A stretch of DNA of 64,000 bases from contig NZ_LUAW01000020.1 in the NCBI RefSeq assembly GCF_001605895.1, positions 62,826 to 126,825 on the forward strand, in the 5' to 3' direction. Position numbers and translations under genes: made by a program. Shown here one piece after another: positions 1-64,000 of this stretch; within the stretch, counting starts at the first letter, position 1, and each line of letters begins with the position of its first letter. The stretch comes from Acinetobacter pragensis (GTDB taxonomy: Bacteria; Pseudomonadota; Gammaproteobacteria; Pseudomonadales; Moraxellaceae). A model generated the notes under the pieces. It made no database searches. It saw only the letters and a list, made by a program, of their open reading frames with translations, and was not told the DNA's origin.

Positions 1-48
1 CAAATGAACCAATAATTTTTAAAAGTTTGTATTTGAGGAGAAAACACA

Positions 49-774
49 ATGAAAGCTCTACGTACAGTTTTAGCCGTGTCTTTACTGGCAACAGCTGGCA
101 CAGCAATGGCAGATACATCAGTTGTACATGATGGCTATGCATTTGATCAAAACCAATTGATTCCGTCTGGTGCCCGCCTTGAGGTCGGTACTACAGGTTA
201 TGGCGGCGCGTTGCTTTGGACTGCAAACCCTTATGTTGGCCTTGCACTTGGCTATAATGGCGGTGATATTTCATGGAATGATGATTTATCGATTGACGGA
301 ACTAAATACGATGTTGATATGGAAAACAACAATGTCTATTTAAATGCTGAACTTCGTCCATGGGGGGCAAGCACTAACCGTTGGGCTCAAGGCGTTTATG
401 TTGCAGCCGGTGTTGCTTACATTGACAATGACTATGACTTAACTCAGCGTTCAAGCGATGGTGAAGTTACATTGAATGGCAATAAGTACCTATACGATGG
501 TTCTATCAACGGGCAATTATCGTATAAAAATGATATCGCACCATATTTAGGTTTAGGCTGGGCACCAAAAATCAACAAAAACTGGGGTGTGTTTGGTGAG
601 ATTGGCGCTTACTACACTGGAAACCCAGATGTGCAATTGGATAAAGACGGTAAGTTTATTGGCTTGAACGGCAATGCAACTGCAGATTTACGTGCAGAAG
701 AGCAAAAAATCCGTGAAGATGATAAATATCAATGGATGCCAGTAGGTAAAGTCGGCGTAAGCTACCACTGGTAA
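49..774 (+). CDS. carO: CarO-family outer-membrane channel
   Basis: Outer-membrane beta-barrel of the CarO family, the roughly 29-kDa Acinetobacter protein linked to uptake of basic amino acids and to carbapenem entry. 241 residues. A signal peptide covers about 1-21 (cleavage after AMA). The mature protein starts with the family block VVHDGYAFD, carries YGGALLW and NPYVGLALGYNGGDISW at about 51-76, and ends in an aromatic residue (SYHW), as barrels do. GAGGAG lies 8 bases before the ATG and a strong terminator follows, so it is a single gene. The name rests on close recall of CarO sequence; transport function is from the family and varies between CarO variants. Confidence 0.93.
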   Translation: MKALRTVLAVSLLATAGTAMADTSVVHDGYAFDQNQLIPSGARLEVGTTGYGGALLWTANPYVGLALGYNGGDISWNDDLSIDGTKYDVDMENNNVYLNAELRPWGASTNRWAQGVYVAAGVAYIDNDYDLTQRSSDGEVTLNGNKYLYDGSINGQLSYKNDIAPYLGLGWAPKINKNWGVFGEIGAYYTGNPDVQLDKDGKFIGLNGNATADLRAEEQKIREDDKYQWMPVGKVGVSYHW

Positions 775-793
775 TTGATTCTACATATTAAGA

Positions 794-817
794 AAAACGG
801 GCTTCGGCCCGTTTTTT
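794..817 (+). terminator. Terminator of carO
   Basis: A 9-bp stem (AAAACGGGC / GCCCGTTTT) closes on a TTCG tetraloop and runs into Ts, about 20 bases after the carO stop. Textbook rho-independent terminator. Confidence 0.92.
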
Positions 818-841
818 ATTTGATGCATTGGAATTTAAAAC

Positions 842-2035
842 TCAAAATGAATGGCCGATTTTAAGCCCATAAACCCAAGCCTCTTTGTTTTCTAAGGTGG
901 ATAACGAGGTGACTGTAATACTGTTTTTATCAGGCTTAGACGGACGGAACCGGAAATAATAAATACCGCCAGAAAGGTATGTTTTAGATGAAAAATTGTG
1001 TCTGAATCCGGGGCCAATACTGTTATAGCCATCTGCGGGATTGACTGTTGAAGAGGGATTTTGGCTGCCGGAATCCCATGCAGTTTCTAAGCTGGCGTAC
1101 CACTGTTCATTAACCTGATGTGCTATGCCTAGTTTGGCTGACCATTGATCGGCTTTATAATCTACAAGATTAAACTCTGCTAAGGCTGGGACTAAATAAA
1201 TATAAGGGTCAATAACCTGAGAAAAGCCATCGGGCTGAATTTTAAAATCTTTCCAATTCACCCAGCGGATTGTGCCAAAAATCAGGTTGGATGCACTCAC
1301 TGGACTCATAAAATCAAACGTGACAGATTGGGGTGTTTCTATTTTTGTAGAATTTTCAAAATAGCCATTATCTGGCGTATTTTCCAGCGCTTGCACTTTA
1401 TGCTTGATTTTGGAACGGTAGGTGAGGCTGGTGCGCAAAGCCATTTCCGGAATTTGGTAGCTGAGGCCTGCAAGCCATCCGAGCGCGTAGTCTTTTTTTA
1501 ACTGCACTTGATAGCCATTAAAAAAATAATAGCTTTGTCCGAAAAGGCTTAAGTCTCCTTCAAAACTCTGCTGTGCTAAGCCTGCGTAAATATTCCACCG
1601 GCTGTTGGGCTGAAAACCAGCTAAAGCTGTGATGTTTTGAGTTTTTAGGTGAATATCGACGGCTTCCAGCTGTTCATAGCCGAGAATGGATTTTGGCCGA
1701 TAATCATAGTTTACTTTAATTCCAAAAGGCTGATCAAAAATCAATCCCGCAGAAAATTTAGGGTGCAGCTGCAGTTTGAGAGCGGCTTGAATAAAGACAG
1801 AATCTTCAACTAAATTTCCTGTTGAAAAATCAGTGATTCCCAGAGATTCAGACAATTGCTCCCGATTTGCATTTTCACCGCTAACATTGCCTTGGATTTG
1901 CCCCAAACTGAATTCGGTATAATTGCCGGTTTCAAAAAAAGATTGAATATTTTGACCTGACCGTTCTAAAGCTGCGGCATGGCCAGGCAGGGAAAGGCAT
2001 AATGGAATTATTGCAATGAGGCTTGCCGATTTCAT
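842..2035 (-). CDS. FadL/OmpP1-family outer-membrane transport protein
   Basis: Predicted outer-membrane channel for hydrophobic compounds such as long-chain fatty acids or aromatics. 397 residues, with a signal peptide (cleavage near GHA-AALERSG), an early plug-like region (SGQNIQSFFETGNYTEFS), the FadL-like block around FSAGLIFDQPFGIKVNYDY, alternating amphipathic strands, and a final phenylalanine (KIGHSF). Length fits the shorter FadL/TodX relatives. It is convergent with carO and stands alone, with no metabolic neighbour that would point to a substrate. Family is fairly secure; substrate unknown. Confidence 0.82.
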   Translation of the reverse strand: MKSASLIAIIPLCLSLPGHAAALERSGQNIQSFFETGNYTEFSLGQIQGNVSGENANREQLSESLGITDFSTGNLVEDSVFIQAALKLQLHPKFSAGLIFDQPFGIKVNYDYRPKSILGYEQLEAVDIHLKTQNITALAGFQPNSRWNIYAGLAQQSFEGDLSLFGQSYYFFNGYQVQLKKDYALGWLAGLSYQIPEMALRTSLTYRSKIKHKVQALENTPDNGYFENSTKIETPQSVTFDFMSPVSASNLIFGTIRWVNWKDFKIQPDGFSQVIDPYIYLVPALAEFNLVDYKADQWSAKLGIAHQVNEQWYASLETAWDSGSQNPSSTVNPADGYNSIGPGFRHNFSSKTYLSGGIYYFRFRPSKPDKNSITVTSLSTLENKEAWVYGLKIGHSF

Positions 2036-2110
2036 GGGTGTTTGGGCCTGAAATAGTTTTTCTTTTGTATGGCCTATTATGCAAGTATTTAAATCAAAGT
2101 AAGAGAAATA

Positions 2111-2137
2111 AAGGAGACTTATGTCTCCTTTTTATTT
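2111..2137 (-). terminator. Hairpin terminator after cysB
   Basis: An 8-bp stem (AAGGAGAC / GTCTCCTT) with a 4-base loop lies just past the cysB stop. T-rich sequence flanks both sides, so it may act in both directions. Confidence 0.6.
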
Positions 2138-2147
2138 CTTTTTTATG

Positions 2148-3071
2148 TCAGTCGTCGGGATAAGCGACTTTTTTCAGCGCTTTAATATCTGCATCGGGTG
2201 AGCACAAAGAGATAAATTCATAGCCATAGCCGCGCAGAAGATGACCTTTTCGAACTGCAATCCATGTCGTATTCACGCCAAAAATATCAGTTGGAATTTG
2301 TTTTAGACGGTAATCGCGTTCTGCATCGTAAGCGACATTATTGACAATGCCGACCCCCATGTTGAGTTCAACATACGTTTTAATGACATCGGCATCCAGT
2401 GCAGACATCACAATATCCACATCAAATCCAGCCTCTTCAAATGCCGTATCAATTTTTGAACGGCCTGTGAAACCGCCATGATAGGTAATGATGGGGTAGT
2501 GCGATAAATCTTCAATCGTGATGTTGTTATTGCTGGCCAGCGGGTGATTCTGCGGAGTCAGAATGCTGTGCTGCCAATTATAAAACGGTACGCTGGCAAG
2601 GTTGTCTTCTGTGGTTAAAGATTCTGTTGCAATGCCAATATCGGCTTCGCCTTGAAGCAGCATTTCTGTAATTTCTACTGGACTGGCCTGCTGCAGAATC
2701 AGATGGACTTTAGGAAATTCTTTTTTGAATTTATTGACGATTGGCGGCAAAACATAACGCGCTTGGGTATGTGTAGTCGCAATTGTCAGGGTGCCTTCAT
2801 CCACTTTGTTAAAATCGTCGGCCAAGCGCTTAATATTTTCTGCGTCGACCAGCATGCGCTCTACAATGCCGAGCAGCGATTGCCCCGGCTCAGTTAAGCC
2901 GAGTAAGCGTTTACCTTTACGGATAAACAGCTGCACGCCTAATTCGTCTTCTAAATCTTTAATATGCTTGCTGACCCCGGATTGAGAGGTGTACAGCGCA
3001 GCAGAAGCCTCTGTCAAATTAAAGTTCTGTCTAACGGTTTCTCTAATAATTCTTAATTGTTGGAAATTCAT
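2148..3071 (-). CDS. cysB: LysR-type regulator CysB of sulfur assimilation
   Basis: Transcriptional activator of cysteine biosynthesis and sulfate uptake. The start at MNFQQLRIIRE gives 307 residues; an upstream ATG adding 11 residues (MRPINFEVCRN) is possible but not family-like, and GAGG lies before the chosen start. N-terminal winged helix-turn-helix at about 1-60 (FNLTEASAALYTSQSGVSKHI), then a periplasmic-binding-like effector domain (TTHTQARYVLPP, PVEITEMLLQGEADIGIATE, NMGVGIV), where CysB proteins bind acetylserine-type inducers. It sits directly downstream of cysTWA on the same strand, the genes it is expected to control. Confidence 0.94.
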   Translation of the reverse strand: MNFQQLRIIRETVRQNFNLTEASAALYTSQSGVSKHIKDLEDELGVQLFIRKGKRLLGLTEPGQSLLGIVERMLVDAENIKRLADDFNKVDEGTLTIATTHTQARYVLPPIVNKFKKEFPKVHLILQQASPVEITEMLLQGEADIGIATESLTTEDNLASVPFYNWQHSILTPQNHPLASNNNITIEDLSHYPIITYHGGFTGRSKIDTAFEEAGFDVDIVMSALDADVIKTYVELNMGVGIVNNVAYDAERDYRLKQIPTDIFGVNTTWIAVRKGHLLRGYGYEFISLCSPDADIKALKKVAYPDD

Positions 3072-3121
3072 ATTCCTGCATACCTCAAAATTGATGGGGC
3101 GCAATGCCCCATCATAAAGCC

Positions 3122-4183
3122 TTAAGCGACTTGGTTTTCAAATAAATGTAAAGCAGATGCACTGAGCCATACCGTTTGATTCGGGCGGAATTGGTGCAGT
3201 TTTGCTTCATCGGGTGTCAGTGATATTTCAATCAGATTGCCTTGACGGTCATGCAGTTCTGCCAATACTTTACCTGCAATCCAAATTTCACGCAGGAAGG
3301 TGGCTTGAATGGCATTGTCCTGCGGCTGCGCATGAATGCGAAGTTCATTTGGCCGGGCAAAAGCAATCACAGGGCCTTGCGGCGCATTTGGCGCCTGCGG
3401 CAATTGAATGCGGTCTTCGCCAATTTGAATAATGCCGTTGCTGTTTTGGCCCTCAAAACGGTTAGCTTGACCTAAGAAATCAAATACAAACGGTGTTGCC
3501 GGTTTCTCATAGACTTCACGCGGTGAACCGATTTGTTCCACATTGCCTTTATTCATGACAATAATTTGGTCAGCCACTTCCAGCGCTTCTTCCTGATCAT
3601 GCGTGACAAAAATGGAGGTGATGTGCAGTTCATCATGCAAGGTGCGCAGCCAGCGGCGCAGTTCTTTACGCACTTTGGCATCTAATGCGCCGAATGGCTC
3701 ATCCAGCAGCAGCACGCGCGGCTCAACAGCCAGTGCACGGGCAAGCGCAATACGCTGGCGCTGGCCGCCAGACAGCTGCGCAGGGAAGCGGTCTGCCAAA
3801 AAGCCAAGCTGCACTAAATCCAGCAGGCGGGTTACGCGCTTTTTGATTTCAGATTCATTCGGGCGTGTAGCGCGCGGGCGGACGCGCAGGCCAAACGCAA
3901 TGTTGTCATATACCGTCATGTGGCGGAAAAGAGCATAGTGCTGAAATACAAAGCCTACTTCGCGTTCACGGACATGAACATTGGTTGCGTCTTCGCCTTC
4001 CAGAATAACCTTACCGCCATCTGCCGATTCTAAGCCGGCAATAATGCGCAGCAAAGTTGTTTTACCGCAGCCGGATGGCCCAAGCAAAGCCACCAATTGG
4101 CCATCTGGAAAATCTAAAGAGATATTTTTCAGCGCATGGAATGCACCAAAGTGTTTTTCAATATTTTTTACTTGAATACTCAT
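3122..4183 (-). CDS. cysA: Sulfate/thiosulfate ABC transporter ATPase CysA
   Basis: ATP-binding subunit of the sulfate/thiosulfate importer. 353 residues: Walker [10 protein letters not shown] at about 35-43, Q-loop in FVFQHYALF near 78-86, signature LSGGQRQR near 137-144, Walker B LLLDEP near 158-163, switch histidine in FVTHDQEEA, and a C-terminal TOBE-like regulatory domain from about 235 on. It follows cysW by 12 bases, so it is transcribed with cysT and cysW, and cysB follows. Function follows from the family and the complete operon context. Confidence 0.95.
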
Positions 4184-4194
4184 GAGGTCATTCC

Positions 4195-5082
4195 TTAAGA
4201 AGCTGTTGAATCTTCATTGCGCTTGTCCTGTTTCTCTTGGCGGATTTCAACCCACGATTTTAAAATCAGGGTGACAATTGCCAGCAATGCCAAGAGGGAT
4301 GAAACAGCAAAGGCGGCGCTGAAAGTATATTCGTTATAGAGAATTTCGACGTGCAGCGGCAGGGTATTGGTTTCACCGCGGATGTGGCCAGAAACCACAG
4401 AAACCGCACCGAATTCACCCATTGCGCGCGCATTACACAGAATTACGCCGTAAATTAAGCCCCATTTGATATTTGGCAGGGTGACTTTCCAAAAGGTCTG
4501 CCAGCCATTGGCGCCGAGGACAATTGCCGCTTCTTCCTCTTCCGTACCTTGCGCCTCCATTAAAGGGATCAGCTCGCGGGCAACAAAAGGTACAGTAATA
4601 AAGATTGTCGCCAGCACAATTGCAGGGACTGCATAAAGGATTTTAATATCATGATCCATCAGCCAATTGCCCATCCAGCCTTGTGTGCCAAAAATCAGCA
4701 CAAGCATTAGGCCGGCAATGACTGGCGAGACTGAAAACGGCATATCAATAATTGTCGTTAAAATTGATTTGCCGCGGAAGTTGAACTTCGCAACAGTCCA
4801 AGCCGCCGCTACGCCAAAAACTACATTCAGCGGCACAGCAATGACGGCTGTCAATAAGGTCAATTTGACAGCAGAGAGTGTGTCCGGATGCACCAAGGCT
4901 TGAAAATAGACGCCTACACCTTGTTTAAAGGCTTCTACAAACACCAGCACTAAAGGCAGCATTAAGCAACTGACGAAAAAAATCAATGCAATGGTAATTA
5001 ATGCAATGCGCACGGCAGCAGGTTCACGGGTTGCGTCACGTGACTGCAGCTTTTTCGCTAATTCGTTGCTGTTTACGTTCAT
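4195..5082 (-). CDS. cysW: Sulfate ABC transporter permease CysW
   Basis: Inner-membrane permease of the sulfate importer. Start chosen at [11 protein letters not shown] (295 residues): this ATG overlaps the cysT stop as ATGA and has AGGGAG nine bases upstream; a start 33 bases earlier exists but would run deeper into cysT. Six predicted membrane spans, and the permease coupling motif near [25 protein letters not shown]. The C-terminal tail is charged ([14 protein letters not shown]). Pairs with CysT to form the channel. Confidence 0.93.
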
Positions 5083-5912
5083 CGCGCGGTTCTCCCTGTG
5101 CGTCGGCTTGCCCATGCTTGCACTAAGTTAATGGCAAACAGAATAGCAAATGAAATCACCAGCATGACCACAGCAATAGTGGTTGCGCCCGCATAGTCAT
5201 ATTCTTCTAAACGAGAAATAATCATCAAAGGTGCAATTTCAGTTTTAAAGGGCTGGTTGCCGGCAATAAAAATGACCGAGCCATATTCGCCGACGCCGCG
5301 TGCAAATGCCAATGCAAAGCCGGTAATTAATGCTGGAAATAAAATCGGCAGAATGACTTTAGTGACAATTTGAAAGCGGTTCGCGCCTAAAGCAGAAGCG
5401 GCTTCTTCCAGTTCGGTTTCTAAGTCGCTTAGTACGGGCTGTACCGTACGCACCACAAACGGAATGCCAATAAAGATCAGCGCCAATGTAATCCCGATAG
5501 GGGTATATGCGACTTTAATGCCGATGGGTTCTAAATACTGACCAATCCAGCCTGTAGGCGCATACAGGGATGTCAATGCAATGCCGGCAACAGCTGTTGG
5601 CAGGGCAAAAGGCAAATCGACCAAGGCATCAATTATTCGTTTGCCAGGAAAGGTATAGCGCACAAGGCACCATGCCAGCAACAGGCCAAAAACGACATTG
5701 ACCAGCGCGGCAATAATTGCTGTGCTGAAGCTTAATTGAAGGGATTTTAAAATTCGCTCAGAACTTAAAATTTCCCATAAACCATCCCAGCCTATACCCA
5801 GCGATTTAATAAAAACCGCAGATAAAGGAATCAGCACGATTAATGACAAATACGCAAGGGTAAAGCCTAAAGACAGACCAAATCCTGGCAGCACTCGGGA
5901 CCGCTGCGACAT
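5079..5912 (-). CDS. cysT: Sulfate ABC transporter permease CysT (CysU)
   Basis: Partner permease of the sulfate importer, 277 residues. Six membrane segments, with the coupling-loop motif [28 protein letters not shown] and the family stretch [19 protein letters not shown]. Its stop codon overlaps the cysW start (ATGA), indicating translational coupling. Upstream lie a small hydrolase gene (86 bases away) and then the sbp genes, so the binding proteins may come from separate promoters. Confidence 0.94.
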
Positions 5913-5998
5913 GACTACTCCTCAAAAAGAGAAAATTGACTGAAATCAGTCAATAAAAAACAAAATGTAAAATTCGGTTCAAGCATAAGTTGCAGTGA

Positions 5999-6604
5999 TT
6001 AAATTGCAAATTTAAATAAATACTTGTACTCATCAGGAATGTTGATATGCGGCATAGTTTTTTCTGAAATCAAATAATTGAAAATCTCAGGAAAAGGGCC
6101 ATGCCCTGATGCCACATTAATATGACCTGCTGAACCTGCGTTGATCGGTTTGAGTTTCCATGACTTCGCCAAAAGCTGCGCGTCATCAAAGGCCAGCCAA
6201 GGATCATTTTCACTGATGATCATTGTGGCAGGCACATGAATTTTAAGCTGATGGAAATAGGCGGCATAGTCATTTTGACTGTCGCGGGCAAAGCCCGCGT
6301 CCCCAAAACGGGCAGGGTTTGCCGGAGCAACCAAAATCAATTTTTTGATTCTGCTGTTGAGCTCCGGATGCTCCGCCAGCGCTGCAACCGCGGTTAAGCA
6401 GCCAAAGCTGTGCGCCACAATTTGGATATCATCCTGAATAGGGGCTACAGTTTTGACAAACTGCGAAATCCAATGGTTCAGTACAGGATGGTTCCAGTCT
6501 TCTTGCTGAACGCGGGAGCAGGACATGAGCTGGCGCTGCAGCCAAGACTGCCAGTGATGCTGTTCACTGCCGCCCACACCTGGAACGATTACGGTATGCG
6601 TCAT
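5999..6604 (-). CDS. RBBP9/YdeN-family alpha/beta serine hydrolase
   Basis: Small alpha/beta hydrolase of the RBBP9/YdeN family, 201 residues. It starts with the oxyanion-side motif VIVPGVGGSEQHHWQSWL. The nucleophile elbow is AHSFGC (Ser at about 66); the acid is probably in SENDPW and the catalytic His in AGHINVASGHG, the tail typical of the family. No signal peptide, so cytoplasmic. It lies inside the sulfate uptake cluster, between sbp and cysT on the same strand, 30 bases from sbp, yet no member of this family is a known part of sulfate transport. Substrate unknown. Confidence 0.85.
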   Translation of the reverse strand: MTHTVIVPGVGGSEQHHWQSWLQRQLMSCSRVQQEDWNHPVLNHWISQFVKTVAPIQDDIQIVAHSFGCLTAVAALAEHPELNSRIKKLILVAPANPARFGDAGFARDSQNDYAAYFHQLKIHVPATMIISENDPWLAFDDAQLLAKSWKLKPINAGSAGHINVASGHGPFPEIFNYLISEKTMPHINIPDEYKYLFKFAI

Positions 6605-6634
6605 GTCAATACTCCTGATTCAGTCAAGCGGAAA

Positions 6635-7648
6635 TTACTTCGCGCTGTTAGACTTTACAATTTGGTCAAAGATACCGCCATTTTCAAAGTGCGCTTTTTG
6701 TACTTTGTTCCAGCCGCCAAATTCTTGATCTATCGTTACCAGTTTCAATGGTTTGAAGGTTTTTCCATATTGCGCCAATGTTTTGGCATCGCGCGGACGG
6801 TAGAAGTTTTGCGCTGCTATCTGCTGGCCGCGTGGAGAATACAGGAAGTTTAAATAGCCTTTGGCTAAGTAAAGATTGCCTTTCTTCTCTGCATTTTTTT
6901 CCACAATGGCGACAGGCGGTTCAGCCAAAATAGACAGAGACGGGGTTACAATTTCAAACTTGCCCGGCTGCTCACGAATGGCGAGATACGCTTCATTTTC
7001 CCAAGCCAGCAAGACATCGCCTATGCCGCGTTCAGCAAAAGTGGTCGTTGCGCCGCGTGCGCCAGAGTCCAGCACTTTGGTGTTTTTATAGATTTTGCGC
7101 ACAAACTCTTGCGCTTTCGCATCATTGCCGCCCGCTTGGTGTTTAGCCCAAGCCCATGCGGCTAAGTAGTTCCAGCGCGCGCCGCCTGAAGTTTTAGGAT
7201 TTGGGGTGATGATGCCGACACCGGGTTTTACTAAATCGCCCCAATCTTTAATGTGCTTCGGGTTGCCTTTGCGTACTAAAAACACAATTGTTGAGGTATA
7301 TGGCGTAGAGTTATTCGGCAGTTTCTTTTGCCAGTCCGCAGGAAGCAGTTTCGCTTTTTCAGCAATTACATCAATGTCCGCGGCTAAAGCCAGCGTAACC
7401 ACATCTGCATCCAAGCCATCAATGACTGAGCGGGCTTGCTTGCCGGAACCGCCATGTGACTGTTTAAAATTGATTTTTTGTCCTGTACGGCTTTCCCAGT
7501 ATTTACTGAAATCCTTATTCACATTTTCATACAGTTCACGGGTTGGATCGTATGATACGTTCAGGAAATCTTTGGCTGCAGCGCCTAAAGAAATAGTGGA
7601 TACAACTGCGGCCAAAACTCCAAGTTTCAACTTTGCTGAAATGCTCAT
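6635..7648 (-). CDS. sbp: Periplasmic sulfate-binding protein, copy 1
   Basis: Extracytoplasmic sulfate/thiosulfate receptor for CysTWA. 337 residues, signal peptide 1-25 (cleavage after GAAA), then the family opening [15 protein letters not shown], the anion-site segment [38 protein letters not shown], and [19 protein letters not shown]. Nearly every segment is shared with the paralogue 186 bases upstream; the two differ mainly in the signal peptide and the last 80 residues. Both copies look intact. Confidence 0.93.
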
Positions 7649-7778
7649 AAGGACCTCAAAATTCTAAATGTTTTGTAACATGAGTGCAGAATAACGCCAT
7701 TCTTTATGCATAAAAAATAATTAAAAACGAATTTTATATGAATAAAAGAGATAAGTTGATTCTGATGAGCACTTGATG

Positions 7779-7804
7779 TATCGGCTATAGCGCTATAGCC
7801 GATA
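7779..7804. repeat. 26-bp perfect palindrome between the sbp paralogues
   Basis: The sequence is self-complementary across 26 bases, centred at 7791/7792 (core ATCGGCTATAGC / GCTATAGCCGAT). It sits 31 bases after the stop of the upstream sbp and about 130 bases before the next start. There is no T-run on the transcript side, so it is a poor terminator. It may be an operator, an mRNA-stabilising hairpin or a relic. Confidence 0.75.
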
Positions 7805-7834
7805 TATCGATTCAATTTTGTTCTATAGTTGTGT

Positions 7835-8836
7835 TTATTTCGCGCTGTTGGCTTTCACGATTTGGTCAAACACGCCGTTATTGTCAAAGTGCTTGCTCTG
7901 TACTTTTGTCCAGCCGCCGAATTCTTTATCAATGGTAATTAATTTAAGCGGTTTGAATACGGATTTGTATTTTGCGGCAACTGCTGCATTGCGCGGACGG
8001 TAGAAGTTGTTGGCTGCGACAGTTTGACCTGCTGGAGAATATAAATAATTCAAATAGGCCTTTGCGATATTTTCATTGCCGTTCTTTTTGGCATTTTTTT
8101 CGACAACTGCGACAGGCGGTTCAGCCAGAATAGATAAAGACGGAGTGATAATTTCAAATTTTCCCGGCTGTTCGCGCACGGCCAAAAATGCTTCATTTTC
8201 CCACGCCAGCAAGACATCGCCTATGCCGCGTTCAGCAAACGTCGTTGTTGCGCCGCGTGCGCCAGAATCCAGCACTTTGGTCTGTTTATAAATTTGACGG
8301 ACAAATTCTTGCGCTTTTGCATCGTTGCCGCCAGCTTGGTGTTTTGCCCAAGCCCATGCGGCTAAATAGTTCCAGCGTGCGCCGCCCGATGTTTTCGGGT
8401 TTGGCGTAATGATTTCTACACCCGGTTTTACTAAATCGCCCCAATCCTTAATGCCTTTCGGATTTCCTTTACGCACCAAAAATACAATGGTTGATGTGTA
8501 AGGTGTTGAGTTCTGAGGAAATTTCTTTTGCCAGTCTTTAGGCAACAGGCCTCTTTCAGCAATCTCATCAATATCTGCCGCCAAGGCTAAAGTCACTACA
8601 TCGGCGCCAAGGCCATCAATGACTGAGCGGGCTTGCTTGCCGGAGCCGCCGTGCGATTGTTTGAAATTGATGTCTTGTCCCGTGCTTTTTTTCCAGTACG
8701 CGCTGAATTCTTTATTGAAGTTGTCATACAATTCGCGTGTTGGATCGTATGAAACATTTAAGAAATCTTTAGCCAGTGCGCTGAATGATGTCGCTGAAAT
8801 AAGCGCGGCCAGTACCCCGATTTTTAATGAACGCAT
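7835..8836 (-). CDS. sbp: Periplasmic sulfate-binding protein, copy 2
   Basis: Second intact sulfate-binding protein, upstream of copy 1 on the same strand. Start chosen at [14 protein letters not shown] (333 residues) because AAAGGA lies seven bases upstream and a normal signal peptide (cleavage after ALA) follows; a start 60 bases earlier would spoil the signal peptide. It has the same anion-binding segments as copy 1 ([38 protein letters not shown]). The non-coding sequence upstream of both genes is also similar, so the duplication included the promoter region. Confidence 0.92.
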
Positions 8837-9017
8837 TTTAATATCCTTTAACTTTGATTTATTCGTGTTTACTAACAAAGCGAAGAATATCTGCAAGTTT
8901 TATGTATAAAAAATAATAAGAAACGAATTTGATATGAATAAAAAAGCTATGTCAGAAAAGACTGGGAATTGCAGCCAACTCTTCTTAAACTAGGCCATCA
9001 TTTACAGGACGCCCGCT

Positions 9018-9830
9018 ATGCTATGTTTTAAAAATGGTCAGCGAATTGCAGAAGTTTCATTGACTGACCGGGCATTTCATTATGGAGACGGATGCTTTAC
9101 AACAGCGCGTCTGCGCAATGGCAGGATTGAGCTGCATGATTTGCATCTTGCACGTTTGAATAATGCCAATGAGCGCTTGTATTTGCAGGCGGATTTAAAA
9201 CTCATTGCGCAAACACTTGGTGAAATCCACCAATTCGAGGCCGCAGCTTCAGGCACAGTAAAAATTATTCTGAGCCGGGGAGACGGCCAGCGCGGCTACA
9301 GCCTTCCGGATCATCCCGCAGATGTGTGGGTCTTTTACTACCCTCAAGCTGTTGCTGACTTTAAATACAGTATTGCAGACAGCGGCATATTGGAGCAGGC
9401 AATCGGCTTAACTATGCCGAATTTGGCAGGCTTAAAGTCTCTGAACCGTATAGAGCAGGTGATGCTGAAGCATGAGGCCGATCAAAAGGGATGGGCGGAA
9501 GCGCTGGTTATGGATGTGCAGGGGCTAATTGTTGAAGGTGTGAGCAGTAATTGTTTTATTCGAATAAACGATACATGGATTACGCCTGAACTTCGCTATA
9601 ATGGCGTGCATGGCGTAATGCGCGCTGAGATTCTTTCGCGGATGCAATCGCATGGAGTCCAATGTGTGCAGCGAAATGTTGATCTGGATGAAATCCCTGC
9701 TTTGCAAAGTGTATTTTTCTGCAATGCACTGAATCCAATGAAAATTGCATCCAGCCTCAATGGTGCTGCACTTAATGTGCAGGCCTGTACCGAACTGTTT
9801 AAAACCTTAAAACTTAATCAAATCCGCTAA
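9018..9830 (+). CDS. pabC: Aminodeoxychorismate lyase PabC
   Basis: Pyridoxal-phosphate enzyme (fold type IV, branched-chain aminotransferase fold) that converts 4-amino-4-deoxychorismate to p-aminobenzoate and pyruvate for folate synthesis. 270 residues. Family marks: AFHYGDGCFTTARLRNG near 20-36, the PLP-lysine region LAGLKSLNRIEQVMLKHEA near 135-153, and the cofactor-phosphate region VEGVSSNCFIRI. Only four bases separate it from mltG, the usual pabC-mltG-tmk order in gammaproteobacteria. Confidence 0.93.
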   Translation: MLCFKNGQRIAEVSLTDRAFHYGDGCFTTARLRNGRIELHDLHLARLNNANERLYLQADLKLIAQTLGEIHQFEAAASGTVKIILSRGDGQRGYSLPDHPADVWVFYYPQAVADFKYSIADSGILEQAIGLTMPNLAGLKSLNRIEQVMLKHEADQKGWAEALVMDVQGLIVEGVSSNCFIRINDTWITPELRYNGVHGVMRAEILSRMQSHGVQCVQRNVDLDEIPALQSVFFCNALNPMKIASSLNGAALNVQACTELFKTLKLNQIR

Positions 9831-9834
9831 AATT

Positions 9835-10884
9835 ATGTCATCAGTCAAGTCTAAATCTAAAAAGAAAAAGTCTCAGCCGCAAAAACCGCCGAAAGCTGTA
9901 TGGCTGACGGTGCTGTCTTTCGCCATCATTATCTGCGTTGTTTTATGGTCCAGCCTATTTAAAGATTATCCGGTTGAAGGCAAGAAGCAAATGCTGGCGA
10001 TTGGTGAAGGCGACACATATTCAGGCTTTATTGACCGTTTAGCCAAAGAGGATAAAGTCAATTTTCCGGTGGTGCTGAAGCTGTATCAAAAGCTGATGAT
10101 TCATGACACCTTGAAAGCGGGTGTATATGAAGTGCGCCAAGGCATGAGTATCCGTGAAGTCATGGTGATGATTTCGAATATTGACAATGCGCAAATGAAC
10201 CGTATTCTGGTGATTGAAGGCACCACGTTTAAACAGCTGATTGATGCGTTGAAACGTGATCCGCTGGTCACGCATGACATCAGCAATTTGCCTTATGAAC
10301 AAATTTTAAAAGCCTTAGAGATTCCTTACAGCCATCCTGAAGGCTTATTTGCGCCGGATACCTATTTCTTTGCGAAAGGCGAATCGGATAAGAAAATTTT
10401 AAAAGATTTGTATATCCGGCAAATGAAAGCGCTGGATCAGGCATGGGAAAAACGTGCACAAGGTTTACCATATCAGGATAAATACGAAGCGCTGATCATG
10501 GCGTCGATTGTGGAAAAAGAAACCAGCCTAGACAGTGAATTAGAGCAAGTATCTGGTGTGTTTGTGCGCCGCCTGCAGCAAGGCATGCGTTTGCAGACTG
10601 ATCCGACGGTCATTTACGGCATGGGGAGTAAATATACTGGCAATATTACCCGTCAGGATTTACGCACGCCCACACCATACAACACATATACCATGAGTGG
10701 CCTGCCGCCGACTCCAATTGCTTTGCCAAGTAAAAAAGCCATTGAAGCTGCAATGCATCCGGATAGCTCAAATAACATTTATTTTGTGGCGACAGGCAAT
10801 GGCGGCCATAAATTTACTGCCAATCTGCAGGAGCATAACCGTGCTGTGCAAGAATACTTGGCGGTTATACGTTCAAAAAATTAA
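9835..10884 (+). CDS. mltG: Endolytic murein transglycosylase MltG
   Basis: Inner-membrane lytic transglycosylase that cuts nascent peptidoglycan strands and may set their length. 349 residues: a basic N-terminal tail (SSVKSKSKKKKS), one membrane span near 23-43, a LysM-like region, then the YceG domain with EGLFAPDTYFF, the catalytic-glutamate block ASIVEKETSLDSE near 223-235, and the typical end PTPIALPSKKAIEAAMHP and YFVATGNGGHKF. The gene lies between pabC and tmk, as usual. Confidence 0.94.
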   Translation: MSSVKSKSKKKKSQPQKPPKAVWLTVLSFAIIICVVLWSSLFKDYPVEGKKQMLAIGEGDTYSGFIDRLAKEDKVNFPVVLKLYQKLMIHDTLKAGVYEVRQGMSIREVMVMISNIDNAQMNRILVIEGTTFKQLIDALKRDPLVTHDISNLPYEQILKALEIPYSHPEGLFAPDTYFFAKGESDKKILKDLYIRQMKALDQAWEKRAQGLPYQDKYEALIMASIVEKETSLDSELEQVSGVFVRRLQQGMRLQTDPTVIYGMGSKYTGNITRQDLRTPTPYNTYTMSGLPPTPIALPSKKAIEAAMHPDSSNNIYFVATGNGGHKFTANLQEHNRAVQEYLAVIRSKN

Positions 10885-10893
10885 GGAGTGAGC

Positions 10894-11499
10894 ATGTTTA
10901 TCAGTTTTGAAGGCACTGAAGGGGTTGGCAAAACCACGCTCATCCGTAAAATTTATGATCATCTGACCGCGCAGGGGCGCGAAGTGGTGCTGACGCGCGA
11001 ACCAGGCGGAACGCCGATGGCAGAGCAGATCCGTTCATTGCTGCTGTCTGTGAATCATGAAGAGCAAATGAGCAATGATACTGAGCTGCTGCTAATGTAT
11101 GCAGCCCGTGCGCAGCATTTAGAACAAGTGATTCTGCCTGCGCTGCAAGCCGGTCAAATTGTATTGTGTGACCGTTTCACTGATGCCAGCTTTGCCTATC
11201 AATGTGCAGGCCGGGGCTTAAGTGAAGCCAAACTGCAAGTGCTGAATGATAGCTTTGTCAGCCGGATGCCGGATTTTACTTTTTGGCTTGATGCCCCGAT
11301 TGAATTAGGCATGAACCGTGCCCGCGCACGCGGCGCATTGGACCGTTTTGAACAAGAGAAAGTCACTTTCTTTGAGAAAGTCCGTATGGGCTACCAAACA
11401 CTCTCAGAGCGACATCCTGAACGCATGAAGCGTTTAGATGCATCACAAGCGCCGGAGCAGGTCTTGACGCAAGCGCTGCAGTATTTGGACTCTGTCTAA
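10894..11499 (+). CDS. tmk: Thymidylate kinase
   Basis: Phosphorylates dTMP to dTDP. The chosen ATG has GGAG five bases upstream; a GTG six bases earlier lies inside that Shine-Dalgarno and is unlikely. 201 residues: P-loop FEGTEGVGKTT at about 5-15, DR(Y/F) element CDRFTDASFAYQ with Gln, and a LID segment RARARGALDRFE. Third gene of pabC-mltG-tmk, starting nine bases after the mltG stop. Confidence 0.94.
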   Translation: MFISFEGTEGVGKTTLIRKIYDHLTAQGREVVLTREPGGTPMAEQIRSLLLSVNHEEQMSNDTELLLMYAARAQHLEQVILPALQAGQIVLCDRFTDASFAYQCAGRGLSEAKLQVLNDSFVSRMPDFTFWLDAPIELGMNRARARGALDRFEQEKVTFFEKVRMGYQTLSERHPERMKRLDASQAPEQVLTQALQYLDSV

Positions 11500-11571
11500 A
11501 ATGCCATAGCTTTCTTTGCGCAACTCATTTACAAGATCATGCATAGCAAAAGTTATGGATGATCTTTTTTT

Positions 11572-11997
11572 ATGAGAAGCAGCAAACAGGACATTATTGA
11601 TTTTTTAAAGCGCGATTTTGCACCGAGTCTAGCGAATTGTGAAATAGAAGAGGTAACTGAAAAGGGAGCTTCTTTGGTCTGGCGTGTCGGGGTAAATGAT
11701 TTGCGCCCAGGCAATACAATTTCAGGGCCAACAATCATGACACTGGCTGACTTTGCCATGTATGCCGCTATTTTGGGGGAAATAGGCATAGTGGGCTTAG
11801 CCGTCACCACCAATATGAATATCAATTTCCTGCGCAAACCCTCAGCTGATCAAAACCTAAGAGGCATTTGCAAGCTGATCAAAGTCGGCAAGGCGTTGAT
11901 TGTTGCAGAGGTTTGGATTTATTCGGTCGATCAAATGGATGAACCTGTAGCGCATGTGACAGGAACTTATTCTATTCCACCGAAAAATCAAAAATGA
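11572..11997 (+). CDS. PaaI-type hotdog thioesterase
   Basis: Hotdog-fold protein of the PaaI/YigI acyl-CoA thioesterase group, 141 residues. Visible marks: RPGNTISGPTIMTLADFAMYAAIL (helix and catalytic loop, Asp in LADFA) near 45-68, then VTTNMNINFLRKP, the usual second strand motif. It probably hydrolyses aryl- or medium-chain acyl-CoA; the substrate cannot be told. No clear Shine-Dalgarno precedes the ATG, which follows a T-run. Same strand as tmk, 72 bases away. Confidence 0.82.
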   Translation: MRSSKQDIIDFLKRDFAPSLANCEIEEVTEKGASLVWRVGVNDLRPGNTISGPTIMTLADFAMYAAILGEIGIVGLAVTTNMNINFLRKPSADQNLRGICKLIKVGKALIVAEVWIYSVDQMDEPVAHVTGTYSIPPKNQK

Positions 11998-12079
11998 ACA
12001 GCTGATGCCGTGAAATAGTGCTTTAAGCGACAAAAAAGCATTAAAGAAAATATATCTTTGACTGCATACATCATCTGGA

Positions 12080-12116
12080 TAATTAAAAAAGAAACATTGC
12101 CTTATAGCAATGTCTC
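12080..12116 (-). terminator. Terminator of nadB
   Basis: On the minus strand, ACATTGC pairs with GCAATGT across a six-base loop and is followed by TTTCTTTTTTAATT. It lies about 50 bases past the nadB stop. Confidence 0.75.
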
Positions 12117-12166
12117 TTAAAATAAGCCAATTAATGGATTGATGATGGAAAATCAAACGATTGATA

Positions 12167-13801
12167 TTAAGTATTCACTAATGGCGTCTGTACTTGAAAG
12201 TTCGGCGGCGTGAGTACTGTTTTGCGTAATTCTGGGCTTAATTCTGGATAGTCCAAGGTGTAATGCAAGCCGCGGGATTCTTTACGTTCCATCGCGCAGC
12301 GCACAATCATTTCAGACACTAGAACCAAGTTGCGAAGTTCAATCAAGTTTTTACTGACTTGATAGTCCTGATAATATTCGGTGATTTCGCGCTTGAGCAT
12401 TTCAATACGGTGTAAAGCGCGCTGCAGGCGTTTCGTGGTGCGGACAATACCGACATAGTTCCACATGGTTTGGCGCAGCTCATCCCAGTTTTGCAAAATC
12501 ACCACATCTTCATCAGGGTTGGTGACTTGAGAATCATCCCACACAGGCACTTTAGGCGATGCATATTCTGCCTGCAGGCCAGCTTCAATATGCTTGGCCG
12601 CTGCCATGCCGTACACGAAGCATTCTAAAAGCGAGTTGCTTGCCATGCGGTTTGCGCCGTGCAAACCTGTATAAGAAGTTTCACCAATGGCATACAAGCC
12701 TGAAATATCTGTTTCGCTATTTTCATCAACAACCACACCGCCGCAGGTGTAATGCGCCGCTGGAACAACCGGAATCATTTCTTGGGTAATGTCGATACCC
12801 AATTCAAGTAAGCGTTCATACAGCGTCGGGAAATGCTCTTTCACAAATTCAGCAGGCTGATGGGTGATATCCAGCCATACATGGCGGATGCCCAGACGTT
12901 TGATTTCATAGTCAATAGCGCGTGCGACAATATCGCGTGGCGCAAGTTCAGCACGTTCGTCAAACCGCAGCATAAACCGTTCACCATCCGGCAAGCGTAA
13001 ATATGCGCCTTCACCGCGCATTGCTTCCGTAATTAAGAAAGAACGCGCTTGAGGGTGATAAAGGCAAGTTGGATGAAATTGGTTGAATTCCATATTCGCA
13101 ACACGGCAGCCTGCACGGTAAGCCATAGCAATGCCGTCGCCCGTAGCAATATCCGGATTGGACGTGTATAGGTAGGCTTTCATTGCGCCGCCGCAGGCCA
13201 AAGCAGTAAAAGGCGCGAGGAAGGTATGCACTTTTTCTGTTTTTTCATCCAGCGCATAGAGGCCTAATGCGCGGTTTTCGCCATGATGGTGAAGCTTTTG
13301 CGAAGTAATCAGATCAATTGCAATATAGTTTTCAAAAATGCTGATGTTGGATTTTTCTTGAGCGCGCTGAACCAGTGTGGTGGAAATTGCGCGCCCAGTT
13401 GCATCGGCGGCGTGAATAATGCGGCGCTGAGAATGTCCGCCTTCACGCGTGAGATGGAGCTGTTCCTGCTCATCCAAAGTAAATTGCACGCCATGTTCCA
13501 GCAGGAAATCGACGGAAGGTTTGCCGCCTTCAACTGTTTGCTTCACTGCATCCCGCTCACACAAATGTGCGCCGGCAATCATTGTGTCATCAATGTGCTG
13601 TTCAATCGAATCCGTTTTGTCTAAAACCGCAGCAACACCGCCTTGCGCAAAATAAGTGCTTGCATCGGTAAGGGTCGATTTTGCTAAAACAGCAATATTG
13701 AAATGATCCGGCAGGGACAGGGCTAGGCTTAGTCCAGCGCCGCCGCTTCCTACAATGATGACATCAAAATGATGAGTTGTTTCTAAATTAGGCATTTCCA
13801 T
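12167..13801 (-). CDS. nadB: L-aspartate oxidase NadB
   Basis: FAD enzyme that oxidises L-aspartate to iminoaspartate, the first step of de novo NAD synthesis. 544 residues: FAD-binding [11 protein letters not shown] near 18-28, [14 protein letters not shown] (active-site loop), [17 protein letters not shown], the conserved substrate segment [20 protein letters not shown], and the succinate-dehydrogenase-like [11 protein letters not shown] and [17 protein letters not shown] start two codons later (MPNLE) is equally possible because no clear Shine-Dalgarno separates them. Stands alone with its own terminator. Confidence 0.95.
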
Positions 13802-14020
13802 CAGCTAATTTGAAAAAAAGTTCGGTAATCACAACGCTTTTTTGATCAAAAGGCAAGAGCAAAAACGCTTTGGCTTAATGAATAATATTAATAATGCTGT
13901 AAATTTTAAGGAATGATTAAGCCACTGTTTATTAGAATATATTCAAACATATTGTAACGATGCAGTTACATGCTTTATGGTAAAACCAATCATATTTCAA
14001 AACATCAATAATTTGAGTGA

Positions 14021-15415
14021 ATGCTTAAGATGAAAAATCAAAATATGCAAAAAGGATTATATGCTGCAGTCTTCACTGTTGCTGCTGTTCAGGCGCATGC
14101 GGCGGCTCCCGTGGATTTTTCCAATCTGGTTGAACAGGTGAGTCCAGCTGTCGTGAGCGTCAATGTGGTCAAAAAGCTGAGCCAAGAAGAGCTTTTGCAG
14201 CAGCAGGTTCCTGAAATTTTAAAACGCTTTTTCGGCAATCAGGTCATTATTCCGCAGCAGCAAATGCCGCAGGAAAAAACTGCATACGGCAGCGCATTTT
14301 TTATCAGTAAAGATGGCTATTTGCTGACGAATCATCATGTGGTTGAAGATGCCTCGAAAGTTACTATTGTTTTGAATGACCGCCGTGAAATTGATGCAAC
14401 CGTTGTCGGCAGTGATGAGCGCACAGACGTAGCGTTATTGAAAGTGGCAGGCTCAGGTTTTCCTGAACTGCGTACAGGCAATGTGGGTCAGCTGAAAGTG
14501 GGTGAGCCTGTATTGGCCATCGGTTCGCCATTTGGATTTGATTACTCTGCATCTGCGGGTATTGTCAGCGCGAAAATGCGCAATATGATGGGTGAAACAT
14601 CGGTGCCGTTTATCCAAACAGATGTCGCGTTGAACCCTGGAAACTCTGGTGGCCCGCTATTTAATCAGCGCGGTGAAGTGGTGGGGGTCAATTCGCGGAT
14701 TTTCAGCGGTACAGGCGGTTACATGGGCTTGTCGTTCTCTATTCCTATTGATGTTGCCATGGATGTTGCGGATCAGCTGAAAAAACATGGCAAAGTCACT
14801 CGCGCCTATTTAGGTGTCAGCCTGCAGGATATTGACCGAAACTTGGCGGAATCTTATAAATTGGCGAAACCGGAAGGTTCACTCATTACTCAGGTTGCGC
14901 CTAACTCGCCTGCTGCCAAAGCGGGTTTTAAAGCGGGCGATGTGATTTTGAAATTCAATGGTACGCCGATTTCACGTACATCTGAACTTCTGAACTATTT
15001 AAACCGCGCTGTGCCAAATCAAAGCATTCAATTGGAAGTGCTGCGTGATGACAGCCGCCGCAATATTTCTGCAACGCTTGCGACAGCGCCGGATGATACC
15101 CCTGCAAAATCAGATGCAGCGCAGCAGCAAAGCAAAGGGCCAATATTGGGTGTCAGTATTCGTGATTTAAATGCAAGTGAAATTAAACAGCTGGATACCA
15201 AAGGCGGAGTATTGATTCAGGATGTGCGCCGTGGCGGCATCGCCGCTCAAGCCCGCTTAATGTCCGGCGATGCAGTAATCCAAATTAACAATAAGGCCAT
15301 TAATAATACCAGTGACTTTATTGCAGCGGTTTCAGACTTGAAAAAGAATACGGTCGCCCGTGTCACCATTATCCGCGAGGGCCAGCGGGCAATTGTTGGA
15401 ATGCGCATTGAATAA
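14021..15415 (+). CDS. DegP/MucD-type periplasmic serine protease
   Basis: HtrA-family protease/chaperone for misfolded envelope proteins. 464 residues: signal peptide to about 28 (AVQAHA), trypsin-like domain with His in TNHHVVED (about 106), Asp in RTDVALLK (about 136) and Ser in NPGNSGGPL (about 209), then two PDZ domains (from about 255, YLGVSLQDIDRN; from about 375, ILGVSIRDLNAS). Two PDZ domains and a cleaved signal fit MucD/DegP; the single-PDZ anchored relative at 27064 is the DegS/AlgW-like partner. The first codon could also be the ATG nine bases downstream. Confidence 0.93.
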   Translation: MLKMKNQNMQKGLYAAVFTVAAVQAHAAAPVDFSNLVEQVSPAVVSVNVVKKLSQEELLQQQVPEILKRFFGNQVIIPQQQMPQEKTAYGSAFFISKDGYLLTNHHVVEDASKVTIVLNDRREIDATVVGSDERTDVALLKVAGSGFPELRTGNVGQLKVGEPVLAIGSPFGFDYSASAGIVSAKMRNMMGETSVPFIQTDVALNPGNSGGPLFNQRGEVVGVNSRIFSGTGGYMGLSFSIPIDVAMDVADQLKKHGKVTRAYLGVSLQDIDRNLAESYKLAKPEGSLITQVAPNSPAAKAGFKAGDVILKFNGTPISRTSELLNYLNRAVPNQSIQLEVLRDDSRRNISATLATAPDDTPAKSDAAQQQSKGPILGVSIRDLNASEIKQLDTKGGVLIQDVRRGGIAAQARLMSGDAVIQINNKAINNTSDFIAAVSDLKKNTVARVTIIREGQRAIVGMRIE

Positions 15416-15442
15416 TTAAATTCAGCTTTAGGTCAAATGAAC

Positions 15443-15470
15443 ACCGCCTTTATAGGCGGTTTTTATTTTT
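15443..15470 (+). terminator. Terminator of the DegP/MucD-type gene
   Basis: ACCGCC pairs with GGCGGT across a TTTATA loop, followed by a T-rich run (ttttattttt). Confidence 0.85.
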
Positions 15471-15536
15471 TGCAATTTACTGCGTGCAGAATTCCCGTAG
15501 ACTGTGGGCTGCAGATTTGCCAGTTAAGAAGGGAAA

Positions 15537-15998
15537 ATGAGCAGCATATTTGATTTGAAAATTACCGTACAGCCAGAACATATTGATGCTTTGGGCCATG
15601 TGAATAATGTGGTGTATGTCAGCTGGATGCAGGATGTTGCTACAGCGCATATAGAAGCGCTGGGGCTGGGTTTAAAGGAATATTTGGAACTGAAGCACGC
15701 CATGGTTGCGGTGGAGCATCATGTGCAATACCGGAAAGCGGCGATGGAAGGCGATGAAATTATTCTTCGGACTTGGCTGAATGACATTAATGCCCTGTAT
15801 TCCTTCCGCCAATATGCATTTTACCGCCCCAAAGATAAAGCGGTCTTGTTTACAGGCAATACGCAATGGGCGTGCATAGAAATTGCGACAGGCCGCCCAA
15901 AACGCATGTCACCTACATTCACACAGGCTTACCAGCCGCTGGCGGATTCCGAAAATCCGGCAGATTTCGGCATCTATGATGCCAGTGCCGATGAATAA
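15537..15998 (+). CDS. YbgC/4-hydroxybenzoyl-CoA-type thioesterase
   Basis: Hotdog-fold acyl-CoA thioesterase, 153 residues. The N-terminal block PEHIDALGHVNNVVYVSWMQD contains the usual Asp-x-x-GHVNN active-site motif of the 4HBT/YbgC group, followed by HHVQYRKAAMEGDEI and FTGNTQWACIE. Probably cytoplasmic, acting on short or aromatic acyl-CoA; no neighbour indicates the substrate. AAGGG precedes the ATG. It is flanked by a terminator on the left and the lepA promoter on the right. Confidence 0.85.
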   Translation: MSSIFDLKITVQPEHIDALGHVNNVVYVSWMQDVATAHIEALGLGLKEYLELKHAMVAVEHHVQYRKAAMEGDEIILRTWLNDINALYSFRQYAFYRPKDKAVLFTGNTQWACIEIATGRPKRMSPTFTQAYQPLADSENPADFGIYDASADE

Positions 15999-16085
15999 TT
16001 TAACGGATTCAGCCGCAGCGCCATGAATGCAGGCGTGTAATTGCTAAAAGGAGTTTATTATTTTGGATACATTAAAATATCCATC

Positions 16086-16094
16086 TGCTATAAT
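16086..16094 (+). promoter_or_regulatory. Extended -10 promoter for lepA
   Basis: TGCTATAAT matches the extended -10 consensus (TGnTATAAT) exactly. It would start transcription near 16101, giving a leader of about 68 bases before the lepA ATG. A candidate -35 (TTGGAT, 16063-16068) is 20 bases away, which is too far to be ideal. Confidence 0.6.
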
Positions 16095-16118
16095 CCTCCG
16101 CAATTTCTAATCAGTTTT

Positions 16119-16156
16119 GCTGTGCATTATATATTGCATGCACAGCGCGTTTTTTT
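16119..16156 (+). terminator. Terminator-like hairpin in the lepA leader
   Basis: GCTGTGCA pairs with TGCACAGC across a 12-base loop and is followed by GCG and seven Ts. It lies between the predicted lepA promoter and the lepA ATG, so it may attenuate lepA-lepB, or simply end a short leader RNA. Confidence 0.6.
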
Positions 16157-16168
16157 CCAAGGTAGCCC

Positions 16169-17986
16169 ATGGCGCAAGCTAAAAAATCTGTTGATATAAA
16201 AAACATTCGTAATTTTTCGATTATTGCGCATATCGATCATGGTAAATCGACACTTGCCGACCGCTTTATTCAAATGTGCGGCGGCTTGCAGGACCGTGAA
16301 ATGCAGGCTCAAGTTCTAGATTCAATGGAACTGGAGCGGGAGCGCGGCATTACGATTAAAGCAGCTTCTGTTACCTTGTACTATACGCATCCCAATGGTC
16401 AAGAATACCAGCTGAACTTCATTGATACCCCGGGGCACGTAGACTTTTCTTATGAAGTATCTCGTTCTTTAGCGGCTTGTGAAGGCGCATTGCTGGTGGT
16501 TGACGCTGCGCAAGGCGTAGAGGCGCAATCAGTTGCGAACTGCTATACCGCAATTGAACAGAATTTAGAAGTTCTTCCTGTTCTGAATAAAATTGATTTG
16601 CCTCAGGCTGAACCTGAGCGCGTTATTCATGAAATTGAAGAAATTATTGGGATTGAAGCCACGCATGCGCCAACCTGTTCTGCAAAAACAGGTTTAGGTG
16701 TAGAGTCAGTTTTAGAAACATTAGTTGATGTGATTCCAGCGCCGCAGGGTGACCGTGAAGCACCATTGCAAGCCTTAATTATTGACTCTTGGTTTGATAA
16801 TTACTTGGGTGTTGTATCTTTGGTGCGCATTAAGCATGGCCGCGTGCGCAAAGGCGATAAGATGCTGGTCAAATCGACTGGTCAAACACACATCATTACT
16901 TCTGTGGGTATCTTTAATCCGAAGCACACAGAAACTGGCATATTGGAAGCCGGTGAAGTCGGTTTTGTCATTGCCGGCATTAAAGATATTTTTGGCGCGC
17001 CAGTGGGCGATACCATTACACTTGCGACGACGCCGGAAGTTGCAACTTTGCCAGGCTTTAAAAAGGTAAAACCGCAAGTCTATGCAGGTTTATTCCCGAT
17101 TGATGCGAGCGATTTTGAACCCTTCCGTGAAGCGCTGCATAAACTTCAAATCAATGACTCTGCTTTGTTCTTTGAACCGGAAAGCTCAGATGCGTTAGGC
17201 TTCGGCTTCCGCTGCGGTTTCTTGGGCATGCTCCATATGGAGATCGTGCAGGAACGTTTAGAGCGTGAGTATGATTTAGACCTGATCAGCTCTGCGCCAA
17301 CTGTGATCTATGAAGCTGTGATGAAAAATGGTGACACCAAATACATCGACAGCCCATCTAAAATGCCGGATGGCTCAACAGTCGAAGATTTACGTGAACC
17401 GATTGCAGAATGCAATATTCTGGTACCGCAAGAGTATCTGGGTAATGTAATGACGTTATGTGTTGAGCGTCGCGGCGTGCAGAAAGACATGAAGTTCTTG
17501 GGTAATCAAGTGGCAATTACTTTTGAGATCCCGATGGCGGAAGTCGTGATGGATTTCTTTGATAAGCTGAAATCATGCTCACGCGGCTTTGCATCACTGG
17601 ATTATAACTTCGTCCGTTTTGAATCTTCATCTTTGGTTAAGGTCGATGTGCTAATTAATGGGGACAAAGTTGATGCTTTAGCCATGATTTGCCACCGCAA
17701 TGATGCGCGCCACCGCGGAATCGCGCTGGTCGAGAAAATGAAAGACTTGATTCCGCGTCAAATGTTTGATGTTGCCATTCAGGCCGCGATTGGCGCGCAG
17801 ATTATTGCCCGTTCAACAGTTAAGGCAATGCGTAAAAACGTATTGGCAAAATGTTATGGCGGCGACGTTTCACGTAAGAAGAAACTTTTGTCTAAGCAAA
17901 AAGAAGGCAAGAAACGCATGAAGCAAGTGGGCAGTGTTGAAATCCCGCAAGAAGCGTTCCTTGCTGTTTTGAAAGTAGATAGATAA
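16169..17986 (+). CDS. lepA: Elongation factor 4 (LepA)
   Basis: Ribosome-associated translational GTPase. 605 residues: G1 AHIDHGKST near 20-28, switch region [11 protein letters not shown]3 DTPGHVDF, G4 NKIDLP, G5 CSAKTG; EF-Tu-like domain 2, EF-G-like domains III and V, and the LepA-specific C-terminal domain with [28 protein letters not shown]. Full length for the family. First gene of a lepA-lepB pair (21 bases apart) leading into rnc-era, a standard gammaproteobacterial order. Confidence 0.97.
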
Positions 17987-18007
17987 TAACTAGAGGTCAT
18001 TACGCTC

Positions 18008-18835
18008 ATGGATTTTGATTTTAATTTAATCCTTGTACCTGTTACGCTGATTTTCTTTTTGGTGTGGCTGCTGGATAAGCTTGTCTGGAAACAGCGGCAA
18101 ACTAAAGGCAAGGGCAATGAAAATGTCATTATTACTTGGGCGTATGATTTCTGGCCTGTCTTGGCAGTCGTTTTAGTATTGCGTTCTTTTTTATATGAAC
18201 CATTTAATATTCCTTCAGATTCTATGGTGCCAACTTTAGAAACTGGTGATTTTATTCTGGTGAATAAATTTGATTATGGCGTCCGTCTGCCAATCGTGAA
18301 TAAAAAAATCATCAGTATCGGTGAGCCTGAGCGCGGTGATGTAATTGTATTTCGTTATCCGCCTCAGCCCAGCATCAGCTATATCAAGCGTGTAGTCGGC
18401 TTACCGGGTGATCACATTGTCTATGATCATGGCCAATTGACAATTAATGGCCAAAAAGTGCCTAAAGTTCCTGTAGAATTCAGCCGTGCAAAAGATGTGC
18501 AGGATACGCCAACGTCTATTTACCATAAAGAGACATTGGGTGCGCACACCTTTACCATGCGTGAACTTGAGGGCGTGAATATTGCCCGTCAAGCGCCATT
18601 TATCAATTATTTAGATAATGGTAAATATTCAAATGAAAATGGTTTATATTGGGAAGTGAAAGTTCCAGAAGGTCAATACTTCGCGATGGGGGATAATCGC
18701 GATCAGAGTGCTGACAGCCGTTTCTGGGGATTTGTGCCGGAAGAGAACTTAACGGGCCGTGCTTTCTATAAATGGATGCATAAAGAGCCTGGTTTTAAAT
18801 TGCCGTCATTTAGCCGTAACGGCAAAATTGATTAA
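18008..18835 (+). CDS. lepB: Signal peptidase I
   Basis: Membrane serine/lysine peptidase that removes Sec and Tat signal peptides. 275 residues: two N-terminal membrane segments (about 5-24 and 46-62), catalytic serine in PSDSMVPTL (Ser about 72), general-base lysine in YIKRVVGLPGD (Lys about 127), and the C-terminal boxes GDNRDQSADSRFWGFVP. Essential in most bacteria. Transcribed with lepA and followed 22 bases later by a DUF4845 gene. Confidence 0.96.
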   Translation: MDFDFNLILVPVTLIFFLVWLLDKLVWKQRQTKGKGNENVIITWAYDFWPVLAVVLVLRSFLYEPFNIPSDSMVPTLETGDFILVNKFDYGVRLPIVNKKIISIGEPERGDVIVFRYPPQPSISYIKRVVGLPGDHIVYDHGQLTINGQKVPKVPVEFSRAKDVQDTPTSIYHKETLGAHTFTMRELEGVNIARQAPFINYLDNGKYSNENGLYWEVKVPEGQYFAMGDNRDQSADSRFWGFVPEENLTGRAFYKWMHKEPGFKLPSFSRNGKID

Positions 18836-18857
18836 TGCATGATTAGGAAAATAAAAA

Positions 18858-19229
18858 ATGCGACACCAGCAAGGGGCATCGTATATTGCAATTCTGATTG
18901 CAATTATTGGTTTGGCTTTTATGGCTAAAATTGCAATCGCGGTTTGGGGACCGTATTTGGACGATCGTTTAATTGATAAACAGATTGAAACGCAATTAAA
19001 AGATGGTCCAAAAAATTTAAGTCCAGCTAAATTTGCAGAAGAAGTAGATAAGCGCTTACAGATGAATAATATCCGTGATTTGAAATTCAAGGATGTTGCG
19101 CAAGCTACTAATGTTGATGGTCTGCAAGTGAAAAAAGATTATGAAATAAGAAAGCCTTTCTTATTGAATATAGATATTGTGTTGAAGTTCGAGAAAAGTT
19201 TTGATCAAAGCTCAGTCCAAGCTAAATGA
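18858..19229 (+). CDS. DUF4845 membrane protein
   Basis: 123-residue inner-membrane protein of the DUF4845 group, often found between lepB and rnc. It has a short cytoplasmic N-terminus (MRHQQGAS), one membrane span at about 8-30, then a charged exported region (DKQIETQLKDGPKNLSPAKFAEEVDKRL). The family has no assigned role; position suggests a link to signal peptidase or envelope quality control, but that is inference. Its 3' end overlaps the rnc start by 29 bases. Confidence 0.85.
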   Translation: MRHQQGASYIAILIAIIGLAFMAKIAIAVWGPYLDDRLIDKQIETQLKDGPKNLSPAKFAEEVDKRLQMNNIRDLKFKDVAQATNVDGLQVKKDYEIRKPFLLNIDIVLKFEKSFDQSSVQAK

Positions 19230-19899
19230 TGCACGTTTAGCCAGCCGTATCGGTTATCAGTTTAAACACCCTGAATTGCTGCAGCTGGCCTTGACCCACC
19301 GATCGGTGAGCCATAAAACCAACTATGAGCGCCTGGAATATCTGGGCGATTCATTGTTAGGGATGATTATTGCCAATTATCTCTATCATGCTTATCCGCA
19401 TGAGAATGAAGGCAGATTGACCCGCATGCGTGCTACGCTGGTGCGTCAGGAAGCCTTAGGTAAAATTGCCAATGACTTAAAATTAAGCCAAAATTTAATT
19501 TTAAGCACAGGTGAATTGAAATCTGGCGGTCATCATCGCGAGTCTATACTTGCTGATACCGTAGAGTCGATTATTGGCGCTATATATGTAGATTGTCAGG
19601 ATTTGAAAATTCTGGAACCTATTGTTCTGAAATGGTATGTGCCATATTTGGATCATATTGAGCCAACTGATCAGCTGAAAGATCCGAAGTCACGATTACA
19701 GGAGTATTTGCAAGCGCGTAAAAAACCTTTACCGGCTTACGATGTTGTAGATATTCAAGGCGATGCGCCAAATCAGCATTTCAAGGTGGAATGCATTGTT
19801 GATGGCCTGCCTGTAAAATATGGTGAAGGATCAAGCCGCCGTTTTGCTGAACAGGCTGTAGCGGCAGATATTTTAGAAATTTTGGAGAAAAAGTCTTAA
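19201..19899 (+). CDS. rnc: Ribonuclease III
   Basis: Double-stranded RNA endonuclease for rRNA and mRNA processing. 232 residues: RNase III signature ERLEYLGDSLLG near 39-50 with the metal-binding Glu and Asp, second acidic site DTVESIIGAIY, and a C-terminal double-stranded RNA-binding domain (about 155-225, PKSRLQEYLQ, GEGSSRRFAEQAVAADIL). The best start is a TTG at 19201 inside the preceding gene: the only nearby ATG is out of frame, and the reading MIKAQSKLNDARLASRIGYQF matches genus homologues as I recall them. Confidence 0.93.
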   Translation: MIKAQSKLNDARLASRIGYQFKHPELLQLALTHRSVSHKTNYERLEYLGDSLLGMIIANYLYHAYPHENEGRLTRMRATLVRQEALGKIANDLKLSQNLILSTGELKSGGHHRESILADTVESIIGAIYVDCQDLKILEPIVLKWYVPYLDHIEPTDQLKDPKSRLQEYLQARKKPLPAYDVVDIQGDAPNQHFKVECIVDGLPVKYGEGSSRRFAEQAVAADILEILEKKS

Positions 19900-20927
19900 T
19901 GACTACTCATTCCGATCACATCGATGCTGATCACGAGCCGCAAGACAGCGGCAATGATTTAATTAATCAATTCTTCAGTTCACAAGGTACGACTATTCCT
20001 TCTGACTATAAGAGCGGTTTTGTTGCTATTGTGGGCCGTCCAAACGTTGGCAAGTCAACGTTAATGAACCATATTTTGGGCCAGAAACTGTCCATTACTT
20101 CACGTAAGCCGCAAACCACACGCCATAAAATTGTGGGCATTGATTCGCGTGAAAAATCTCAAGCGGTATTTGTCGATACCCCGGGGATGCATAAAAAAGA
20201 AGTGCGCGCCATCAATAAAATGATGAACCGCGCCGCGCATTCAGCGCTGCGTGACGTGAACCTTGTTCTGTTTGTTCTTGATGCAGATAAGTGGACACAA
20301 AACGATGAATTGGTTTTGGAAAAACTGAAGAATGCGGAAATGCCGGTTATTCTTGTGATCAATAAAATTGATACGCTTGAAAATAAAAACCATGCGCTGC
20401 CATTGATTCAAGAGCGCGCAAAACTCATGAATTTTGCTGAAATTGTACCGGTTTCAGCGCTTCGCGGTGCAAACCTGGATCATTTGCGCAATACGATTGA
20501 AAATTACTTGCCTTTCCAGCCGCCGCTATATTCATTGGAACAGTTGACAGACCGTTCAGAGCGTTTCTTGGCGTCTGAAGTGATTCGTGAAAAAATCATG
20601 CGCCAATTGGGCGAAGAGCTGCCTTATGATTTAACGGTTCAAATTGAATCGTTTAAAACAGAAGAAGCGACAATTAATGAAAAAACAGGCCGCCCAAAAC
20701 CGGCATGCACCTATATTGATGCTACAATTTTTGTCGACCGTCCCGGTCAAAAAGCGATTGTAATTGGTGAAAAGGGCGCGAAACTGAAAAAAATCGGTAT
20801 GGATGCGCGTGTCGATATGGAAAAGATGTTCGAGCAGAAAATCATGCTGACGCTTTGGGTGAAAGTTAAAGGCGGCTGGTCTGATGACGAGCGTGCATTG
20901 AAGAGCTTGGGTTATAGCGATATTTAA
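19899..20927 (+). CDS. era: GTPase Era
   Basis: Ribosome-assembly GTPase that binds the 3' end of 16S rRNA. 342 residues: G1 GRPNVGKST near 46-54, G2 region SRKPQTTRHKI, G3 DTPGMH, G4 NKID, and a C-terminal KH domain (GQKAIVIGEKGAKLKKIG). The N-terminus carries about 35 extra polar residues (MTTHSDHIDADHEPQDSGND) compared with shorter Era proteins. Its ATG overlaps the rnc stop by one base (TAATG), implying translational coupling. Confidence 0.96.
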   Translation: MTTHSDHIDADHEPQDSGNDLINQFFSSQGTTIPSDYKSGFVAIVGRPNVGKSTLMNHILGQKLSITSRKPQTTRHKIVGIDSREKSQAVFVDTPGMHKKEVRAINKMMNRAAHSALRDVNLVLFVLDADKWTQNDELVLEKLKNAEMPVILVINKIDTLENKNHALPLIQERAKLMNFAEIVPVSALRGANLDHLRNTIENYLPFQPPLYSLEQLTDRSERFLASEVIREKIMRQLGEELPYDLTVQIESFKTEEATINEKTGRPKPACTYIDATIFVDRPGQKAIVIGEKGAKLKKIGMDARVDMEKMFEQKIMLTLWVKVKGGWSDDERALKSLGYSDI

Positions 20928-20963
20928 TTGCTGTAATTAAGGTAGAACGAAGAGGGAATGGTA

Positions 20964-21155
20964 ATGATGAAAGTGTTGGCTATAGCTGTGTGCGTGTTGT
21001 TTCTGCAAGGCTGCATTCATAAGATTGTTACCGTTCCTGTTAAAATTGCCTATAAAACAACAAAAGGTGTGGTTAAAGGCACTGCAGCTGTTGTGGGTGC
21101 AGTCATTCCTGATGGGGATGATGAAGACGATCATAATAAAAAAGATAAGGATTAA
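20964..21155 (+). CDS. Small lipoprotein
   Basis: 63-residue predicted lipoprotein. The signal sequence MMKVLAIAVCVLFLQGC ends in a lipobox (LQGC, Cys about 17). The mature part is short: IHKIVTVPVKIAYKTTKGVVKGTAAVVGAVIP, then a very acidic/basic tail (DGDDEDDHNKKDKD). GAGGGA lies six bases before this ATG; the ATG two codons earlier would abut it. I recall conserved small lipoproteins of this type in Acinetobacter but know no function. Aspartate does not occupy +2 (Ile does), so outer-membrane sorting is likely. Confidence 0.8.
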   Translation: MMKVLAIAVCVLFLQGCIHKIVTVPVKIAYKTTKGVVKGTAAVVGAVIPDGDDEDDHNKKDKD

Positions 21156-21166
21156 TTCATCCGATC

Positions 21167-21874
21167 ATGCGTAATGAAATATTGCATGGTTATCTGATCC
21201 ATCATAGAAAATATCGGGAACGAAGCCATATCGTGCATCTGTTTACACAGGAGCATGGGCGCGTTGACGGCATTCTTCGGCAAACTCCGCCACCGCAATA
21301 TCAGCCAATCTGCCTGCAGGCTTCTGGCAAATCAGATTTAAAAAATTTTACTAAACTTGAAATTGTCAATCAGCCGATTTTCTTTTTTGGCGATGCTTTT
21401 TTTTCAGGGTTTTATTTAAATGAAGTTCTATTGCGATTATGTCCTTTAGAAGTGGAAATGCCGCAGACTTATCTGCAATATGCTGAAACTTTAGCGCAGC
21501 TGCAGCATTTAGCGCAGCAGGAAAATCCCAATTTATTTTTAAAGCAAATTTTACGCAGATTTGAACATGAACTGCTGGAAGAGCTGGGCTATTCCTTAGA
21601 TTTTTCCAGCGATGCCAATCAGCAGGAAATTACTGCGCTGCAGCAATACATTTTTCAATTGAATGATGGCTTTATGCCTACTGTACAGGTCTCCCGCGCT
21701 GCGTTAAGCGGTCAGCAAATCCTATCGATGTGCAGCTATGAAAAAGGTAGGGATTTTAATTCAGAACAGTTACAATTATTGTCCAAGCTTTACCGGCAGA
21801 TGATCAGTTCATTGCTGGGTGACCGGCCATTGAAAAGCCGTCAGCTATGGATACAGAATTCACAAACATCATAG
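21167..21874 (+). CDS. recO: DNA repair protein RecO
   Basis: Recombination mediator that anneals single strands and, with RecR, loads RecA at gaps. 235 residues: N-terminal OB fold (NEILHGYLIHHRKYRERSHIVHLFTQEHGRVDGILR), then a helical region with FYLNEVLLRLCP and FEHELLEELGYSLDF. The zinc-finger cysteines of some RecO proteins are absent, as in many gammaproteobacteria. Placed 12 bases after the lipoprotein and 18 before pdxJ, in the era-recO-pdxJ order. Confidence 0.93.
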   Translation: MRNEILHGYLIHHRKYRERSHIVHLFTQEHGRVDGILRQTPPPQYQPICLQASGKSDLKNFTKLEIVNQPIFFFGDAFFSGFYLNEVLLRLCPLEVEMPQTYLQYAETLAQLQHLAQQENPNLFLKQILRRFEHELLEELGYSLDFSSDANQQEITALQQYIFQLNDGFMPTVQVSRAALSGQQILSMCSYEKGRDFNSEQLQLLSKLYRQMISSLLGDRPLKSRQLWIQNSQTS

Positions 21875-21891
21875 CAATTTAGGAAAATATT

Positions 21892-22617
21892 ATGGCTGCA
21901 TCATTAGGTGTAAATATTGACCATGTGGCGACTTTGCGGCAAGCTCGTGGCACCGCTTACCCTGATCCTGTAAAGGCTGCGCAGATTTGCGAAGAGGCAG
22001 GTGCAGAAGGCATTACTTTGCATTTGCGTGAAGACCGCCGCCATATTCAGGATGATGATGTGCGCCGCATGCGTCCCGTATTAAAGACGCATATGAATTT
22101 AGAGATGGCGGTAACGCCGGAAATGGTGGCTTTCGCCAAAGAAATTCAGCCGCATCATGTGTGTTTTGTTCCGGAAAAACGTCAGGAAGTCACTACTGAA
22201 GGCGGCTTAGATGTGCTTGGGCATTTTGAAGACGTTAAAAATGCAACACAGGCATTGGCAGCTATCGGCTGTGAAGTCTCTTTGTTCATTGATGCTGATA
22301 TTGCGCAGATTGATGCGGCGGTGGCTTGCGGTGCGCCGACGATTGAATTGCATACTGGGGCCTATGCCGATGCAGAAACTCCTGAAGAGCAGCAGTATGA
22401 ATTAGAACGTATTATTCAGGGTGCTGAATATGCGGCATCAAAAGGCTTAATTGTTAATGCGGGACACGGTTTAAACCTTGAAAATGTCGCCCCAATTGCG
22501 CGGATTCCGCAAATTCATGAATTAAACATTGGTCATTCCATTATTGCTGAAGCTGTGTTTGTTGGGCTTGAGCAAGCAGTACAGCAAATGAAAGCGGCAA
22601 TTCAAGCTGCACGTTAA
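21892..22617 (+). CDS. pdxJ: Pyridoxine 5'-phosphate synthase PdxJ
   Basis: Condenses 3-amino-1-hydroxyacetone phosphate with 1-deoxyxylulose 5-phosphate to give pyridoxine 5'-phosphate. 241 residues, TIM barrel: [17 protein letters not shown] near 5-21, [56 protein letters not shown] and [12 protein letters not shown], all family blocks. AGGAAAATATT precedes the ATG. Usual position after recO. Confidence 0.96.
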
Positions 22618-22635
22618 TTTTATTAGTTTAGAAAT

Positions 22636-23289
22636 ATGTCAAATATCAATTACGATGAGTTAATGAAGCCAGTGATTGGTTTCTTGGGCTGTGAAACTCC
22701 TCAAGCATGGCTGGATGAAGCGGTAGAGAATTTAGACATTCTGATGCAGGATCATGCGAACTGTGAGAAGAAGGCGGCCAGTACCGCCATGAATCTGATG
22801 TTCCGCTACAGTTTCTTTTCTGATTTGCAAGTGAAGCTTGCACAGCTGGTGCGTGAAGAAATGCTGCATTATGAGCAAGTGCTTGAGTTTATGGCAAAGC
22901 GCGGGCAAGCGTGGACTGCAATCAGTGCAGGCCGATATGCCGGCGGATTGCGTAAAGAAGTACGCACATACGAACCGGAAGCGTTGATTGATATTCTGGT
23001 TATCGGCGCTTTTGTTGAGGCGCGCTCCTGTGAGCGTTTTTATGCGCTCGCACCGCGGGTGGACGAGGAGTTAGGCCGTTATTACCGTTACTTGCTGAAG
23101 TCGGAATCACGGCACTATGAGGATTATTTGGCTTTGGCGATGAATGTTGCAACTGCATCTAAACTCAAGAATCCTAGCGAAGATATTCAAATGCGCATTG
23201 AGCATATCCGTGAAGTAGAAAAAGAGCTGATTTTAACTCCAGATGAGTTATTCCGTTTCCATAGCGGCGTGCCTATTAAAGCAGCCTAA
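22636..23289 (+). CDS. miaE: tRNA hydroxylase MiaE
   Basis: Non-haem di-iron monooxygenase that hydroxylates the isopentenyl group of ms2i6A37 in tRNA. 217 residues, ferritin-like: iron ligands expected in DHANCEKKAASTAMNL, VREEMLHYEQVLEFM (ExxH), GAFVEARSCERFYAL and SESRHYEDYL (ExxH). It is the last gene of the lepA-to-miaE same-strand run and is followed by a terminator. Confidence 0.93.
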   Translation: MSNINYDELMKPVIGFLGCETPQAWLDEAVENLDILMQDHANCEKKAASTAMNLMFRYSFFSDLQVKLAQLVREEMLHYEQVLEFMAKRGQAWTAISAGRYAGGLRKEVRTYEPEALIDILVIGAFVEARSCERFYALAPRVDEELGRYYRYLLKSESRHYEDYLALAMNVATASKLKNPSEDIQMRIEHIREVEKELILTPDELFRFHSGVPIKAA

Positions 23290-23312
23290 GCGGTTCATAA
23301 ATGAAATAGACG

Positions 23313-23340
23313 AAATCCTTCATGCGTGAGGGATTTTTTT
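23313..23340 (+). terminator. Terminator after miaE
   Basis: AAATCCTTCA pairs with TGAGGGATTT (one G-T wobble) over a TGCG loop, followed by a T-run. Confidence 0.85.
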
Positions 23341-23424
23341 ATGCTTATTGATTAAATGTAAATAGGAATTATTTACATTTTCTTGCGCTGATCCTACACT
23401 AAGGTAACTTTTCAATAGCAGTTC

Positions 23425-24264
23425 ATGATGAGACTTATTCAAGCCCTTGGTTTGGCTGGCGGTGTATTGATGGCGGCAGGAACCGCACAGGCCCATTATC
23501 CTTTTGTTGCGCCATTGAGTTATCAAACTTTTAATAATCATACGGCTATTATTTCCGGATTTTATGATAATCCTTTTGTTTCGGAAATCGCGATTAAAAA
23601 TTTTAAGTTCGATGTGTATTCGCCAGCTGGCGCAAAGCTTGAGTTAACGGAAGCTGATTGGGCGAGAACGCAAACTTTGAGCAGTTATAGTTTGGAAAAT
23701 AAAACTGATGGAACTTACCGATTTCGCGGTGAAAAGACGGGCAGCATAAGCAGTTTTGCGCAGGTAAATAAAGAGTGGAAAGCTCTAATTGGCGGGCAGT
23801 CTGCAGCGGATAAGCCAAACAATCCGAACGTGGTTTACCGTTCGCAATTGGCTAAAAATGCAAAAATTAAAATTGTTCAAACACACGAAATTATTGAAAC
23901 TTTTATATCGCGCAGAATAATAAGCAATGCAGCTGTTGAACAATTGCATGGCGGGTTTGATGTACAGTTTTTAACGCATCCAAATGCTATTCGAGTAAAT
24001 CAGCCAATTCAGTTTAAAATTTTGGATGAAGGCCAAGGAGTTGATCATTTGAATGCCGAAATTTTAATGCAAACAACAAATTTTAGCCGCGAAGGCAAAA
24101 TATTGCAGAGTATTAAAACAGATGCGCAGGGAATGCTAAATTTTGTGTTGCCTGAGAAAGGGCAGTATTTGCTAAACATAGATTATCAGCAGCCATTTGA
24201 TCATAAAGGCAATGAATTGAAGCGCTACAAATATACATTGAGTTTTAATGTGACTGCAGACTAA
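23425..24264 (+). CDS. Periplasmic DUF4198 protein
   Basis: 279-residue exported protein of the DUF4198 group (NikM-like/cobalt-nickel periplasmic family). Signal peptide to about 23 (AGTAQA-HYPF); the mature N-terminus begins with His (HYPFVAPLS), which in this group may bind metal after processing. Two beta domains can be guessed: about 24-150 and a C-terminal Ig-like part (HPNAIRVNQPIQFKILDEG, YLLNIDYQQPF). A metal or TonB-linked role is inferred from relatives only. Single gene with its own terminator. Confidence 0.72.
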   Translation: MMRLIQALGLAGGVLMAAGTAQAHYPFVAPLSYQTFNNHTAIISGFYDNPFVSEIAIKNFKFDVYSPAGAKLELTEADWARTQTLSSYSLENKTDGTYRFRGEKTGSISSFAQVNKEWKALIGGQSAADKPNNPNVVYRSQLAKNAKIKIVQTHEIIETFISRRIISNAAVEQLHGGFDVQFLTHPNAIRVNQPIQFKILDEGQGVDHLNAEILMQTTNFSREGKILQSIKTDAQGMLNFVLPEKGQYLLNIDYQQPFDHKGNELKRYKYTLSFNVTAD

Positions 24265-24275
24265 GCAGAAATATT

Positions 24276-24306
24276 GGGGATGCTGCTTTCAGCATTCCCT
24301 AGTTTT
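24276..24306 (+). terminator. Terminator of the DUF4198 gene
   Basis: GGGGATGCTG pairs with CAGCATTCCC (one G-T wobble) across CTTT, followed by TAGTTTTG. Confidence 0.7.
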
Positions 24307-24388
24307 GTCTATTCATGGCTGCCGGCTGTTTAGTTTGAAAATAAGGCGAAGTTAATAATGAGCGGCATGCCTTTTTATTAGAATGTCT

Positions 24389-24688
24389 TTATTGATTCCG
24401 CCATAATATTGCAAGGAGAAATCTGCCTAAATAGATAAACTGGAAATAACTGTTTGAGAAAATATATAAAACGCGCGCAATCGGCATGATTAAACAGCTG
24501 ATAATCATGTAATGAATATTCAAAGTCATGGTGTAAAGGCAATAAAAAACAAGTGCTGAAATAGCTAAGAACCGCACACGGATATTTTCAAGACTTCGGT
24601 CATGCAGAGTCATGATTGCAGCCAGAATAGGCAATGGATTTGAGCCGTAGAAGTCTTTTGATTTTGCTTTAAGCGGTGGAATATACAT
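24389..24688 (-). CDS. Hydrophobic hypothetical protein, possibly truncated
   Basis: 99-residue reading frame with about two predicted membrane segments (LAISALVFYCLYTMTLNI, YMIISCLIMPIARVLYIF). The pattern of an N-terminal LPILAAIMTLHDRS block followed by charged IRVRF and then two spans recalls the second half of YgjV-type inner-membrane proteins, so it may be a remnant of one. No Shine-Dalgarno is visible before the ATG. It lies between a terminator and the tRNA genes. I do not recognise a function and am not sure it is expressed. Confidence 0.4.
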   Translation of the reverse strand: MYIPPLKAKSKDFYGSNPLPILAAIMTLHDRSLENIRVRFLAISALVFYCLYTMTLNIHYMIISCLIMPIARVLYIFSNSYFQFIYLGRFLLAILWRNQ

Positions 24689-24742
24689 TTCTAATTTTCT
24701 AGAATTATTATTCAGTTAGTACCTTATAATTATTTTTATGCA

Positions 24743-24775
24743 TAAAAAAGCCCAAGTCATAATGCGTGGGCTTTT
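24743..24775 (-). terminator. Terminator of the first tRNA-Asn unit
   Basis: AAGCCCA pairs with TGGGCTT over a 12-base loop just past the tRNA 3' end; T-rich on the minus strand (CTTTTTTATG). Confidence 0.75.
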
Positions 24776-24781
24776 AGAATT

Positions 24782-24857
24782 TGGCTCTCCAACCTGGGCT
24801 CGAACCAGGGACCTGCGGATTAACAGTCCGTCGCTCTACCGACTGAGCTATTGGAGA
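24782..24857 (-). tRNA. tRNA-Asn (GUU)
   Basis: 76-base cloverleaf on the minus strand. Acceptor TCTCCAA pairs with TTGGAGA, discriminator G, encoded CCA; D-arm AGCTCAGTCGGTAGAGC; anticodon loop CTGTTAA (GUU); T-arm GGTTCGAGCC. Own promoter (24870-24898) and terminator. Confidence 0.97.
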
Positions 24858-24869
24858 ATCTAGTCAAGG

Positions 24870-24898
24870 ATTTTAGGCAGTGAAAGGGGAATGGTCAA
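24870..24898 (-). promoter_or_regulatory. Sigma70 promoter of the first tRNA-Asn unit
   Basis: On the minus strand TTGACC (24893-24898) and TAAAAT (24870-24875) are separated by exactly 17 bases, placing the start a few bases upstream of the tRNA 5' end. Confidence 0.85.
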
Positions 24899-24991
24899 GC
24901 CTAAAGTCTATAAAATTGTACTGAGTGAATTAAAACTAATCAAAGGGTTAGTTGAATTGATGATGTGGGCTAGGTTTGAGAATTTCTGGTG

Positions 24992-25030
24992 AAAAAAATC
25001 CCCATATCATGTGCATGTATGGGGATTTTT
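24992..25030 (-). terminator. Terminator of the second tRNA-Asn unit
   Basis: A 10-bp stem AATCCCCATA / TATGGGGATT with an 11-base loop and a T-run on the minus-strand side, eight bases past the tRNA 3' end. Confidence 0.88.
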
Positions 25031-25037
25031 AGAATCT

Positions 25038-25113
25038 TGGCTCTTCCACCTGGGCTCGAACCAGGGACCTGCGGATTAACAGTCCGTCGCTCTACCGACT
25101 GAGCTATGGAAGA
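25038..25113 (-). tRNA. tRNA-Asn (GUU), variant acceptor stem
   Basis: Same 76-base body as the flanking copies, but the acceptor stem is TCTTCCA / TGGAAGA: both strands changed together so pairing is kept. Encoded CCA, GUU anticodon. Five bases downstream of the next copy, so transcribed with it. Confidence 0.97.
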
Positions 25114-25118
25114 ATAGA

Positions 25119-25194
25119 TGGCTCTCCAACCTGGGCTCGAACCAGGGACCTGCGGATTAACAGTCCGTCGCTCTACCGACTGAGCTATTGGAGA
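25119..25194 (-). tRNA. tRNA-Asn (GUU)
   Basis: 76 bases, identical in all visible positions to the copy at 24782-24857, with encoded CCA and GUU anticodon. First gene of the second unit. Confidence 0.97.
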
Positions 25195-25205
25195 ATCTGA
25201 TGCGC

Positions 25206-25234
25206 ATTTTAGGGATGAAAACTAAAGCCGTCAA
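25206..25234 (-). promoter_or_regulatory. Sigma70 promoter of the second tRNA-Asn unit
   Basis: TTGACG (25229-25234) and TAAAAT (25206-25211) on the minus strand, 17 bases apart. Same architecture as the first tRNA unit's promoter. Confidence 0.85.
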
Positions 25235-25294
25235 CTAAATACTGTAAAGAAATGAATTGTTTGCTTTATAAATATTCGTTTGTATCTGATGAAT

Positions 25295-25326
25295 AAAAAA
25301 ATCACCCTTAAAGGGTGATTTTTTAT
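25295..25326 (-). terminator. Terminator of sodB
   Basis: AAAATCACCCTT / AAGGGTGATTTT hairpin with A- and T-runs on both sides, so it probably works in both directions. Confidence 0.88.
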
Positions 25327-25351
25327 GCAAAAAATAAGATTATTTTAAATC

Positions 25352-25978
25352 TTATTTTTCAACGCCAGCAGCTTGACCTGCATATTTAGCATTTGCGTAA
25401 TCCCAGTTTACAAGGCTTTCTAAGAAAGTAGAGATGTACTTAGGACGTGCATTGCGGAAATCGATGTAGTAAGCGTGTTCCCAAACGTCAATTGTTAATA
25501 CTGCAACTTTGCCATGAGCAAGCGGAGTATCAGCATTTGCAGTTTTTAGAATAGACAGGTTGCCGTTTACTTCGTCAGCAACTAACCATGCCCAGCCTGA
25601 ACCGAATTGAGTTGTTGCCGCAGCAGCAAACTCTTCAGCGAATTTTTCGTAAGAACCGAAAGCTTCGTCAATTTTAGCAGCCAAAGCGCCAGTCGCTTTA
25701 CCGCCGCCGTTTTTAGCCATACAGTTCCAGTAGAAAGTGTGGTTCCAAACTTGCGCAGCGTTGTTGAATACGCCTGCTTTAGAAGCATCGCCAGCAACAG
25801 CTTTAATGATTTCTTCTAAAGTTTTACCTTCAAGATCTGTGCCTTTGATCAGGTTGTTCAGGTTAACCACATAAGTGTTGTGGTGTTTGTCGTGATGGTA
25901 TTCTAAAGTTTCTTTGCTGATGTGCGGAGCAAGATCTTCGTAACCATAAGGTAAAGCTGGTAAAGTAATCGTTGTCAT
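25352..25978 (-). CDS. sodB: Iron superoxide dismutase
   Basis: Cytoplasmic superoxide dismutase. Start at MTTITLPALPYGYEDLAPHIS (208 residues) with AAGGA ten bases upstream; a longer start adds an un-family-like MSKPSKMQGIEN. Metal ligands are His in EYHHDKHH (about 28), His in QVWNHTFYW (about 80), Asp and His in IDVWEHAYY (about 164 and 168). The motif FGSGWAWLV and the overall match to E. coli SodB favour iron over manganese. Single gene with terminator. Confidence 0.94.
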   Translation of the reverse strand: MTTITLPALPYGYEDLAPHISKETLEYHHDKHHNTYVVNLNNLIKGTDLEGKTLEEIIKAVAGDASKAGVFNNAAQVWNHTFYWNCMAKNGGGKATGALAAKIDEAFGSYEKFAEEFAAAATTQFGSGWAWLVADEVNGNLSILKTANADTPLAHGKVAVLTIDVWEHAYYIDFRNARPKYISTFLESLVNWDYANAKYAGQAAGVEK

Positions 25979-26135
25979 GTTTTCAATTCCTTGCATTTTG
26001 CTGGGTTTTGACATTAAGTGGCTTTATTGTAATAGATTCTTGGGCAAAATTGCGCATTGCTTATAAATAAGAATACAGAATAAAGCTCGAATTTATACGT
26101 ATAAAGGAAAATGCCAAAAGCAGGCTTTTACTAAA

Positions 26136-26894
26136 TTAAATCGGATTGTTTAATTCGAAATAACTATACTCAATATTGAACTGTTCTGAAATAGCTTTTG
26201 CCAAGCGTTGAACACCATAACGCTCGGTTGCATGGTGGCCGCAGGCATAATAATGAACATTGAGTTCTTTGGCTTCATAGAAGGTGCGTTCGCTGACTTC
26301 ACCTGAAATATAGGCATCACAGCCTTGCTCAAAGGCTTTGGAAATGTAATCTTGCGCACCACCCGTGCAGAAGCCAATTTTTTGAATGCTGGTTTTGTTT
26401 GCAGGCAAGTGAATTGCATGAAAGCCTAGACGCTCAGTAAGCAAAGTTTTAAATGCTTCTGGTGACATCGCTTCTGTTAAATAGCCAATGTTACCAATTG
26501 GGTTGCGTTCGCTTGGATCAAGCGCTTCAATATTCTTGAGTTCTAAAATATCGGCAATCGCAGCATTATTGCCAAGAGTCGGATGGCTGTCTAAAGGCAA
26601 GTGGTAGCCAACTAAGGAAATATCATGTTTAATCAGGCTCTTAATGCGCTTGCCCCGCATTCCGGTGATTGGATATGCTTCGCCTTTCCAAAAAAAGCCA
26701 TGATGCACCAGCAGCAGATCTGCATGCTGCGCTATCGTGGCTTCAATTGCATCTTGTGAGGCGGTAACTGCGCACAGAATTTTTTTGACTTCAGTTTTGC
26801 CTTCAATTTGCAGGCCATTTGGCGCATAGTCTTTAAATTCATCAGACTTTAAAGTCTGATTGCACCACTGAATAATGTCATTTAATTGAGCCAT
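26136..26894 (-). CDS. Nif3-like dinuclear metal-centre protein (YbgI type)
   Basis: 252-residue member of the Nif3/YbgI family, hexameric proteins with a two-metal site and no settled enzymatic role (a GTP cyclohydrolase-like activity has been proposed for some). Metal ligands can be seen in LLVHHGFFW (His-His near 61-62), SLVGYHLPLDSHPTLGNN and the C-terminal YYACGHHATERYGVQRL with Glu. Full length, cytoplasmic. Single gene divergent from the HtrA gene. Confidence 0.9.
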   Translation of the reverse strand: MAQLNDIIQWCNQTLKSDEFKDYAPNGLQIEGKTEVKKILCAVTASQDAIEATIAQHADLLLVHHGFFWKGEAYPITGMRGKRIKSLIKHDISLVGYHLPLDSHPTLGNNAAIADILELKNIEALDPSERNPIGNIGYLTEAMSPEAFKTLLTERLGFHAIHLPANKTSIQKIGFCTGGAQDYISKAFEQGCDAYISGEVSERTFYEAKELNVHYYACGHHATERYGVQRLAKAISEQFNIEYSYFELNNPI

Positions 26895-27063
26895 CTGCCT
26901 TCCGCCATTGTCATATCAATTTTTACTATTTAAACATGCATTTAATTGTAACTAAAGCAGCACAAAACTATGTGATTTTTTTGAAGCCAGTTTGAAAATT
27001 TACATTACAATATGAGTTAAATAACTGAACCATCAACAATTAAAAATTTTAGAGGATATAACT

Positions 27064-28248
27064 GTGCGCCGGAGCTTTACTTGGTTACCTTGGGTGCTGC
27101 TGATTATCGTAATTTTGGGTTTTTTGGGCTGGCAGCAGCTGCAGAAACCCAAAGCGCCTATGACACCTGATGGGGTGAAATTACCTGCAGAAAAAGTTGA
27201 ACCTTTAGTTAATACATCCCGTACAGGCGGTGTAGTTTCTTACAATGCAGCAGTTAAAGTCGCAGCGCCTGCTGTGGTCAATATTTTTACAACGCAAAAA
27301 GTTAAACAATTAGACCATCCTTTATTAAATGATCCGGCATTCCGTGAATTTTTCGGTAATCAGCTGCCAGATCAGTTGAAGCAGGATCCAAATGAAAACA
27401 GCTTGGGGTCAGGCGTCATTGTCAGTCCTGATGGCTATATTCTAACCAATAATCACGTGATTGCTCAGGCAGATCAAATCATTGTCGGTTTGCATGATGG
27501 AAGACGCGCATCTGCAAAAGTGGTGGGTACAGACCCAGATACAGATTTAGCTGTGATTAAAATTGAAATGAATCAGCTTCCTGTTCTGCCGTTCAAACTC
27601 AGCGGCAATGAGGTGGGAGATGTTGTTTTGGCTATCGGCAACCCATTTGGCGTGGGGCAGACTGTAACGCAGGGGATTATTTCTGCAACAGGCCGTTCTG
27701 ACTTAGGCATTAACACCTATGAAGACTTTATTCAGACTGATGCTGCAATTAACCCGGGCAATTCAGGCGGCGCTTTAATTGATGTTGCCGGCAATTTAAT
27801 CGGTGTGAATACAGCAATCTTCTCGCAATCCGGCGGTTCACTGGGCATTGGCTTTGCCATTCCTGCAAAAATTTGCCAGCAAGTGCTGAATGCGATCCTG
27901 AAAGATGGCCGGGTCGTCCGCGGCTATTTGGGTATTAGCGTGCAGGCGGTGAATCAGGACAATGTGTTTGAGCCTAAAGAGCAGGGCGTAATTGTGGCTG
28001 ATGTGCTGCCATTGGGTCCTGCTGGTAAAGCCGGCATCAAACGCGGCGATAAAATTTTGAAGGTCAATAATGAAGCCATCACTTCAGCTTCACACTTGAT
28101 CAATTACGTCGCTTTACAGCCGCCCAACAGTACTGTTCAGCTTTCTATTGAGCGTAATCAAAAACCTATGACTGTAAATGTGACTATTACCGAGCGGAAA
28201 ACTCCAGAGCAAAATGCCGAGGCGCAATATATTCCGTTGCCTCGATAG
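27064..28248 (+). CDS. Membrane-anchored HtrA protease (DegS/AlgW type)
   Basis: Trypsin-like periplasmic protease with an uncleaved N-terminal anchor (about 7-24, LPWVLLIIVILGFLGW). 394 residues: His in LTNNHVI (about 131), Asp in DTDLAVIK (about 161), Ser in NPGNSGGAL (about 234), and one PDZ domain from about 280 (GYLGISVQAVNQD). One PDZ plus an anchor suggests a DegS/AlgW-like sensor of unfolded outer-membrane proteins, but no sigmaE or anti-sigma gene is in the window. Starts at GTG, preceded by AGAGGATATAACT. Confidence 0.9.
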   Translation: MRRSFTWLPWVLLIIVILGFLGWQQLQKPKAPMTPDGVKLPAEKVEPLVNTSRTGGVVSYNAAVKVAAPAVVNIFTTQKVKQLDHPLLNDPAFREFFGNQLPDQLKQDPNENSLGSGVIVSPDGYILTNNHVIAQADQIIVGLHDGRRASAKVVGTDPDTDLAVIKIEMNQLPVLPFKLSGNEVGDVVLAIGNPFGVGQTVTQGIISATGRSDLGINTYEDFIQTDAAINPGNSGGALIDVAGNLIGVNTAIFSQSGGSLGIGFAIPAKICQQVLNAILKDGRVVRGYLGISVQAVNQDNVFEPKEQGVIVADVLPLGPAGKAGIKRGDKILKVNNEAITSASHLINYVALQPPNSTVQLSIERNQKPMTVNVTITERKTPEQNAEAQYIPLPR

Positions 28249-28261
28249 ATTTACTCGTATT

Positions 28262-28288
28262 CAAATCCCTCTTCGTGAGGGATTTTTT
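28262..28288 (+). terminator. Terminator of the anchored HtrA gene
   Basis: AAATCCCT(C) pairs with (G)AGGGATTT over a TTCG-containing loop, then a T-run. Confidence 0.88.
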
Positions 28289-28373
28289 ATGGGTGTACAA
28301 ATAATCAGCTGCAAAATTTCAATAGAATTTTGTTCCAGCTGGATTATTTTAATGAATCAGCACTTATAAAATA

Positions 28374-28646
28374 ATGAGTATAACAATGACAAGTTTTATT
28401 ACGGCAGCCGTAGCTAAAGAGCTGTCCGAAAATGCCAATTTAAATATTGATCTGTATAAAACCCGTTTGGCGCAAATGATTGAAAGCAATGCGCAGCAGG
28501 GGAATACGGCGGTATTTACCGTGCTGCCCAAGCATTTGCCTTTGGCGGATATCCGCGGCCTGTCAGCGGAATTGACAGAGCTGGGCTATCAAGTGCGTTT
28601 TGAGGTCAATGAATTTTTCTACAGTGTAAATGTCTATTGGATTTGA
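28374..28646 (+). CDS. Small hypothetical protein
   Basis: 90-residue soluble protein I do not recognise. No signal peptide or membrane span: helical N-terminal half (FITAAVAKELSENANLNIDLYKTRLAQMIES), then TAVFTVLPKHLPLADIRGLSAELTELGYQVRF and a beta-like aromatic end (EFFYSVNVYWI). An internal ATG four codons in is also possible. It stands between a terminator and the rutD sigma54 promoter, so it is probably independent of the rut genes. Codon use looks like that of its neighbours. Confidence 0.6.
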   Translation: MSITMTSFITAAVAKELSENANLNIDLYKTRLAQMIESNAQQGNTAVFTVLPKHLPLADIRGLSAELTELGYQVRFEVNEFFYSVNVYWI

Positions 28647-28701
28647 AGCTTTGACTGTTTAACGCACAGCATTGGATTTTGATGAAAGTATTGGCGAGAT
28701 A

Positions 28702-28717
28702 CGGCACAGTTTTTGCT
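28702..28717 (+). promoter_or_regulatory. Sigma54 promoter upstream of rutD
   Basis: CGGCACAGTTTTTGCT matches the -24/-12 consensus (TGGCAC-N5-TTGCW) at all but the first base, with GG (28703-28704) and GC (28715-28716) exactly 10 bases apart. Predicted start near 28727, about 27 bases before the rutD ATG. Confidence 0.72.
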
Positions 28718-28753
28718 GAATGGTAAAATAACTATCAAGCAGCCAGGTCTTTC

Positions 28754-29551
28754 ATGCACTATCGAATTCATCATTGTTCAGCGAACAAACCAGCAGAATA
28801 CCTTATTCTTTCATCCGGTTTAGGCGGGCATGGCATCTTTTGGCAGCCCCAGCTGGAAGCATTGCAGCGGCATTTTCATGTATTGACGTATGATCAGGAA
28901 GGCTGCCATGCCGGGGCTGAAAATTTGCCATCGGATTACAGCATGCGTCATATGGCGCAGCAGGTTCTGAATATTGTAAAGGAGGCTGGAATTCAGCATT
29001 TCCGCTTTGTCGGTCATGCTTTGGGCGGTCATATTGGTCTTGAGCTGGCTAGGCTTTTGACAGAAAACCAAGAGGCAATTCAAATGACCAGCCTCAGCTG
29101 CATCAATGCTTGGGATCAATTGGATCCGCATACCCGTAAATGCTTTCAGGCGCGCATCAGCTTACTCAAACACAGCGGTTCAGATGCCTATGTGCGCGCG
29201 CAAGCGCTGTTTCTTTATCCGCCGCAATGGATTTCAGAGCAAAGTAAAACACTTGAACACGCTGAAAATATGCAGCTGCAGAATTTTCCGCCCGCCCATA
29301 ATGTATTAATGCGGTTGCAAGCCTTACAGCAATTTACTGTAGATGAACAGCATGCTAGCGCTTTGCTGCAGACACCGGTACAGCTGATTGCAAATCAGGA
29401 TGACTTTTTGGTGCCAGTCAAGAAATCAGCAGATTTACAGCAAGTATTGGGACAGGGAAAAATGAATATTTTCCCCACAGGCGCGCACGCTTCGACGGTG
29501 ACCGAAACAGAAAGCATTAATAATGCGCTGCTGGAATTTCTCTTGCATTAG
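28754..29551 (+). CDS. rutD: Aminoacrylate hydrolase-type protein RutD
   Basis: Alpha/beta-hydrolase-fold member of the Rut uracil-degradation pathway, thought to speed the conversion of aminoacrylate to malonic semialdehyde. 265 residues: LSSGLGGHGIFWQPQLEAL, YDQEGCHAG, and the nucleophile elbow VGHALGGHIG in which Ala replaces the usual Ser, exactly as in E. coli RutD; FLYPPQWI and a late His (GAHASTVTE) also match. Unlike E. coli, it is not inside the operon but precedes rutA with its own sigma54-type promoter and terminator. Confidence 0.92.
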   Translation: MHYRIHHCSANKPAEYLILSSGLGGHGIFWQPQLEALQRHFHVLTYDQEGCHAGAENLPSDYSMRHMAQQVLNIVKEAGIQHFRFVGHALGGHIGLELARLLTENQEAIQMTSLSCINAWDQLDPHTRKCFQARISLLKHSGSDAYVRAQALFLYPPQWISEQSKTLEHAENMQLQNFPPAHNVLMRLQALQQFTVDEQHASALLQTPVQLIANQDDFLVPVKKSADLQQVLGQGKMNIFPTGAHASTVTETESINNALLEFLLH

Positions 29552-29573
29552 GATTGGTAAATTATTTTTAGAG

Positions 29574-29603
29574 AAAAGCCCGGTAGAAATATCGGGCTTT
29601 TTA
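29574..29603 (+). terminator. Terminator of rutD
   Basis: AAAAGCCCG pairs with CGGGCTTTT over a 10-base loop and ends in Ts. It separates rutD from the rutA promoter. Confidence 0.88.
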
Positions 29604-29729
29604 ACAGGAAGTAAAAAATATTCAATTGGCTACTGATGAGTTTTTTTAATTGCCTAGCCATATCTTAGTTCGTAAATTGCACTCTTTTAAAACAAAACAT
29701 CCTAAAACCGGGCATTCATTTTTTTGAAT

Positions 29730-29749
29730 ATTTTACTAAATAGTAAAAT
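29730..29749. promoter_or_regulatory. 20-bp palindrome upstream of the rutA promoter
   Basis: ATTTTACTA and TAGTAAAAT form a perfect 9-bp inverted repeat with a two-base spacer, centred about 78 bases before the predicted rutA start. The distance suits an activator or repressor site. It does not resemble the NtrC or RutR consensus. Function is inferred from position alone. Confidence 0.45.
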
Positions 29750-29791
29750 AGTTAAACTTTAAAATATTGATATATAACATTATAAAAATAT

Positions 29792-29807
29792 TGGCACAGC
29801 ATTTGCT
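29792..29807 (+). promoter_or_regulatory. Sigma54 promoter upstream of rutA
   Basis: TGGCACAGCATTTGCT is a full match to TGGCAC-N5-TTGCW, with GG (29793-29794) and GC (29805-29806) 10 bases apart. Start expected near 29818, giving a leader of about 60 bases. E. coli rut is also driven by NtrC and sigma54, so nitrogen control is likely. Confidence 0.85.
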
Positions 29808-29880
29808 AAATATCAAACATAAGTAATTTTTTAATCTAAGTTTTATTTTTTTACAGATTGGTAAAAATGAGGTGGTTAAT

Positions 29881-30996
29881 ATGAAAATCGGTATCTTCTG
29901 TCCAATTGGCAATAATGGCTGGTTACTTTCTGAAAATGCACCGCAGTACAAACCAAGTTTTGAGATGAATAAACACATTGTGCAGCGTGCTGAACATTAT
30001 GGTTTTGACTTTGCGCTTTCCATGATCAAACTGCGCGGTTTTGGCGGTAAAACGGAATTTTGGGATCATAACTTAGAAACGTTCACCTTAATGGCTGGCT
30101 TGGCGGCTGTGACCAGCAAGATCCAAATTTATGCGACTGCCGCGACGCTGGTGATGCCTCCTGCGATTGTGGCGCGCATGGCGGCTACGATTGATTCAAT
30201 CTCAAATGGCCGTTTTGGCTTAAACGTTGTCACTGGCTGGCAGGCGCCTGAATACACGCAAATGGGGATGTGGCCAGGTGATGAATACTTTGGCAAGCGC
30301 TATGAATATTTGTCTGAATATGTGCATGTGCTGCGTGATTTGTGGGCTACAGGCAAATCAAATTTTAAAGGCGAGCACTTCCAAATGGAAGATTGCCGAG
30401 TCAGTCCAACGCCGCAAGCAGACATGAAAATCATTTGTGCAGGGCAATCAGATTCAGGTTTGGCTTTTTCAGCAAAATATGCGGATTACAACTTTGTCTT
30501 TGGCAAAGGCTTGAATACCCCGACGGCATTTGCAGAAATCAATGACCGCTTGAAAGCGCATACAGATGTTACAGGCAGAGATGTGCAAACCTTTGTCCTG
30601 TTTATGGTGATTGCTGCTGAAACCGACGAAGCCGCTTTTGCCAAATGGCAAAGCTATAACGATGGCGCGGATATGGAGGCAATCAACTGGCTGAAAAATC
30701 AAGGCGGGAAAGATACTTCTTCTGGCAGTGATACCAATATCCGTCAAATGGCCTCAAGCGTTTCACCTGTCAATATCAATATGGGCACCTTGGTGGGTTC
30801 ATTTGAAAATGTCGCAAAAATGCTGGATGAACTGGACAGCATCGAAGGAACGGGCGGCATTTTATTAACGTTTGATGATTTTATTCAAGGTGTTGAAGAT
30901 TTCGGTCAAAAAATTCAACCGCTGATGAAAAGCCGCCAAGGTGTTGTCATTGAAGAAGATGAATCTGCAATCACACTTTTGGAGAAATCAGCATGA
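29881..30996 (+). CDS. rutA: Pyrimidine monooxygenase RutA
   Basis: Flavin-dependent (bacterial-luciferase-like) enzyme that opens the uracil ring to ureidoacrylate. Start at [14 protein letters not shown] (371 residues) with GAGGTGG upstream; an in-frame start three codons earlier overlaps that site. Family marks: [51 protein letters not shown]-like segment near 160, and [19 protein letters not shown]. Its stop overlaps the rutB start (ATGA). It needs reduced FMN from RutF, encoded three genes on. Confidence 0.95.
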
Positions 30997-31748
30997 ACCC
31001 ATTGAATACTGAAACGGTCGTCTGCAGCGGTTTCACCGCCAAAACAGGTACAGGAAAAGTGCTGGCTGCAGCGCCAGAAGCATTAATGCTTGCCCCAGAG
31101 CAAACGGCATTAATCGTGATTGATATGCAAAATGCCTATACCTCTATGGGCGGCTATTTGGACTTGGCGGGTTTTGATGTTTCGAAAACTAAACCTGTTG
31201 TTGAAAATATTCAAAAAGCAGTCGCTGCTGCTCACGAAGCCGGCATTCAAGTCATCTATTTTAAAAATGGCTGGGATGATCAATACCGTGAAGCAGGGGG
31301 GATTGATTCGCCGAATTTTCATAAATCGAATGCGCTGAAAACCATGCGTAAAAATCCTGAACTGCAAGGCACTTTATTGGCGAAAGGGCATTGGGATTTT
31401 GAGCTGATTGATGAACTGAAGCCTTTGCCTCAAGACTTGGTGATTGAAAAGCCACGTTACAGCGGTTTCTTTAATACGGCCTTGGACAGCATGCTGCGGT
31501 GCCGCGGTATTCGAAATTTAGTTTTTGTCGGCATTGCTACAAACGTGTGCGTTGAATCCACTTTAAGGGATGGCTTCTTTCTCGAATATTTTGGTGTTGC
31601 ATTGGATGATGCCTGCTATCAAGCCGGCCCAGCCGAAGCGCATGCAGCAAGCCTATTCAATATTAAGACGTTCTTTGGATGGGTGTCAGACACAAAAAAT
31701 TTCGTTGAAACTTTTCAGCCGCAAGTGCAGCTCGAAAAATCCGCCTAA
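30993..31748 (+). CDS. rutB: Ureidoacrylate amidohydrolase RutB
   Basis: Isochorismatase-fold cysteine hydrolase that splits ureidoacrylate to aminoacrylate, CO2 and ammonia. 251 residues: catalytic Asp in [16 protein letters not shown] (about 46), Lys in [13 protein letters not shown], and Cys in [16 protein letters not shown] (about 180). Translationally coupled to rutA by a four-base overlap. Strong match to RutB proteins, including the [15 protein letters not shown] segment. Confidence 0.94.
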
Positions 31749-31796
31749 TCCGTATTTAAGATATTCAGCAAATATAGAAAGCATTTGGAGATTGTT

Positions 31797-32177
31797 ATGC
31801 CTAAAGAAATTATTGTCCCAGAAGGAACAGGCGCGCCGCTTGCACCATTTGTTCCTGCTACTAAAGCGGACAACATTGTCTACGTATCAGGCACGCTTGC
31901 ATTTGATGAAAACAATAACGTGGTGCATGTCGGCGATGCAGCCGCACAAGCCCGCCATATTTTAGAAACCATTAAAAAAGTGCTGAAAGCTGCTGGCGGC
32001 ACCATGGATGACGTGACGTTTAATCATGTATTTGTCAAAGACTGGGCCGATTATGCAGCGATCAATGCGGTCTATGCCGAGTACTTTCCTGAGAACAAGC
32101 CGGCCCGCTACTGCGTACAGACAGGTTTGGTGAAGCCAGACGCTCTGGTTGAAATTGCTTCTATCGCGCATGTGTAA
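31797..32177 (+). CDS. rutC: Aminoacrylate deaminase RutC
   Basis: YjgF/RidA-family trimeric protein that promotes hydrolysis of 3-aminoacrylate in the Rut pathway. 126 residues from the ATG whose Shine-Dalgarno TTGGAG lies six bases upstream; a longer reading would start inside that site. Family marks: [48 protein letters not shown], and [21 protein letters not shown] with the key Arg. Tight spacing in the rutABCFG run. Confidence 0.94.
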
Positions 32178-32243
32178 ATATAGGCTTTAACAATAACAAA
32201 GGACTGAAAGGCTGCAGGGCAGATTTCAGTCCGGGAGATTGGC

Positions 32244-32807
32244 ATGAACAGCAAATTAATGACCACTGAAATGATGAACAGTGAAGAACACTTGCACAAG
32301 CCCATGACGCATGCCTGCTTTGAGGTTGATCAGCAGCTGTTCCGCCAAGGGATGTCCAATTTGGGTGCAGCGGTGAATGTGATCACCACTCAGGGGGATG
32401 CAGGCCAAGCCGGGTTTACCGCTTCTGCTGTGTGCAGTGTAACGGACACGCCGCCAACTTTGCTGGTGTGCTTAAACCGCTCAGCGTCTGTATTTGAAAC
32501 CTTTAAGGCCAACAAAGTACTGTGTGTAAATACTTTGAATGCACAGCAAAGCCATCTTTCCAATTTATTTGGCGGAAAAACTCCAATGCAGGAACGCTTT
32601 TCGCATGGTGTTTGGAATGCTTTAGTGACGCAAGCGCCTGTTTTAGAAGATGCGTTGGTTTCCTTTGACTGCGAAGTGGTGCAAACCATGTCTGTGGGCA
32701 GCCATGATGTACTGATTTGCGAGGTGAAAGCCATGCAGCGTCAGGATGGCTTAAACGCTCTGATGTATTTCAACAAAAGCTATTGTGAACCGCAACCTAT
32801 GAACTGA
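32244..32807 (+). CDS. rutF: FMN reductase RutF
   Basis: NADH:flavin reductase that supplies reduced FMN to RutA. 187 residues: a flavin-reductase-like domain with [43 protein letters not shown] (flavin binding), [20 protein letters not shown] and [15 protein letters not shown] lies before the ATG. The N-terminal 25 residues are variable and a later start (MTHACFEV) cannot be excluded. RutE, normally just upstream in E. coli, is missing here. Confidence 0.92.
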
Positions 32808-32839
32808 GATTCAGTCCCATCTGAAGGAGGGGGAACCCT

Positions 32840-34192
32840 ATGAATGCAAAAGAAACGTGGTTTCCAAAATTTAAGCCTTATCAAGGCAATCTCGATACAA
32901 CACCGGTACAAACGGACGAGTACTTACCTCCTGCAAAAAGCATAGTGCTTGGATTGCAGCATGCATTCGCTATGTTTGGCGCGACAGTGCTTGCACCTTT
33001 ATTGATGGGATTTGACCCGAACTTAACCATTTTCATTACTGGGATCGGCACCGTCTTATTCTTTTTAATGACCGGCGGCCGCATGCCGAGCTATCTGGGT
33101 TCAAGCTTTGCATTTATTGGCGCAGTGGCTGCAGCCACAGGGTACAGCGGGGCGGGGTCAAACCCCAATATCGCATTGGCGCTAGGCGGTACAATTGCCT
33201 GCGGCCTGATTTATGCAGGTATCGGGTTAGTGGTGATGAAAACGGGCACAGCCTGGATTGAGAAGCTCATGCCGCCGATTGTCACAGGTGCAATTGTAAT
33301 GATTATTGGCCTGAACTTAGCGCCAGTCACAATTAAAAGCGTATCTGCCAGTTCATTTGATACATGGATGGCTGTTGTGACCATACTGTGCATTTGCACC
33401 GTCGCGGTATTTACTCGAGGGATGGTGCGCCGCTTATTGCTGCTGATCGGCTTAATTACTGCATATTTTGTGTATTTCTTATTGACCAATGTTATGGGGT
33501 TGGGCACACCGATTGATTTCAGCGTGATCAGCAATGCCGCTTGGTTTGGCTTGCCAACATTCCATGCGCCTGTGTTTGAAGCGAATGCCATGCTGTTGAT
33601 TGCCCCCGTTGCGCTGATTTTGGTTGCAGAAAACTTGGGCCACTTTAAAGCCGTGTCTGCCATGACCGGTAAAAATTTAGACCCGTATATGGGCCGCGCC
33701 TTTTTGGCGGATGGTCTTTGTACCACCATGTCAGCCTCTGTAGGCGGGACTGGCATGACGACTTATGCGGAAAATATCGGCGTGATGGCGGTGACCAAAG
33801 TCTATTCAACCACTATTTTTGTGATTGCCGGCATCTTTGCCATTCTTCTGGGCTTATCGCCAAAGTTCGGCGCGGTGATCAGCACCATTCCAGTTGCACT
33901 GTTAGGCGGCGCTTCAATTGTTGTGTTCGGTTTAATTACCATTGCCGGCGCTAAAATCTGGATTGATCATAAAGTCGATTTTACAAAAAACAGCACGCTA
34001 TTAATTGCTGCAGTCAGCCTGATTATGGGCGCAGGAAACCTGAGCTTGCATATCGGCAGTTTTGATTTGGGCGGGATTGGCACCGCTACGTTGGCCGCGA
34101 TTTTCCTGAATTTATTTTTAAACCGCGGTGAAGCAAAAGTTGATGCTGTAGAAGATGAATCCGCATCTGCACCTTCTGCCGTACAACACTAG
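32840..34192 (+). CDS. rutG: Uracil/pyrimidine permease RutG
   Basis: Nucleobase/cation symporter-2 (UraA/PurP superfamily) permease for uracil or thymine uptake. 450 residues, about 14 membrane segments. N-terminal LGLQHAFAMFGATVLAPLLMGFDP, the family substrate region VALILVAENLGHFKAVSAMTG with the key Glu, and the following GLCTTMSASVGGTGMTTYAENIGVMAVTKV. A strong AAGGAGGGGG precedes the start. It completes the rutABCFG operon and is 9 bases from the next gene. Confidence 0.94.
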   Translation: MNAKETWFPKFKPYQGNLDTTPVQTDEYLPPAKSIVLGLQHAFAMFGATVLAPLLMGFDPNLTIFITGIGTVLFFLMTGGRMPSYLGSSFAFIGAVAAATGYSGAGSNPNIALALGGTIACGLIYAGIGLVVMKTGTAWIEKLMPPIVTGAIVMIIGLNLAPVTIKSVSASSFDTWMAVVTILCICTVAVFTRGMVRRLLLLIGLITAYFVYFLLTNVMGLGTPIDFSVISNAAWFGLPTFHAPVFEANAMLLIAPVALILVAENLGHFKAVSAMTGKNLDPYMGRAFLADGLCTTMSASVGGTGMTTYAENIGVMAVTKVYSTTIFVIAGIFAILLGLSPKFGAVISTIPVALLGGASIVVFGLITIAGAKIWIDHKVDFTKNSTLLIAAVSLIMGAGNLSLHIGSFDLGGIGTATLAAIFLNLFLNRGEAKVDAVEDESASAPSAVQH

Positions 34193-34201
34193 GAGATTAT
34201 T

Positions 34202-35074
34202 TTGAATCAACGTGCAGCATTTATTGGACTTGGAGCAATGGGCTGGCATATGGCATCCCATTTGCCGAAAACTGGTTTAGATGTCCTAGTGTGGAACCGA
34301 AATTTTGACAAGGCTGCAGCGCATGCGAAGGCTTTTGGAACACAGGCGGTCTCAATTGAAGAAGTGGTACAAGCCGATTTCATTTTTTCTTGCCTGCCAA
34401 CCAGTGCTGATGTTGAACAGCTGATCGCGGCGCATCCGCCTAAAGCCGGGAGTATTTGGATTGACTGCACCAGCGGTGTGCCTGAATCAGCGCAGCGTCT
34501 AAGCCAGCAATTAAATGCTTTGGGCGCAGTTTATCTGGATGCGCCAGTTTCTGGGCAAACGATTGGCGCTGAACGGGGGACATTAACCGTCATGATCGGT
34601 GGAGATGCGGAGGCCTTTGCCCGAGCGCAACCGGTTATTGACGCTTTTTCAGGGTTGATTGAACATGTAGGGGAAAGCGGTGCGGGCTTTGCTGTCAAAG
34701 CCGTAAATAATACCTTGATGGCTGCGCATTTATGGGCGCTGGCAGAAGGCTTGACTTTATTGAAGTCAAAACATGTAGATTTGAGTTCGGCGCTGAATTG
34801 CATTAATCACTCCAGCGGTAAAAGCAGCATGTCGGAAAACATTATGGCGCAGCGGGTGCTGAACCGACGTTTTGACAAAACCTTTGCTTTGGATTTATTG
34901 CAAAAAGATATTGGCATTGCAGTCAATTTGATTGCAGAAGAAAATTTACAGCTGCCTGCAATGCATTTGGTGCAGTCGCAATTTAACTTGATTGAGAAAC
35001 AGCTGGCTCAGCAGCTGGACTTTTCCGCAGCGGTACAAAGTTTGGAACAAATCAACCAAATTGAATTGTCTTAA
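34202..35074 (+). CDS. Beta-hydroxyacid dehydrogenase, likely replaces RutE
   Basis: NAD(P)-dependent dehydrogenase of the 3-hydroxyisobutyrate/tartronate-semialdehyde family, 290 residues, TTG start with AGGAG seven bases upstream. N-terminal Rossmann fold FIGLGAMGWHMASHL, substrate loop DAPVSGQTIGAERGTLTVMIGG, catalytic lysine block GESGAGFAVKAVNNTLM, and FALDLLQKDIGIAV. Placed 9 bases after rutG, with the terminator after it, so it belongs to the operon. It probably reduces malonic semialdehyde to 3-hydroxypropionate, the job of RutE (a nitroreductase-fold protein) in E. coli. The step is inferred from context. Confidence 0.85.
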   Translation: MNQRAAFIGLGAMGWHMASHLPKTGLDVLVWNRNFDKAAAHAKAFGTQAVSIEEVVQADFIFSCLPTSADVEQLIAAHPPKAGSIWIDCTSGVPESAQRLSQQLNALGAVYLDAPVSGQTIGAERGTLTVMIGGDAEAFARAQPVIDAFSGLIEHVGESGAGFAVKAVNNTLMAAHLWALAEGLTLLKSKHVDLSSALNCINHSSGKSSMSENIMAQRVLNRRFDKTFALDLLQKDIGIAVNLIAEENLQLPAMHLVQSQFNLIEKQLAQQLDFSAAVQSLEQINQIELS

Positions 35075-35087
35075 GATTGTTGCAAGT

Positions 35088-35114
35088 AAAAAACCGCAAA
35101 AATGCGGTTTTTTA
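35088..35114. terminator. Bidirectional terminator at the end of the rut operon
   Basis: AAAAAACCGCA / TGCGGTTTTTT stem over a short loop, with A-run and T-run, between two convergent genes. Confidence 0.9.
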
Positions 35115-35135
35115 CTTTATGCGCAGAAAAGCCAT

Positions 35136-35522
35136 TTATTCGGTTTTTTGATAGTCATTGATGACTTCTAAAGCTGCGCGGAAAGCTTCTTGTGTTGCTG
35201 GTGCACCGCAGTATGGCAGGCTATGCAGCAGCACTTCCTGAATTTCTTCAACTGTTGCGCCGTTGTTCAGCGCGCCGCGCACATGGCCTTTAAGTTCAGT
35301 TGGACTTTTCTGAGCAGTTAGAAATGCAATGGTAATCAATGAGCGGTATTTGCGTGGAAGCACACCTTCACGCTGCCAAGTCGAGCCCCAGGCATGCTCA
35401 TTGATCCAGTCCTGTAAAGGCTGGGTAAATGGCACGGTATTGTCCTGTGCGCGTTTGACAAAGCTCTCGCCCATAACTTCAGTACGGACTTTTAAGCCAT
35501 TTTCATAATCTTGCTGTGACAT
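35136..35522 (-). CDS. Carboxymuconolactone decarboxylase-family protein
   Basis: 128-residue protein of the CMD/AhpD-like family, closest in length and layout to 4-carboxymuconolactone decarboxylase. Visible marks: N-terminal DYENGLKVRTEVMGESFV, WGSTWQREGVLPRKYRSLITIAFL, KGHVRGALNNGATVEEIQEVLLH and YCGAPATQEAFRAA. It has no CxxC pair, so a peroxidase role is unlikely. It is convergent with the rut operon and not near other aromatic-degradation genes; substrate unknown. Confidence 0.85.
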   Translation of the reverse strand: MSQQDYENGLKVRTEVMGESFVKRAQDNTVPFTQPLQDWINEHAWGSTWQREGVLPRKYRSLITIAFLTAQKSPTELKGHVRGALNNGATVEEIQEVLLHSLPYCGAPATQEAFRAALEVINDYQKTE

Positions 35523-35653
35523 GCGGCATACTCTTTGATGACCTAATTTTAGGTTATAGCCTATACGTCTTGAGTATAGAATCCATTGGCTGATGGTCGT
35601 ACAAAAGCAAAATCAGCAGCCGAAAATACTGCTGATTTTGCATGTTGAACCGG

Positions 35654-38167
35654 TTAATAGCGCAGAAATGCTTCTGGCGCATCGTCGGTGTGCTGCTGTT
35701 TCTCAGGCTGTGCATCAGCAGGCTTATGCGGATTTGGCACAGGCAGTTCGTGAAGCAGCTGCATATCAAATATGTCGGTCAACATGCTGTCATAGCGCTG
35801 TATATTGTATTCAGTCAGCTGCCGCGCTTCGTCTTCACTTATGAAGCTTTGGGCGAGCGCATCTGCAATATGCGCTTCAAAGGTCAGGCCTTTAAACTGG
35901 CCTTTAGATTCCGCTTTTTTAAATTTGTCCCACAGCGGTTCAATTTTCAGCAGCTGCAGGAATGCATTTTCCATGCGGCCTGAAACCTCATCCGCTGCTG
36001 TGCTGTAATACACATGCTTTTTCAGTTCTTGCCGGAAAGCATTATCCTGCATCATATATTCAGCGGCTTCACGTTTCAGTTTGTCAGAAGGCTGAATGGC
36101 TGCCCGCCCAAATGGAAAGCAAATCAGCTTAACAAGGCATGACGCCAGCCGAATTGGAAAGTTTTCAAATAGCCCGTAAAAAGCGTCCTGCACTTTACAG
36201 AGTGATTTATCCAAGGCGAGCTGGGCATGCATTTGTTCTGCGGGTGTTCTTTGACCGTGTGCATAATATTTAAGAATGGCCGTGGCAATGAACAAATGTG
36301 AGTGAATATCCGCAAGGCGGCCAGACAGCATTTCTTTACGCTTAATATCGCCTGCCAGCAACCCTAGGCACATATCTGCTGTAACAGCAAAGTCAGCACT
36401 GAAACGGTTGATTTTTCGATAATAAGGACGGCTGAATTCATCTGCATCTTCTGGGGAATTAGATGAACCTCCCGTAAACGCATAAGCCAAGGCGCGGGCT
36501 GTACGGTTAAAGGTGTAGCCTAAATGCTTGAACAGCATGTCATTAAACGATTGAAGCGCTGAATTTTTATCCTCTGCCTGCAGCAATTGCAGTTCTTCAA
36601 ATAAATAGGGATGGCAGCGCATAGAGCCTTGACCGAAAATCATCAGCGAGCGGCTGAGAATGTTGGCGCCTTCAACAGTAATAGACACTGGAATAGCCTG
36701 ATAATTCAGCGCTAAGAAATTCCGCGGCCCATGCTGTACAGCGCGGCCGCCGACAATGTCCATGCCATGATTGACCACTTTGCGCATAGTTTCTGTAGCA
36801 TAGTATTTGGCCATTGCTGTCATGACGGAGGGTTTACCGCCCTGATTCAAACCGCAGGTAACCAAATAGCGAAAAGCTTCAAGCATATAGGCATTGCTGG
36901 CGATATCGCTGGATGCTTCCTGTACGCCTTCAAAATTGCCGACAGAGATTTTGAATTGTTGGCGGACTTTGGCAAATGCACCCACATTTAAATACGTCAT
37001 TTCACCTGCAGCCGTAGAGAGGGCGGGCAGTGAAATACCGCGGCCGACCGCCAGACATTCCATCAGCATGCGCCAGCCTTTGCCTGCATTTTCAATACCG
37101 CCAATAATCCAGTCCAGCGGAATAAAGACATTTTGGCCTTCCACTGTACCATTCATGAACGGGGACCCCGGATTGTGCCGAGGGCCAGTCACAACACCGT
37201 CATGGCTGGCGGGCAGCAGTGCGCAGGTAATGCCGTATTCGGTTTTATTTTTATCCCCCAGCAGGCCTTCAGGGTCATAGAGTTTAAAAGCCAGACCAAT
37301 GACCGTAGCAATTGGGGCAAGGGTAATCCAGCGCTTAGAAAAGTTCATATTCAGGCCTAAAACCTGCTGGCCTTCAAATGTGCCATAACAAACCACGCCA
37401 GTATCTGGAATAGCGCCTGCATCGGAACCCGCTTCGGGGTTGGTCAGGCCAAAGCACGGTATTTCGGTGCCTTTGGCGAGGCCCGGCAAATAGCGGTCTT
37501 TCTGCGCATCTGTACCATAATGTAAAAGCAGCTCTCCGGGTCCTAAAGAGTTAGGCACCATGCAACTGACAGCTGCCGTTAATGATCTGGATGCAATTTT
37601 ACTCATAACACGGCTTTGCGCAAATGAGCTGAACGCGCGGCCGCCATATTCTTTGGGAATGACAAGGCCCAGAAAACCATTGTCTTTGATGAATTGCCAT
37701 GCTTCCGGCGGCAAATCTTTATATTTATGATGAATATCCCATTCATTCAGCATGGTGCAGAGCTGTTCTACTTCATTGTCTAAAAAAGCCTGTTCCTCCG
37801 TACTGAGCTGCGGATAGGGATAGGCATCAAATTTCTTCCAATCCGGGGCCCCCATAAACAATTCTTTTTCCCACCAGCTGGTGCCTGCGTCCAGCGCTTC
37901 ACGTTCGGTGCTGCTCATGCTTGGCATGGCATTCGCTAATGCCTTATAAGCAGGTTTTGTTATAATATTCATGCGCAGCGGTTCAATCAGTACAATCAGG
38001 CTAAGCAAGCCTATCGGTATTCCTAAAAGAAGTGACCATGGACTGATAAATGCAGCCGCAACAGATGCAATAATCAATGCGATTGCACCGGCCATTCGTG
38101 ACAATTCAAAGAAAAAGACCGCCCAAAGGGCAAAAATCAATAGAACGGCACTGAGAAGAAATAGCAT
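35654..38167 (-). CDS. fadE: Acyl-CoA dehydrogenase FadE
   Basis: First enzyme of fatty-acid beta-oxidation, of the long FadE class. Start chosen at MLFLLSAVLLIFALW (837 residues), with GGAG nine bases upstream; another ATG lies 27 bases earlier. Two N-terminal membrane segments, then an acyl-CoA dehydrogenase core: KDNGFLGLVIPKEYGGRAFS, FGLTNPEAGSDAGAIPDTG (flavin/substrate loop), GGIENAGKGWRMLMECLAVGRG, GANILSRSLMIFGQGSMRCHP, and a helical FadE-specific C-terminal half. Membrane-linked and electron-transfer-flavoprotein dependent by family. Single gene. Confidence 0.93.
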   Translation of the reverse strand: MLFLLSAVLLIFALWAVFFFELSRMAGAIALIIASVAAAFISPWSLLLGIPIGLLSLIVLIEPLRMNIITKPAYKALANAMPSMSSTEREALDAGTSWWEKELFMGAPDWKKFDAYPYPQLSTEEQAFLDNEVEQLCTMLNEWDIHHKYKDLPPEAWQFIKDNGFLGLVIPKEYGGRAFSSFAQSRVMSKIASRSLTAAVSCMVPNSLGPGELLLHYGTDAQKDRYLPGLAKGTEIPCFGLTNPEAGSDAGAIPDTGVVCYGTFEGQQVLGLNMNFSKRWITLAPIATVIGLAFKLYDPEGLLGDKNKTEYGITCALLPASHDGVVTGPRHNPGSPFMNGTVEGQNVFIPLDWIIGGIENAGKGWRMLMECLAVGRGISLPALSTAAGEMTYLNVGAFAKVRQQFKISVGNFEGVQEASSDIASNAYMLEAFRYLVTCGLNQGGKPSVMTAMAKYYATETMRKVVNHGMDIVGGRAVQHGPRNFLALNYQAIPVSITVEGANILSRSLMIFGQGSMRCHPYLFEELQLLQAEDKNSALQSFNDMLFKHLGYTFNRTARALAYAFTGGSSNSPEDADEFSRPYYRKINRFSADFAVTADMCLGLLAGDIKRKEMLSGRLADIHSHLFIATAILKYYAHGQRTPAEQMHAQLALDKSLCKVQDAFYGLFENFPIRLASCLVKLICFPFGRAAIQPSDKLKREAAEYMMQDNAFRQELKKHVYYSTAADEVSGRMENAFLQLLKIEPLWDKFKKAESKGQFKGLTFEAHIADALAQSFISEDEARQLTEYNIQRYDSMLTDIFDMQLLHELPVPNPHKPADAQPEKQQHTDDAPEAFLRY

Positions 38168-38755
38168 TATTATTGGCTCCAGTGGCAAGAGCATAGCTGG
38201 GCGAGCACCTGATTACTGCAAGATAGCGGTATAAGACATCAAATTTTCAGCTTCATGGTTGGAGGTTTTATATACCGTTAAATTGCATCCGGCGCGCTTC
38301 AACTGATGCATGTTATTGTGAAATCGCTCTAACACAATGAAAGAGCAAATAATATGGTTAACTACAGATTGGTTGAAAAATAAACTTAAAGCAATCTTAT
38401 TCACGCAAAGAAATGTCACATAACGTAATTTGCACTGGGTGAACAGCAGCTCAACTCAGCGTATTTTGATGACCGATTTATTTAGCTGAGAACAGCATGC
38501 ATGCTTTTTTATTTTGATTCATTTTCTTCATGCTTTGATCGTAATCATGGCTATTGATAATGCTGAAGGAACCGATAAATTATGCACAGCTTATGCATTT
38601 CATGATCTGAGGAGCGGGTTGATAGCTGGCTTCATAGATTGAACACTGAGGAGAGGGCGTGCCTTTGCGGCATCAATGCATTTAGAAAGATAAGTTCCTA
38701 ATCTTTGCTGAAAAGCAGTGTGTTAAAAACTGATGAAGCGCTATGTGAAAAGTAA
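38168..38755. other. Gene-free interval between fadE and lipA
   Basis: About 590 bases in which I find no convincing gene on either strand. Short readings lack ribosome sites or family resemblance. The only ordered feature is a 12-bp palindrome AGCATGCATGCT followed by Ts near 38494-38510, too tight to form a good hairpin. It must hold the fadE promoter. I see no clear fatty-acid regulator site. Confidence 0.6.
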
Positions 38756-38781
38756 AAAGCCCTCAACAACTGAGGGCTTTA
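38756..38781 (-). terminator. Terminator of lipA
   Basis: AAAGCCCTCA / TGAGGGCTTT, 10-bp stem over ACAAC, past the lipA stop on the minus strand. Confidence 0.88.
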
Positions 38782-38808
38782 ACTGTCTATTTTAAATTTA
38801 ATTGGCAG

Positions 38809-39822
38809 TTATGCTTCAATGGTTTGCACCGCAATTTTTTTAGCTGGATCGGTTTTATGGCGTACAGCAGGTACTGGCTCGCCGTAGTATTGACGGTCTG
38901 CAAAGTAGCTTGAACGCACCATTGGCGCCGCCCAAATATTTCTAAAGCCCAGTTTCTGACCGTGTGCAGTGTAACGCTCAAATTCTTCAGGTGTTACAAA
39001 GCGGTCAATCGGCGCATGCTCTTTAGATGGCTGAAGATACTGACCAATAGTTACATAGTCAACGTCGTGCGCTTTAAGGTCATCCAGCAAGGCAATGACT
39101 TCTTCTTCAGTTTCACCAATACCGACCATCAGGCCGCATTTGGTCGGAACATCTGGACAGTATTCTTTAAACATTTTAAGCAGATTTAAAGAGTGCTGAT
39201 AGTCAGAACCTGGACGCATCGCTTTATACAGGCGAGGCACAGTTTCAATATTGTGGTTAAACACATCGGGCGGGCATTCCGTCATGATGCGCAATGCAAC
39301 ATCCATGCGGCCGCGGAAGTCAGGCACCAAAATTTCAAGTAAAGTTTTCGGGCTTAAATCACGCGCTTCTTTAATGCAGTCGACAAAATGCTGCGCGCCG
39401 CCATCGATTAAGTCGTCACGATCTACTGAAGTAATGACGGCATATTTCAGGCCAAGGTTGGCAATGGTTTCAGCCATATGGCGCGGTTCATCTGCATCCA
39501 GCGCATTTGGGCGGCCATGGGCAACGTCACAGAATGGGCAGCGGCGGGTGCAGATATCGCCCATAATCATAAATGTGGCGGTACCGCCGCCAAAACATTC
39601 AGGTAAATTTGGGCACGCGGCTTCTTCACAGACCGTATGCAATTTTTGCGCGCGCAAAGTTGTTTTAATCCGCTGCACTTCATCCGGGGCCGCCATTTTT
39701 ACGCGAATCCAATCTGGCTTGCGAGGGGCTTCAACCGTAGGAATAACTTTTACAGGAATACGGGCAACTTTTTCTGCGCCGCGAAGTTTGACACCCTGTT
39801 CTGGTTTACGGTTTTCAGACAT
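38809..39822 (-). CDS. lipA: Lipoyl synthase
   Basis: Radical-SAM enzyme that inserts two sulfurs into octanoyl-bound carrier domains. Start at [15 protein letters not shown] (337 residues), five codons after an upstream ATG. Auxiliary cluster cysteines in [12 protein letters not shown], radical-SAM CxxxCxxC in [13 protein letters not shown], plus [34 protein letters not shown] and [11 protein letters not shown]. The terminal Ser of RSSYFAD is present. lipB is not in the window. Confidence 0.96.
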
Positions 39823-40030
39823 ATTCAACTTTTCCACTGTTTTGACGGGGAGATATTCTAAAAAATAACAGTTTTATTATAACGGAAATGCAAAATGATG
39901 GGGCAAAAATACTATTCATTTACTAAATGTAGTCATCATTTAATATATGTAAGCTAAATACAGCAAAATGCCATTAATTGCGTCATAATATGCGGAAGAT
40001 AAGTAATAAGTTATTTTGAAGGAGCGTTGA

Positions 40031-41446
40031 ATGCCACGTAAGAAAGAGGTCATTAGTGGGAATTTCGTGAAATACGATGCGGTAGTTCTCGGTTCAGGCC
40101 CTGCGGGCGAAGGCGCAGCAATGAAACTTGCTAAATCCGGCAAGCGTGTTGCTATTGTTGATATGCGAGAGCAGCTTGGCGGCAACTGTACTCATGTGGG
40201 TACAATTCCAAGTAAAGCATTGCGTCAGACAGTCTCTAGCATTATCCGCTATCAGCGTGACCCAATGTTCCAAAAAGTGGGGGACTGGAAGCAGTTCACC
40301 ATGAAGCAAGTGCTTCGTAATGCACATAAAGTGATTCAGCTGCAGGTAGATACGCATTCACGGTTTTACGACCGCAACAAGATTGATGTGTTTCATGGCC
40401 GCGCGTATGTGCAGGACAAAAATACAATTTTGGTGTTTAGCCCAGACGGTATTACAGAAACCATTGTTTTCCAGCAGCTGGTGATTGCGACTGGTTCACG
40501 TCCTTACCGTCCGGATATTTTAGATTTCAATCATCCGCGTGTATTTGATTCGGACAAAATTCTGGATTTAGATTTTTCTATTAAAAAGATCATTATTTAT
40601 GGCGCAGGCGTAATTGGCTGTGAATATGCCTCTATCTTTATCGGTCTAGACCATAAAGTCGATTTAATTAATACCCAGCACAAACTGCTCAGCTATTTGG
40701 ATGATGAAATTTCAGATGCGCTGTCTTATCATTTGCGTGAACAAGGGGTGCTGATCCGCCATAATGAACAGATTGATCATTTGGAAACGTTTGATGATCA
40801 TGTCGTGATGCATTTGCAAAGCGGTAAAAAAATCAAAGCGGATGCTATTTTGTGGTGTAACGGCCGTTCGGGCAACACCGATGGTTTGGGTCTTGAAAAT
40901 ATTGGTCTTAAGCCGAATAGCCGCGGCCAATTGACGGTCAATGAAAAATACGAGACTGAAGTCGAAAACATCTTTGCAGCTGGCGACGTTATTGGCTGGC
41001 CGTCATTGGCATCAGCCGCTTATGACCAAGGGCGCTGTGCCGGCGCCAATATGAGCGGTGAAAAAGATGTAGCGCCAGTAACCGATATTCCTACAGGTAT
41101 TTATACCATTCCGGAAATTTCGTCGATCGGTAAAAATGAGCAGCAATTGACTGAGGAAAAAATTCCTTATGAAGTTGGACAAGCCTCATTCCGCCACTTG
41201 GCGCGTGCGCAAATTACCGGTGATACGGTCGGTGAATTGAAAATTCTGTTCCATCGCGACACATTGGAAGTTCTAGGCGTGCATTGCTTCGGCAACAACG
41301 CTGCGGAAATTATCCATATTGGTCAAGCGGTAATGAACAGCCCGAACAATACCATTAAGTATTTTGTGGAAACCACGTTCAACTATCCGACGATGGCTGA
41401 AGCGTACCGTGTGGCGACGCTGAATGGCATGAACCGTTTGTTCTAA
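40031..41446 (+). CDS. sthA: Soluble pyridine nucleotide transhydrogenase
   Basis: FAD protein that transfers hydride between NADPH and NAD+. 471 residues: FAD-binding [24 protein letters not shown] near 18-41, [19 protein letters not shown] near 51-69, where the second redox cysteine of related dehydrogenases is missing as expected for SthA, a NAD-binding [12 protein letters not shown], and a C-terminal dimerisation domain with [12 protein letters not shown] and [19 protein letters not shown] precedes the ATG. Single gene with strong terminator. Confidence 0.95.
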
Positions 41447-41464
41447 GCATCTAGTAGGCTTAAG

Positions 41465-41501
41465 CAAAAAACCCGCAAGTGAGAGCTTGCGGGTTTTTTA
41501 T
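41465..41501 (+). terminator. Terminator of sthA
   Basis: AAAAAACCCGCAAG / CTTGCGGGTTTTTT stem over a short TGAGAG loop. Confidence 0.92.
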
Positions 41502-41684
41502 TAATTGGCTGTCAAATATTTAATTACATTGTTCATGCTGAAAGCTAAGTACAGCCGGTTTAATTTCTTGCGCCATATTCATGCCAAATAGGCCATAGGC
41601 TGCAATTGGTGTTACAGCTTCGCTGCTCAAAAACAGCAACCGGGCTGTGAATTTATTTCTTGCACTGTTTTTTATAATACGGCT

Positions 41685-42650
41685 TTAAAAAGGCCTGCCG
41701 CCTGCCAAACTGATGCGCTTCAATAGACGGCGCTGGTCGCTTGGAAAGGGCCGGCGTGAATGCAAAGTCGCTTGATTGTCCCAAAAAACAATATCGCCTT
41801 GTTCCCATTGATGTTCGTAGCGGAATTCAGGCTTTAAGATGTGCTCACGCAGTTGGGCAATTAATTCACTGCCAGCTTGGTCATTATAATTCACCAGTTC
41901 CACTTCACTATGCGTGTTCAGCCAAAGCGCTTTGCGGCCGCTTTCAGGATGAGTGCGGACCAGTGGATGAGGATAGGCATGTCCAAGAATGGGCTGGTCT
42001 TTAAAGCGGTATTTGGGAAATGCACCGTAGCTGCCGTCTTTGGGGGCGCCTTTATTGCTTTGGAAGCGTACAAATGGGTTGTAGGTAATCAGCTGCAGCG
42101 TGTCCAAATGCTGTTTGGTTTCATTGTCTAAAGCATCATAGGCTTTAATGGTGTTGTACCAAGAAGTTTGCCCGCCGTCTTTCGGCAGTTCAATAGCGTA
42201 GAGTAAAGAGCCAAAAGAAGGCTGAGGTGTCCATTGATGGTCAGCGTGCGGCGAGAGCTCGCCATAGCCTGTATAATCACCTTTGCCGACCGCATTTGAA
42301 ACAGGAACAACATCCGGCGGTGTACCCGTATCTGACTGAGTGGCCAAGACTGGATTGTCTGAACTTGGACGGAAAATAGAGCCAAAATAGCTGGCAAATG
42401 CCAAATATTGAAAATCATCTAAACTTTGCTGCTTGAAAATTAAAATTAAATGTTCAGCCAGCGCTTGTTTTAAACGCAAGACTGTTTCACCCGATTGCGC
42501 TTTTTTTGCATCCAAGCCAAAAACTGCAGCCCCAAGCGCTTCACCGCTTAATGGAACAATTTTAATTTCTTCAGGATTCTGAAACTGGTCTTCTTGATGC
42601 CAGCGCGGTGCGTCATGTATAGCTTGTGAAAGCTGGGTTAAAACCGTCAT
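41685..42650 (-). CDS. TauD/TfdA-family Fe(II)/2-oxoglutarate dioxygenase
   Basis: 2-oxoglutarate-dependent oxygenase, 321 residues. Iron ligands His and Asp in SPHADHQW (about 135 and 137), and distal His in WDNQATLHSRRPF (about 300), with the 2-oxoglutarate-binding Arg in RRLLKRISLAGG. The family includes enzymes for taurine, alkyl sulfates, phenoxyacetates and others; the substrate cannot be read from sequence. No signal peptide. The next genes upstream are a transporter and its small overlapping gene on the same strand, separated by 240 bases and a terminator. Confidence 0.87.
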   Translation of the reverse strand: MTVLTQLSQAIHDAPRWHQEDQFQNPEEIKIVPLSGEALGAAVFGLDAKKAQSGETVLRLKQALAEHLILIFKQQSLDDFQYLAFASYFGSIFRPSSDNPVLATQSDTGTPPDVVPVSNAVGKGDYTGYGELSPHADHQWTPQPSFGSLLYAIELPKDGGQTSWYNTIKAYDALDNETKQHLDTLQLITYNPFVRFQSNKGAPKDGSYGAFPKYRFKDQPILGHAYPHPLVRTHPESGRKALWLNTHSEVELVNYNDQAGSELIAQLREHILKPEFRYEHQWEQGDIVFWDNQATLHSRRPFPSDQRRLLKRISLAGGRPF

Positions 42651-42811
42651 CGTTATTTCTCTTTTGTATTTTTCATCAACTGAAATTTAAGAAATAACAG
42701 GCCGCAAGAGAAATCATAAGAAGTGCTAAACTTATAAAAAATTGAAGAAAATAAATTAAATGTCTGATTTTTTAACTTTTAGTTAATCTTGAAAATCTCA
42801 GCAGAAAAACT

Positions 42812-42845
42812 GATGGAGAATGTCAACTTTTTGACATTCTCCATC
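42812..42845 (-). terminator. Long-stem terminator after the transporter and small gene
   Basis: A perfect 15-bp stem (GATGGAGAATGTCAA / TTGACATTCTCCATC) over a 4-base loop; on the minus strand it is followed by AGTTTTTCT. The stem is unusually long. Confidence 0.75.
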
Positions 42846-42892
42846 GATATTCGGGTGTGCTGAACATGATTGCACGGGGGGCTAGATGTATT

Positions 42893-43027
42893 TTAATGCG
42901 CGCAGAATGCTTGATTGAAATATTCAAAAAGTTGCGGGGTTTTGATCCAAAGTGTAATGGCCAGCGCTAAAAAAGCGACAGCTATGGCAAGAATGGCGAG
43001 CTTTAATCCCAGCATTGAATCAGTCAT
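42893..43027 (-). CDS. 44-residue single-span membrane peptide
   Basis: A reading frame of 44 codons begins inside the last codons of the transporter gene (ATG at 43027-43025, eight bases of overlap). It has a strong GAGGAG ten bases upstream. The product starts MTDSMLGLKLAILAIAVAFL, continues ALAITLWIKT and ends in a short polar tail (PQLFEYFNQAFCAH): one membrane span at about 8-30. Good ribosome site, overlap and composition argue it is real. I know no family; a regulatory partner of the transporter is a guess. Confidence 0.65.
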   Translation of the reverse strand: MTDSMLGLKLAILAIAVAFLALAITLWIKTPQLFEYFNQAFCAH

Positions 43028-44234
43028 GAATAACATGCTCCTCAGTTACAAAGAAATGCACCAGTACGCCCAATACGCTTAGAACAATGGAGAAAGCCCA
43101 AACCATATTATAGTTGCCAGCCAGATCATGGTTAACACCGCCCAGCCAGCCGCCAAAGAATGAGCCGACTTGGTGGGTGAAAAATACGATCCCGCTGAGC
43201 ATGGATAAGTATTTCACTCCAAACATATTGGCCACAATACCGTTGGTCAACGGTACGGTAGATAGCCACAATAACCCCATAATGATACCAAACGCATAGA
43301 TTGTCCATGTGCTCAGCGGCAGCATTAAGAACGCGATGATAGCGATGCCGCGCAATCCATAAAGCCACATGAGCAAATGCGGCTTGGAGAATTTTCCGCC
43401 CAGCCAGCCAGCGCCGTATGTACCGAAAATATTGAATAATCCAACGAGTGCCAGAAATATTGTACCGGTCGTTGCAGTAAAGCCATGATCAATTAAATAG
43501 CCGGGCAAATGAATGCCGATAAACACCACTTGGAAACCGCAAACAAGGAAACCTAAGGCCAAGAACCAGAACGGTTTATGGTTTTTAGCAATGATTAAAA
43601 TATCTTTAAAGCCTAAAACTGGCTTACTTTCTGAGGATTGCGCATTGGGAGCGCTGTACATCGGCGCTTTCAGCATCCATGCCAAAGGGATGATTAAAGC
43701 TGCTAAGATAGCGCTCACAATTAAAGCGGCTGACCATCCTATATTCTGCAGCAGAAGCAACGTGGAGGGCAGCATAATAAATTGACCGAAAGAGCCTGCG
43801 GCACTGGCGATGCCCATAGCCAAACTGCGCTTCTCCGGATGCGCTGCGCGCCCTACAGCAGACAGTAAAACAGGAAATGACGTTGCGGAAAGGGCAAGGC
43901 CTAGAACTAAACCGGCGCTTAAATTTAAAAGCAGCCCAGTAGAGCTGAAGGCCATGAGCAATAGCCCTAGGGCATAAAGCAACCCACCGATTGCCACCAC
44001 AATTTTACTGCCGTATTTGTCAGCAAATGCGCCTGTAATGGGCTGTACAGCGCCCCAAATTAGGTTTTGCATCGCAATAGCCAGACTGAATACATTATGG
44101 CCCCAGCCAAATTCATCACTCATGGGTACCAAATACAAACCAAATGCATGCCTGATACCCAGCGACAGCGCCAAAATAATGGCACTGCCCATCAGCATAT
44201 AAATGAGAGGCTTTGAAAATCGAGTGTCGGTCAT
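43020..44234 (-). CDS. Major facilitator superfamily transporter (OxlT-like)
   Basis: Secondary transporter, 404 residues with 12 predicted membrane segments and no extra domains. Visible marks: GIRHAFGLYLVPMSDEFGWG after the first span and the inter-span GAFADKYGSKIVVAIGG (loop 2-3 signature D-K-Y-G). The pattern resembles oxalate/formate-antiporter-type and monocarboxylate members. The start has no unusual feature. A 44-residue gene overlaps the end, and a TauD/TfdA dioxygenase gene lies beyond; a joint role in uptake and oxidation of a carboxylate or sulfonate is possible but unproven. Confidence 0.85.
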   Translation of the reverse strand: MTDTRFSKPLIYMLMGSAIILALSLGIRHAFGLYLVPMSDEFGWGHNVFSLAIAMQNLIWGAVQPITGAFADKYGSKIVVAIGGLLYALGLLLMAFSSTGLLLNLSAGLVLGLALSATSFPVLLSAVGRAAHPEKRSLAMGIASAAGSFGQFIMLPSTLLLLQNIGWSAALIVSAILAALIIPLAWMLKAPMYSAPNAQSSESKPVLGFKDILIIAKNHKPFWFLALGFLVCGFQVVFIGIHLPGYLIDHGFTATTGTIFLALVGLFNIFGTYGAGWLGGKFSKPHLLMWLYGLRGIAIIAFLMLPLSTWTIYAFGIIMGLLWLSTVPLTNGIVANMFGVKYLSMLSGIVFFTHQVGSFFGGWLGGVNHDLAGNYNMVWAFSIVLSVLGVLVHFFVTEEHVIHD

Positions 44235-44344
44235 TTGGCTTTCTGTACATAATGCATTGCGCTTATGTTATTCGATTCATTACGTGAAAACGATTAATTA
44301 ATTTTCGCCCAGCAATAAAATTTTGTTATGTATGCGCGGATATG

Positions 44345-44371
44345 AAAAAAGACGGCATAACCGTCTTTTTG
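44345..44371 (-). terminator. Terminator of the first OmpW-family gene
   Basis: AAAAAGACGG / CCGTCTTTTT stem just past the stop, with T-runs on both strands. Confidence 0.87.
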
Positions 44372-44389
44372 AATAGTCAGCACAATAAT

Positions 44390-45466
44390 TTAGAAACGCA
44401 TGCCAACACCTGCATAGGCCAGAATTGGATTGATTTCAATATCTGCTTTAGAGCGGATCAGCTCACCATGAGTATCATCATTGACGGTAATTGTGGTGTC
44501 GCTTTTTAAGTGCGCATAAGAGACTGAACCGACTGCAAACCATTTGTCGTTAAAGTCATAGGTAAAGCCGAGCGTTGCAATCGGCGCAAAAGCATCAGAT
44601 GCTCCTACGTCTACTTTTGGATTGGCGCTGCTTGCTTTTCCATCAAGTGCTGCGCCTGCTTTACCGTCCTTGATATTGGCAATCATATGGCCGGCAGCAA
44701 TTAAATCCTGCTCAGTGCGCGGGTTGATTTCCAATTCATTGAAATAGGCATACATCACGCCAAAACCGACATAAGGACGGAATTTATTGACGCCGGTTTT
44801 GCCAAAATGGTATTGGAGTTCTGCTGCGGGTGTCCATGCGCGGGCAGAAGCAGCGGGGCCATAGGCTTCTAAATCAGTAATCAGCAGGCTGTTTTTCATC
44901 GCAATTTGCGGTAAATCGATGATTCCCAGTTCCGGTGTTGCAATGGCAGCGAACGGGGCATAAATTTTGCCTTTGCCCATCAAGTCCACTTTGGGCGGGA
45001 TACCTGCTTTCATTTCAATGGAAACATTGTCTGTGAAAAAGTAGTTGGTCATGATGCCGAAAGTCGTGACATCATCGGCTTCTAAGCCAGTTCCTTGATT
45101 GTCCCAGCTTTCCAGTCCATTAATTTCAGCTGTGCCGCTTAAATCTCCAGGCAATGTGTCAGAGCCTAACTTATCTAAAACGTCAACAAACCACGTTGAA
45201 ATATTAGGGTTCATATCAGGATCTAGATTTGCTTTTACGGAATCAATAGAAATATCCCCAACTGTCGCCTTTTCACCATTTGCGACGGAGGTGTTCACTT
45301 TAAACGGCTGCGCTTTGCCTTGCGGCATGACATGCAATGCGCCGACAGAAACAGAGAAGCGTTTAAAGCCATCTCCATCATGCAGGCTGAAATAGGGTGA
45401 GTCAGCATGGCTGATCATGGGTATGGCAAGCATGGACGTCGCCATGCACAGTAAAGTTTTTTTCAT
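44390..45466 (-). CDS. Large OmpW-family outer-membrane protein, copy 1
   Basis: Beta-barrel outer-membrane protein with OmpW-like features, 358 residues, longer than E. coli OmpW (about 210). Signal peptide 1-21 (MISHA). Family blocks: GLEADDVTTFGIMTNYFFTDNVSIEMKAGIPPKVDLMGKGKIYAPF, AWTPAAELQYHFGKTGVNKFRPYVGFGVMYAYF, and C-terminal AYAGVGMRF with final Phe. An extra 90-residue insert lies near 40-120. GGAG lies eight bases before the ATG. OmpW/AlkL relatives pass hydrophobic molecules; the ligand here is unknown. Confidence 0.85.
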   Translation of the reverse strand: MKKTLLCMATSMLAIPMISHADSPYFSLHDGDGFKRFSVSVGALHVMPQGKAQPFKVNTSVANGEKATVGDISIDSVKANLDPDMNPNISTWFVDVLDKLGSDTLPGDLSGTAEINGLESWDNQGTGLEADDVTTFGIMTNYFFTDNVSIEMKAGIPPKVDLMGKGKIYAPFAAIATPELGIIDLPQIAMKNSLLITDLEAYGPAASARAWTPAAELQYHFGKTGVNKFRPYVGFGVMYAYFNELEINPRTEQDLIAAGHMIANIKDGKAGAALDGKASSANPKVDVGASDAFAPIATLGFTYDFNDKWFAVGSVSYAHLKSDTTITVNDDTHGELIRSKADIEINPILAYAGVGMRF

Positions 45467-45661
45467 TCAAAGGACTCCATGTCCAAAACAGCTAAATTGG
45501 AATTTTTTTTAGAACGCCAATTATGCGAATGAAAAACTGTAATGAATGTTATTGAAACCGGATAAACAGGTAGGTTTCATGTTAAAAGTAATGCGCTTTG
45601 TTTAAGAATAATGACTTTATTTTAGTTATTATGTAAAAAATAATTATAAAAAGTTATAAAA

Positions 45662-45688
45662 GAAGCAGGCATTAAGTGCCTGCTTTTC
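45662..45688 (-). terminator. Terminator of the second OmpW-family gene
   Basis: AGAAGCAGGCA / TGCCTGCTTTT stem directly past the stop; on the minus strand it is followed by TTCTTTTAT. Each OmpW copy is therefore its own unit. Confidence 0.75.
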
Positions 45689-45704
45689 GTCAATTTATTT
45701 TAAA

Positions 45705-46793
45705 TTAGAAACGGATTCCCACACCTGCGTAAAGCATCAATGGATTGATTTCAATGTCAGCTTTAGAGCGGATTAGCTCGCCTAATTTTGCATCAGTGAC
45801 GGTTATGGTCGTTTCATTTTTTAGCTGTGCGTAGCTGACAGAAGCTGCGGCAAACCATTTTTCATTAAAGTCGTAAGTAAAGCCTGCGGTAATGATAGGC
45901 GCAAAAGCATCTGTCGCTTCTAAATCGACCTGAGGATTAGCGCTGCTTGTTTTGCCTTCAAGCGAGGCGCCTGCTTGGCCTTGTTTAATATTGGCAATCA
46001 TATGTCCGGCTGCAATCAAATCTTGTTCGGTGCGCGGATTCATTTCCAGCTCATTAAAATAGGCATACATCATGCCTGCGCCGACATAGGGGCGGAATTT
46101 ATTGACGCCGGTTTTGCCAAAGTGGTACTGCAATTCAAAAGCAGGTGTCCAAGCGCGGGCCGATGCCGCTGCACCATGCGCGCCCAAGTCTGTAATAAAA
46201 ATATTGTTTTGAAGATCAATATTCATAAACTTTAAGGGCAAACCTAGAAGCTCTGGCGTTGTAATTGCAGAGAACGGCGCATAAATCTGTCCTTTGCCCT
46301 GCAAGTCAACTTTAGGCGGAATGCCGGCTTTCATTTCTAGAGAAACATGGTCAGTGAAAAAGTAGTTGGTCATCAGGCCAAGAGTAGTGACATCATCGGC
46401 TTCAAGCCCAGTGCTTGCATTTTCCCAGCTTTCCAGTCCATTAATTTTGGAACTGCCGCTTAAACCGGCAGGCAAAGCGCCTCCAGTTAAATAGCCTAAA
46501 CCTTTTAGGGCAGTGGCCAAGCCTGACTGATCAACATTTTCATTAAGATTATTGAGTACAGTATCGACTTTGATCGCGCCGTTTTTTGCCACAGTGCCAT
46601 TCGGAACTGCCGTTTGTACAGTAAACGGCTGGGCCTTGCCTTGAGGCATAACATGCAAAGCGCCTGCTGAAACTGAAAAACGTTTAAAGCCCTGGGCTTC
46701 CATGCTGAAATATTTGGAAAAATCAGCAGCTTGTACTGTACCTGATAGAGAGGCGATACTTGCGGCTGCACATAAAAAAGCGTTATGACGCAT
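45705..46793 (-). CDS. Large OmpW-family outer-membrane protein, copy 2
   Basis: Paralogue of the gene to its left, 362 residues, same strand. The two share long blocks (RFSVSVGALHVMPQGKAQPF with few changes, GLEADDVTT, MTNYFFTD, MKAGIPPKVDL, MIANIKxGxAGA) and end in an aromatic. They differ mostly in the insert at about 40-115 and around 180-200, where one expects ligand- or surface-exposed loops. Signal peptide to about 22 (TVQA). GGAG lies eight bases upstream of the ATG. Confidence 0.85.
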   Translation of the reverse strand: MRHNAFLCAAASIASLSGTVQAADFSKYFSMEAQGFKRFSVSAGALHVMPQGKAQPFTVQTAVPNGTVAKNGAIKVDTVLNNLNENVDQSGLATALKGLGYLTGGALPAGLSGSSKINGLESWENASTGLEADDVTTLGLMTNYFFTDHVSLEMKAGIPPKVDLQGKGQIYAPFSAITTPELLGLPLKFMNIDLQNNIFITDLGAHGAAASARAWTPAFELQYHFGKTGVNKFRPYVGAGMMYAYFNELEMNPRTEQDLIAAGHMIANIKQGQAGASLEGKTSSANPQVDLEATDAFAPIITAGFTYDFNEKWFAAASVSYAQLKNETTITVTDAKLGELIRSKADIEINPLMLYAGVGIRF

Positions 46794-47107
46794 TGGGTTA
46801 ACTCCATGTTTTTATTTTACTGGTTTTTTATAAAGCGCAATTAAGATTGCTTTAAGAGATTAAAATGATTTAATTTTTTTATACGTCTGTATTTAAATAA
46901 AAATATATCTTTTTTTTATGGACGGATAAAAGTACAAAACTGATCAGTCTACATTGGTCTCAGCAGCGGAATATGCAAGGCAGGGACAGTTCTTGCTGCT
47001 GAATCTGATAGGCCTATGCTGGAGCAGATTCCAGCTGCTGTTGTAAACATTTCCCAAAACCCTCGATTTTTTTGTACAATAGACGCAGAATTTATTGAGT
47101 GAATCAA
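46794..47107. other. Interval between OmpW copy 2 and the small basic protein gene
   Basis: 314 bases. Strongly AT-rich near the OmpW start, with a run of Ts. A TACAAT at 47075-47080 could be the -10 of the rightward gene. A longer minus-strand reading frame crosses it but lacks any family resemblance or ribosome site. Nothing else recognised. Confidence 0.5.
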
Positions 47108-47287
47108 ATGAGCACCCAAAATACTCCCAAAAAGAAGGCTGTAGTGAAACTTCCGTTTCCTATGGCGGCTACGGATTCTGATCAGCAAGACGCTGTGCAC
47201 AATCAAGTCCGCCCTAAGCCTGAAAGCTATGCTGACCGAACTTGGATGCCGCCACGCGGAACCCGCCGTTCTATGGGCAAGCGTTAA
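47108..47287 (+). CDS. Small basic hypothetical protein
   Basis: 59-residue soluble protein, starting MSTQNTPKKKAVVKLPFPMA and ending SYADRTWMPPRGTRRSMGKR: basic at both ends, proline-rich, no membrane span. A GTG three codons earlier is possible, but the ATG is preferred. It is followed at once by a strong terminator, and it has a promoter-like TACAAT upstream, so it is probably expressed. I recall conserved small proteins of this kind in the genus without a function; nucleic-acid or ribosome binding would fit the charge but is a guess. Confidence 0.65.
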   Translation: MSTQNTPKKKAVVKLPFPMAATDSDQQDAVHNQVRPKPESYADRTWMPPRGTRRSMGKR

Positions 47288-47318
47288 TAAAAAAACCTGC
47301 AATTGTGCAGGTTTTTTT
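47288..47318. terminator. Bidirectional terminator after the small basic protein gene
   Basis: AAACCTGCA / TGCAGGTTT stem over a short ATTG loop, flanked by A- and T-runs, between convergent genes. Confidence 0.9.
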
Positions 47319-47379
47319 ATTCAAGATAGCGTCATCTCTTCAGCGGAATTCATTCCATACCAAAACCTGCAATACAGCA

Positions 47380-48804
47380 TTAATGTCCGTAATGTTTTTT
47401 CTTCTGCGTATACATATAGCCATCTGCACGTTTCAATAAGTCTTCTATGCGTTCATTCGGCAAGGTGCTGGCATAGCCAATAGACAGGCTGATGGGATGC
47501 AGTGAATGATACTGGTTGTTGATATGCATCAGCTCATGCAAGCTTTTGAGGCTGTTTTGCAACGAAGCTTCATCTGCATTCGGAAGCAGTACAACAAATT
47601 CGTCACCGCCAATGCGCGAAGCGGAATATTGGGTATTTTGAATCAGCTGGCTCAATACATTGCCGATCCGTCGCAGCTGTTCATCTCCCGCATCGTGGCC
47701 ATAATTATCATTAATTTCTTTTAAGCCATTTAAGTCAATAAAAATACAGGAGATAGGGCGCTGCAGGCTGCGTTCTAAGCGGTTGATTTCTTCGGTATAG
47801 AAGGTGCGGTTGTACAGTTTGGTCAAGACATCGTGCTTGCCTAAATATTCTAAATAGTTTTCGGCTTTTTTACGCGCCGTGATATCGACGAGGGCAACCT
47901 GTACCGTACTCCATGTATTTTCATAACCGGGGAATACTGTAAATTGTAAAATAACATGGCGGATGCTGCCGTCCAGCGCATAGTTGACCGCTTCGTGCTG
48001 ATGCTGAATTTTACCGTCCCATAAGTCCTGCAGCTGATTGCGGAAAGTTTGGTTCATCTCATGGCTGAATATCTTATGAATATTTTTCAGCAAAGTGTCT
48101 TTATCGGAGGCGCCGAATAAATCTAAAGTGGCTTGATTGACATCGACGACAATAATTTCTTTGATGCATTGCTGCACGAAATCGGGGTGTACATCTAAAA
48201 AGGTTGTAAAATCTTCAATGCCGATGGAGCGTAAATGGTCCAGTTTGGCTTTGACTATACTGAAGTCTTCGACCCACAGTGAGGTTGGTGAATAGTTGAA
48301 GCGTGCTTCGGCAATTTGGCGGTTTTTTTCTTCCTGCCGGCGGGCATTTTGATAGGGAGTGATATTTTCGGTGCTGATGAGGACTTTGGACCAGTCATGT
48401 TCATGTTCAGGCAAAATGGTACAGCGCAGCTGAATATCTAAACGCTTGCCGGAAATGGTGTAATTGACTGAGGTATTGATGAAATGGGTTTTACCCTCCC
48501 ACAATTGCACCAATTCTTCAATATGGGTCTGCAGCATATCCTGCTGGAAAATTTGAGCTAAATTTTCACACAAATGCGCTAAATGTTCCGCTTCGTAAAG
48601 CTCCAGCGCGCGGGCATTGACTTGCAGAATTTTAATTTTACTGGCGCTTTCTTCTACTTTTTGAGCATCATTTATAAGATATTGGCGTAAGTCTTGAACG
48701 CCTTGCTCGCGCCATTGATCTAGCTGTTTTTTTATTTCGCTAAAGTCTTCGAGCCATAACGGTATAGGGGATATATGAAATATAGGGCTATCATTCAATA
48801 ACAT
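47380..48804 (-). CDS. Diguanylate cyclase with two PAS-like domains
   Basis: Makes cyclic di-GMP. 474 residues, no membrane span. Two similar PAS-like sensor domains at about 5-145 and 165-300: each opens with a (S/P)xxLW(V/L)EDFS motif and contains VNxxxLxLxxA and FLQFTVFPGYExxWS-like strands, so they arose by duplication. The C-terminal GGDEF domain is intact (ASRIGGDEFVVLLP, CIFIDLNGLKEINDNYGHDAGD). The four residues where the inhibitory RxxD site should lie are NTQY, so product inhibition is probably lost. What the PAS domains sense is unknown. Confidence 0.9.
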   Translation of the reverse strand: MLLNDSPIFHISPIPLWLEDFSEIKKQLDQWREQGVQDLRQYLINDAQKVEESASKIKILQVNARALELYEAEHLAHLCENLAQIFQQDMLQTHIEELVQLWEGKTHFINTSVNYTISGKRLDIQLRCTILPEHEHDWSKVLISTENITPYQNARRQEEKNRQIAEARFNYSPTSLWVEDFSIVKAKLDHLRSIGIEDFTTFLDVHPDFVQQCIKEIIVVDVNQATLDLFGASDKDTLLKNIHKIFSHEMNQTFRNQLQDLWDGKIQHQHEAVNYALDGSIRHVILQFTVFPGYENTWSTVQVALVDITARKKAENYLEYLGKHDVLTKLYNRTFYTEEINRLERSLQRPISCIFIDLNGLKEINDNYGHDAGDEQLRRIGNVLSQLIQNTQYSASRIGGDEFVVLLPNADEASLQNSLKSLHELMHINNQYHSLHPISLSIGYASTLPNERIEDLLKRADGYMYTQKKKHYGH

Positions 48805-48917
48805 GTCTAAGCTCGGTCTATTTTTTTCTTAATGGTAAAATCAAGATATTGTTTATTTAATGTGATATATATCTCAAAAATAGCTGAATTTTTTTTAAAA
48901 AGCGAATAAATATGTAT

Positions 48918-48947
48918 AAAAAACCCACCTTTTAGGTGGGTTTTTTA
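48918..48947. terminator. Bidirectional terminator left of the macrodomain-like gene
   Basis: AAAAAACCCACCT / AGGTGGGTTTTTT stem over TTT, flanked by T-runs, just past the minus-strand gene's stop. Confidence 0.88.
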
Positions 48948-48973
48948 TAGGATGAATGACGGTTATGCAATTT

Positions 48974-49753
48974 TTACTTTTTGGATTTGCTTGCCGCTTT
49001 GGGCGGGCTGATTTCCCGTTTGCCCAGCCAAACATCTGCAAAGTCTTTTTCATTGATGCTGTAAAGTTCCAGCAGCGCAAGAATGGCGCCGCCAAACATC
49101 AGGGCATCTTCTGCTGAATGCTGGAACTCAAATACTTTGCCTTGCAGGACATGCATAATATCCTGTATTTCAAAAGTACGGTCGCGGCCATTGCTGTCAG
49201 TCGGGTAGATTTGTGTATTCAGAATAATTTTTGCAGCGCTTTTTTCATTCTCGGTTAATTCCAATGCATCAATTGTTTCTTCAGAATCAGAGGCGAAAAT
49301 TACACTGTCCGAGAAAATGGTCTGTAAAAAATGCTGCGTCAGCTTCGGCAGAGCTTTTTCTACAAAAGGGCGGAAGGACGCTGGAAAAATAACATTATGT
49401 GAAATACCCTTAAACATTGGAGCAATTTCTTCAATTTTATAGCCGGCAACACCGCAGCCCACAGAGGTAATAAAATATTTAGATTTAGGATGATTTTTTG
49501 TATAAATTTTAAAGTCATCAATATAGTGCTGAATTTGCGACAGAGGCATTTGCTGCAAATGTTCATTCATGGTGGGAATGGCAAAACTTTGACCTGACCA
49601 GCCGCGGCCAACGCCTTTCAGGGCGCCGAAGTGCAGAAGAGCTGTTTTTGCCGCGCCGCCGGCATGCGTGCCCGCCATGTTGCTGCCAAATACAAAAATT
49701 GTATCTTCAGGTAAGCTTTTAACGATGCTTTCGTCATGATAATGGTAGGTCAT
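48974..49753 (-). CDS. Macrodomain-like protein (A1S_2505 type) with C-terminal extension
   Basis: 259-residue soluble protein. The first 130 residues carry a pattern found in phage-related A1S_2505-like proteins with a macrodomain-like fold: DTIFVFGSNMAGTHAGGAAKTALLHFGA (nucleotide-loop-like, Gly-rich) near 18-44, GVGRGWSGQSFAIPTM, then YFITSVGCGVAGYKIEEIAPMFKG. Residues 140-240 form a second, mixed region (ENEKSAAKIILNTQIYPTDSNGRDRTFEIQDIMHVLQG) I cannot assign, and the end is basic (KAASKSKK). ADP-ribose or nucleotide binding is plausible. Isolated single gene. Confidence 0.68.
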   Translation of the reverse strand: MTYHYHDESIVKSLPEDTIFVFGSNMAGTHAGGAAKTALLHFGALKGVGRGWSGQSFAIPTMNEHLQQMPLSQIQHYIDDFKIYTKNHPKSKYFITSVGCGVAGYKIEEIAPMFKGISHNVIFPASFRPFVEKALPKLTQHFLQTIFSDSVIFASDSEETIDALELTENEKSAAKIILNTQIYPTDSNGRDRTFEIQDIMHVLQGKVFEFQHSAEDALMFGGAILALLELYSINEKDFADVWLGKREISPPKAASKSKK

Positions 49754-49968
49754 GGCAACTCACTTGAGCTAAGGTATTATTTCATGGTGCAATTGCTTTA
49801 GCATTTGGTCAAGTCAAGAACACAGTTATTTTGATTATTTAAAAAATATTGAAAAGCGCCTGCAAAAAAAAATGATAACTGTTTTGAATATGTGAGGATG
49901 CCTATAACGCTGCTTATATTCAGCCAAATCTGAACATTTACGTGAAGCCGCTATTAAATTTTTTAGAT

Positions 49969-50021
49969 AGCAGCTTTTTAATAGTGCAGGAAACGTGGCA
50001 CATTGCTATTAAAAAGCTGCT
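49969..50021. repeat. 16-bp perfect inverted repeat upstream of uvrB
   Basis: AGCAGCTTTTTAATAG (49969-49984) and its exact complement CTATTAAAAAGCTGCT (50006-50021) flank a 21-base loop. A further CGCTATTAAA lies 20 bases before the first arm. There is no T-run after the stem. It sits in a 424-base gene-free interval (49754-50177), and could be a small RNA, a repeat-element remnant or a protein site. Confidence 0.75.
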
Positions 50022-50177
50022 GCGCAAAAATATGTAAAAGCACTGAGCAGGCAGCTTGCATAAGTAAAAGGACATGCGCCATAAAATCCTTGAAACAAAT
50101 ATAGATTAGGCATTGTATCGGTTAAATTTGCCCTCATAATTGAAAGTTGAATTTATAGCGTGAAGCAGCCGAAAATT

Positions 50178-52199
50178 ATGAGTGATAGTCAGCCATTTGA
50201 GTTAGTGACCAACTTTGAGCCAGCAGGTGACCAGCCGCAAGCCATTGAAAAATTGGTGCGCGGCATCGAGAACGGCTATCACGATCAGCTGCTGCTCGGG
50301 GTTACTGGCTCAGGCAAGACCTATACAATGGCCAATGTCATTGCACAGACGCAGCGCCCGACCATTATTATGGCGCATAATAAAACCTTGGCGGCACAGC
50401 TGTATGGCGAATTTAAAGCCTTTTTCCCGAACAATGCAGTGGAATACTTCGTCAGCTATTATGACTATTATCAGCCCGAAGCCTATGTGCCGTCTTCAGA
50501 TACTTTTATTGAAAAAGACTCATCCATTAATGATCATATTGATCAGATGCGCCTGTCTGCCACCCGTTCGCTTTTAGAGCGCCGTGACGCGATTATTGTT
50601 GCCTCTGTTTCCGCAATTTATGGTTTGGGTGACCCGAATGCCTATATGAGTATGCTCCTGCATATTGTGCAGGGCGACCGGGTGAACCGGGATGAAATTA
50701 TCCGCCGTTTGGTTGAGATGCAATATACCCGCAATGAGCTTGAGTTCTTGCGCGGCACGTACCGAATCCGCGGTGAAATTTTTGATATTTTCCCTGCTGA
50801 ATCCGATCAGTATGCCATCCGCATAGAGCTGTTTGATGATGAAGTGGATTCCATCCGCTGGTTTGACCCGCTGACTGGAAAAATGATCCGTAAAGTTCCT
50901 CGGGTGACGATCTATCCGAAAAGCCATTATGTAACGCCCAAAGATAATTTACGCCGCGCCATTGATACGATTCGGGAAGAATTAACGGAACGTCTGGGCT
51001 TTTTTAGAGCGGAAGATAAGCTGCTGGAAGCGCAGCGCATAGAACAGCGGACCCGCTATGATTTAGAAATGATGCAGCAGCTGGGCTATACCAACGGGAT
51101 TGAAAACTACTCACGGCATTTATCTGGACGGCCTGCAGGCGAAGCGCCGCCCACCTTGTTTGATTATGTGCCGGATGATGCCTTGCTCATTATTGATGAG
51201 TCGCATGTGACCGTACCGCAAATTGGCGCCATGTATAAAGGTGACCGTTCGCGTAAAGAAAACTTGGTCAATTATGGTTTCCGCCTGCCAAGTGCCTTGG
51301 ATAACCGTCCAATGAAGTTTGAAGAATGGGAGCGTATTGTACCGTCCACCATCTATGTCAGTGCGACGCCGGCGCGCTATGAGCTGGAAAAATCTGAACA
51401 GATTGTGGAGCAGGTGGTACGGCCAACGGGTCTGGTCGACCCTCAAATTGAAATTCGCCCAGTCTTGACTCAGGTCGATGATGTGCTGTCAGAAATCAAC
51501 AATCGTAAAGAATTGAATGAACGGGTGCTGGTGACGACGCTAACGAAGCGAATGGCGGAAGATTTAACATCCTATTTAAAAGAATATGGCATCAAAGTCG
51601 CCTATTTGCATTCCGACATTGATACCGTTGAGCGGACAAAGATTATTCATGAGCTGCGCTCAGGCATCCATGATGCCTTAATCGGGATTAACCTGCTGCG
51701 TGAAGGCTTGGACATGCCAGAAGTCTCGCTGGTCGCAATTCTCGATGCAGATAAGGAAGGCTTTTTGCGTTCTGAACGTTCATTGATTCAAACCATTGGC
51801 CGTGCGGCGCGTAATTTAAACGGTAAAGCCATTTTATATGCAGACCGTATTACCGATTCCATGCAAAAGGCGATAGATGAGACAGACCGCCGACGTGCGC
51901 TGCAGATAGCCTTTAATGAAGAGCATGGCATTGTGCCGCGCAGCGCCGTACGCCAAGTTGCGAAAGACTTAGACGATGGTGAAGTATTGAATGATGATGA
52001 AATTGATATCAGCATTTCAAATCAGGCAAAGGCGCTGAGTGCCGATGAGCAGCATTTAATATCTGATCCGAAACTCTTTGCTAAACATATCAGCAAGCTG
52101 GAAAAAGAGATGCTGAAAGCATCTAAAGAACTGCAGTTTGAGCAGGCTGCCGGATTGCGTGATGAGATTCTGCGGTTAAAAGCGCAGATGCTGCAATGA
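50178..52199 (+). CDS. uvrB: Excinuclease ABC subunit B
   Basis: DNA-damage helicase subunit of nucleotide excision repair. Start at [19 protein letters not shown] (673 residues); a GTG six codons earlier is less likely. Walker [11 protein letters not shown] near 40-49, beta-hairpin region [25 protein letters not shown]-like DESHVT, helicase motif [11 protein letters not shown], and the C-terminal UvrC-binding UVR motif ([30 protein letters not shown]). The ribosome site is weak. Single gene. Confidence 0.96.
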
Positions 52200-52339
52200 A
52201 CGCAAACTGTCTAAGTGGAAGTAATAAAAATCATTGAAAATCATTACATAACATAGACAGTTTGAGTGATATTTACGCAGTATCTTAAGTGAACGCTAAT
52301 GATTAAAACGTGAAAACGCGACAGTTAAAGGTATTCGTA

Positions 52340-52927
52340 ATGACCAAAGAGAATCTCCCGAAATCTGGATACACCTTGGCGAAAATAGCCGTGGGCGGCG
52401 CTATTTTAATTGGCTTGGGTGCGGCGACCATGGCCTATGCGCAAAGTAAACCGCTGAAGGTCGTCGATAAAGTTGAATTGGATAAATATTTAGGCGTGTG
52501 GTATGAAGTTGCCCGAAAGCCCATGTCATTTCAAAACAAATGCGACCGTGATGTAACGGCAACCTATACCTTGAATGAAAATGGCAATGTGCAGGTAGAC
52601 AACCGCTGCGTACAGAAAAATGGGCAGACTGCACAGTCGGTGGGTGAAGCATTTGTTCAAAATGCACCCTTTAACAGCAAGTTGAAAGTCAGCTTTTTAC
52701 CTGAAGCGATCCGCTGGATTCCGGCAGGCCGCGGCGATTATTGGATTTTAAAAATCGACGATCATTATCAGACTGTACTGGTCGGTGAGCCACGCCGCAA
52801 TTATATGTGGGTGCTTTCACGCACGCCGCATCCCGATCAAACTGTAATTAATGAATATTTGGAGTATGCCAAATCGGTTGGCTACGACTTGAATGATTTG
52901 ATTCATACCAAACAGACGGCCAAATAA
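52340..52927 (+). CDS. Blc-type lipocalin
   Basis: Exported lipocalin of the Blc/apolipoprotein-D-like group. Start at MTKENLPKSGYT (195 residues), AAAGG upstream; a start ten codons earlier is possible. Signal or anchor segment at about 14-34 (IAVGGAILIGLGAATMAYAQ); no lipobox, unlike E. coli Blc. Lipocalin motifs: DKYLGVWYEVARKPMSFQNKC near 46-66 (GxW), DVTATYTLNENGNVQVDNRC with paired cysteines, DYWILKID (TDY-like), MWVLSRTPH (R motif). Usually binds phospholipid or fatty acid in the outer membrane. Confidence 0.9.
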   Translation: MTKENLPKSGYTLAKIAVGGAILIGLGAATMAYAQSKPLKVVDKVELDKYLGVWYEVARKPMSFQNKCDRDVTATYTLNENGNVQVDNRCVQKNGQTAQSVGEAFVQNAPFNSKLKVSFLPEAIRWIPAGRGDYWILKIDDHYQTVLVGEPRRNYMWVLSRTPHPDQTVINEYLEYAKSVGYDLNDLIHTKQTAK

Positions 52928-52945
52928 ACATTTCAATGATGATTC

Positions 52946-52972
52946 AAAAACCATGCTCAGGCATGGTTTTTT
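52946..52972 (+). terminator. Terminator of the lipocalin gene
   Basis: AAAAACCATGC / GCATGGTTTTTT stem on a TCAG loop. Confidence 0.9.
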
Positions 52973-53056
52973 CTTGAGGAGTATGCAAACATTCAAACAT
53001 CTTGAAAATTCAAGTATTAAGACGGCATGACTGAAGAATCCAACTCGAGGTAAAAG

Positions 53057-53992
53057 ATGTATAAAGGCGTAGCATTGTCTATATTGGCATCTGTCACTTT
53101 TGGTGTTCTGTATTTCTATACACAGTTTTTGAAACCTTTGGACAGTGAGCAGACATTTGCTTGGCGTATGCTGGCTACACTTCCATTTTTGACCTTATTT
53201 ATGTGGTGGACAGGGGACTTAAAGCATGTTGCCGATATTTTTAAACGAATTTTTAAAGAACCTTGGATGCTGCCGTGGCTGATATTCAGTTCTGTGCTTT
53301 GCACGACACAGCTTTGGCTTTTCTTATGGGGGCCGATTAACGGCCGAGGTTTGCAAGTTTCATTGGGGTATTTTCTATTGCCGTTGGTGATGGTGCTGGT
53401 GGGCTGTGTTCTCTATAAAGAAAAACTGAGCAGATGGCAGCTGGCAGCCGTCGTGCTGGCTGTGCTGGGGGTGGGGCACGAACTCTGGCGTGTCGGCAGT
53501 ATTGCATGGGAAACTGCCTATGTGGCGCTGGCGTATCCGCTTTATTTCTTCATGCGCCGTGTCTTGAAAACAGATCATTTGGGCGGTTTTTGGTGGGATC
53601 TTTTCTTAATTCTGCCGGCAGCCGTGTATTTGGGCTTTATTTACAGTGACAGCATCAGCTTAATATTGAATTACACCCATTTAATCTGGGCGGTTATTGG
53701 TTTAGGGTTTTTCAGCGCATTAGGATTAGGCAGCTATATTTTAGCCAGCCGCTATTTGCCTTTTGTGATCTTCGGCTTGCTGAGTTACTTAGAGCCGGTA
53801 TTGCTGGCCTTCGCCTCTATGATGATGGGAGAACGGGTAACGGATGCTGAATGGCTGACTTATATTCCAATTTGGCTGGCCGTTGTGCTGCTGGTCATTG
53901 AAGGCTGCCTTCATATCTTCAAGCAAAAGCGCAATGCTGAAAGTTTGGATCAGAATATTGAAAACCTTCAAAAACGCTTAAGCGATGATTGA
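53057..53992 (+). CDS. rarD: RarD-like EamA-family transporter
   Basis: Inner-membrane drug/metabolite-superfamily carrier of the EamA/RarD type, 311 residues, ten predicted membrane segments in two halves. It opens GVALSILASVTFGVLYFYTQFL, has GLQVSLGYFLLPLVMVLVGCVLYKEKLSRWQ (first repeat motif) and SRYLPFVIFGLLSYLEPVLLAFASMMMGERV (second). RarD substrates are uncertain; E. coli RarD was linked to chloramphenicol sensitivity. The tail (KQKRNAESLDQNIENLQKRLSDD) is charged and may be coiled. GAGG precedes the ATG. Confidence 0.85.
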   Translation: MYKGVALSILASVTFGVLYFYTQFLKPLDSEQTFAWRMLATLPFLTLFMWWTGDLKHVADIFKRIFKEPWMLPWLIFSSVLCTTQLWLFLWGPINGRGLQVSLGYFLLPLVMVLVGCVLYKEKLSRWQLAAVVLAVLGVGHELWRVGSIAWETAYVALAYPLYFFMRRVLKTDHLGGFWWDLFLILPAAVYLGFIYSDSISLILNYTHLIWAVIGLGFFSALGLGSYILASRYLPFVIFGLLSYLEPVLLAFASMMMGERVTDAEWLTYIPIWLAVVLLVIEGCLHIFKQKRNAESLDQNIENLQKRLSDD

Positions 53993-54444
53993 AAGGCTAT
54001 CAAATTTTATTGTTATGCCGGCTTTTGAATCCGCTTTAGTTTTTGTTTAAATAAAATAGGCTGGCCTTGAATGCTTAAAATGGACAATGCAATGCTTGCG
54101 CTGTTCATTTTCAGCAAAATTTAGGCAGGCTGAATGGATAGGCCTAACGGTTATTGGGATTAAAAAGCTGGAATAATGCGCTTGTGAAAATTTTATGTTT
54201 ATCAATTTGTTTGATAAAGGAACAAATAAACAAAAATATAAAAAAACTTTTAACTTGCTGATTAAATTCTTTTTAAAAGTGAAATCATAAAAATAATTAC
54301 AACTATTTTATAAAATTATAATGAATATATAGGAAAATAGGCTGTTCAAAACCTGTTTTAGATTCAATCTTTCGGATAATTCCATTACAATTGTCGGGTT
54401 TTGAAATTTATGCCTAGATATACAATTAATTAGAGGACGTATCT
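53993..54444. other. AT-rich gene-free interval upstream of gap
   Basis: 452 bases with no credible gene on either strand. The right half is very AT-rich. A TACAAT at 54421-54426 may be a -10, close to the gap start. No terminator is seen after rarD. No hairpin or repeat strong enough to name. Confidence 0.55.
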
Positions 54445-55902
54445 GTGAGCAAAGACACTATCATCGCCTTACATGCAGAGCACCAAGGTCGCTGGAAAAA
54501 CCGTGAAGAAATCGCGGAACAAATGATCGCCTTGATCGGTCAGCTTTACCGTGAAAAAAATATCGTTGTTTCAGTTTTTGGACGTTCTTTAGTTAACCGT
54601 TCAGTGATTCAGATTTTAAAAGCGCACCGCTTCACCCGCATGATGGACGTTGAGCTTTCTGTTGTTCATACTTTCCCAATTCTTGAAGCTTTGGCTAAAG
54701 TGGAAAACATTGGTACAGCTGAAATTGATCTTGGCAAATTGGCTGTTGCATTGAAAGAACAGGGCGGCGATTTAACTGCTTTTGTTGCTGACGCAGTGAA
54801 ATCTGTGGAAGGCCGTGCGACTTCAGTAGAAGGCCGTGATGTTGTTCTTTACGGTTTCGGCCGCATTGGCCGCATTCTTGCGCGCTTAATGATTGGTCAA
54901 TCAGGTTTAGGCCGCGGCTTAAACATTAAAGCCATTGTTGTTCGTAAATCTTCTGATGGCGATTTAGAAAAACGCGCATCTTTGCTGCGCCGTGACTCTA
55001 TTCATGGTCCATTTTCTGGCACAATTTCTGTCGATGAAGAAAACGAAGCAATTATTGCAAACGGTCAATTCATCAAAGTAATTTATGCATCTAGCCCGGC
55101 AGAAGTGGATTACACAGCTTACGGCATCGAAAATGCATTGGTAATCGACAACACAGGTAAATGGCGTGATGCTGAAGGCCTTGCGCAGCACTTGAAATGC
55201 CCAGGCGCTGCACGTGTGATTTTGACTGCACCAGGTAAAGGCGACATGAAGAACGTGGTGTTTGGTGTAAACCAAGCAGACATTCTTGATGAAGATACCA
55301 TTATCTCTGCTGCAAGCTGCACAACAAATGCCATCACGCCAACACTGAAAGTGCTACATGACAAATACACAGTGCTGAATGGCCACGTTGAAACAGTTCA
55401 CTCGTTCACTAACGATCAGAACTTAATTGACAACTACCATAAAGCTGACCGCCGTGGCCGTGCTGCAACATTGAACATGGTAATTACGGAAACTGGCGCG
55501 GCTAAAGCAGTTGCTAAAGCGCTTCCAGCGCTTCAAGGTAAATTGACTGGCAACTCTGTACGTGTTCCTACTCCAAACGTATCGCTTGCGATTTTGAACT
55601 TAACTTTAGATAAAGAAGTTGATCGCGACGAAGTGAATGAATACATCCGTAAAATTTCAATCAGCTCAAGCCTTCAAGGTCAAATTGGCTATACCAACTC
55701 TACAGAGGTTGTATCGTCTGATTTTATCGGTTCGCGTACTGCGGGCGTATTTGATGCGCAAGCAACAATTACTTCAGGCAACCGTTTAACTGCTTATGTT
55801 TGGTATGACAATGAAGTGGGTTACAGCTGCCAAGTATTGCGTATTGCTGAACAAATGGGCGGCGTGAGCTATCCTAAAATTCCTGCTGAAACAAATGCAT
55901 AA
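54445..55902 (+). CDS. gap: Glyceraldehyde-3-phosphate dehydrogenase, long form
   Basis: Phosphorylating GAPDH of glycolysis/gluconeogenesis, 485 residues instead of the usual 330-340. A helical extension of about 128 residues (RWKNREEIAEQMIALIGQLYREK, HRFTRMMDVELSVVHTF) precedes the core. Core: NAD-binding YGFGRIGRILARLMI, catalytic Cys in SAASCTTNAITPT, KADRRGRAATLNMVITETGAAKAVAKALPAL, and VWYDNEVGYSCQ. Such long forms occur in Acinetobacter and Pseudomonas, where flux is mostly gluconeogenic. Starts at GTG, AGAGGAC upstream. Confidence 0.93.
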   Translation: MSKDTIIALHAEHQGRWKNREEIAEQMIALIGQLYREKNIVVSVFGRSLVNRSVIQILKAHRFTRMMDVELSVVHTFPILEALAKVENIGTAEIDLGKLAVALKEQGGDLTAFVADAVKSVEGRATSVEGRDVVLYGFGRIGRILARLMIGQSGLGRGLNIKAIVVRKSSDGDLEKRASLLRRDSIHGPFSGTISVDEENEAIIANGQFIKVIYASSPAEVDYTAYGIENALVIDNTGKWRDAEGLAQHLKCPGAARVILTAPGKGDMKNVVFGVNQADILDEDTIISAASCTTNAITPTLKVLHDKYTVLNGHVETVHSFTNDQNLIDNYHKADRRGRAATLNMVITETGAAKAVAKALPALQGKLTGNSVRVPTPNVSLAILNLTLDKEVDRDEVNEYIRKISISSSLQGQIGYTNSTEVVSSDFIGSRTAGVFDAQATITSGNRLTAYVWYDNEVGYSCQVLRIAEQMGGVSYPKIPAETNA

Positions 55903-56220
55903 TTCTTTTGTATTTTAGTTTTTAGCTAAAAAAGAGCCTCAATTGAGGCTCTTTTTTTATGGCAGGCTGTTTTTCAGCTTATAGCATTGCAAGGCAAAAA
56001 CACCCAATTGATTAAAATGCACAGCTGTAGCGGGTTTATTGGCCACTGCTTGTTTTAAAAATAGCGGATATGATGAAACAGCCTTTTATAGGGTTTTTCT
56101 TTTATAATAAGTACATGAAATAAATAAATAAAATGCTACAAAAGTTGACGAATTAATGCAGATTAAATCAGTAAGTTTTGAAACAATAGCGGTAAATTAA
56201 AAAGAAGTTAAGGATTAACT
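55903..56220. other. Interval between gap and the beta-repeat operon
   Basis: 318 bases. The terminator at 55928-55959 ends gap. The rest is AT-rich and must hold the promoter of the next operon, but I see no sure -35/-10 pair and no gene. Confidence 0.6.
55928..55959 (+). terminator. Terminator of gap
   Basis: AAAAAAGAGCCTCAA / TTGAGGCTCTTTTTTT, a near-perfect long stem with a T-run. Confidence 0.93.
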
Positions 56221-56964
56221 TTGCAAATAAAGCACGTGCTCAGCGGATTGGCGTTTATTGTGTTTGCAGCTCTGTGTGGTGTACTGATCGCCATTTGGGT
56301 GTTCAAGCATTTTAATATTTATATTCCGCTGAATAATCAAAATGTGAATATTGATCTGCAGGAGCCTTTGCAGGCAGAAGTGAAAATTCATGACGCGCTG
56401 GATGTGGATGTTTCGGGGCGGGTCAATGCAGAAATTCCAATTAAAGAACAGCTGAATATTCCATTAAGCCAGACCCTGACCCCGCGTGTATATTTTGACA
56501 ATCAAGTGCCAATTAAAACGGTTATTCCTGTGCGGGAAATACTGAAGGTTAATCAAAATTTGGCGGTTGATACACAGGTCAAAGTTAAAGTGATGGGGCA
56601 GGATATTACTCTGCCGCTAAAAGGCACTATACCTATTCAGCTGGATGTGCCGATTACGATGAATGTGCCCTTAGAGCAAAAAATTCATCTGAAGTTTAAT
56701 GCGCCAGTAAAGACTGTCTTAAAAGAAAATCTGCGTATTCCGCTAGAGGCAACGCTAAAAACCAATATTCCAATTGAAGGCCATTTAAACGTACCGGTTA
56801 AAACGGCACTGAAAGCCTCTGTGGATGTGCAAAACACTTTGCCAGTTAAAATTAAGCAGGGGCAATTGGTCATTCCGTTGAACAGCATGCGTGTCGCCCG
56901 TAGCCATCCGCCTACTGCATCTGCTCCAGATGCTGAGCAAGCGCAAAATACGGGGCAGCCGTGA
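56221..56964 (+). CDS. Membrane-anchored beta-repeat protein, first of pair
   Basis: 247-residue protein I do not recognise. A short N-terminus and one membrane span (about 6-29, LSGLAFIVFAALCGVLIAIW) anchor it; the rest is exported. From about 34 to 225 it is nearly all short strands carrying a (V/I/L)P(I/L/V) pair every 10-20 residues (EIPIKEQLNIPL, QVPIKTVIPV, TLPLKGTIPIQLDVPI, NVPLEQKIHL, RIPLEATLK, NIPIEGHLNVPV). This predicts an elongated beta structure. The Pro/Thr-rich tail (SHPPTASAPDAEQ) is disordered. TTG start; AAGTTAAGGATTAAC precedes it. The next gene starts at its stop. Confidence 0.78.
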   Translation: MQIKHVLSGLAFIVFAALCGVLIAIWVFKHFNIYIPLNNQNVNIDLQEPLQAEVKIHDALDVDVSGRVNAEIPIKEQLNIPLSQTLTPRVYFDNQVPIKTVIPVREILKVNQNLAVDTQVKVKVMGQDITLPLKGTIPIQLDVPITMNVPLEQKIHLKFNAPVKTVLKENLRIPLEATLKTNIPIEGHLNVPVKTALKASVDVQNTLPVKIKQGQLVIPLNSMRVARSHPPTASAPDAEQAQNTGQP

Positions 56965-57644
56965 TGCGGATCTTCAATTCCGCCAAGCGCATGATGCTGA
57001 GTTTTAGCGCGGCAACATGCCTGATAGCGCTCTTGTTTTGGCTGTATTTGAACGTGCAGGCATCTATGCAGGTCGCAGCGCAGCGCGCAGATATAGAACT
57101 GCCGCATTCGCTGCCCACGCGGATTCATGTCGGCAATTATCTGCAAACCCAATCGGTAGGCACATTAGGCACAAAAATTGAGATTAACCGGCAATTGGCT
57201 TTGCCGCTGCAGGGCAAATATTTGGCAAATTTGCAGTTTACTGTAGAAGTCCCCGTCTCTGTAGATCTTGATTATGAAACGGTGATTAAAATTGATCAGA
57301 TGATGCCTTTGAAGGCATCAACCGATTTGGTGGTAAAAAATACCTTGTTGCCCAAGTTTCCTTTGAATATGGATATTCCTATTCGCTTAGATGTTCCATT
57401 TCATTTAAAGAAAACCTACCGGATACCGATTAAAATTTTGTTTGATGGGCCGGTCCATCTGGCTTTTGACGAAACCATTCAGCTGCATGTGCTGCATCAG
57501 TTCGCGCCGAAGCTGAATATCAATGATGCGATGACCATGCGCAGAATTGCCTCTTTCCGTGCAACGATGTATAACGCCGAGCGTAATACTCAAGCCAACT
57601 TAAATATGAATATGCAGCTGCCGCTGAGAAATATTCATCCATAA
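56964..57644 (+). CDS. Membrane-anchored beta-repeat protein, second of pair
   Basis: 226-residue protein of the same kind as its neighbour: basic N-terminus (MRIFNSAKRMM), one membrane span (about 11-32), then exported beta repeats (RQLALPLQGKYL, VEVPVSVDLDYETVIKI, NMDIPIRLDVPFHLKKTYRIPIKI), ending with a helix-like basic part (DAMTMRRIASFRATMYNAERN) and MNMQLPLRNIHP. The ATG overlaps the previous stop by one base (TGATG); a GTG one codon earlier is possible. Coupled translation and shared architecture suggest the two form one complex. Function unknown. Confidence 0.77.
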   Translation: MRIFNSAKRMMLSFSAATCLIALLFWLYLNVQASMQVAAQRADIELPHSLPTRIHVGNYLQTQSVGTLGTKIEINRQLALPLQGKYLANLQFTVEVPVSVDLDYETVIKIDQMMPLKASTDLVVKNTLLPKFPLNMDIPIRLDVPFHLKKTYRIPIKILFDGPVHLAFDETIQLHVLHQFAPKLNINDAMTMRRIASFRATMYNAERNTQANLNMNMQLPLRNIHP

Positions 57645-57724
57645 TTATCAGCTTAGCTGAATTAAATGATGAACGTCATTCGTATGATTTTATAAAGAAG
57701 GGATTCCATATATCCATCAGGCTT

Positions 57725-57762
57725 CAAAGAAACCCTTTGCCGTAAAGCAAAGGGTTTCTTTT
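57725..57762 (+). terminator. Terminator of the beta-repeat operon
   Basis: A 15-bp stem AAAGAAACCCTTTGC / GCAAAGGGTTTCTTT over CGTAAA, with a T-run. Confidence 0.92.
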
Positions 57763-57840
57763 CAAGGCGCTATAGGTCGAGGCAACCTTTAGCCAGCGCT
57801 ATGGCGGAGCAAGCAATTCAAGATGAACGGTTTGCTTTAC

Positions 57841-58695
57841 TTAATGGAACAGCGTTTTAATTTGCTCTGCAATTGGGGTGGTTTTACGGCCAATCAGCTG
57901 TTCTAAATCTTTACTGCTGCTGAACATTGCACCTTGTGCAGTCTGTACATCAGCATCAACAATTACATCAATTAACGGTGCGGGCAATCCAGCTTGGGCT
58001 AAGCTCTGAGTCAGTTCTGCAGCCGTTAAGTTTTGGTAAATAACCGCTTTACTGGATGCATCTGCAATAAATTGCGCCAGATCCGCTTTGGTAAAGCTTT
58101 CGGAACCGGCCAGTTCATACGTTTTATGCTCATGTCCTGTACTTGCCAAGACTTGCGCAGCGGCCTCAGCGTAATCTGTGCGGGATGCTGAACTGATTTT
58201 ACCTGTTTGGGAGGCGCCATACAAAATGCCGGATTCCGCAATTTGTGCCACAGTGGCTAAATAGTTATCGCTATACCAGTTGTTGCGCAGGAATGTATAG
58301 TCTAATCCGCTTGCTTTAATTAAGGCTTCGGTTTCACGGTGCTCCTGTGCCAGCCCCAATGGTGAATGCGCTGCATTCAGTAAACTAGTGTAGGCAATGT
58401 AAGGTACGCCGGCCTGTACAGCAGCTTCAATAACCGCTTTGTGCTGCGGTGTGCGGCGCCCAATTTCATTGGCGGAAATCAGCAGCAGCTTGTCTATGCC
58501 ATGCAGGGACGGAACTAATGTTTCGGGCGTATCATAATCAAAATGACGAAGTTCTATGCCTTGCTGTTTCAAGCCGTCAGCTTTAGCTTCATCGCGTACG
58601 AGAGCAATGATTTGACTGGCGTTGATTTTATTGAGCAGCGCTTTAATCACCAATTGACCGAGTTGGCCTGTCACGCCAGTAATTGCAATTTTCAT
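57841..58695 (-). CDS. qorB: NmrA-like NAD(P)H:quinone oxidoreductase QorB type
   Basis: Short-chain-dehydrogenase-like (NmrA/TMR) enzyme, 284 residues, close to E. coli QorB (YtfG), an NADPH:quinone reductase. N-terminal GVTGQLGQLVIKAL near 7-20, ALVRDEAKADGLKQQGIELRHFDYDTPETL, and FLRNNWYSDNYL, a family block around the active site. It is divergent from an HxlR regulator with a short intergenic region, the same pairing as E. coli ytfG/ytfH. Confidence 0.88.
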   Translation of the reverse strand: MKIAITGVTGQLGQLVIKALLNKINASQIIALVRDEAKADGLKQQGIELRHFDYDTPETLVPSLHGIDKLLLISANEIGRRTPQHKAVIEAAVQAGVPYIAYTSLLNAAHSPLGLAQEHRETEALIKASGLDYTFLRNNWYSDNYLATVAQIAESGILYGASQTGKISSASRTDYAEAAAQVLASTGHEHKTYELAGSESFTKADLAQFIADASSKAVIYQNLTAAELTQSLAQAGLPAPLIDVIVDADVQTAQGAMFSSSKDLEQLIGRKTTPIAEQIKTLFH

Positions 58696-58767
58696 CTTCT
58701 TTCCTCTGGATATGTCTGCCTGACATGTCTATAAAATATACTTGATGATCAAATCATAATCTGATAG

Positions 58768-58789
58768 CTTACAAAATGTAAGTACGTAC
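58768..58789. promoter_or_regulatory. Candidate operator between qorB and its HxlR regulator
   Basis: CTTACA-AAA-TGTAAG is an inverted repeat (58768-58782) joined to the palindrome GTACGTAC (58782-58789). It lies in the 129-base divergent interval. The repeat-plus-palindrome arrangement suits a dimeric winged-helix repressor; binding is inferred. Confidence 0.5.
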
Positions 58790-58824
58790 CAAAAAGTTAG
58801 TTTGTTACGGATTGGAGAGATTTA

Positions 58825-59202
58825 ATGAGCACATATGCTTCGAGTAAATTATTAGGGCAAGTGTTGTCCGCAAATTGCCCCTCACGGGAAATCTTAGAGC
58901 ACATCACCAGTAAATGGTCTGTTCTAGTTTTACGGTGCCTGAGTGAAGGCGTACACCGTTTCAGTGAGCTGAAGAAACGCATAGAGGGCATCAGTGAAAA
59001 AATGCTGGCGCAAACCTTAAAAACATTGGAACAGGACGGCTTGATTTTGCGTACTGTATATCCCGTCGTTCCGCCAAAAGTTGAATACCAGCTGACTTTT
59101 ATAGGCTCACAGGCGGCGGAAAAAATTATGTATTTAATTGGCTGGATTGAGCAGAATATTCCGGAAATATTAAGCAATAAAAACAGCAGTAAAAGCGCTT
59201 AA
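58825..59202 (+). CDS. HxlR-family regulator, QorR-like
   Basis: Winged-helix regulator, 125 residues. The N-terminal NCPSREILEHITSKWSVLVLRCL carries the conserved Cys (about 15) that senses quinones or oxidants in QorR-type HxlR proteins, followed by GVHRFSELKKRIEGISEKMLAQTLKTLEQDGLI (recognition helix and wing). Divergent from qorB, which it probably represses, possibly with itself, through the operator-like repeat in the shared interval. Confidence 0.88.
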   Translation: MSTYASSKLLGQVLSANCPSREILEHITSKWSVLVLRCLSEGVHRFSELKKRIEGISEKMLAQTLKTLEQDGLILRTVYPVVPPKVEYQLTFIGSQAAEKIMYLIGWIEQNIPEILSNKNSSKSA

Positions 59203-59259
59203 ACTCAATGTTTGAGCAGGAATGCTGCGCTATGCGGTAAAGTGCATAAAGCAAAAGGA

Positions 59260-60384
59260 ATGGACGTATTGAATATTCAGAATAGCCTTTTGAAAATTAT
59301 TGATTGGAGCATCTTTTCTAAAATTCAATTGATTATGGCATCCTCTGTGCACATGGATTTAGGCTTGCTGTATATGTCATTCAAAGTGATGGCGCAGCCT
59401 TTAGCGAACATAGAGTTTTTAAAAGCCGCAAATGGAGTGCTGTATGTTTATCTGCTGATAGGGAGCATGCTGTTTTTATTGGGTTTTTGGCTGAAAAAAT
59501 ATAATAAGTTCGGTAATTTTTATGCACATTTAGGTGTGAACTATAACGCAATTTCTATGCTGCTGTCGGCATTTGCCTTAGGCATAATCAATATCACCAA
59601 TGGTGTTATTTTTATTGGCTCCTGCCTGATTTTGATGATTTTGCTGCCTAAAAAAGTGGTGTATTGGGGAATTGCAAATACAGCGGTTTTATTTTTGGTA
59701 TTGATATGCCTAACCGTGAACGGCAGCATTCATTATGCCCCGATTTTCCAGCCATACGTTACTTTCTCTGCAGATATACAGAATTTTTATTTAATTAATT
59801 CAAGTATCTATATGGTTTTTTATTCGGCCCTAATGATATGGGTGCTGAATATTTGCCTGCGGAACTGGAATCTTAAAAATGAACAGATTAAACAGCTGTC
59901 TTTAATGGATGGCTTGACGGAACTATATAACCGCAGGGTTCTAGAAAAAGCGCAGCACAATTTTACAGCGTCAGGCGTTCCAGAAAATTGCGGCTTGATC
60001 ATTTTAGATTTGGACAATTTTAAGCAAATAAATGATGAGCACGGTCATTTTTTCGGTGATCAGGTGCTGAAGCATGTGGCTAAAATATTAAAAGAAAAAT
60101 CACGTGCTGATGATTTGCCTATCCGCTATGGCGGTGAAGAGTTTCTGCTGCTGTTGAAAAATACATCTAAACATGAATGCCATCAAATTGCAGGGCGGAT
60201 TTTAAGCGCTTTGAATCAAGAGCCGGTTCAGCTGAATCTGCATCAGAACCTGATTGTGACTGCAAGCATGGGGGTGAGCCATAGCCATGACAATTTTAAA
60301 AATTTTGATGAACTGTTTAAAGCTGCAGATGAACAGCTGTATTTGGCCAAATCGCTTGGAAAGAACCAAATCTGCATGATTTAG
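59260..60384 (+). CDS. Membrane GGDEF diguanylate cyclase
   Basis: Membrane-bound c-di-GMP synthase. About 374 residues from the ATG after AAAAGGA (MDVLNIQNSLLK); earlier TTG and other later starts are possible because the ribosome site almost touches this ATG. Six predicted membrane segments at about 30-210, then a GGDEF domain: LSLMDGLTELYNRR, LDLDNFKQINDEHGHFFGDQVL, active site RYGGEEFLLLL. The inhibitory I-site RADD lies exactly five residues upstream of GGEEF, so it is probably feedback-controlled. Starts shortly after the HxlR gene and may be transcribed with it. Confidence 0.88.
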   Translation: MDVLNIQNSLLKIIDWSIFSKIQLIMASSVHMDLGLLYMSFKVMAQPLANIEFLKAANGVLYVYLLIGSMLFLLGFWLKKYNKFGNFYAHLGVNYNAISMLLSAFALGIINITNGVIFIGSCLILMILLPKKVVYWGIANTAVLFLVLICLTVNGSIHYAPIFQPYVTFSADIQNFYLINSSIYMVFYSALMIWVLNICLRNWNLKNEQIKQLSLMDGLTELYNRRVLEKAQHNFTASGVPENCGLIILDLDNFKQINDEHGHFFGDQVLKHVAKILKEKSRADDLPIRYGGEEFLLLLKNTSKHECHQIAGRILSALNQEPVQLNLHQNLIVTASMGVSHSHDNFKNFDELFKAADEQLYLAKSLGKNQICMI

Positions 60385-60629
60385 CGATAGCTCAATCATT
60401 TCTGAATGAAGCTGGCGTCGGGACTTTTCAGCAAAAGGATCATTATTGATTCTCAAACAATGCCGTTAAAAATAGCAAATGGCGGATTTGAAATTGAGGT
60501 ATCTAAGAATCAAGGGCCAATGCAGATGCATCAAGTCCAGTAAAATGAGCAAATATCTAAGGAACATGAATAATTCTATTCGAGAAATTCTTTAAAATAT
60601 GGCAGAATAGGCGGTTTTAAAGTTTTTAG

Positions 60630-61856
<1,227 letters not shown>

Positions 61857-61901
61857 TCTCTTATTTAGAGTAACGAATATCTAAGAGCAACTGAGGACAG
61901 G

Positions 61902-63035
61902 ATGATAGAAGTGGTAGATGGGCAGCGTCAGCTTAATGGCTGTAAACGGATTGTAGTTAAAATCGGTTCATCTTTACTCACAGCTAATGGAAAAGGTCTG
62001 GATCTGGATGCAATTTCGCATTGGGCGAAACAAATTGCAGATCTGCATGATGCGGGGCATGAAATTATTCTTGTCTCTTCCGGCGCTGTGGCTGAAGGCA
62101 TGGTTCGCATGAAGCTTGAAAACCGACCCACAGATCTGCCCAGTCTTCAGGCGTGCGCTGCAATTGGCCAAATGGGGCTTATTCAGACTTGGTCTAGCGT
62201 TCTGGAACAGCATGACATTGGCAGTGCGCAAGTTCTGTTAACGCATGATGATTTAGCTGACCGCCGCCGTTATTTAAACTCGTGCGATGCCTTGCAGCAT
62301 CTTATTGACTGGCGGGTGATTCCTGTTATCAATGAAAACGATACAGTGTCGACAGATGAAATCCGTTTTGGCGATAACGATACTTTAGCGGCTATGGTCG
62401 CAGGTCAAGTTCATGCAGATTTGCTGATTATTTTGACCGATCAGCAAGGGATGTTTGATTCTGATCCGCGTTCTAATCCAAATGCGAAACTGTTCCATAC
62501 AGTTCGCGCTTTGGATGAAAGCCTGTTTGATATGGCTGGCGGCGGCGGTAAATTCGGCCGCGGCGGCATGCTGACGAAAGTCCGCGCTGCGCGCTTAGCG
62601 GCTAAATCAGGCTGTCCAACCCTGATTGCCAGCGGCGAAAGCGATAATGTATTGGCGCGTTTAATGTCAGGTGAGCTGCTGGGCACATTGTTTATTACAG
62701 ACAATGACCGTATGACAGCGCATCAGCAATGGCTGGCTGCGCATTTGCAGACTGCTGGCCGTTTGGTGATTGATGATGGTGCCGTGAAGGCAATTAAAGA
62801 AAATCACCGCAGTTTGCTGCCGGTAGGCGTGCGTACGGTAGAAGGCCATTTTGAACGCGGTGATGTGGTGGAATGTGTCGATACACAGGGTGGCCGCGTT
62901 GCGGTGGGCCGTGTGAATTTCAGTTCACGTTCAGCTGAGCTGGTGAAAGGCTTGGCGTCTGATAAAGTGCATCAAGTGCTGGGTGAGGCGCGTTCGCTGG
63001 AAATGATCCACCGCAACCATATGGCGATTTACTGA
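61902..63035 (+). CDS. proB: Glutamate 5-kinase
   Basis: First enzyme of proline synthesis. 377 residues: N-terminal kinase domain ([70 protein letters not shown]) and a C-terminal PUA domain (about 275-360). proA is not adjacent. Pairs with obgE as often in gammaproteobacteria. Terminator follows. Confidence 0.96.
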
Positions 63036-63061
63036 AGCCGATCGTTTGGTTTTGCATCTTC

Positions 63062-63094
63062 AAAAAATCCCGCTTTCGAGCGGGATTTTGTTTT
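63062..63094. terminator. Terminator between proB and the PAP2 gene
   Basis: AAAATCCCGCT / AGCGGGATTTT stem over TTCG with A- and T-runs; convergent genes. Confidence 0.92.
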
Positions 63095-63104
63095 GAAGCG
63101 GATT

Positions 63105-63701
63105 TTATTTTATGAAGCCTTTTTCAATGAGCGGCTGAAACAGTTTTTGATAAATAGCCATCACCCAAACCATCAGCTGCTCCTTATATTTATTCCATAG
63201 CGTGAGCCCGGATGCATTGACCAGCAGCGCCAGCAAAAAACCGCCGACCATATCGATGGGAAAATGCACACCAACATAGACACGTGACCATGCAACCAGC
63301 CAAGCAAGAATAATCAGGAATTTTCCAACTTCACGTTGTGCAGAAAAATAATAAGCAAAGGCAATACTGCTGAAAATAGTCATGTGATTGCTGGGAAATG
63401 AGCCTGTAGGAGAGTGCTCGATCAGTGTGCGCCCAAGGTCCATCACAAAAGGGCGGGGGGTACTGAATACAGCAGATGCAATTTCACTGATAGATAAGGT
63501 GATGCAAGTAAAAATGAATGCTTTTAAAATCTGTTTTTTAACTTGATAGCCGCCGCGCAGCCATAAGATGGCGAAAATCAGCAGCATTACATAAATTAAA
63601 TCATGCGCGATGAAAATTGCATAATGCATCATGATGGAAGAGGCCTGTTCAGGCGCGTTCAATAAGTTGAATAAATATAAATTTAAGTGGTCAATCGGCA
63701 T
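63105..63701 (-). CDS. PAP2-family undecaprenyl-diphosphatase-like phosphatase
   Basis: Inner-membrane PAP2 phosphatase, 198 residues, about five membrane segments. The three motif parts are visible: STPRPF (near 88-93), PSNHMTIFSS (near 108-117) with the acid-base His, and SRVYVGVHFPIDMVGG (near 148-163) with the nucleophile His. Best guess is a BcrC/UppP-like undecaprenyl diphosphatase that recycles the cell-wall lipid carrier; other lipid phosphates cannot be excluded. The basic C-terminal tail is family-untypical. Confidence 0.85.
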   Translation of the reverse strand: MPIDHLNLYLFNLLNAPEQASSIMMHYAIFIAHDLIYVMLLIFAILWLRGGYQVKKQILKAFIFTCITLSISEIASAVFSTPRPFVMDLGRTLIEHSPTGSFPSNHMTIFSSIAFAYYFSAQREVGKFLIILAWLVAWSRVYVGVHFPIDMVGGFLLALLVNASGLTLWNKYKEQLMVWVMAIYQKLFQPLIEKGFIK

Positions 63702-63789
63702 GACAAAAACATGAATAATAATGAAAAATTGACGAGAACTTTATCAAATAAAAAACCGGGCTATGTAATTTAATGCAGCAAAACTGAAA

Positions 63790-63821
63790 TAAAAAAACCT
63801 GCCCATAGGCAGGTTTTTTAC
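63790..63821 (-). terminator. Terminator of the TonB-dependent receptor gene
   Basis: AAAAACCTGCC / GGCAGGTTTTT stem over CATA, just past the receptor stop. Confidence 0.9.
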
Positions 63822-63835
63822 AGAATCATGAACGG

Positions 63836-64000
63836 TTAAAAATCAAAAGATGTCTGCAGGAAGAAGGTACGCGGCTGCCCGACATATTTGCCTCCTGTAC
63901 TGTCTGTTGAACGGGTGTAATACTGTTTATCGAAAACATTTTTTATGCCTGCCGCAACTTTTAGGCCATTCAGCTGCTGATTGAAATCATAGCCAGCGCG
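63836..64000 (-). CDS. TonB-dependent receptor, 3' end only
   Basis: The last 54 residues of a gene that runs off the right edge. The reading LKVAAGIKNVFDKQYY is the usual penultimate-strand motif of TonB-dependent siderophore receptors, and the protein ends GQPRTFFLQTSFDF, with an aromatic C-terminus for barrel assembly. Substrate cannot be told from this part. Confidence 0.85.
   Translation of the reverse strand, partial: RAGYDFNQQLNGLKVAAGIKNVFDKQYYTRSTDSTGGKYVGQPRTFFLQTSFDF

Follow-up and report, generated by a model that had tools for sequence, protein, structure and literature searches.

A tandem pair of related Acinetobacter proteins with long hydrophobic/polar alternation, possibly a beta-rod anchored in the inner membrane

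Several described proteins can be compared with the gene pair analysed here. According to passages of PMC12802150, the AsmA-like proteins (TamB, YdbH, YhdP and GspN) combine an anchor in the inner membrane with a beta-rich periplasmic part, and GspN, which has beta-taco folds, is drawn in the inner membrane. The two proteins studied here are predicted to have the same outline. The needle of phage T4, gp5, is a triple-stranded beta-helix with glycine-bearing octads, VxGxxxxx, and left-handed beta-helices, among them LpxA and LpxD, carry the hexad [LIV]-[GAED]-x2-[STAV]-x. YnbE (Pfam Lipoprotein_19) is a 61-residue lipoprotein with a short alternating strand, in phase over residues 29-61. In the LEA_2 family an NPN motif is invariant in the four proteins that we aligned.

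The window, i.e. the whole stretch of 64,000 nucleotides from Acinetobacter pragensis that was analysed, contains two adjacent genes, ORF1 and ORF2, and two inverted repeats that flank them:

55928-55957, + strand: terminator-like palindrome in the interval between gap and ORF1, a perfect 15-bp inverted repeat without a loop, ending in TTTTTT.
56221-56964, + strand: ORF1, 247 amino acids, TTG start; a membrane span, in-phase alternation at residues 41-124 and 125-212, and a variable tail.
56961-57644, + strand: ORF2, 227 amino acids, GTG start; by sequence a paralogue of ORF1, with an N-terminal span and in-phase alternation at residues 44-203.
57726-57761, + strand: intrinsic terminator of the ORF1/ORF2 pair, a perfect 15-bp stem with a 6-nt loop and a T-rich tail.

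The next codon of ORF2 is an ATG at position 56964, and a start there would give a protein of 226 residues (56964-57644). With the GTG start the genes overlap by four bases, with the ATG start by the single base that had originally been described. The palindrome lies between gap and ORF1 and thus sets the two genes apart as a unit of their own. The terminator (arms 57726-57740 and 57747-57761) begins 82 nt after the ORF2 stop, the 131-nt stretch that contains it folds with a z-score of -4.9, and the stem sequence is unique within the window; a simple terminator scanner did not call this stem. Between gap and obgE, ORF1 and ORF2 form a separate transcription unit, in line with the original prediction of a dedicated two-gene unit ending in a strong terminator.

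The upstream gene, gap (54445-55902), codes for a protein of 485 residues, which we take to be longer than the usual GAPDH. In two of the 21 Acinetobacter genomes without the pair (G020 and G070) gap has distant matches only. The interval from the pair towards obgE contains an NmrA-like gene and a divergent HxlR-type regulator (57841-59202, both named by eye). As the former is found in 18 and the latter in 29 of 70 named loci, the interval is a variable spot. Further towards obgE lies a GGDEF-type membrane protein (59212-60384), diguanylate cyclase-like by eye.

The two proteins are 23% identical across 159 residues (E 3e-14) and their profiles match with an hhalign probability of 99%; judged by these comparisons they are homologous, and paralogues. 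No further copy of either type was found in the source genome. Both genes are present in 18 of 37 genomes of the same genus, and a search with the ORF1 profile gave a match in 32 of 59 genomes of the genus. Two peptide patterns from ORF1, which leave distant relatives out of reach, were run against named genomes and yielded 70 distinct ORF1 loci, every one in a record titled Acinetobacter. ORF2 accompanies ORF1 in all 70, with its aligned start at -4 to +32 bases relative to the ORF1 stop; gap was found in 66 of these loci and obgE in 64. The pair is carried by A. pittii, A. nosocomialis and A. baylyi. Just one of the 70 records (L058) is titled A. baumannii.

A search of 390 genomes from the order with a broader profile gave matches in 21 at E <= 0.01 and in 14 below 1e-9, both counts including the source genome and one remnant. 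Five genomes match in a sample of 369 from the class, clearly so only the source genome and G458. The relatives in families f43, f38 and f24 have the same tandem order, with two overlapping or abutting genes, while families f7, f22, f29 and f20 have single genes. The pair is patchy in f43 (5 of 46 genomes). Two f43 genomes contain a third, ORF1-like copy, L194 (8853-9725) and L195 (9217-9987), about 1.1-1.2 kb downstream of the pair and beyond a gene on the opposite strand that looks LysR-like by eye.

A protein tree was calculated after removing the first 30 residues of every protein. A branch with a support of 99/98, at which the program warns that long branches meet, divides all ORF2-type proteins from a group that comprises the ORF1-type and the f7, f22 and f29 solo proteins. 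The separation of the types by this branch indicates that the duplication is older than the split of these families, and, by the tree and the shared tandem order in f43, f38 and f24, the pairing of an ORF1-type with an ORF2-type protein is old.

Each protein has one N-terminal hydrophobic span according to hydropathy, as originally predicted, and a second span was not found in either of the two window proteins. The net charge before the span is positive in all 36 aligned rows. It is higher before than after the span in 28 of these and equal in eight, all of ORF1-type, so that the charge rule is weak in this type (8 of 18 rows). On hydropathy and charge, the span is likely an anchor in the inner membrane.

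The remainder of both proteins is dominated by an unusually regular alternation of hydrophobic and polar residues. Assigned by a three-state phase model with hand-chosen parameters, ORF1 is in phase for 84 residues, flips once and continues for another 88, and ORF2 stays in phase for 160 residues. The autocorrelation of the alternation changes sign at every lag up to 40 in both proteins, declining from about 0.4 to 0.1-0.2 in ORF1 and falling less in ORF2. The alternation score is 0.25 for ORF1 and 0.24 for ORF2, compared with 0.0006 +/- 0.016 for the 49 other window ORFs of at least 180 residues; among the controls, OmpN scores 0.066 and a DUF1302 barrel 0.018. We ranked 327 ORFs of at least 150 residues from the window and 30 loci. 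The top 31 (0.139-0.280) are all family members, followed by 0.082 and 0.038, and the median is zero. ORFs that resemble each other at residues 21-60 were counted once in this set, single X letters were removed before scoring, and L179, which has masked letters, was left out; longer overlapping frames took the place of the pairs in L194 and L195. The pattern supports a strand-like exported part, as originally proposed, and from it we infer a beta-type fold.

In-phase runs of similar length are also found outside the family: 152 residues in a frame of L171, 93 in an L195 frame antisense to the pair, 90 in MreD, 87 in T4 gp5, and 83 and 81 in ORFs of L166 and L162, always with an alternation score of at most 0.082. 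As the membrane protein MreD and the L171 frame have such runs, a long run alone is no proof of a rod. The L171 frame (5455-7617) is open for 720 residues and has the next-highest score after the family, 0.082. It may be a shadow frame of a repetitive gene.

Among ten named controls, gp5 has the longest in-phase run (residues 489-575), followed by TamB (59 residues), TamA (50) and OmpN (49). By analogy with gp5, the two specialised sister chains, each anchored in the inner membrane, might be entwined in a beta needle that lacks loops, has an uninterrupted hydrophobic core and crosses the periplasm to the outer membrane. The pair would then correspond in bacteria to the tail needle of phages, and be a new architecture in the cell envelope. 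However, the C-terminal part of gp5 has a low alternation score (0.05), unlike ORF1 and ORF2, which further differ from it by proline pairs spaced 6, 12 and 18 residues apart and by the membrane anchor. The run in MreD is as long as that of gp5, so the likeness to gp5 is weak, and because gp5 shares its long in-phase run with other proteins outside the family we give the needle a low probability.

The recurring (V/I/L)P(hydrophobic) motif, named in the original description, is found 14 times in ORF1, well beyond chance (mean 2.8 and maximum 8 in 1000 shuffles), but the eight copies in ORF2 are reached by shuffled sequences (mean 2.1, maximum 8). The alternation is the stronger hallmark of the pair, and it had been missed, as had the paralogy and the old pairing across several families.

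In both paired types the commonest spacings between proline pairs are 6, 12, 18, 24 and 30, and the hydrophobic autocorrelation peaks at lag 18, with lag 6 next. These periods would suit a beta-solenoid with 18 residues, i.e. three hexads, in each coil, similar to the left-handed or the bactofilin-like beta-helices. Bactofilin is also a weak match in five of 18 ORF1 members, far from significance with a best E of 0.029. However, the left-handed helices LpxA and LpxD have alternation scores of just 0.010 and 0.033, and the solo type ranks the hydrophobic lags 6, 12 and 8 over 18, so a solenoid appears quite unlikely to us. A spacing of eight between proline pairs, the length of the octads of a triple-stranded beta-helix, is mildly favoured in the solo proteins (0.11) and not in the paired types (0.05 and -0.02), and the hydrophobic lag 8 is high in all types (0.26-0.28), below lag 18 in the paired ones.

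The single phase flip of ORF1 is central and coincides with an LG/MG turn that is conserved; in f43, f38 and f24, too, the ORF1-type proteins change phase at the corresponding position. Each chain might therefore form a giant beta-hairpin, in which two arms of about 85 residues meet at the flip and span the periplasm. The AlphaFold2 model of ORF1 has a hairpin at this place, with predicted strands 89-124 and 127-162, but the pLDDT is only about 61 near the turn. The ORF2-type and solo proteins either change phase at other positions or keep it throughout, which weakens the hairpin as a universal fold. Given these differences in flip position no single geometry fits all three types, and we hold the giant hairpin to be improbable.

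The AlphaFold2 models, obtained from an alignment of 18 rows per protein, shallower than the set of 70 loci, are poor, with a pLDDT of 45 and 52 and a pTM of 0.17 and 0.30 for ORF1 and ORF2. After the anchor helix they consist almost only of strands, some as long as 36 and 49 residues. The originally expected beta structure, as opposed to disorder, is thus what is predicted, but at low confidence. A Foldseek search with the models gave no match at E <= 0.001. Matches to long-hairpin pore formers and to flagellar rings were set aside due to the low confidence of the models.

None of 36 members matches a Pfam family above its curated cut-off, and NCBIfam gave no match above cut-off for either window protein or for any of the 17 rows in alignment A4. 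Searches of the PDB with the profiles A1 (ORF1) and A2 (ORF2) found nothing below E 0.4. Three matches that are short or unlike the query were rejected as matches of composition: part of a phage family of unknown function in PHROGs (E 5e-5), a nicking enzyme in PADLOC (L160, E 5e-5) and a designed repeat protein in the PDB, found with profile A4 (E 5e-6). The original statement that the proteins belong to no nameable family holds, as no confident match to a characterised family appeared. Literature searches, with queries other than the locus tags, found no paper on the ORF1/ORF2 pair.

Below the Pfam cut-offs, the members match LEA_2, Lipoprotein_19, Pox_RNA_pol, SymE, C2_Mug190 and others. 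Lipoprotein_19, the YnbE family, is listed for nine of 18 ORF1 members (best E 0.0029), ORF1 itself obtaining 15.1 bits at a cut-off of 25.8. YnbE is a lipoprotein, whereas a lipobox is present in none of the 18 A1 and 18 A2 rows and in one of the 17 A4 rows, and hhalign of the pair against YnbE found nothing. LEA_2 is listed for ten of 18 ORF1 members, with a best E of 0.00058 (ORF1: 20.7 bits, cut-off 25.4), and the pair could be imagined as LEA_2/WHy-like proteins that are expressed in certain conditions and stabilise membranes or proteins. However, LEA_2 is listed for no ORF2 member, the NPN motif is missing from all A1, A2 and A4 rows, hhalign of the pair against LEA_2 gives 0.3%, and six LEA_2 proteins have alternation scores of at most 0.075. 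This reading is already disfavoured by the sequence comparisons and we consider it very improbable. Neither LEA_2 nor YdbH-like genes were found in the source genome.

The genomic neighbours differ between the families. In Acinetobacter the pair lies downstream of gap and upstream of obgE, with variable genes in between. In f43 five of five genomes have a DUF445 gene upstream of the pair, at a distance of about 230 bp. Both f24 genomes have a DUF445-like gene within about 4 kb of the pair (one below the Pfam cut-off), a DUF1302 gene, whose product is presumably an outer-membrane barrel, 17 bp upstream, and Abi_alpha-like genes nearby (the second judged by eye). An Abi_alpha-like protein of f24 is related to the one that is encoded next to DUF445 in f43. 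In f38 the gene adjoining the pair has an LPD1 domain (in one genome; the other was judged by eye). No neighbour is common to all the families compared, and as the DUF445, DUF1302, Abi_alpha-like and LPD1 genes never adjoin the pair in Acinetobacter they are at most a hint to the envelope. DUF445 was rejected as a partner: the source genome has a single DUF445 gene, on another contig, and nine other pair-bearing Acinetobacter have a second, shorter DUF445 type that is far off or on another contig. The shorter type is also present in two Acinetobacter without the pair (G003 and G027).

The pair could also be short AsmA/TamB/GspN-type proteins with a beta-taco fold, anchored in the inner membrane, whose groove would carry lipid or lipoprotein towards the outer membrane. 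The outline is that of GspN in the excerpts of PMC12802150, and both ORF1 and ORF2 have a long hydrophobic face. For none of the 36 members, however, does the Pfam listing at E <= 1 contain an AsmA-type family, and hhalign against YdbH and TamB gives a probability below 1%. The alternation score is 0.000 for YdbH and 0.021 for TamB, despite the one run of 59 residues in the latter, and is near zero in the part of YhdP that was analysed, unlike the 0.25 of ORF1. The DUF1302 gene beside the pair in f24 would suit such a transfer system as its outer-membrane partner. It is adjacent in f24 only, and among 28 Acinetobacter DUF1302 is above the cut-off in just three of 15 with the pair and none of 13 without, too few to link the two. 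The AsmA/TamB and LEA relationships suggested originally found no backing in the sequence comparisons, and the lipid-transfer reading is rather unlikely in our view.

Across seven species pairs dN/dS is 0.005-0.055 for ORF1 and 0.012-0.082 for ORF2; the values of gap are 0.010-0.052 and those of obgE 0.007-0.072. One of the seven pairs has a saturated dS. Both genes are under strong purifying selection, similar to that on gap and obgE. The beta region has no indel in either gene at any of the 70 loci, nor in the 18 aligned rows. The NmrA neighbour is likewise free of indels (18 of 18 loci, at 58-83% identity), so this is not special by itself.

The pair is nevertheless absent from scattered lineages. 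We examined the region beside gap in 12 of the 21 located genomes without the pair and found no trace of it. In ten of the 12, obgE follows gap within the stretch; the other two have no obgE in reach. On an obgE tree of 67 rows with the pair (66 of 72 loci and the window) and ten without, the absence requires ten state changes, at least eight of them forced by well-supported branches. The pair is always at one place, which suggests repeated loss, and homologous recombination exchanging the pair locus could contribute to the scattered absence. One Acinetobacter without an intact pair (L172, left out of the tree as it has no obgE) contains a decayed remnant downstream of gap, at 6887-7277, in which the last 88 residues of ORF2, in a different frame, come straight after about 39 residues of the ORF1 start. 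The strong constraint, the scattered absence and this remnant together indicate that the pair is constrained while it is kept, yet dispensable.

The reading that we tentatively favour, with somewhat less than an even chance of being right, is that ORF1 and ORF2 are periplasmic beta-rod proteins anchored in the inner membrane, which act together in an envelope role that is useful under certain conditions. The two anciently duplicated proteins would be made together, each inserted in the inner membrane by its one span with the N-terminus inside. Their exported parts, of about 160-175 residues, would present a hydrophobic and a polar face over very long runs, and copies of both chains would bury their hydrophobic faces against each other in a long, loop-poor beta rod. 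As single-gene relatives occur in f7, f22, f29 and f20, a rod of two chains would not be obligatory in the family. The gene pair, its paralogy and conservation, the alternation, the selection and the scattered absence are observed; the fold, the joint complex and the localisation are what we infer. For the task we can offer a guess, namely that the rod stands on the inner membrane in the periplasm as a stiff tether, a spacer or a hydrophobic track of the envelope, useful in some conditions only. The original suggestion that such proteins span the periplasm or take up hydrophobic ligands might also apply.

If this is right, Acinetobacter, a genus with clinical species and a laboratory model, would have an envelope component that has no Pfam or NCBIfam family and no convincing relative in the PDB. 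In the species pairs compared this component would be about as constrained as gap and obgE, and yet be absent in scattered lineages. The alternation score may also provide a simple way to find more loop-poor beta proteins that family libraries miss.
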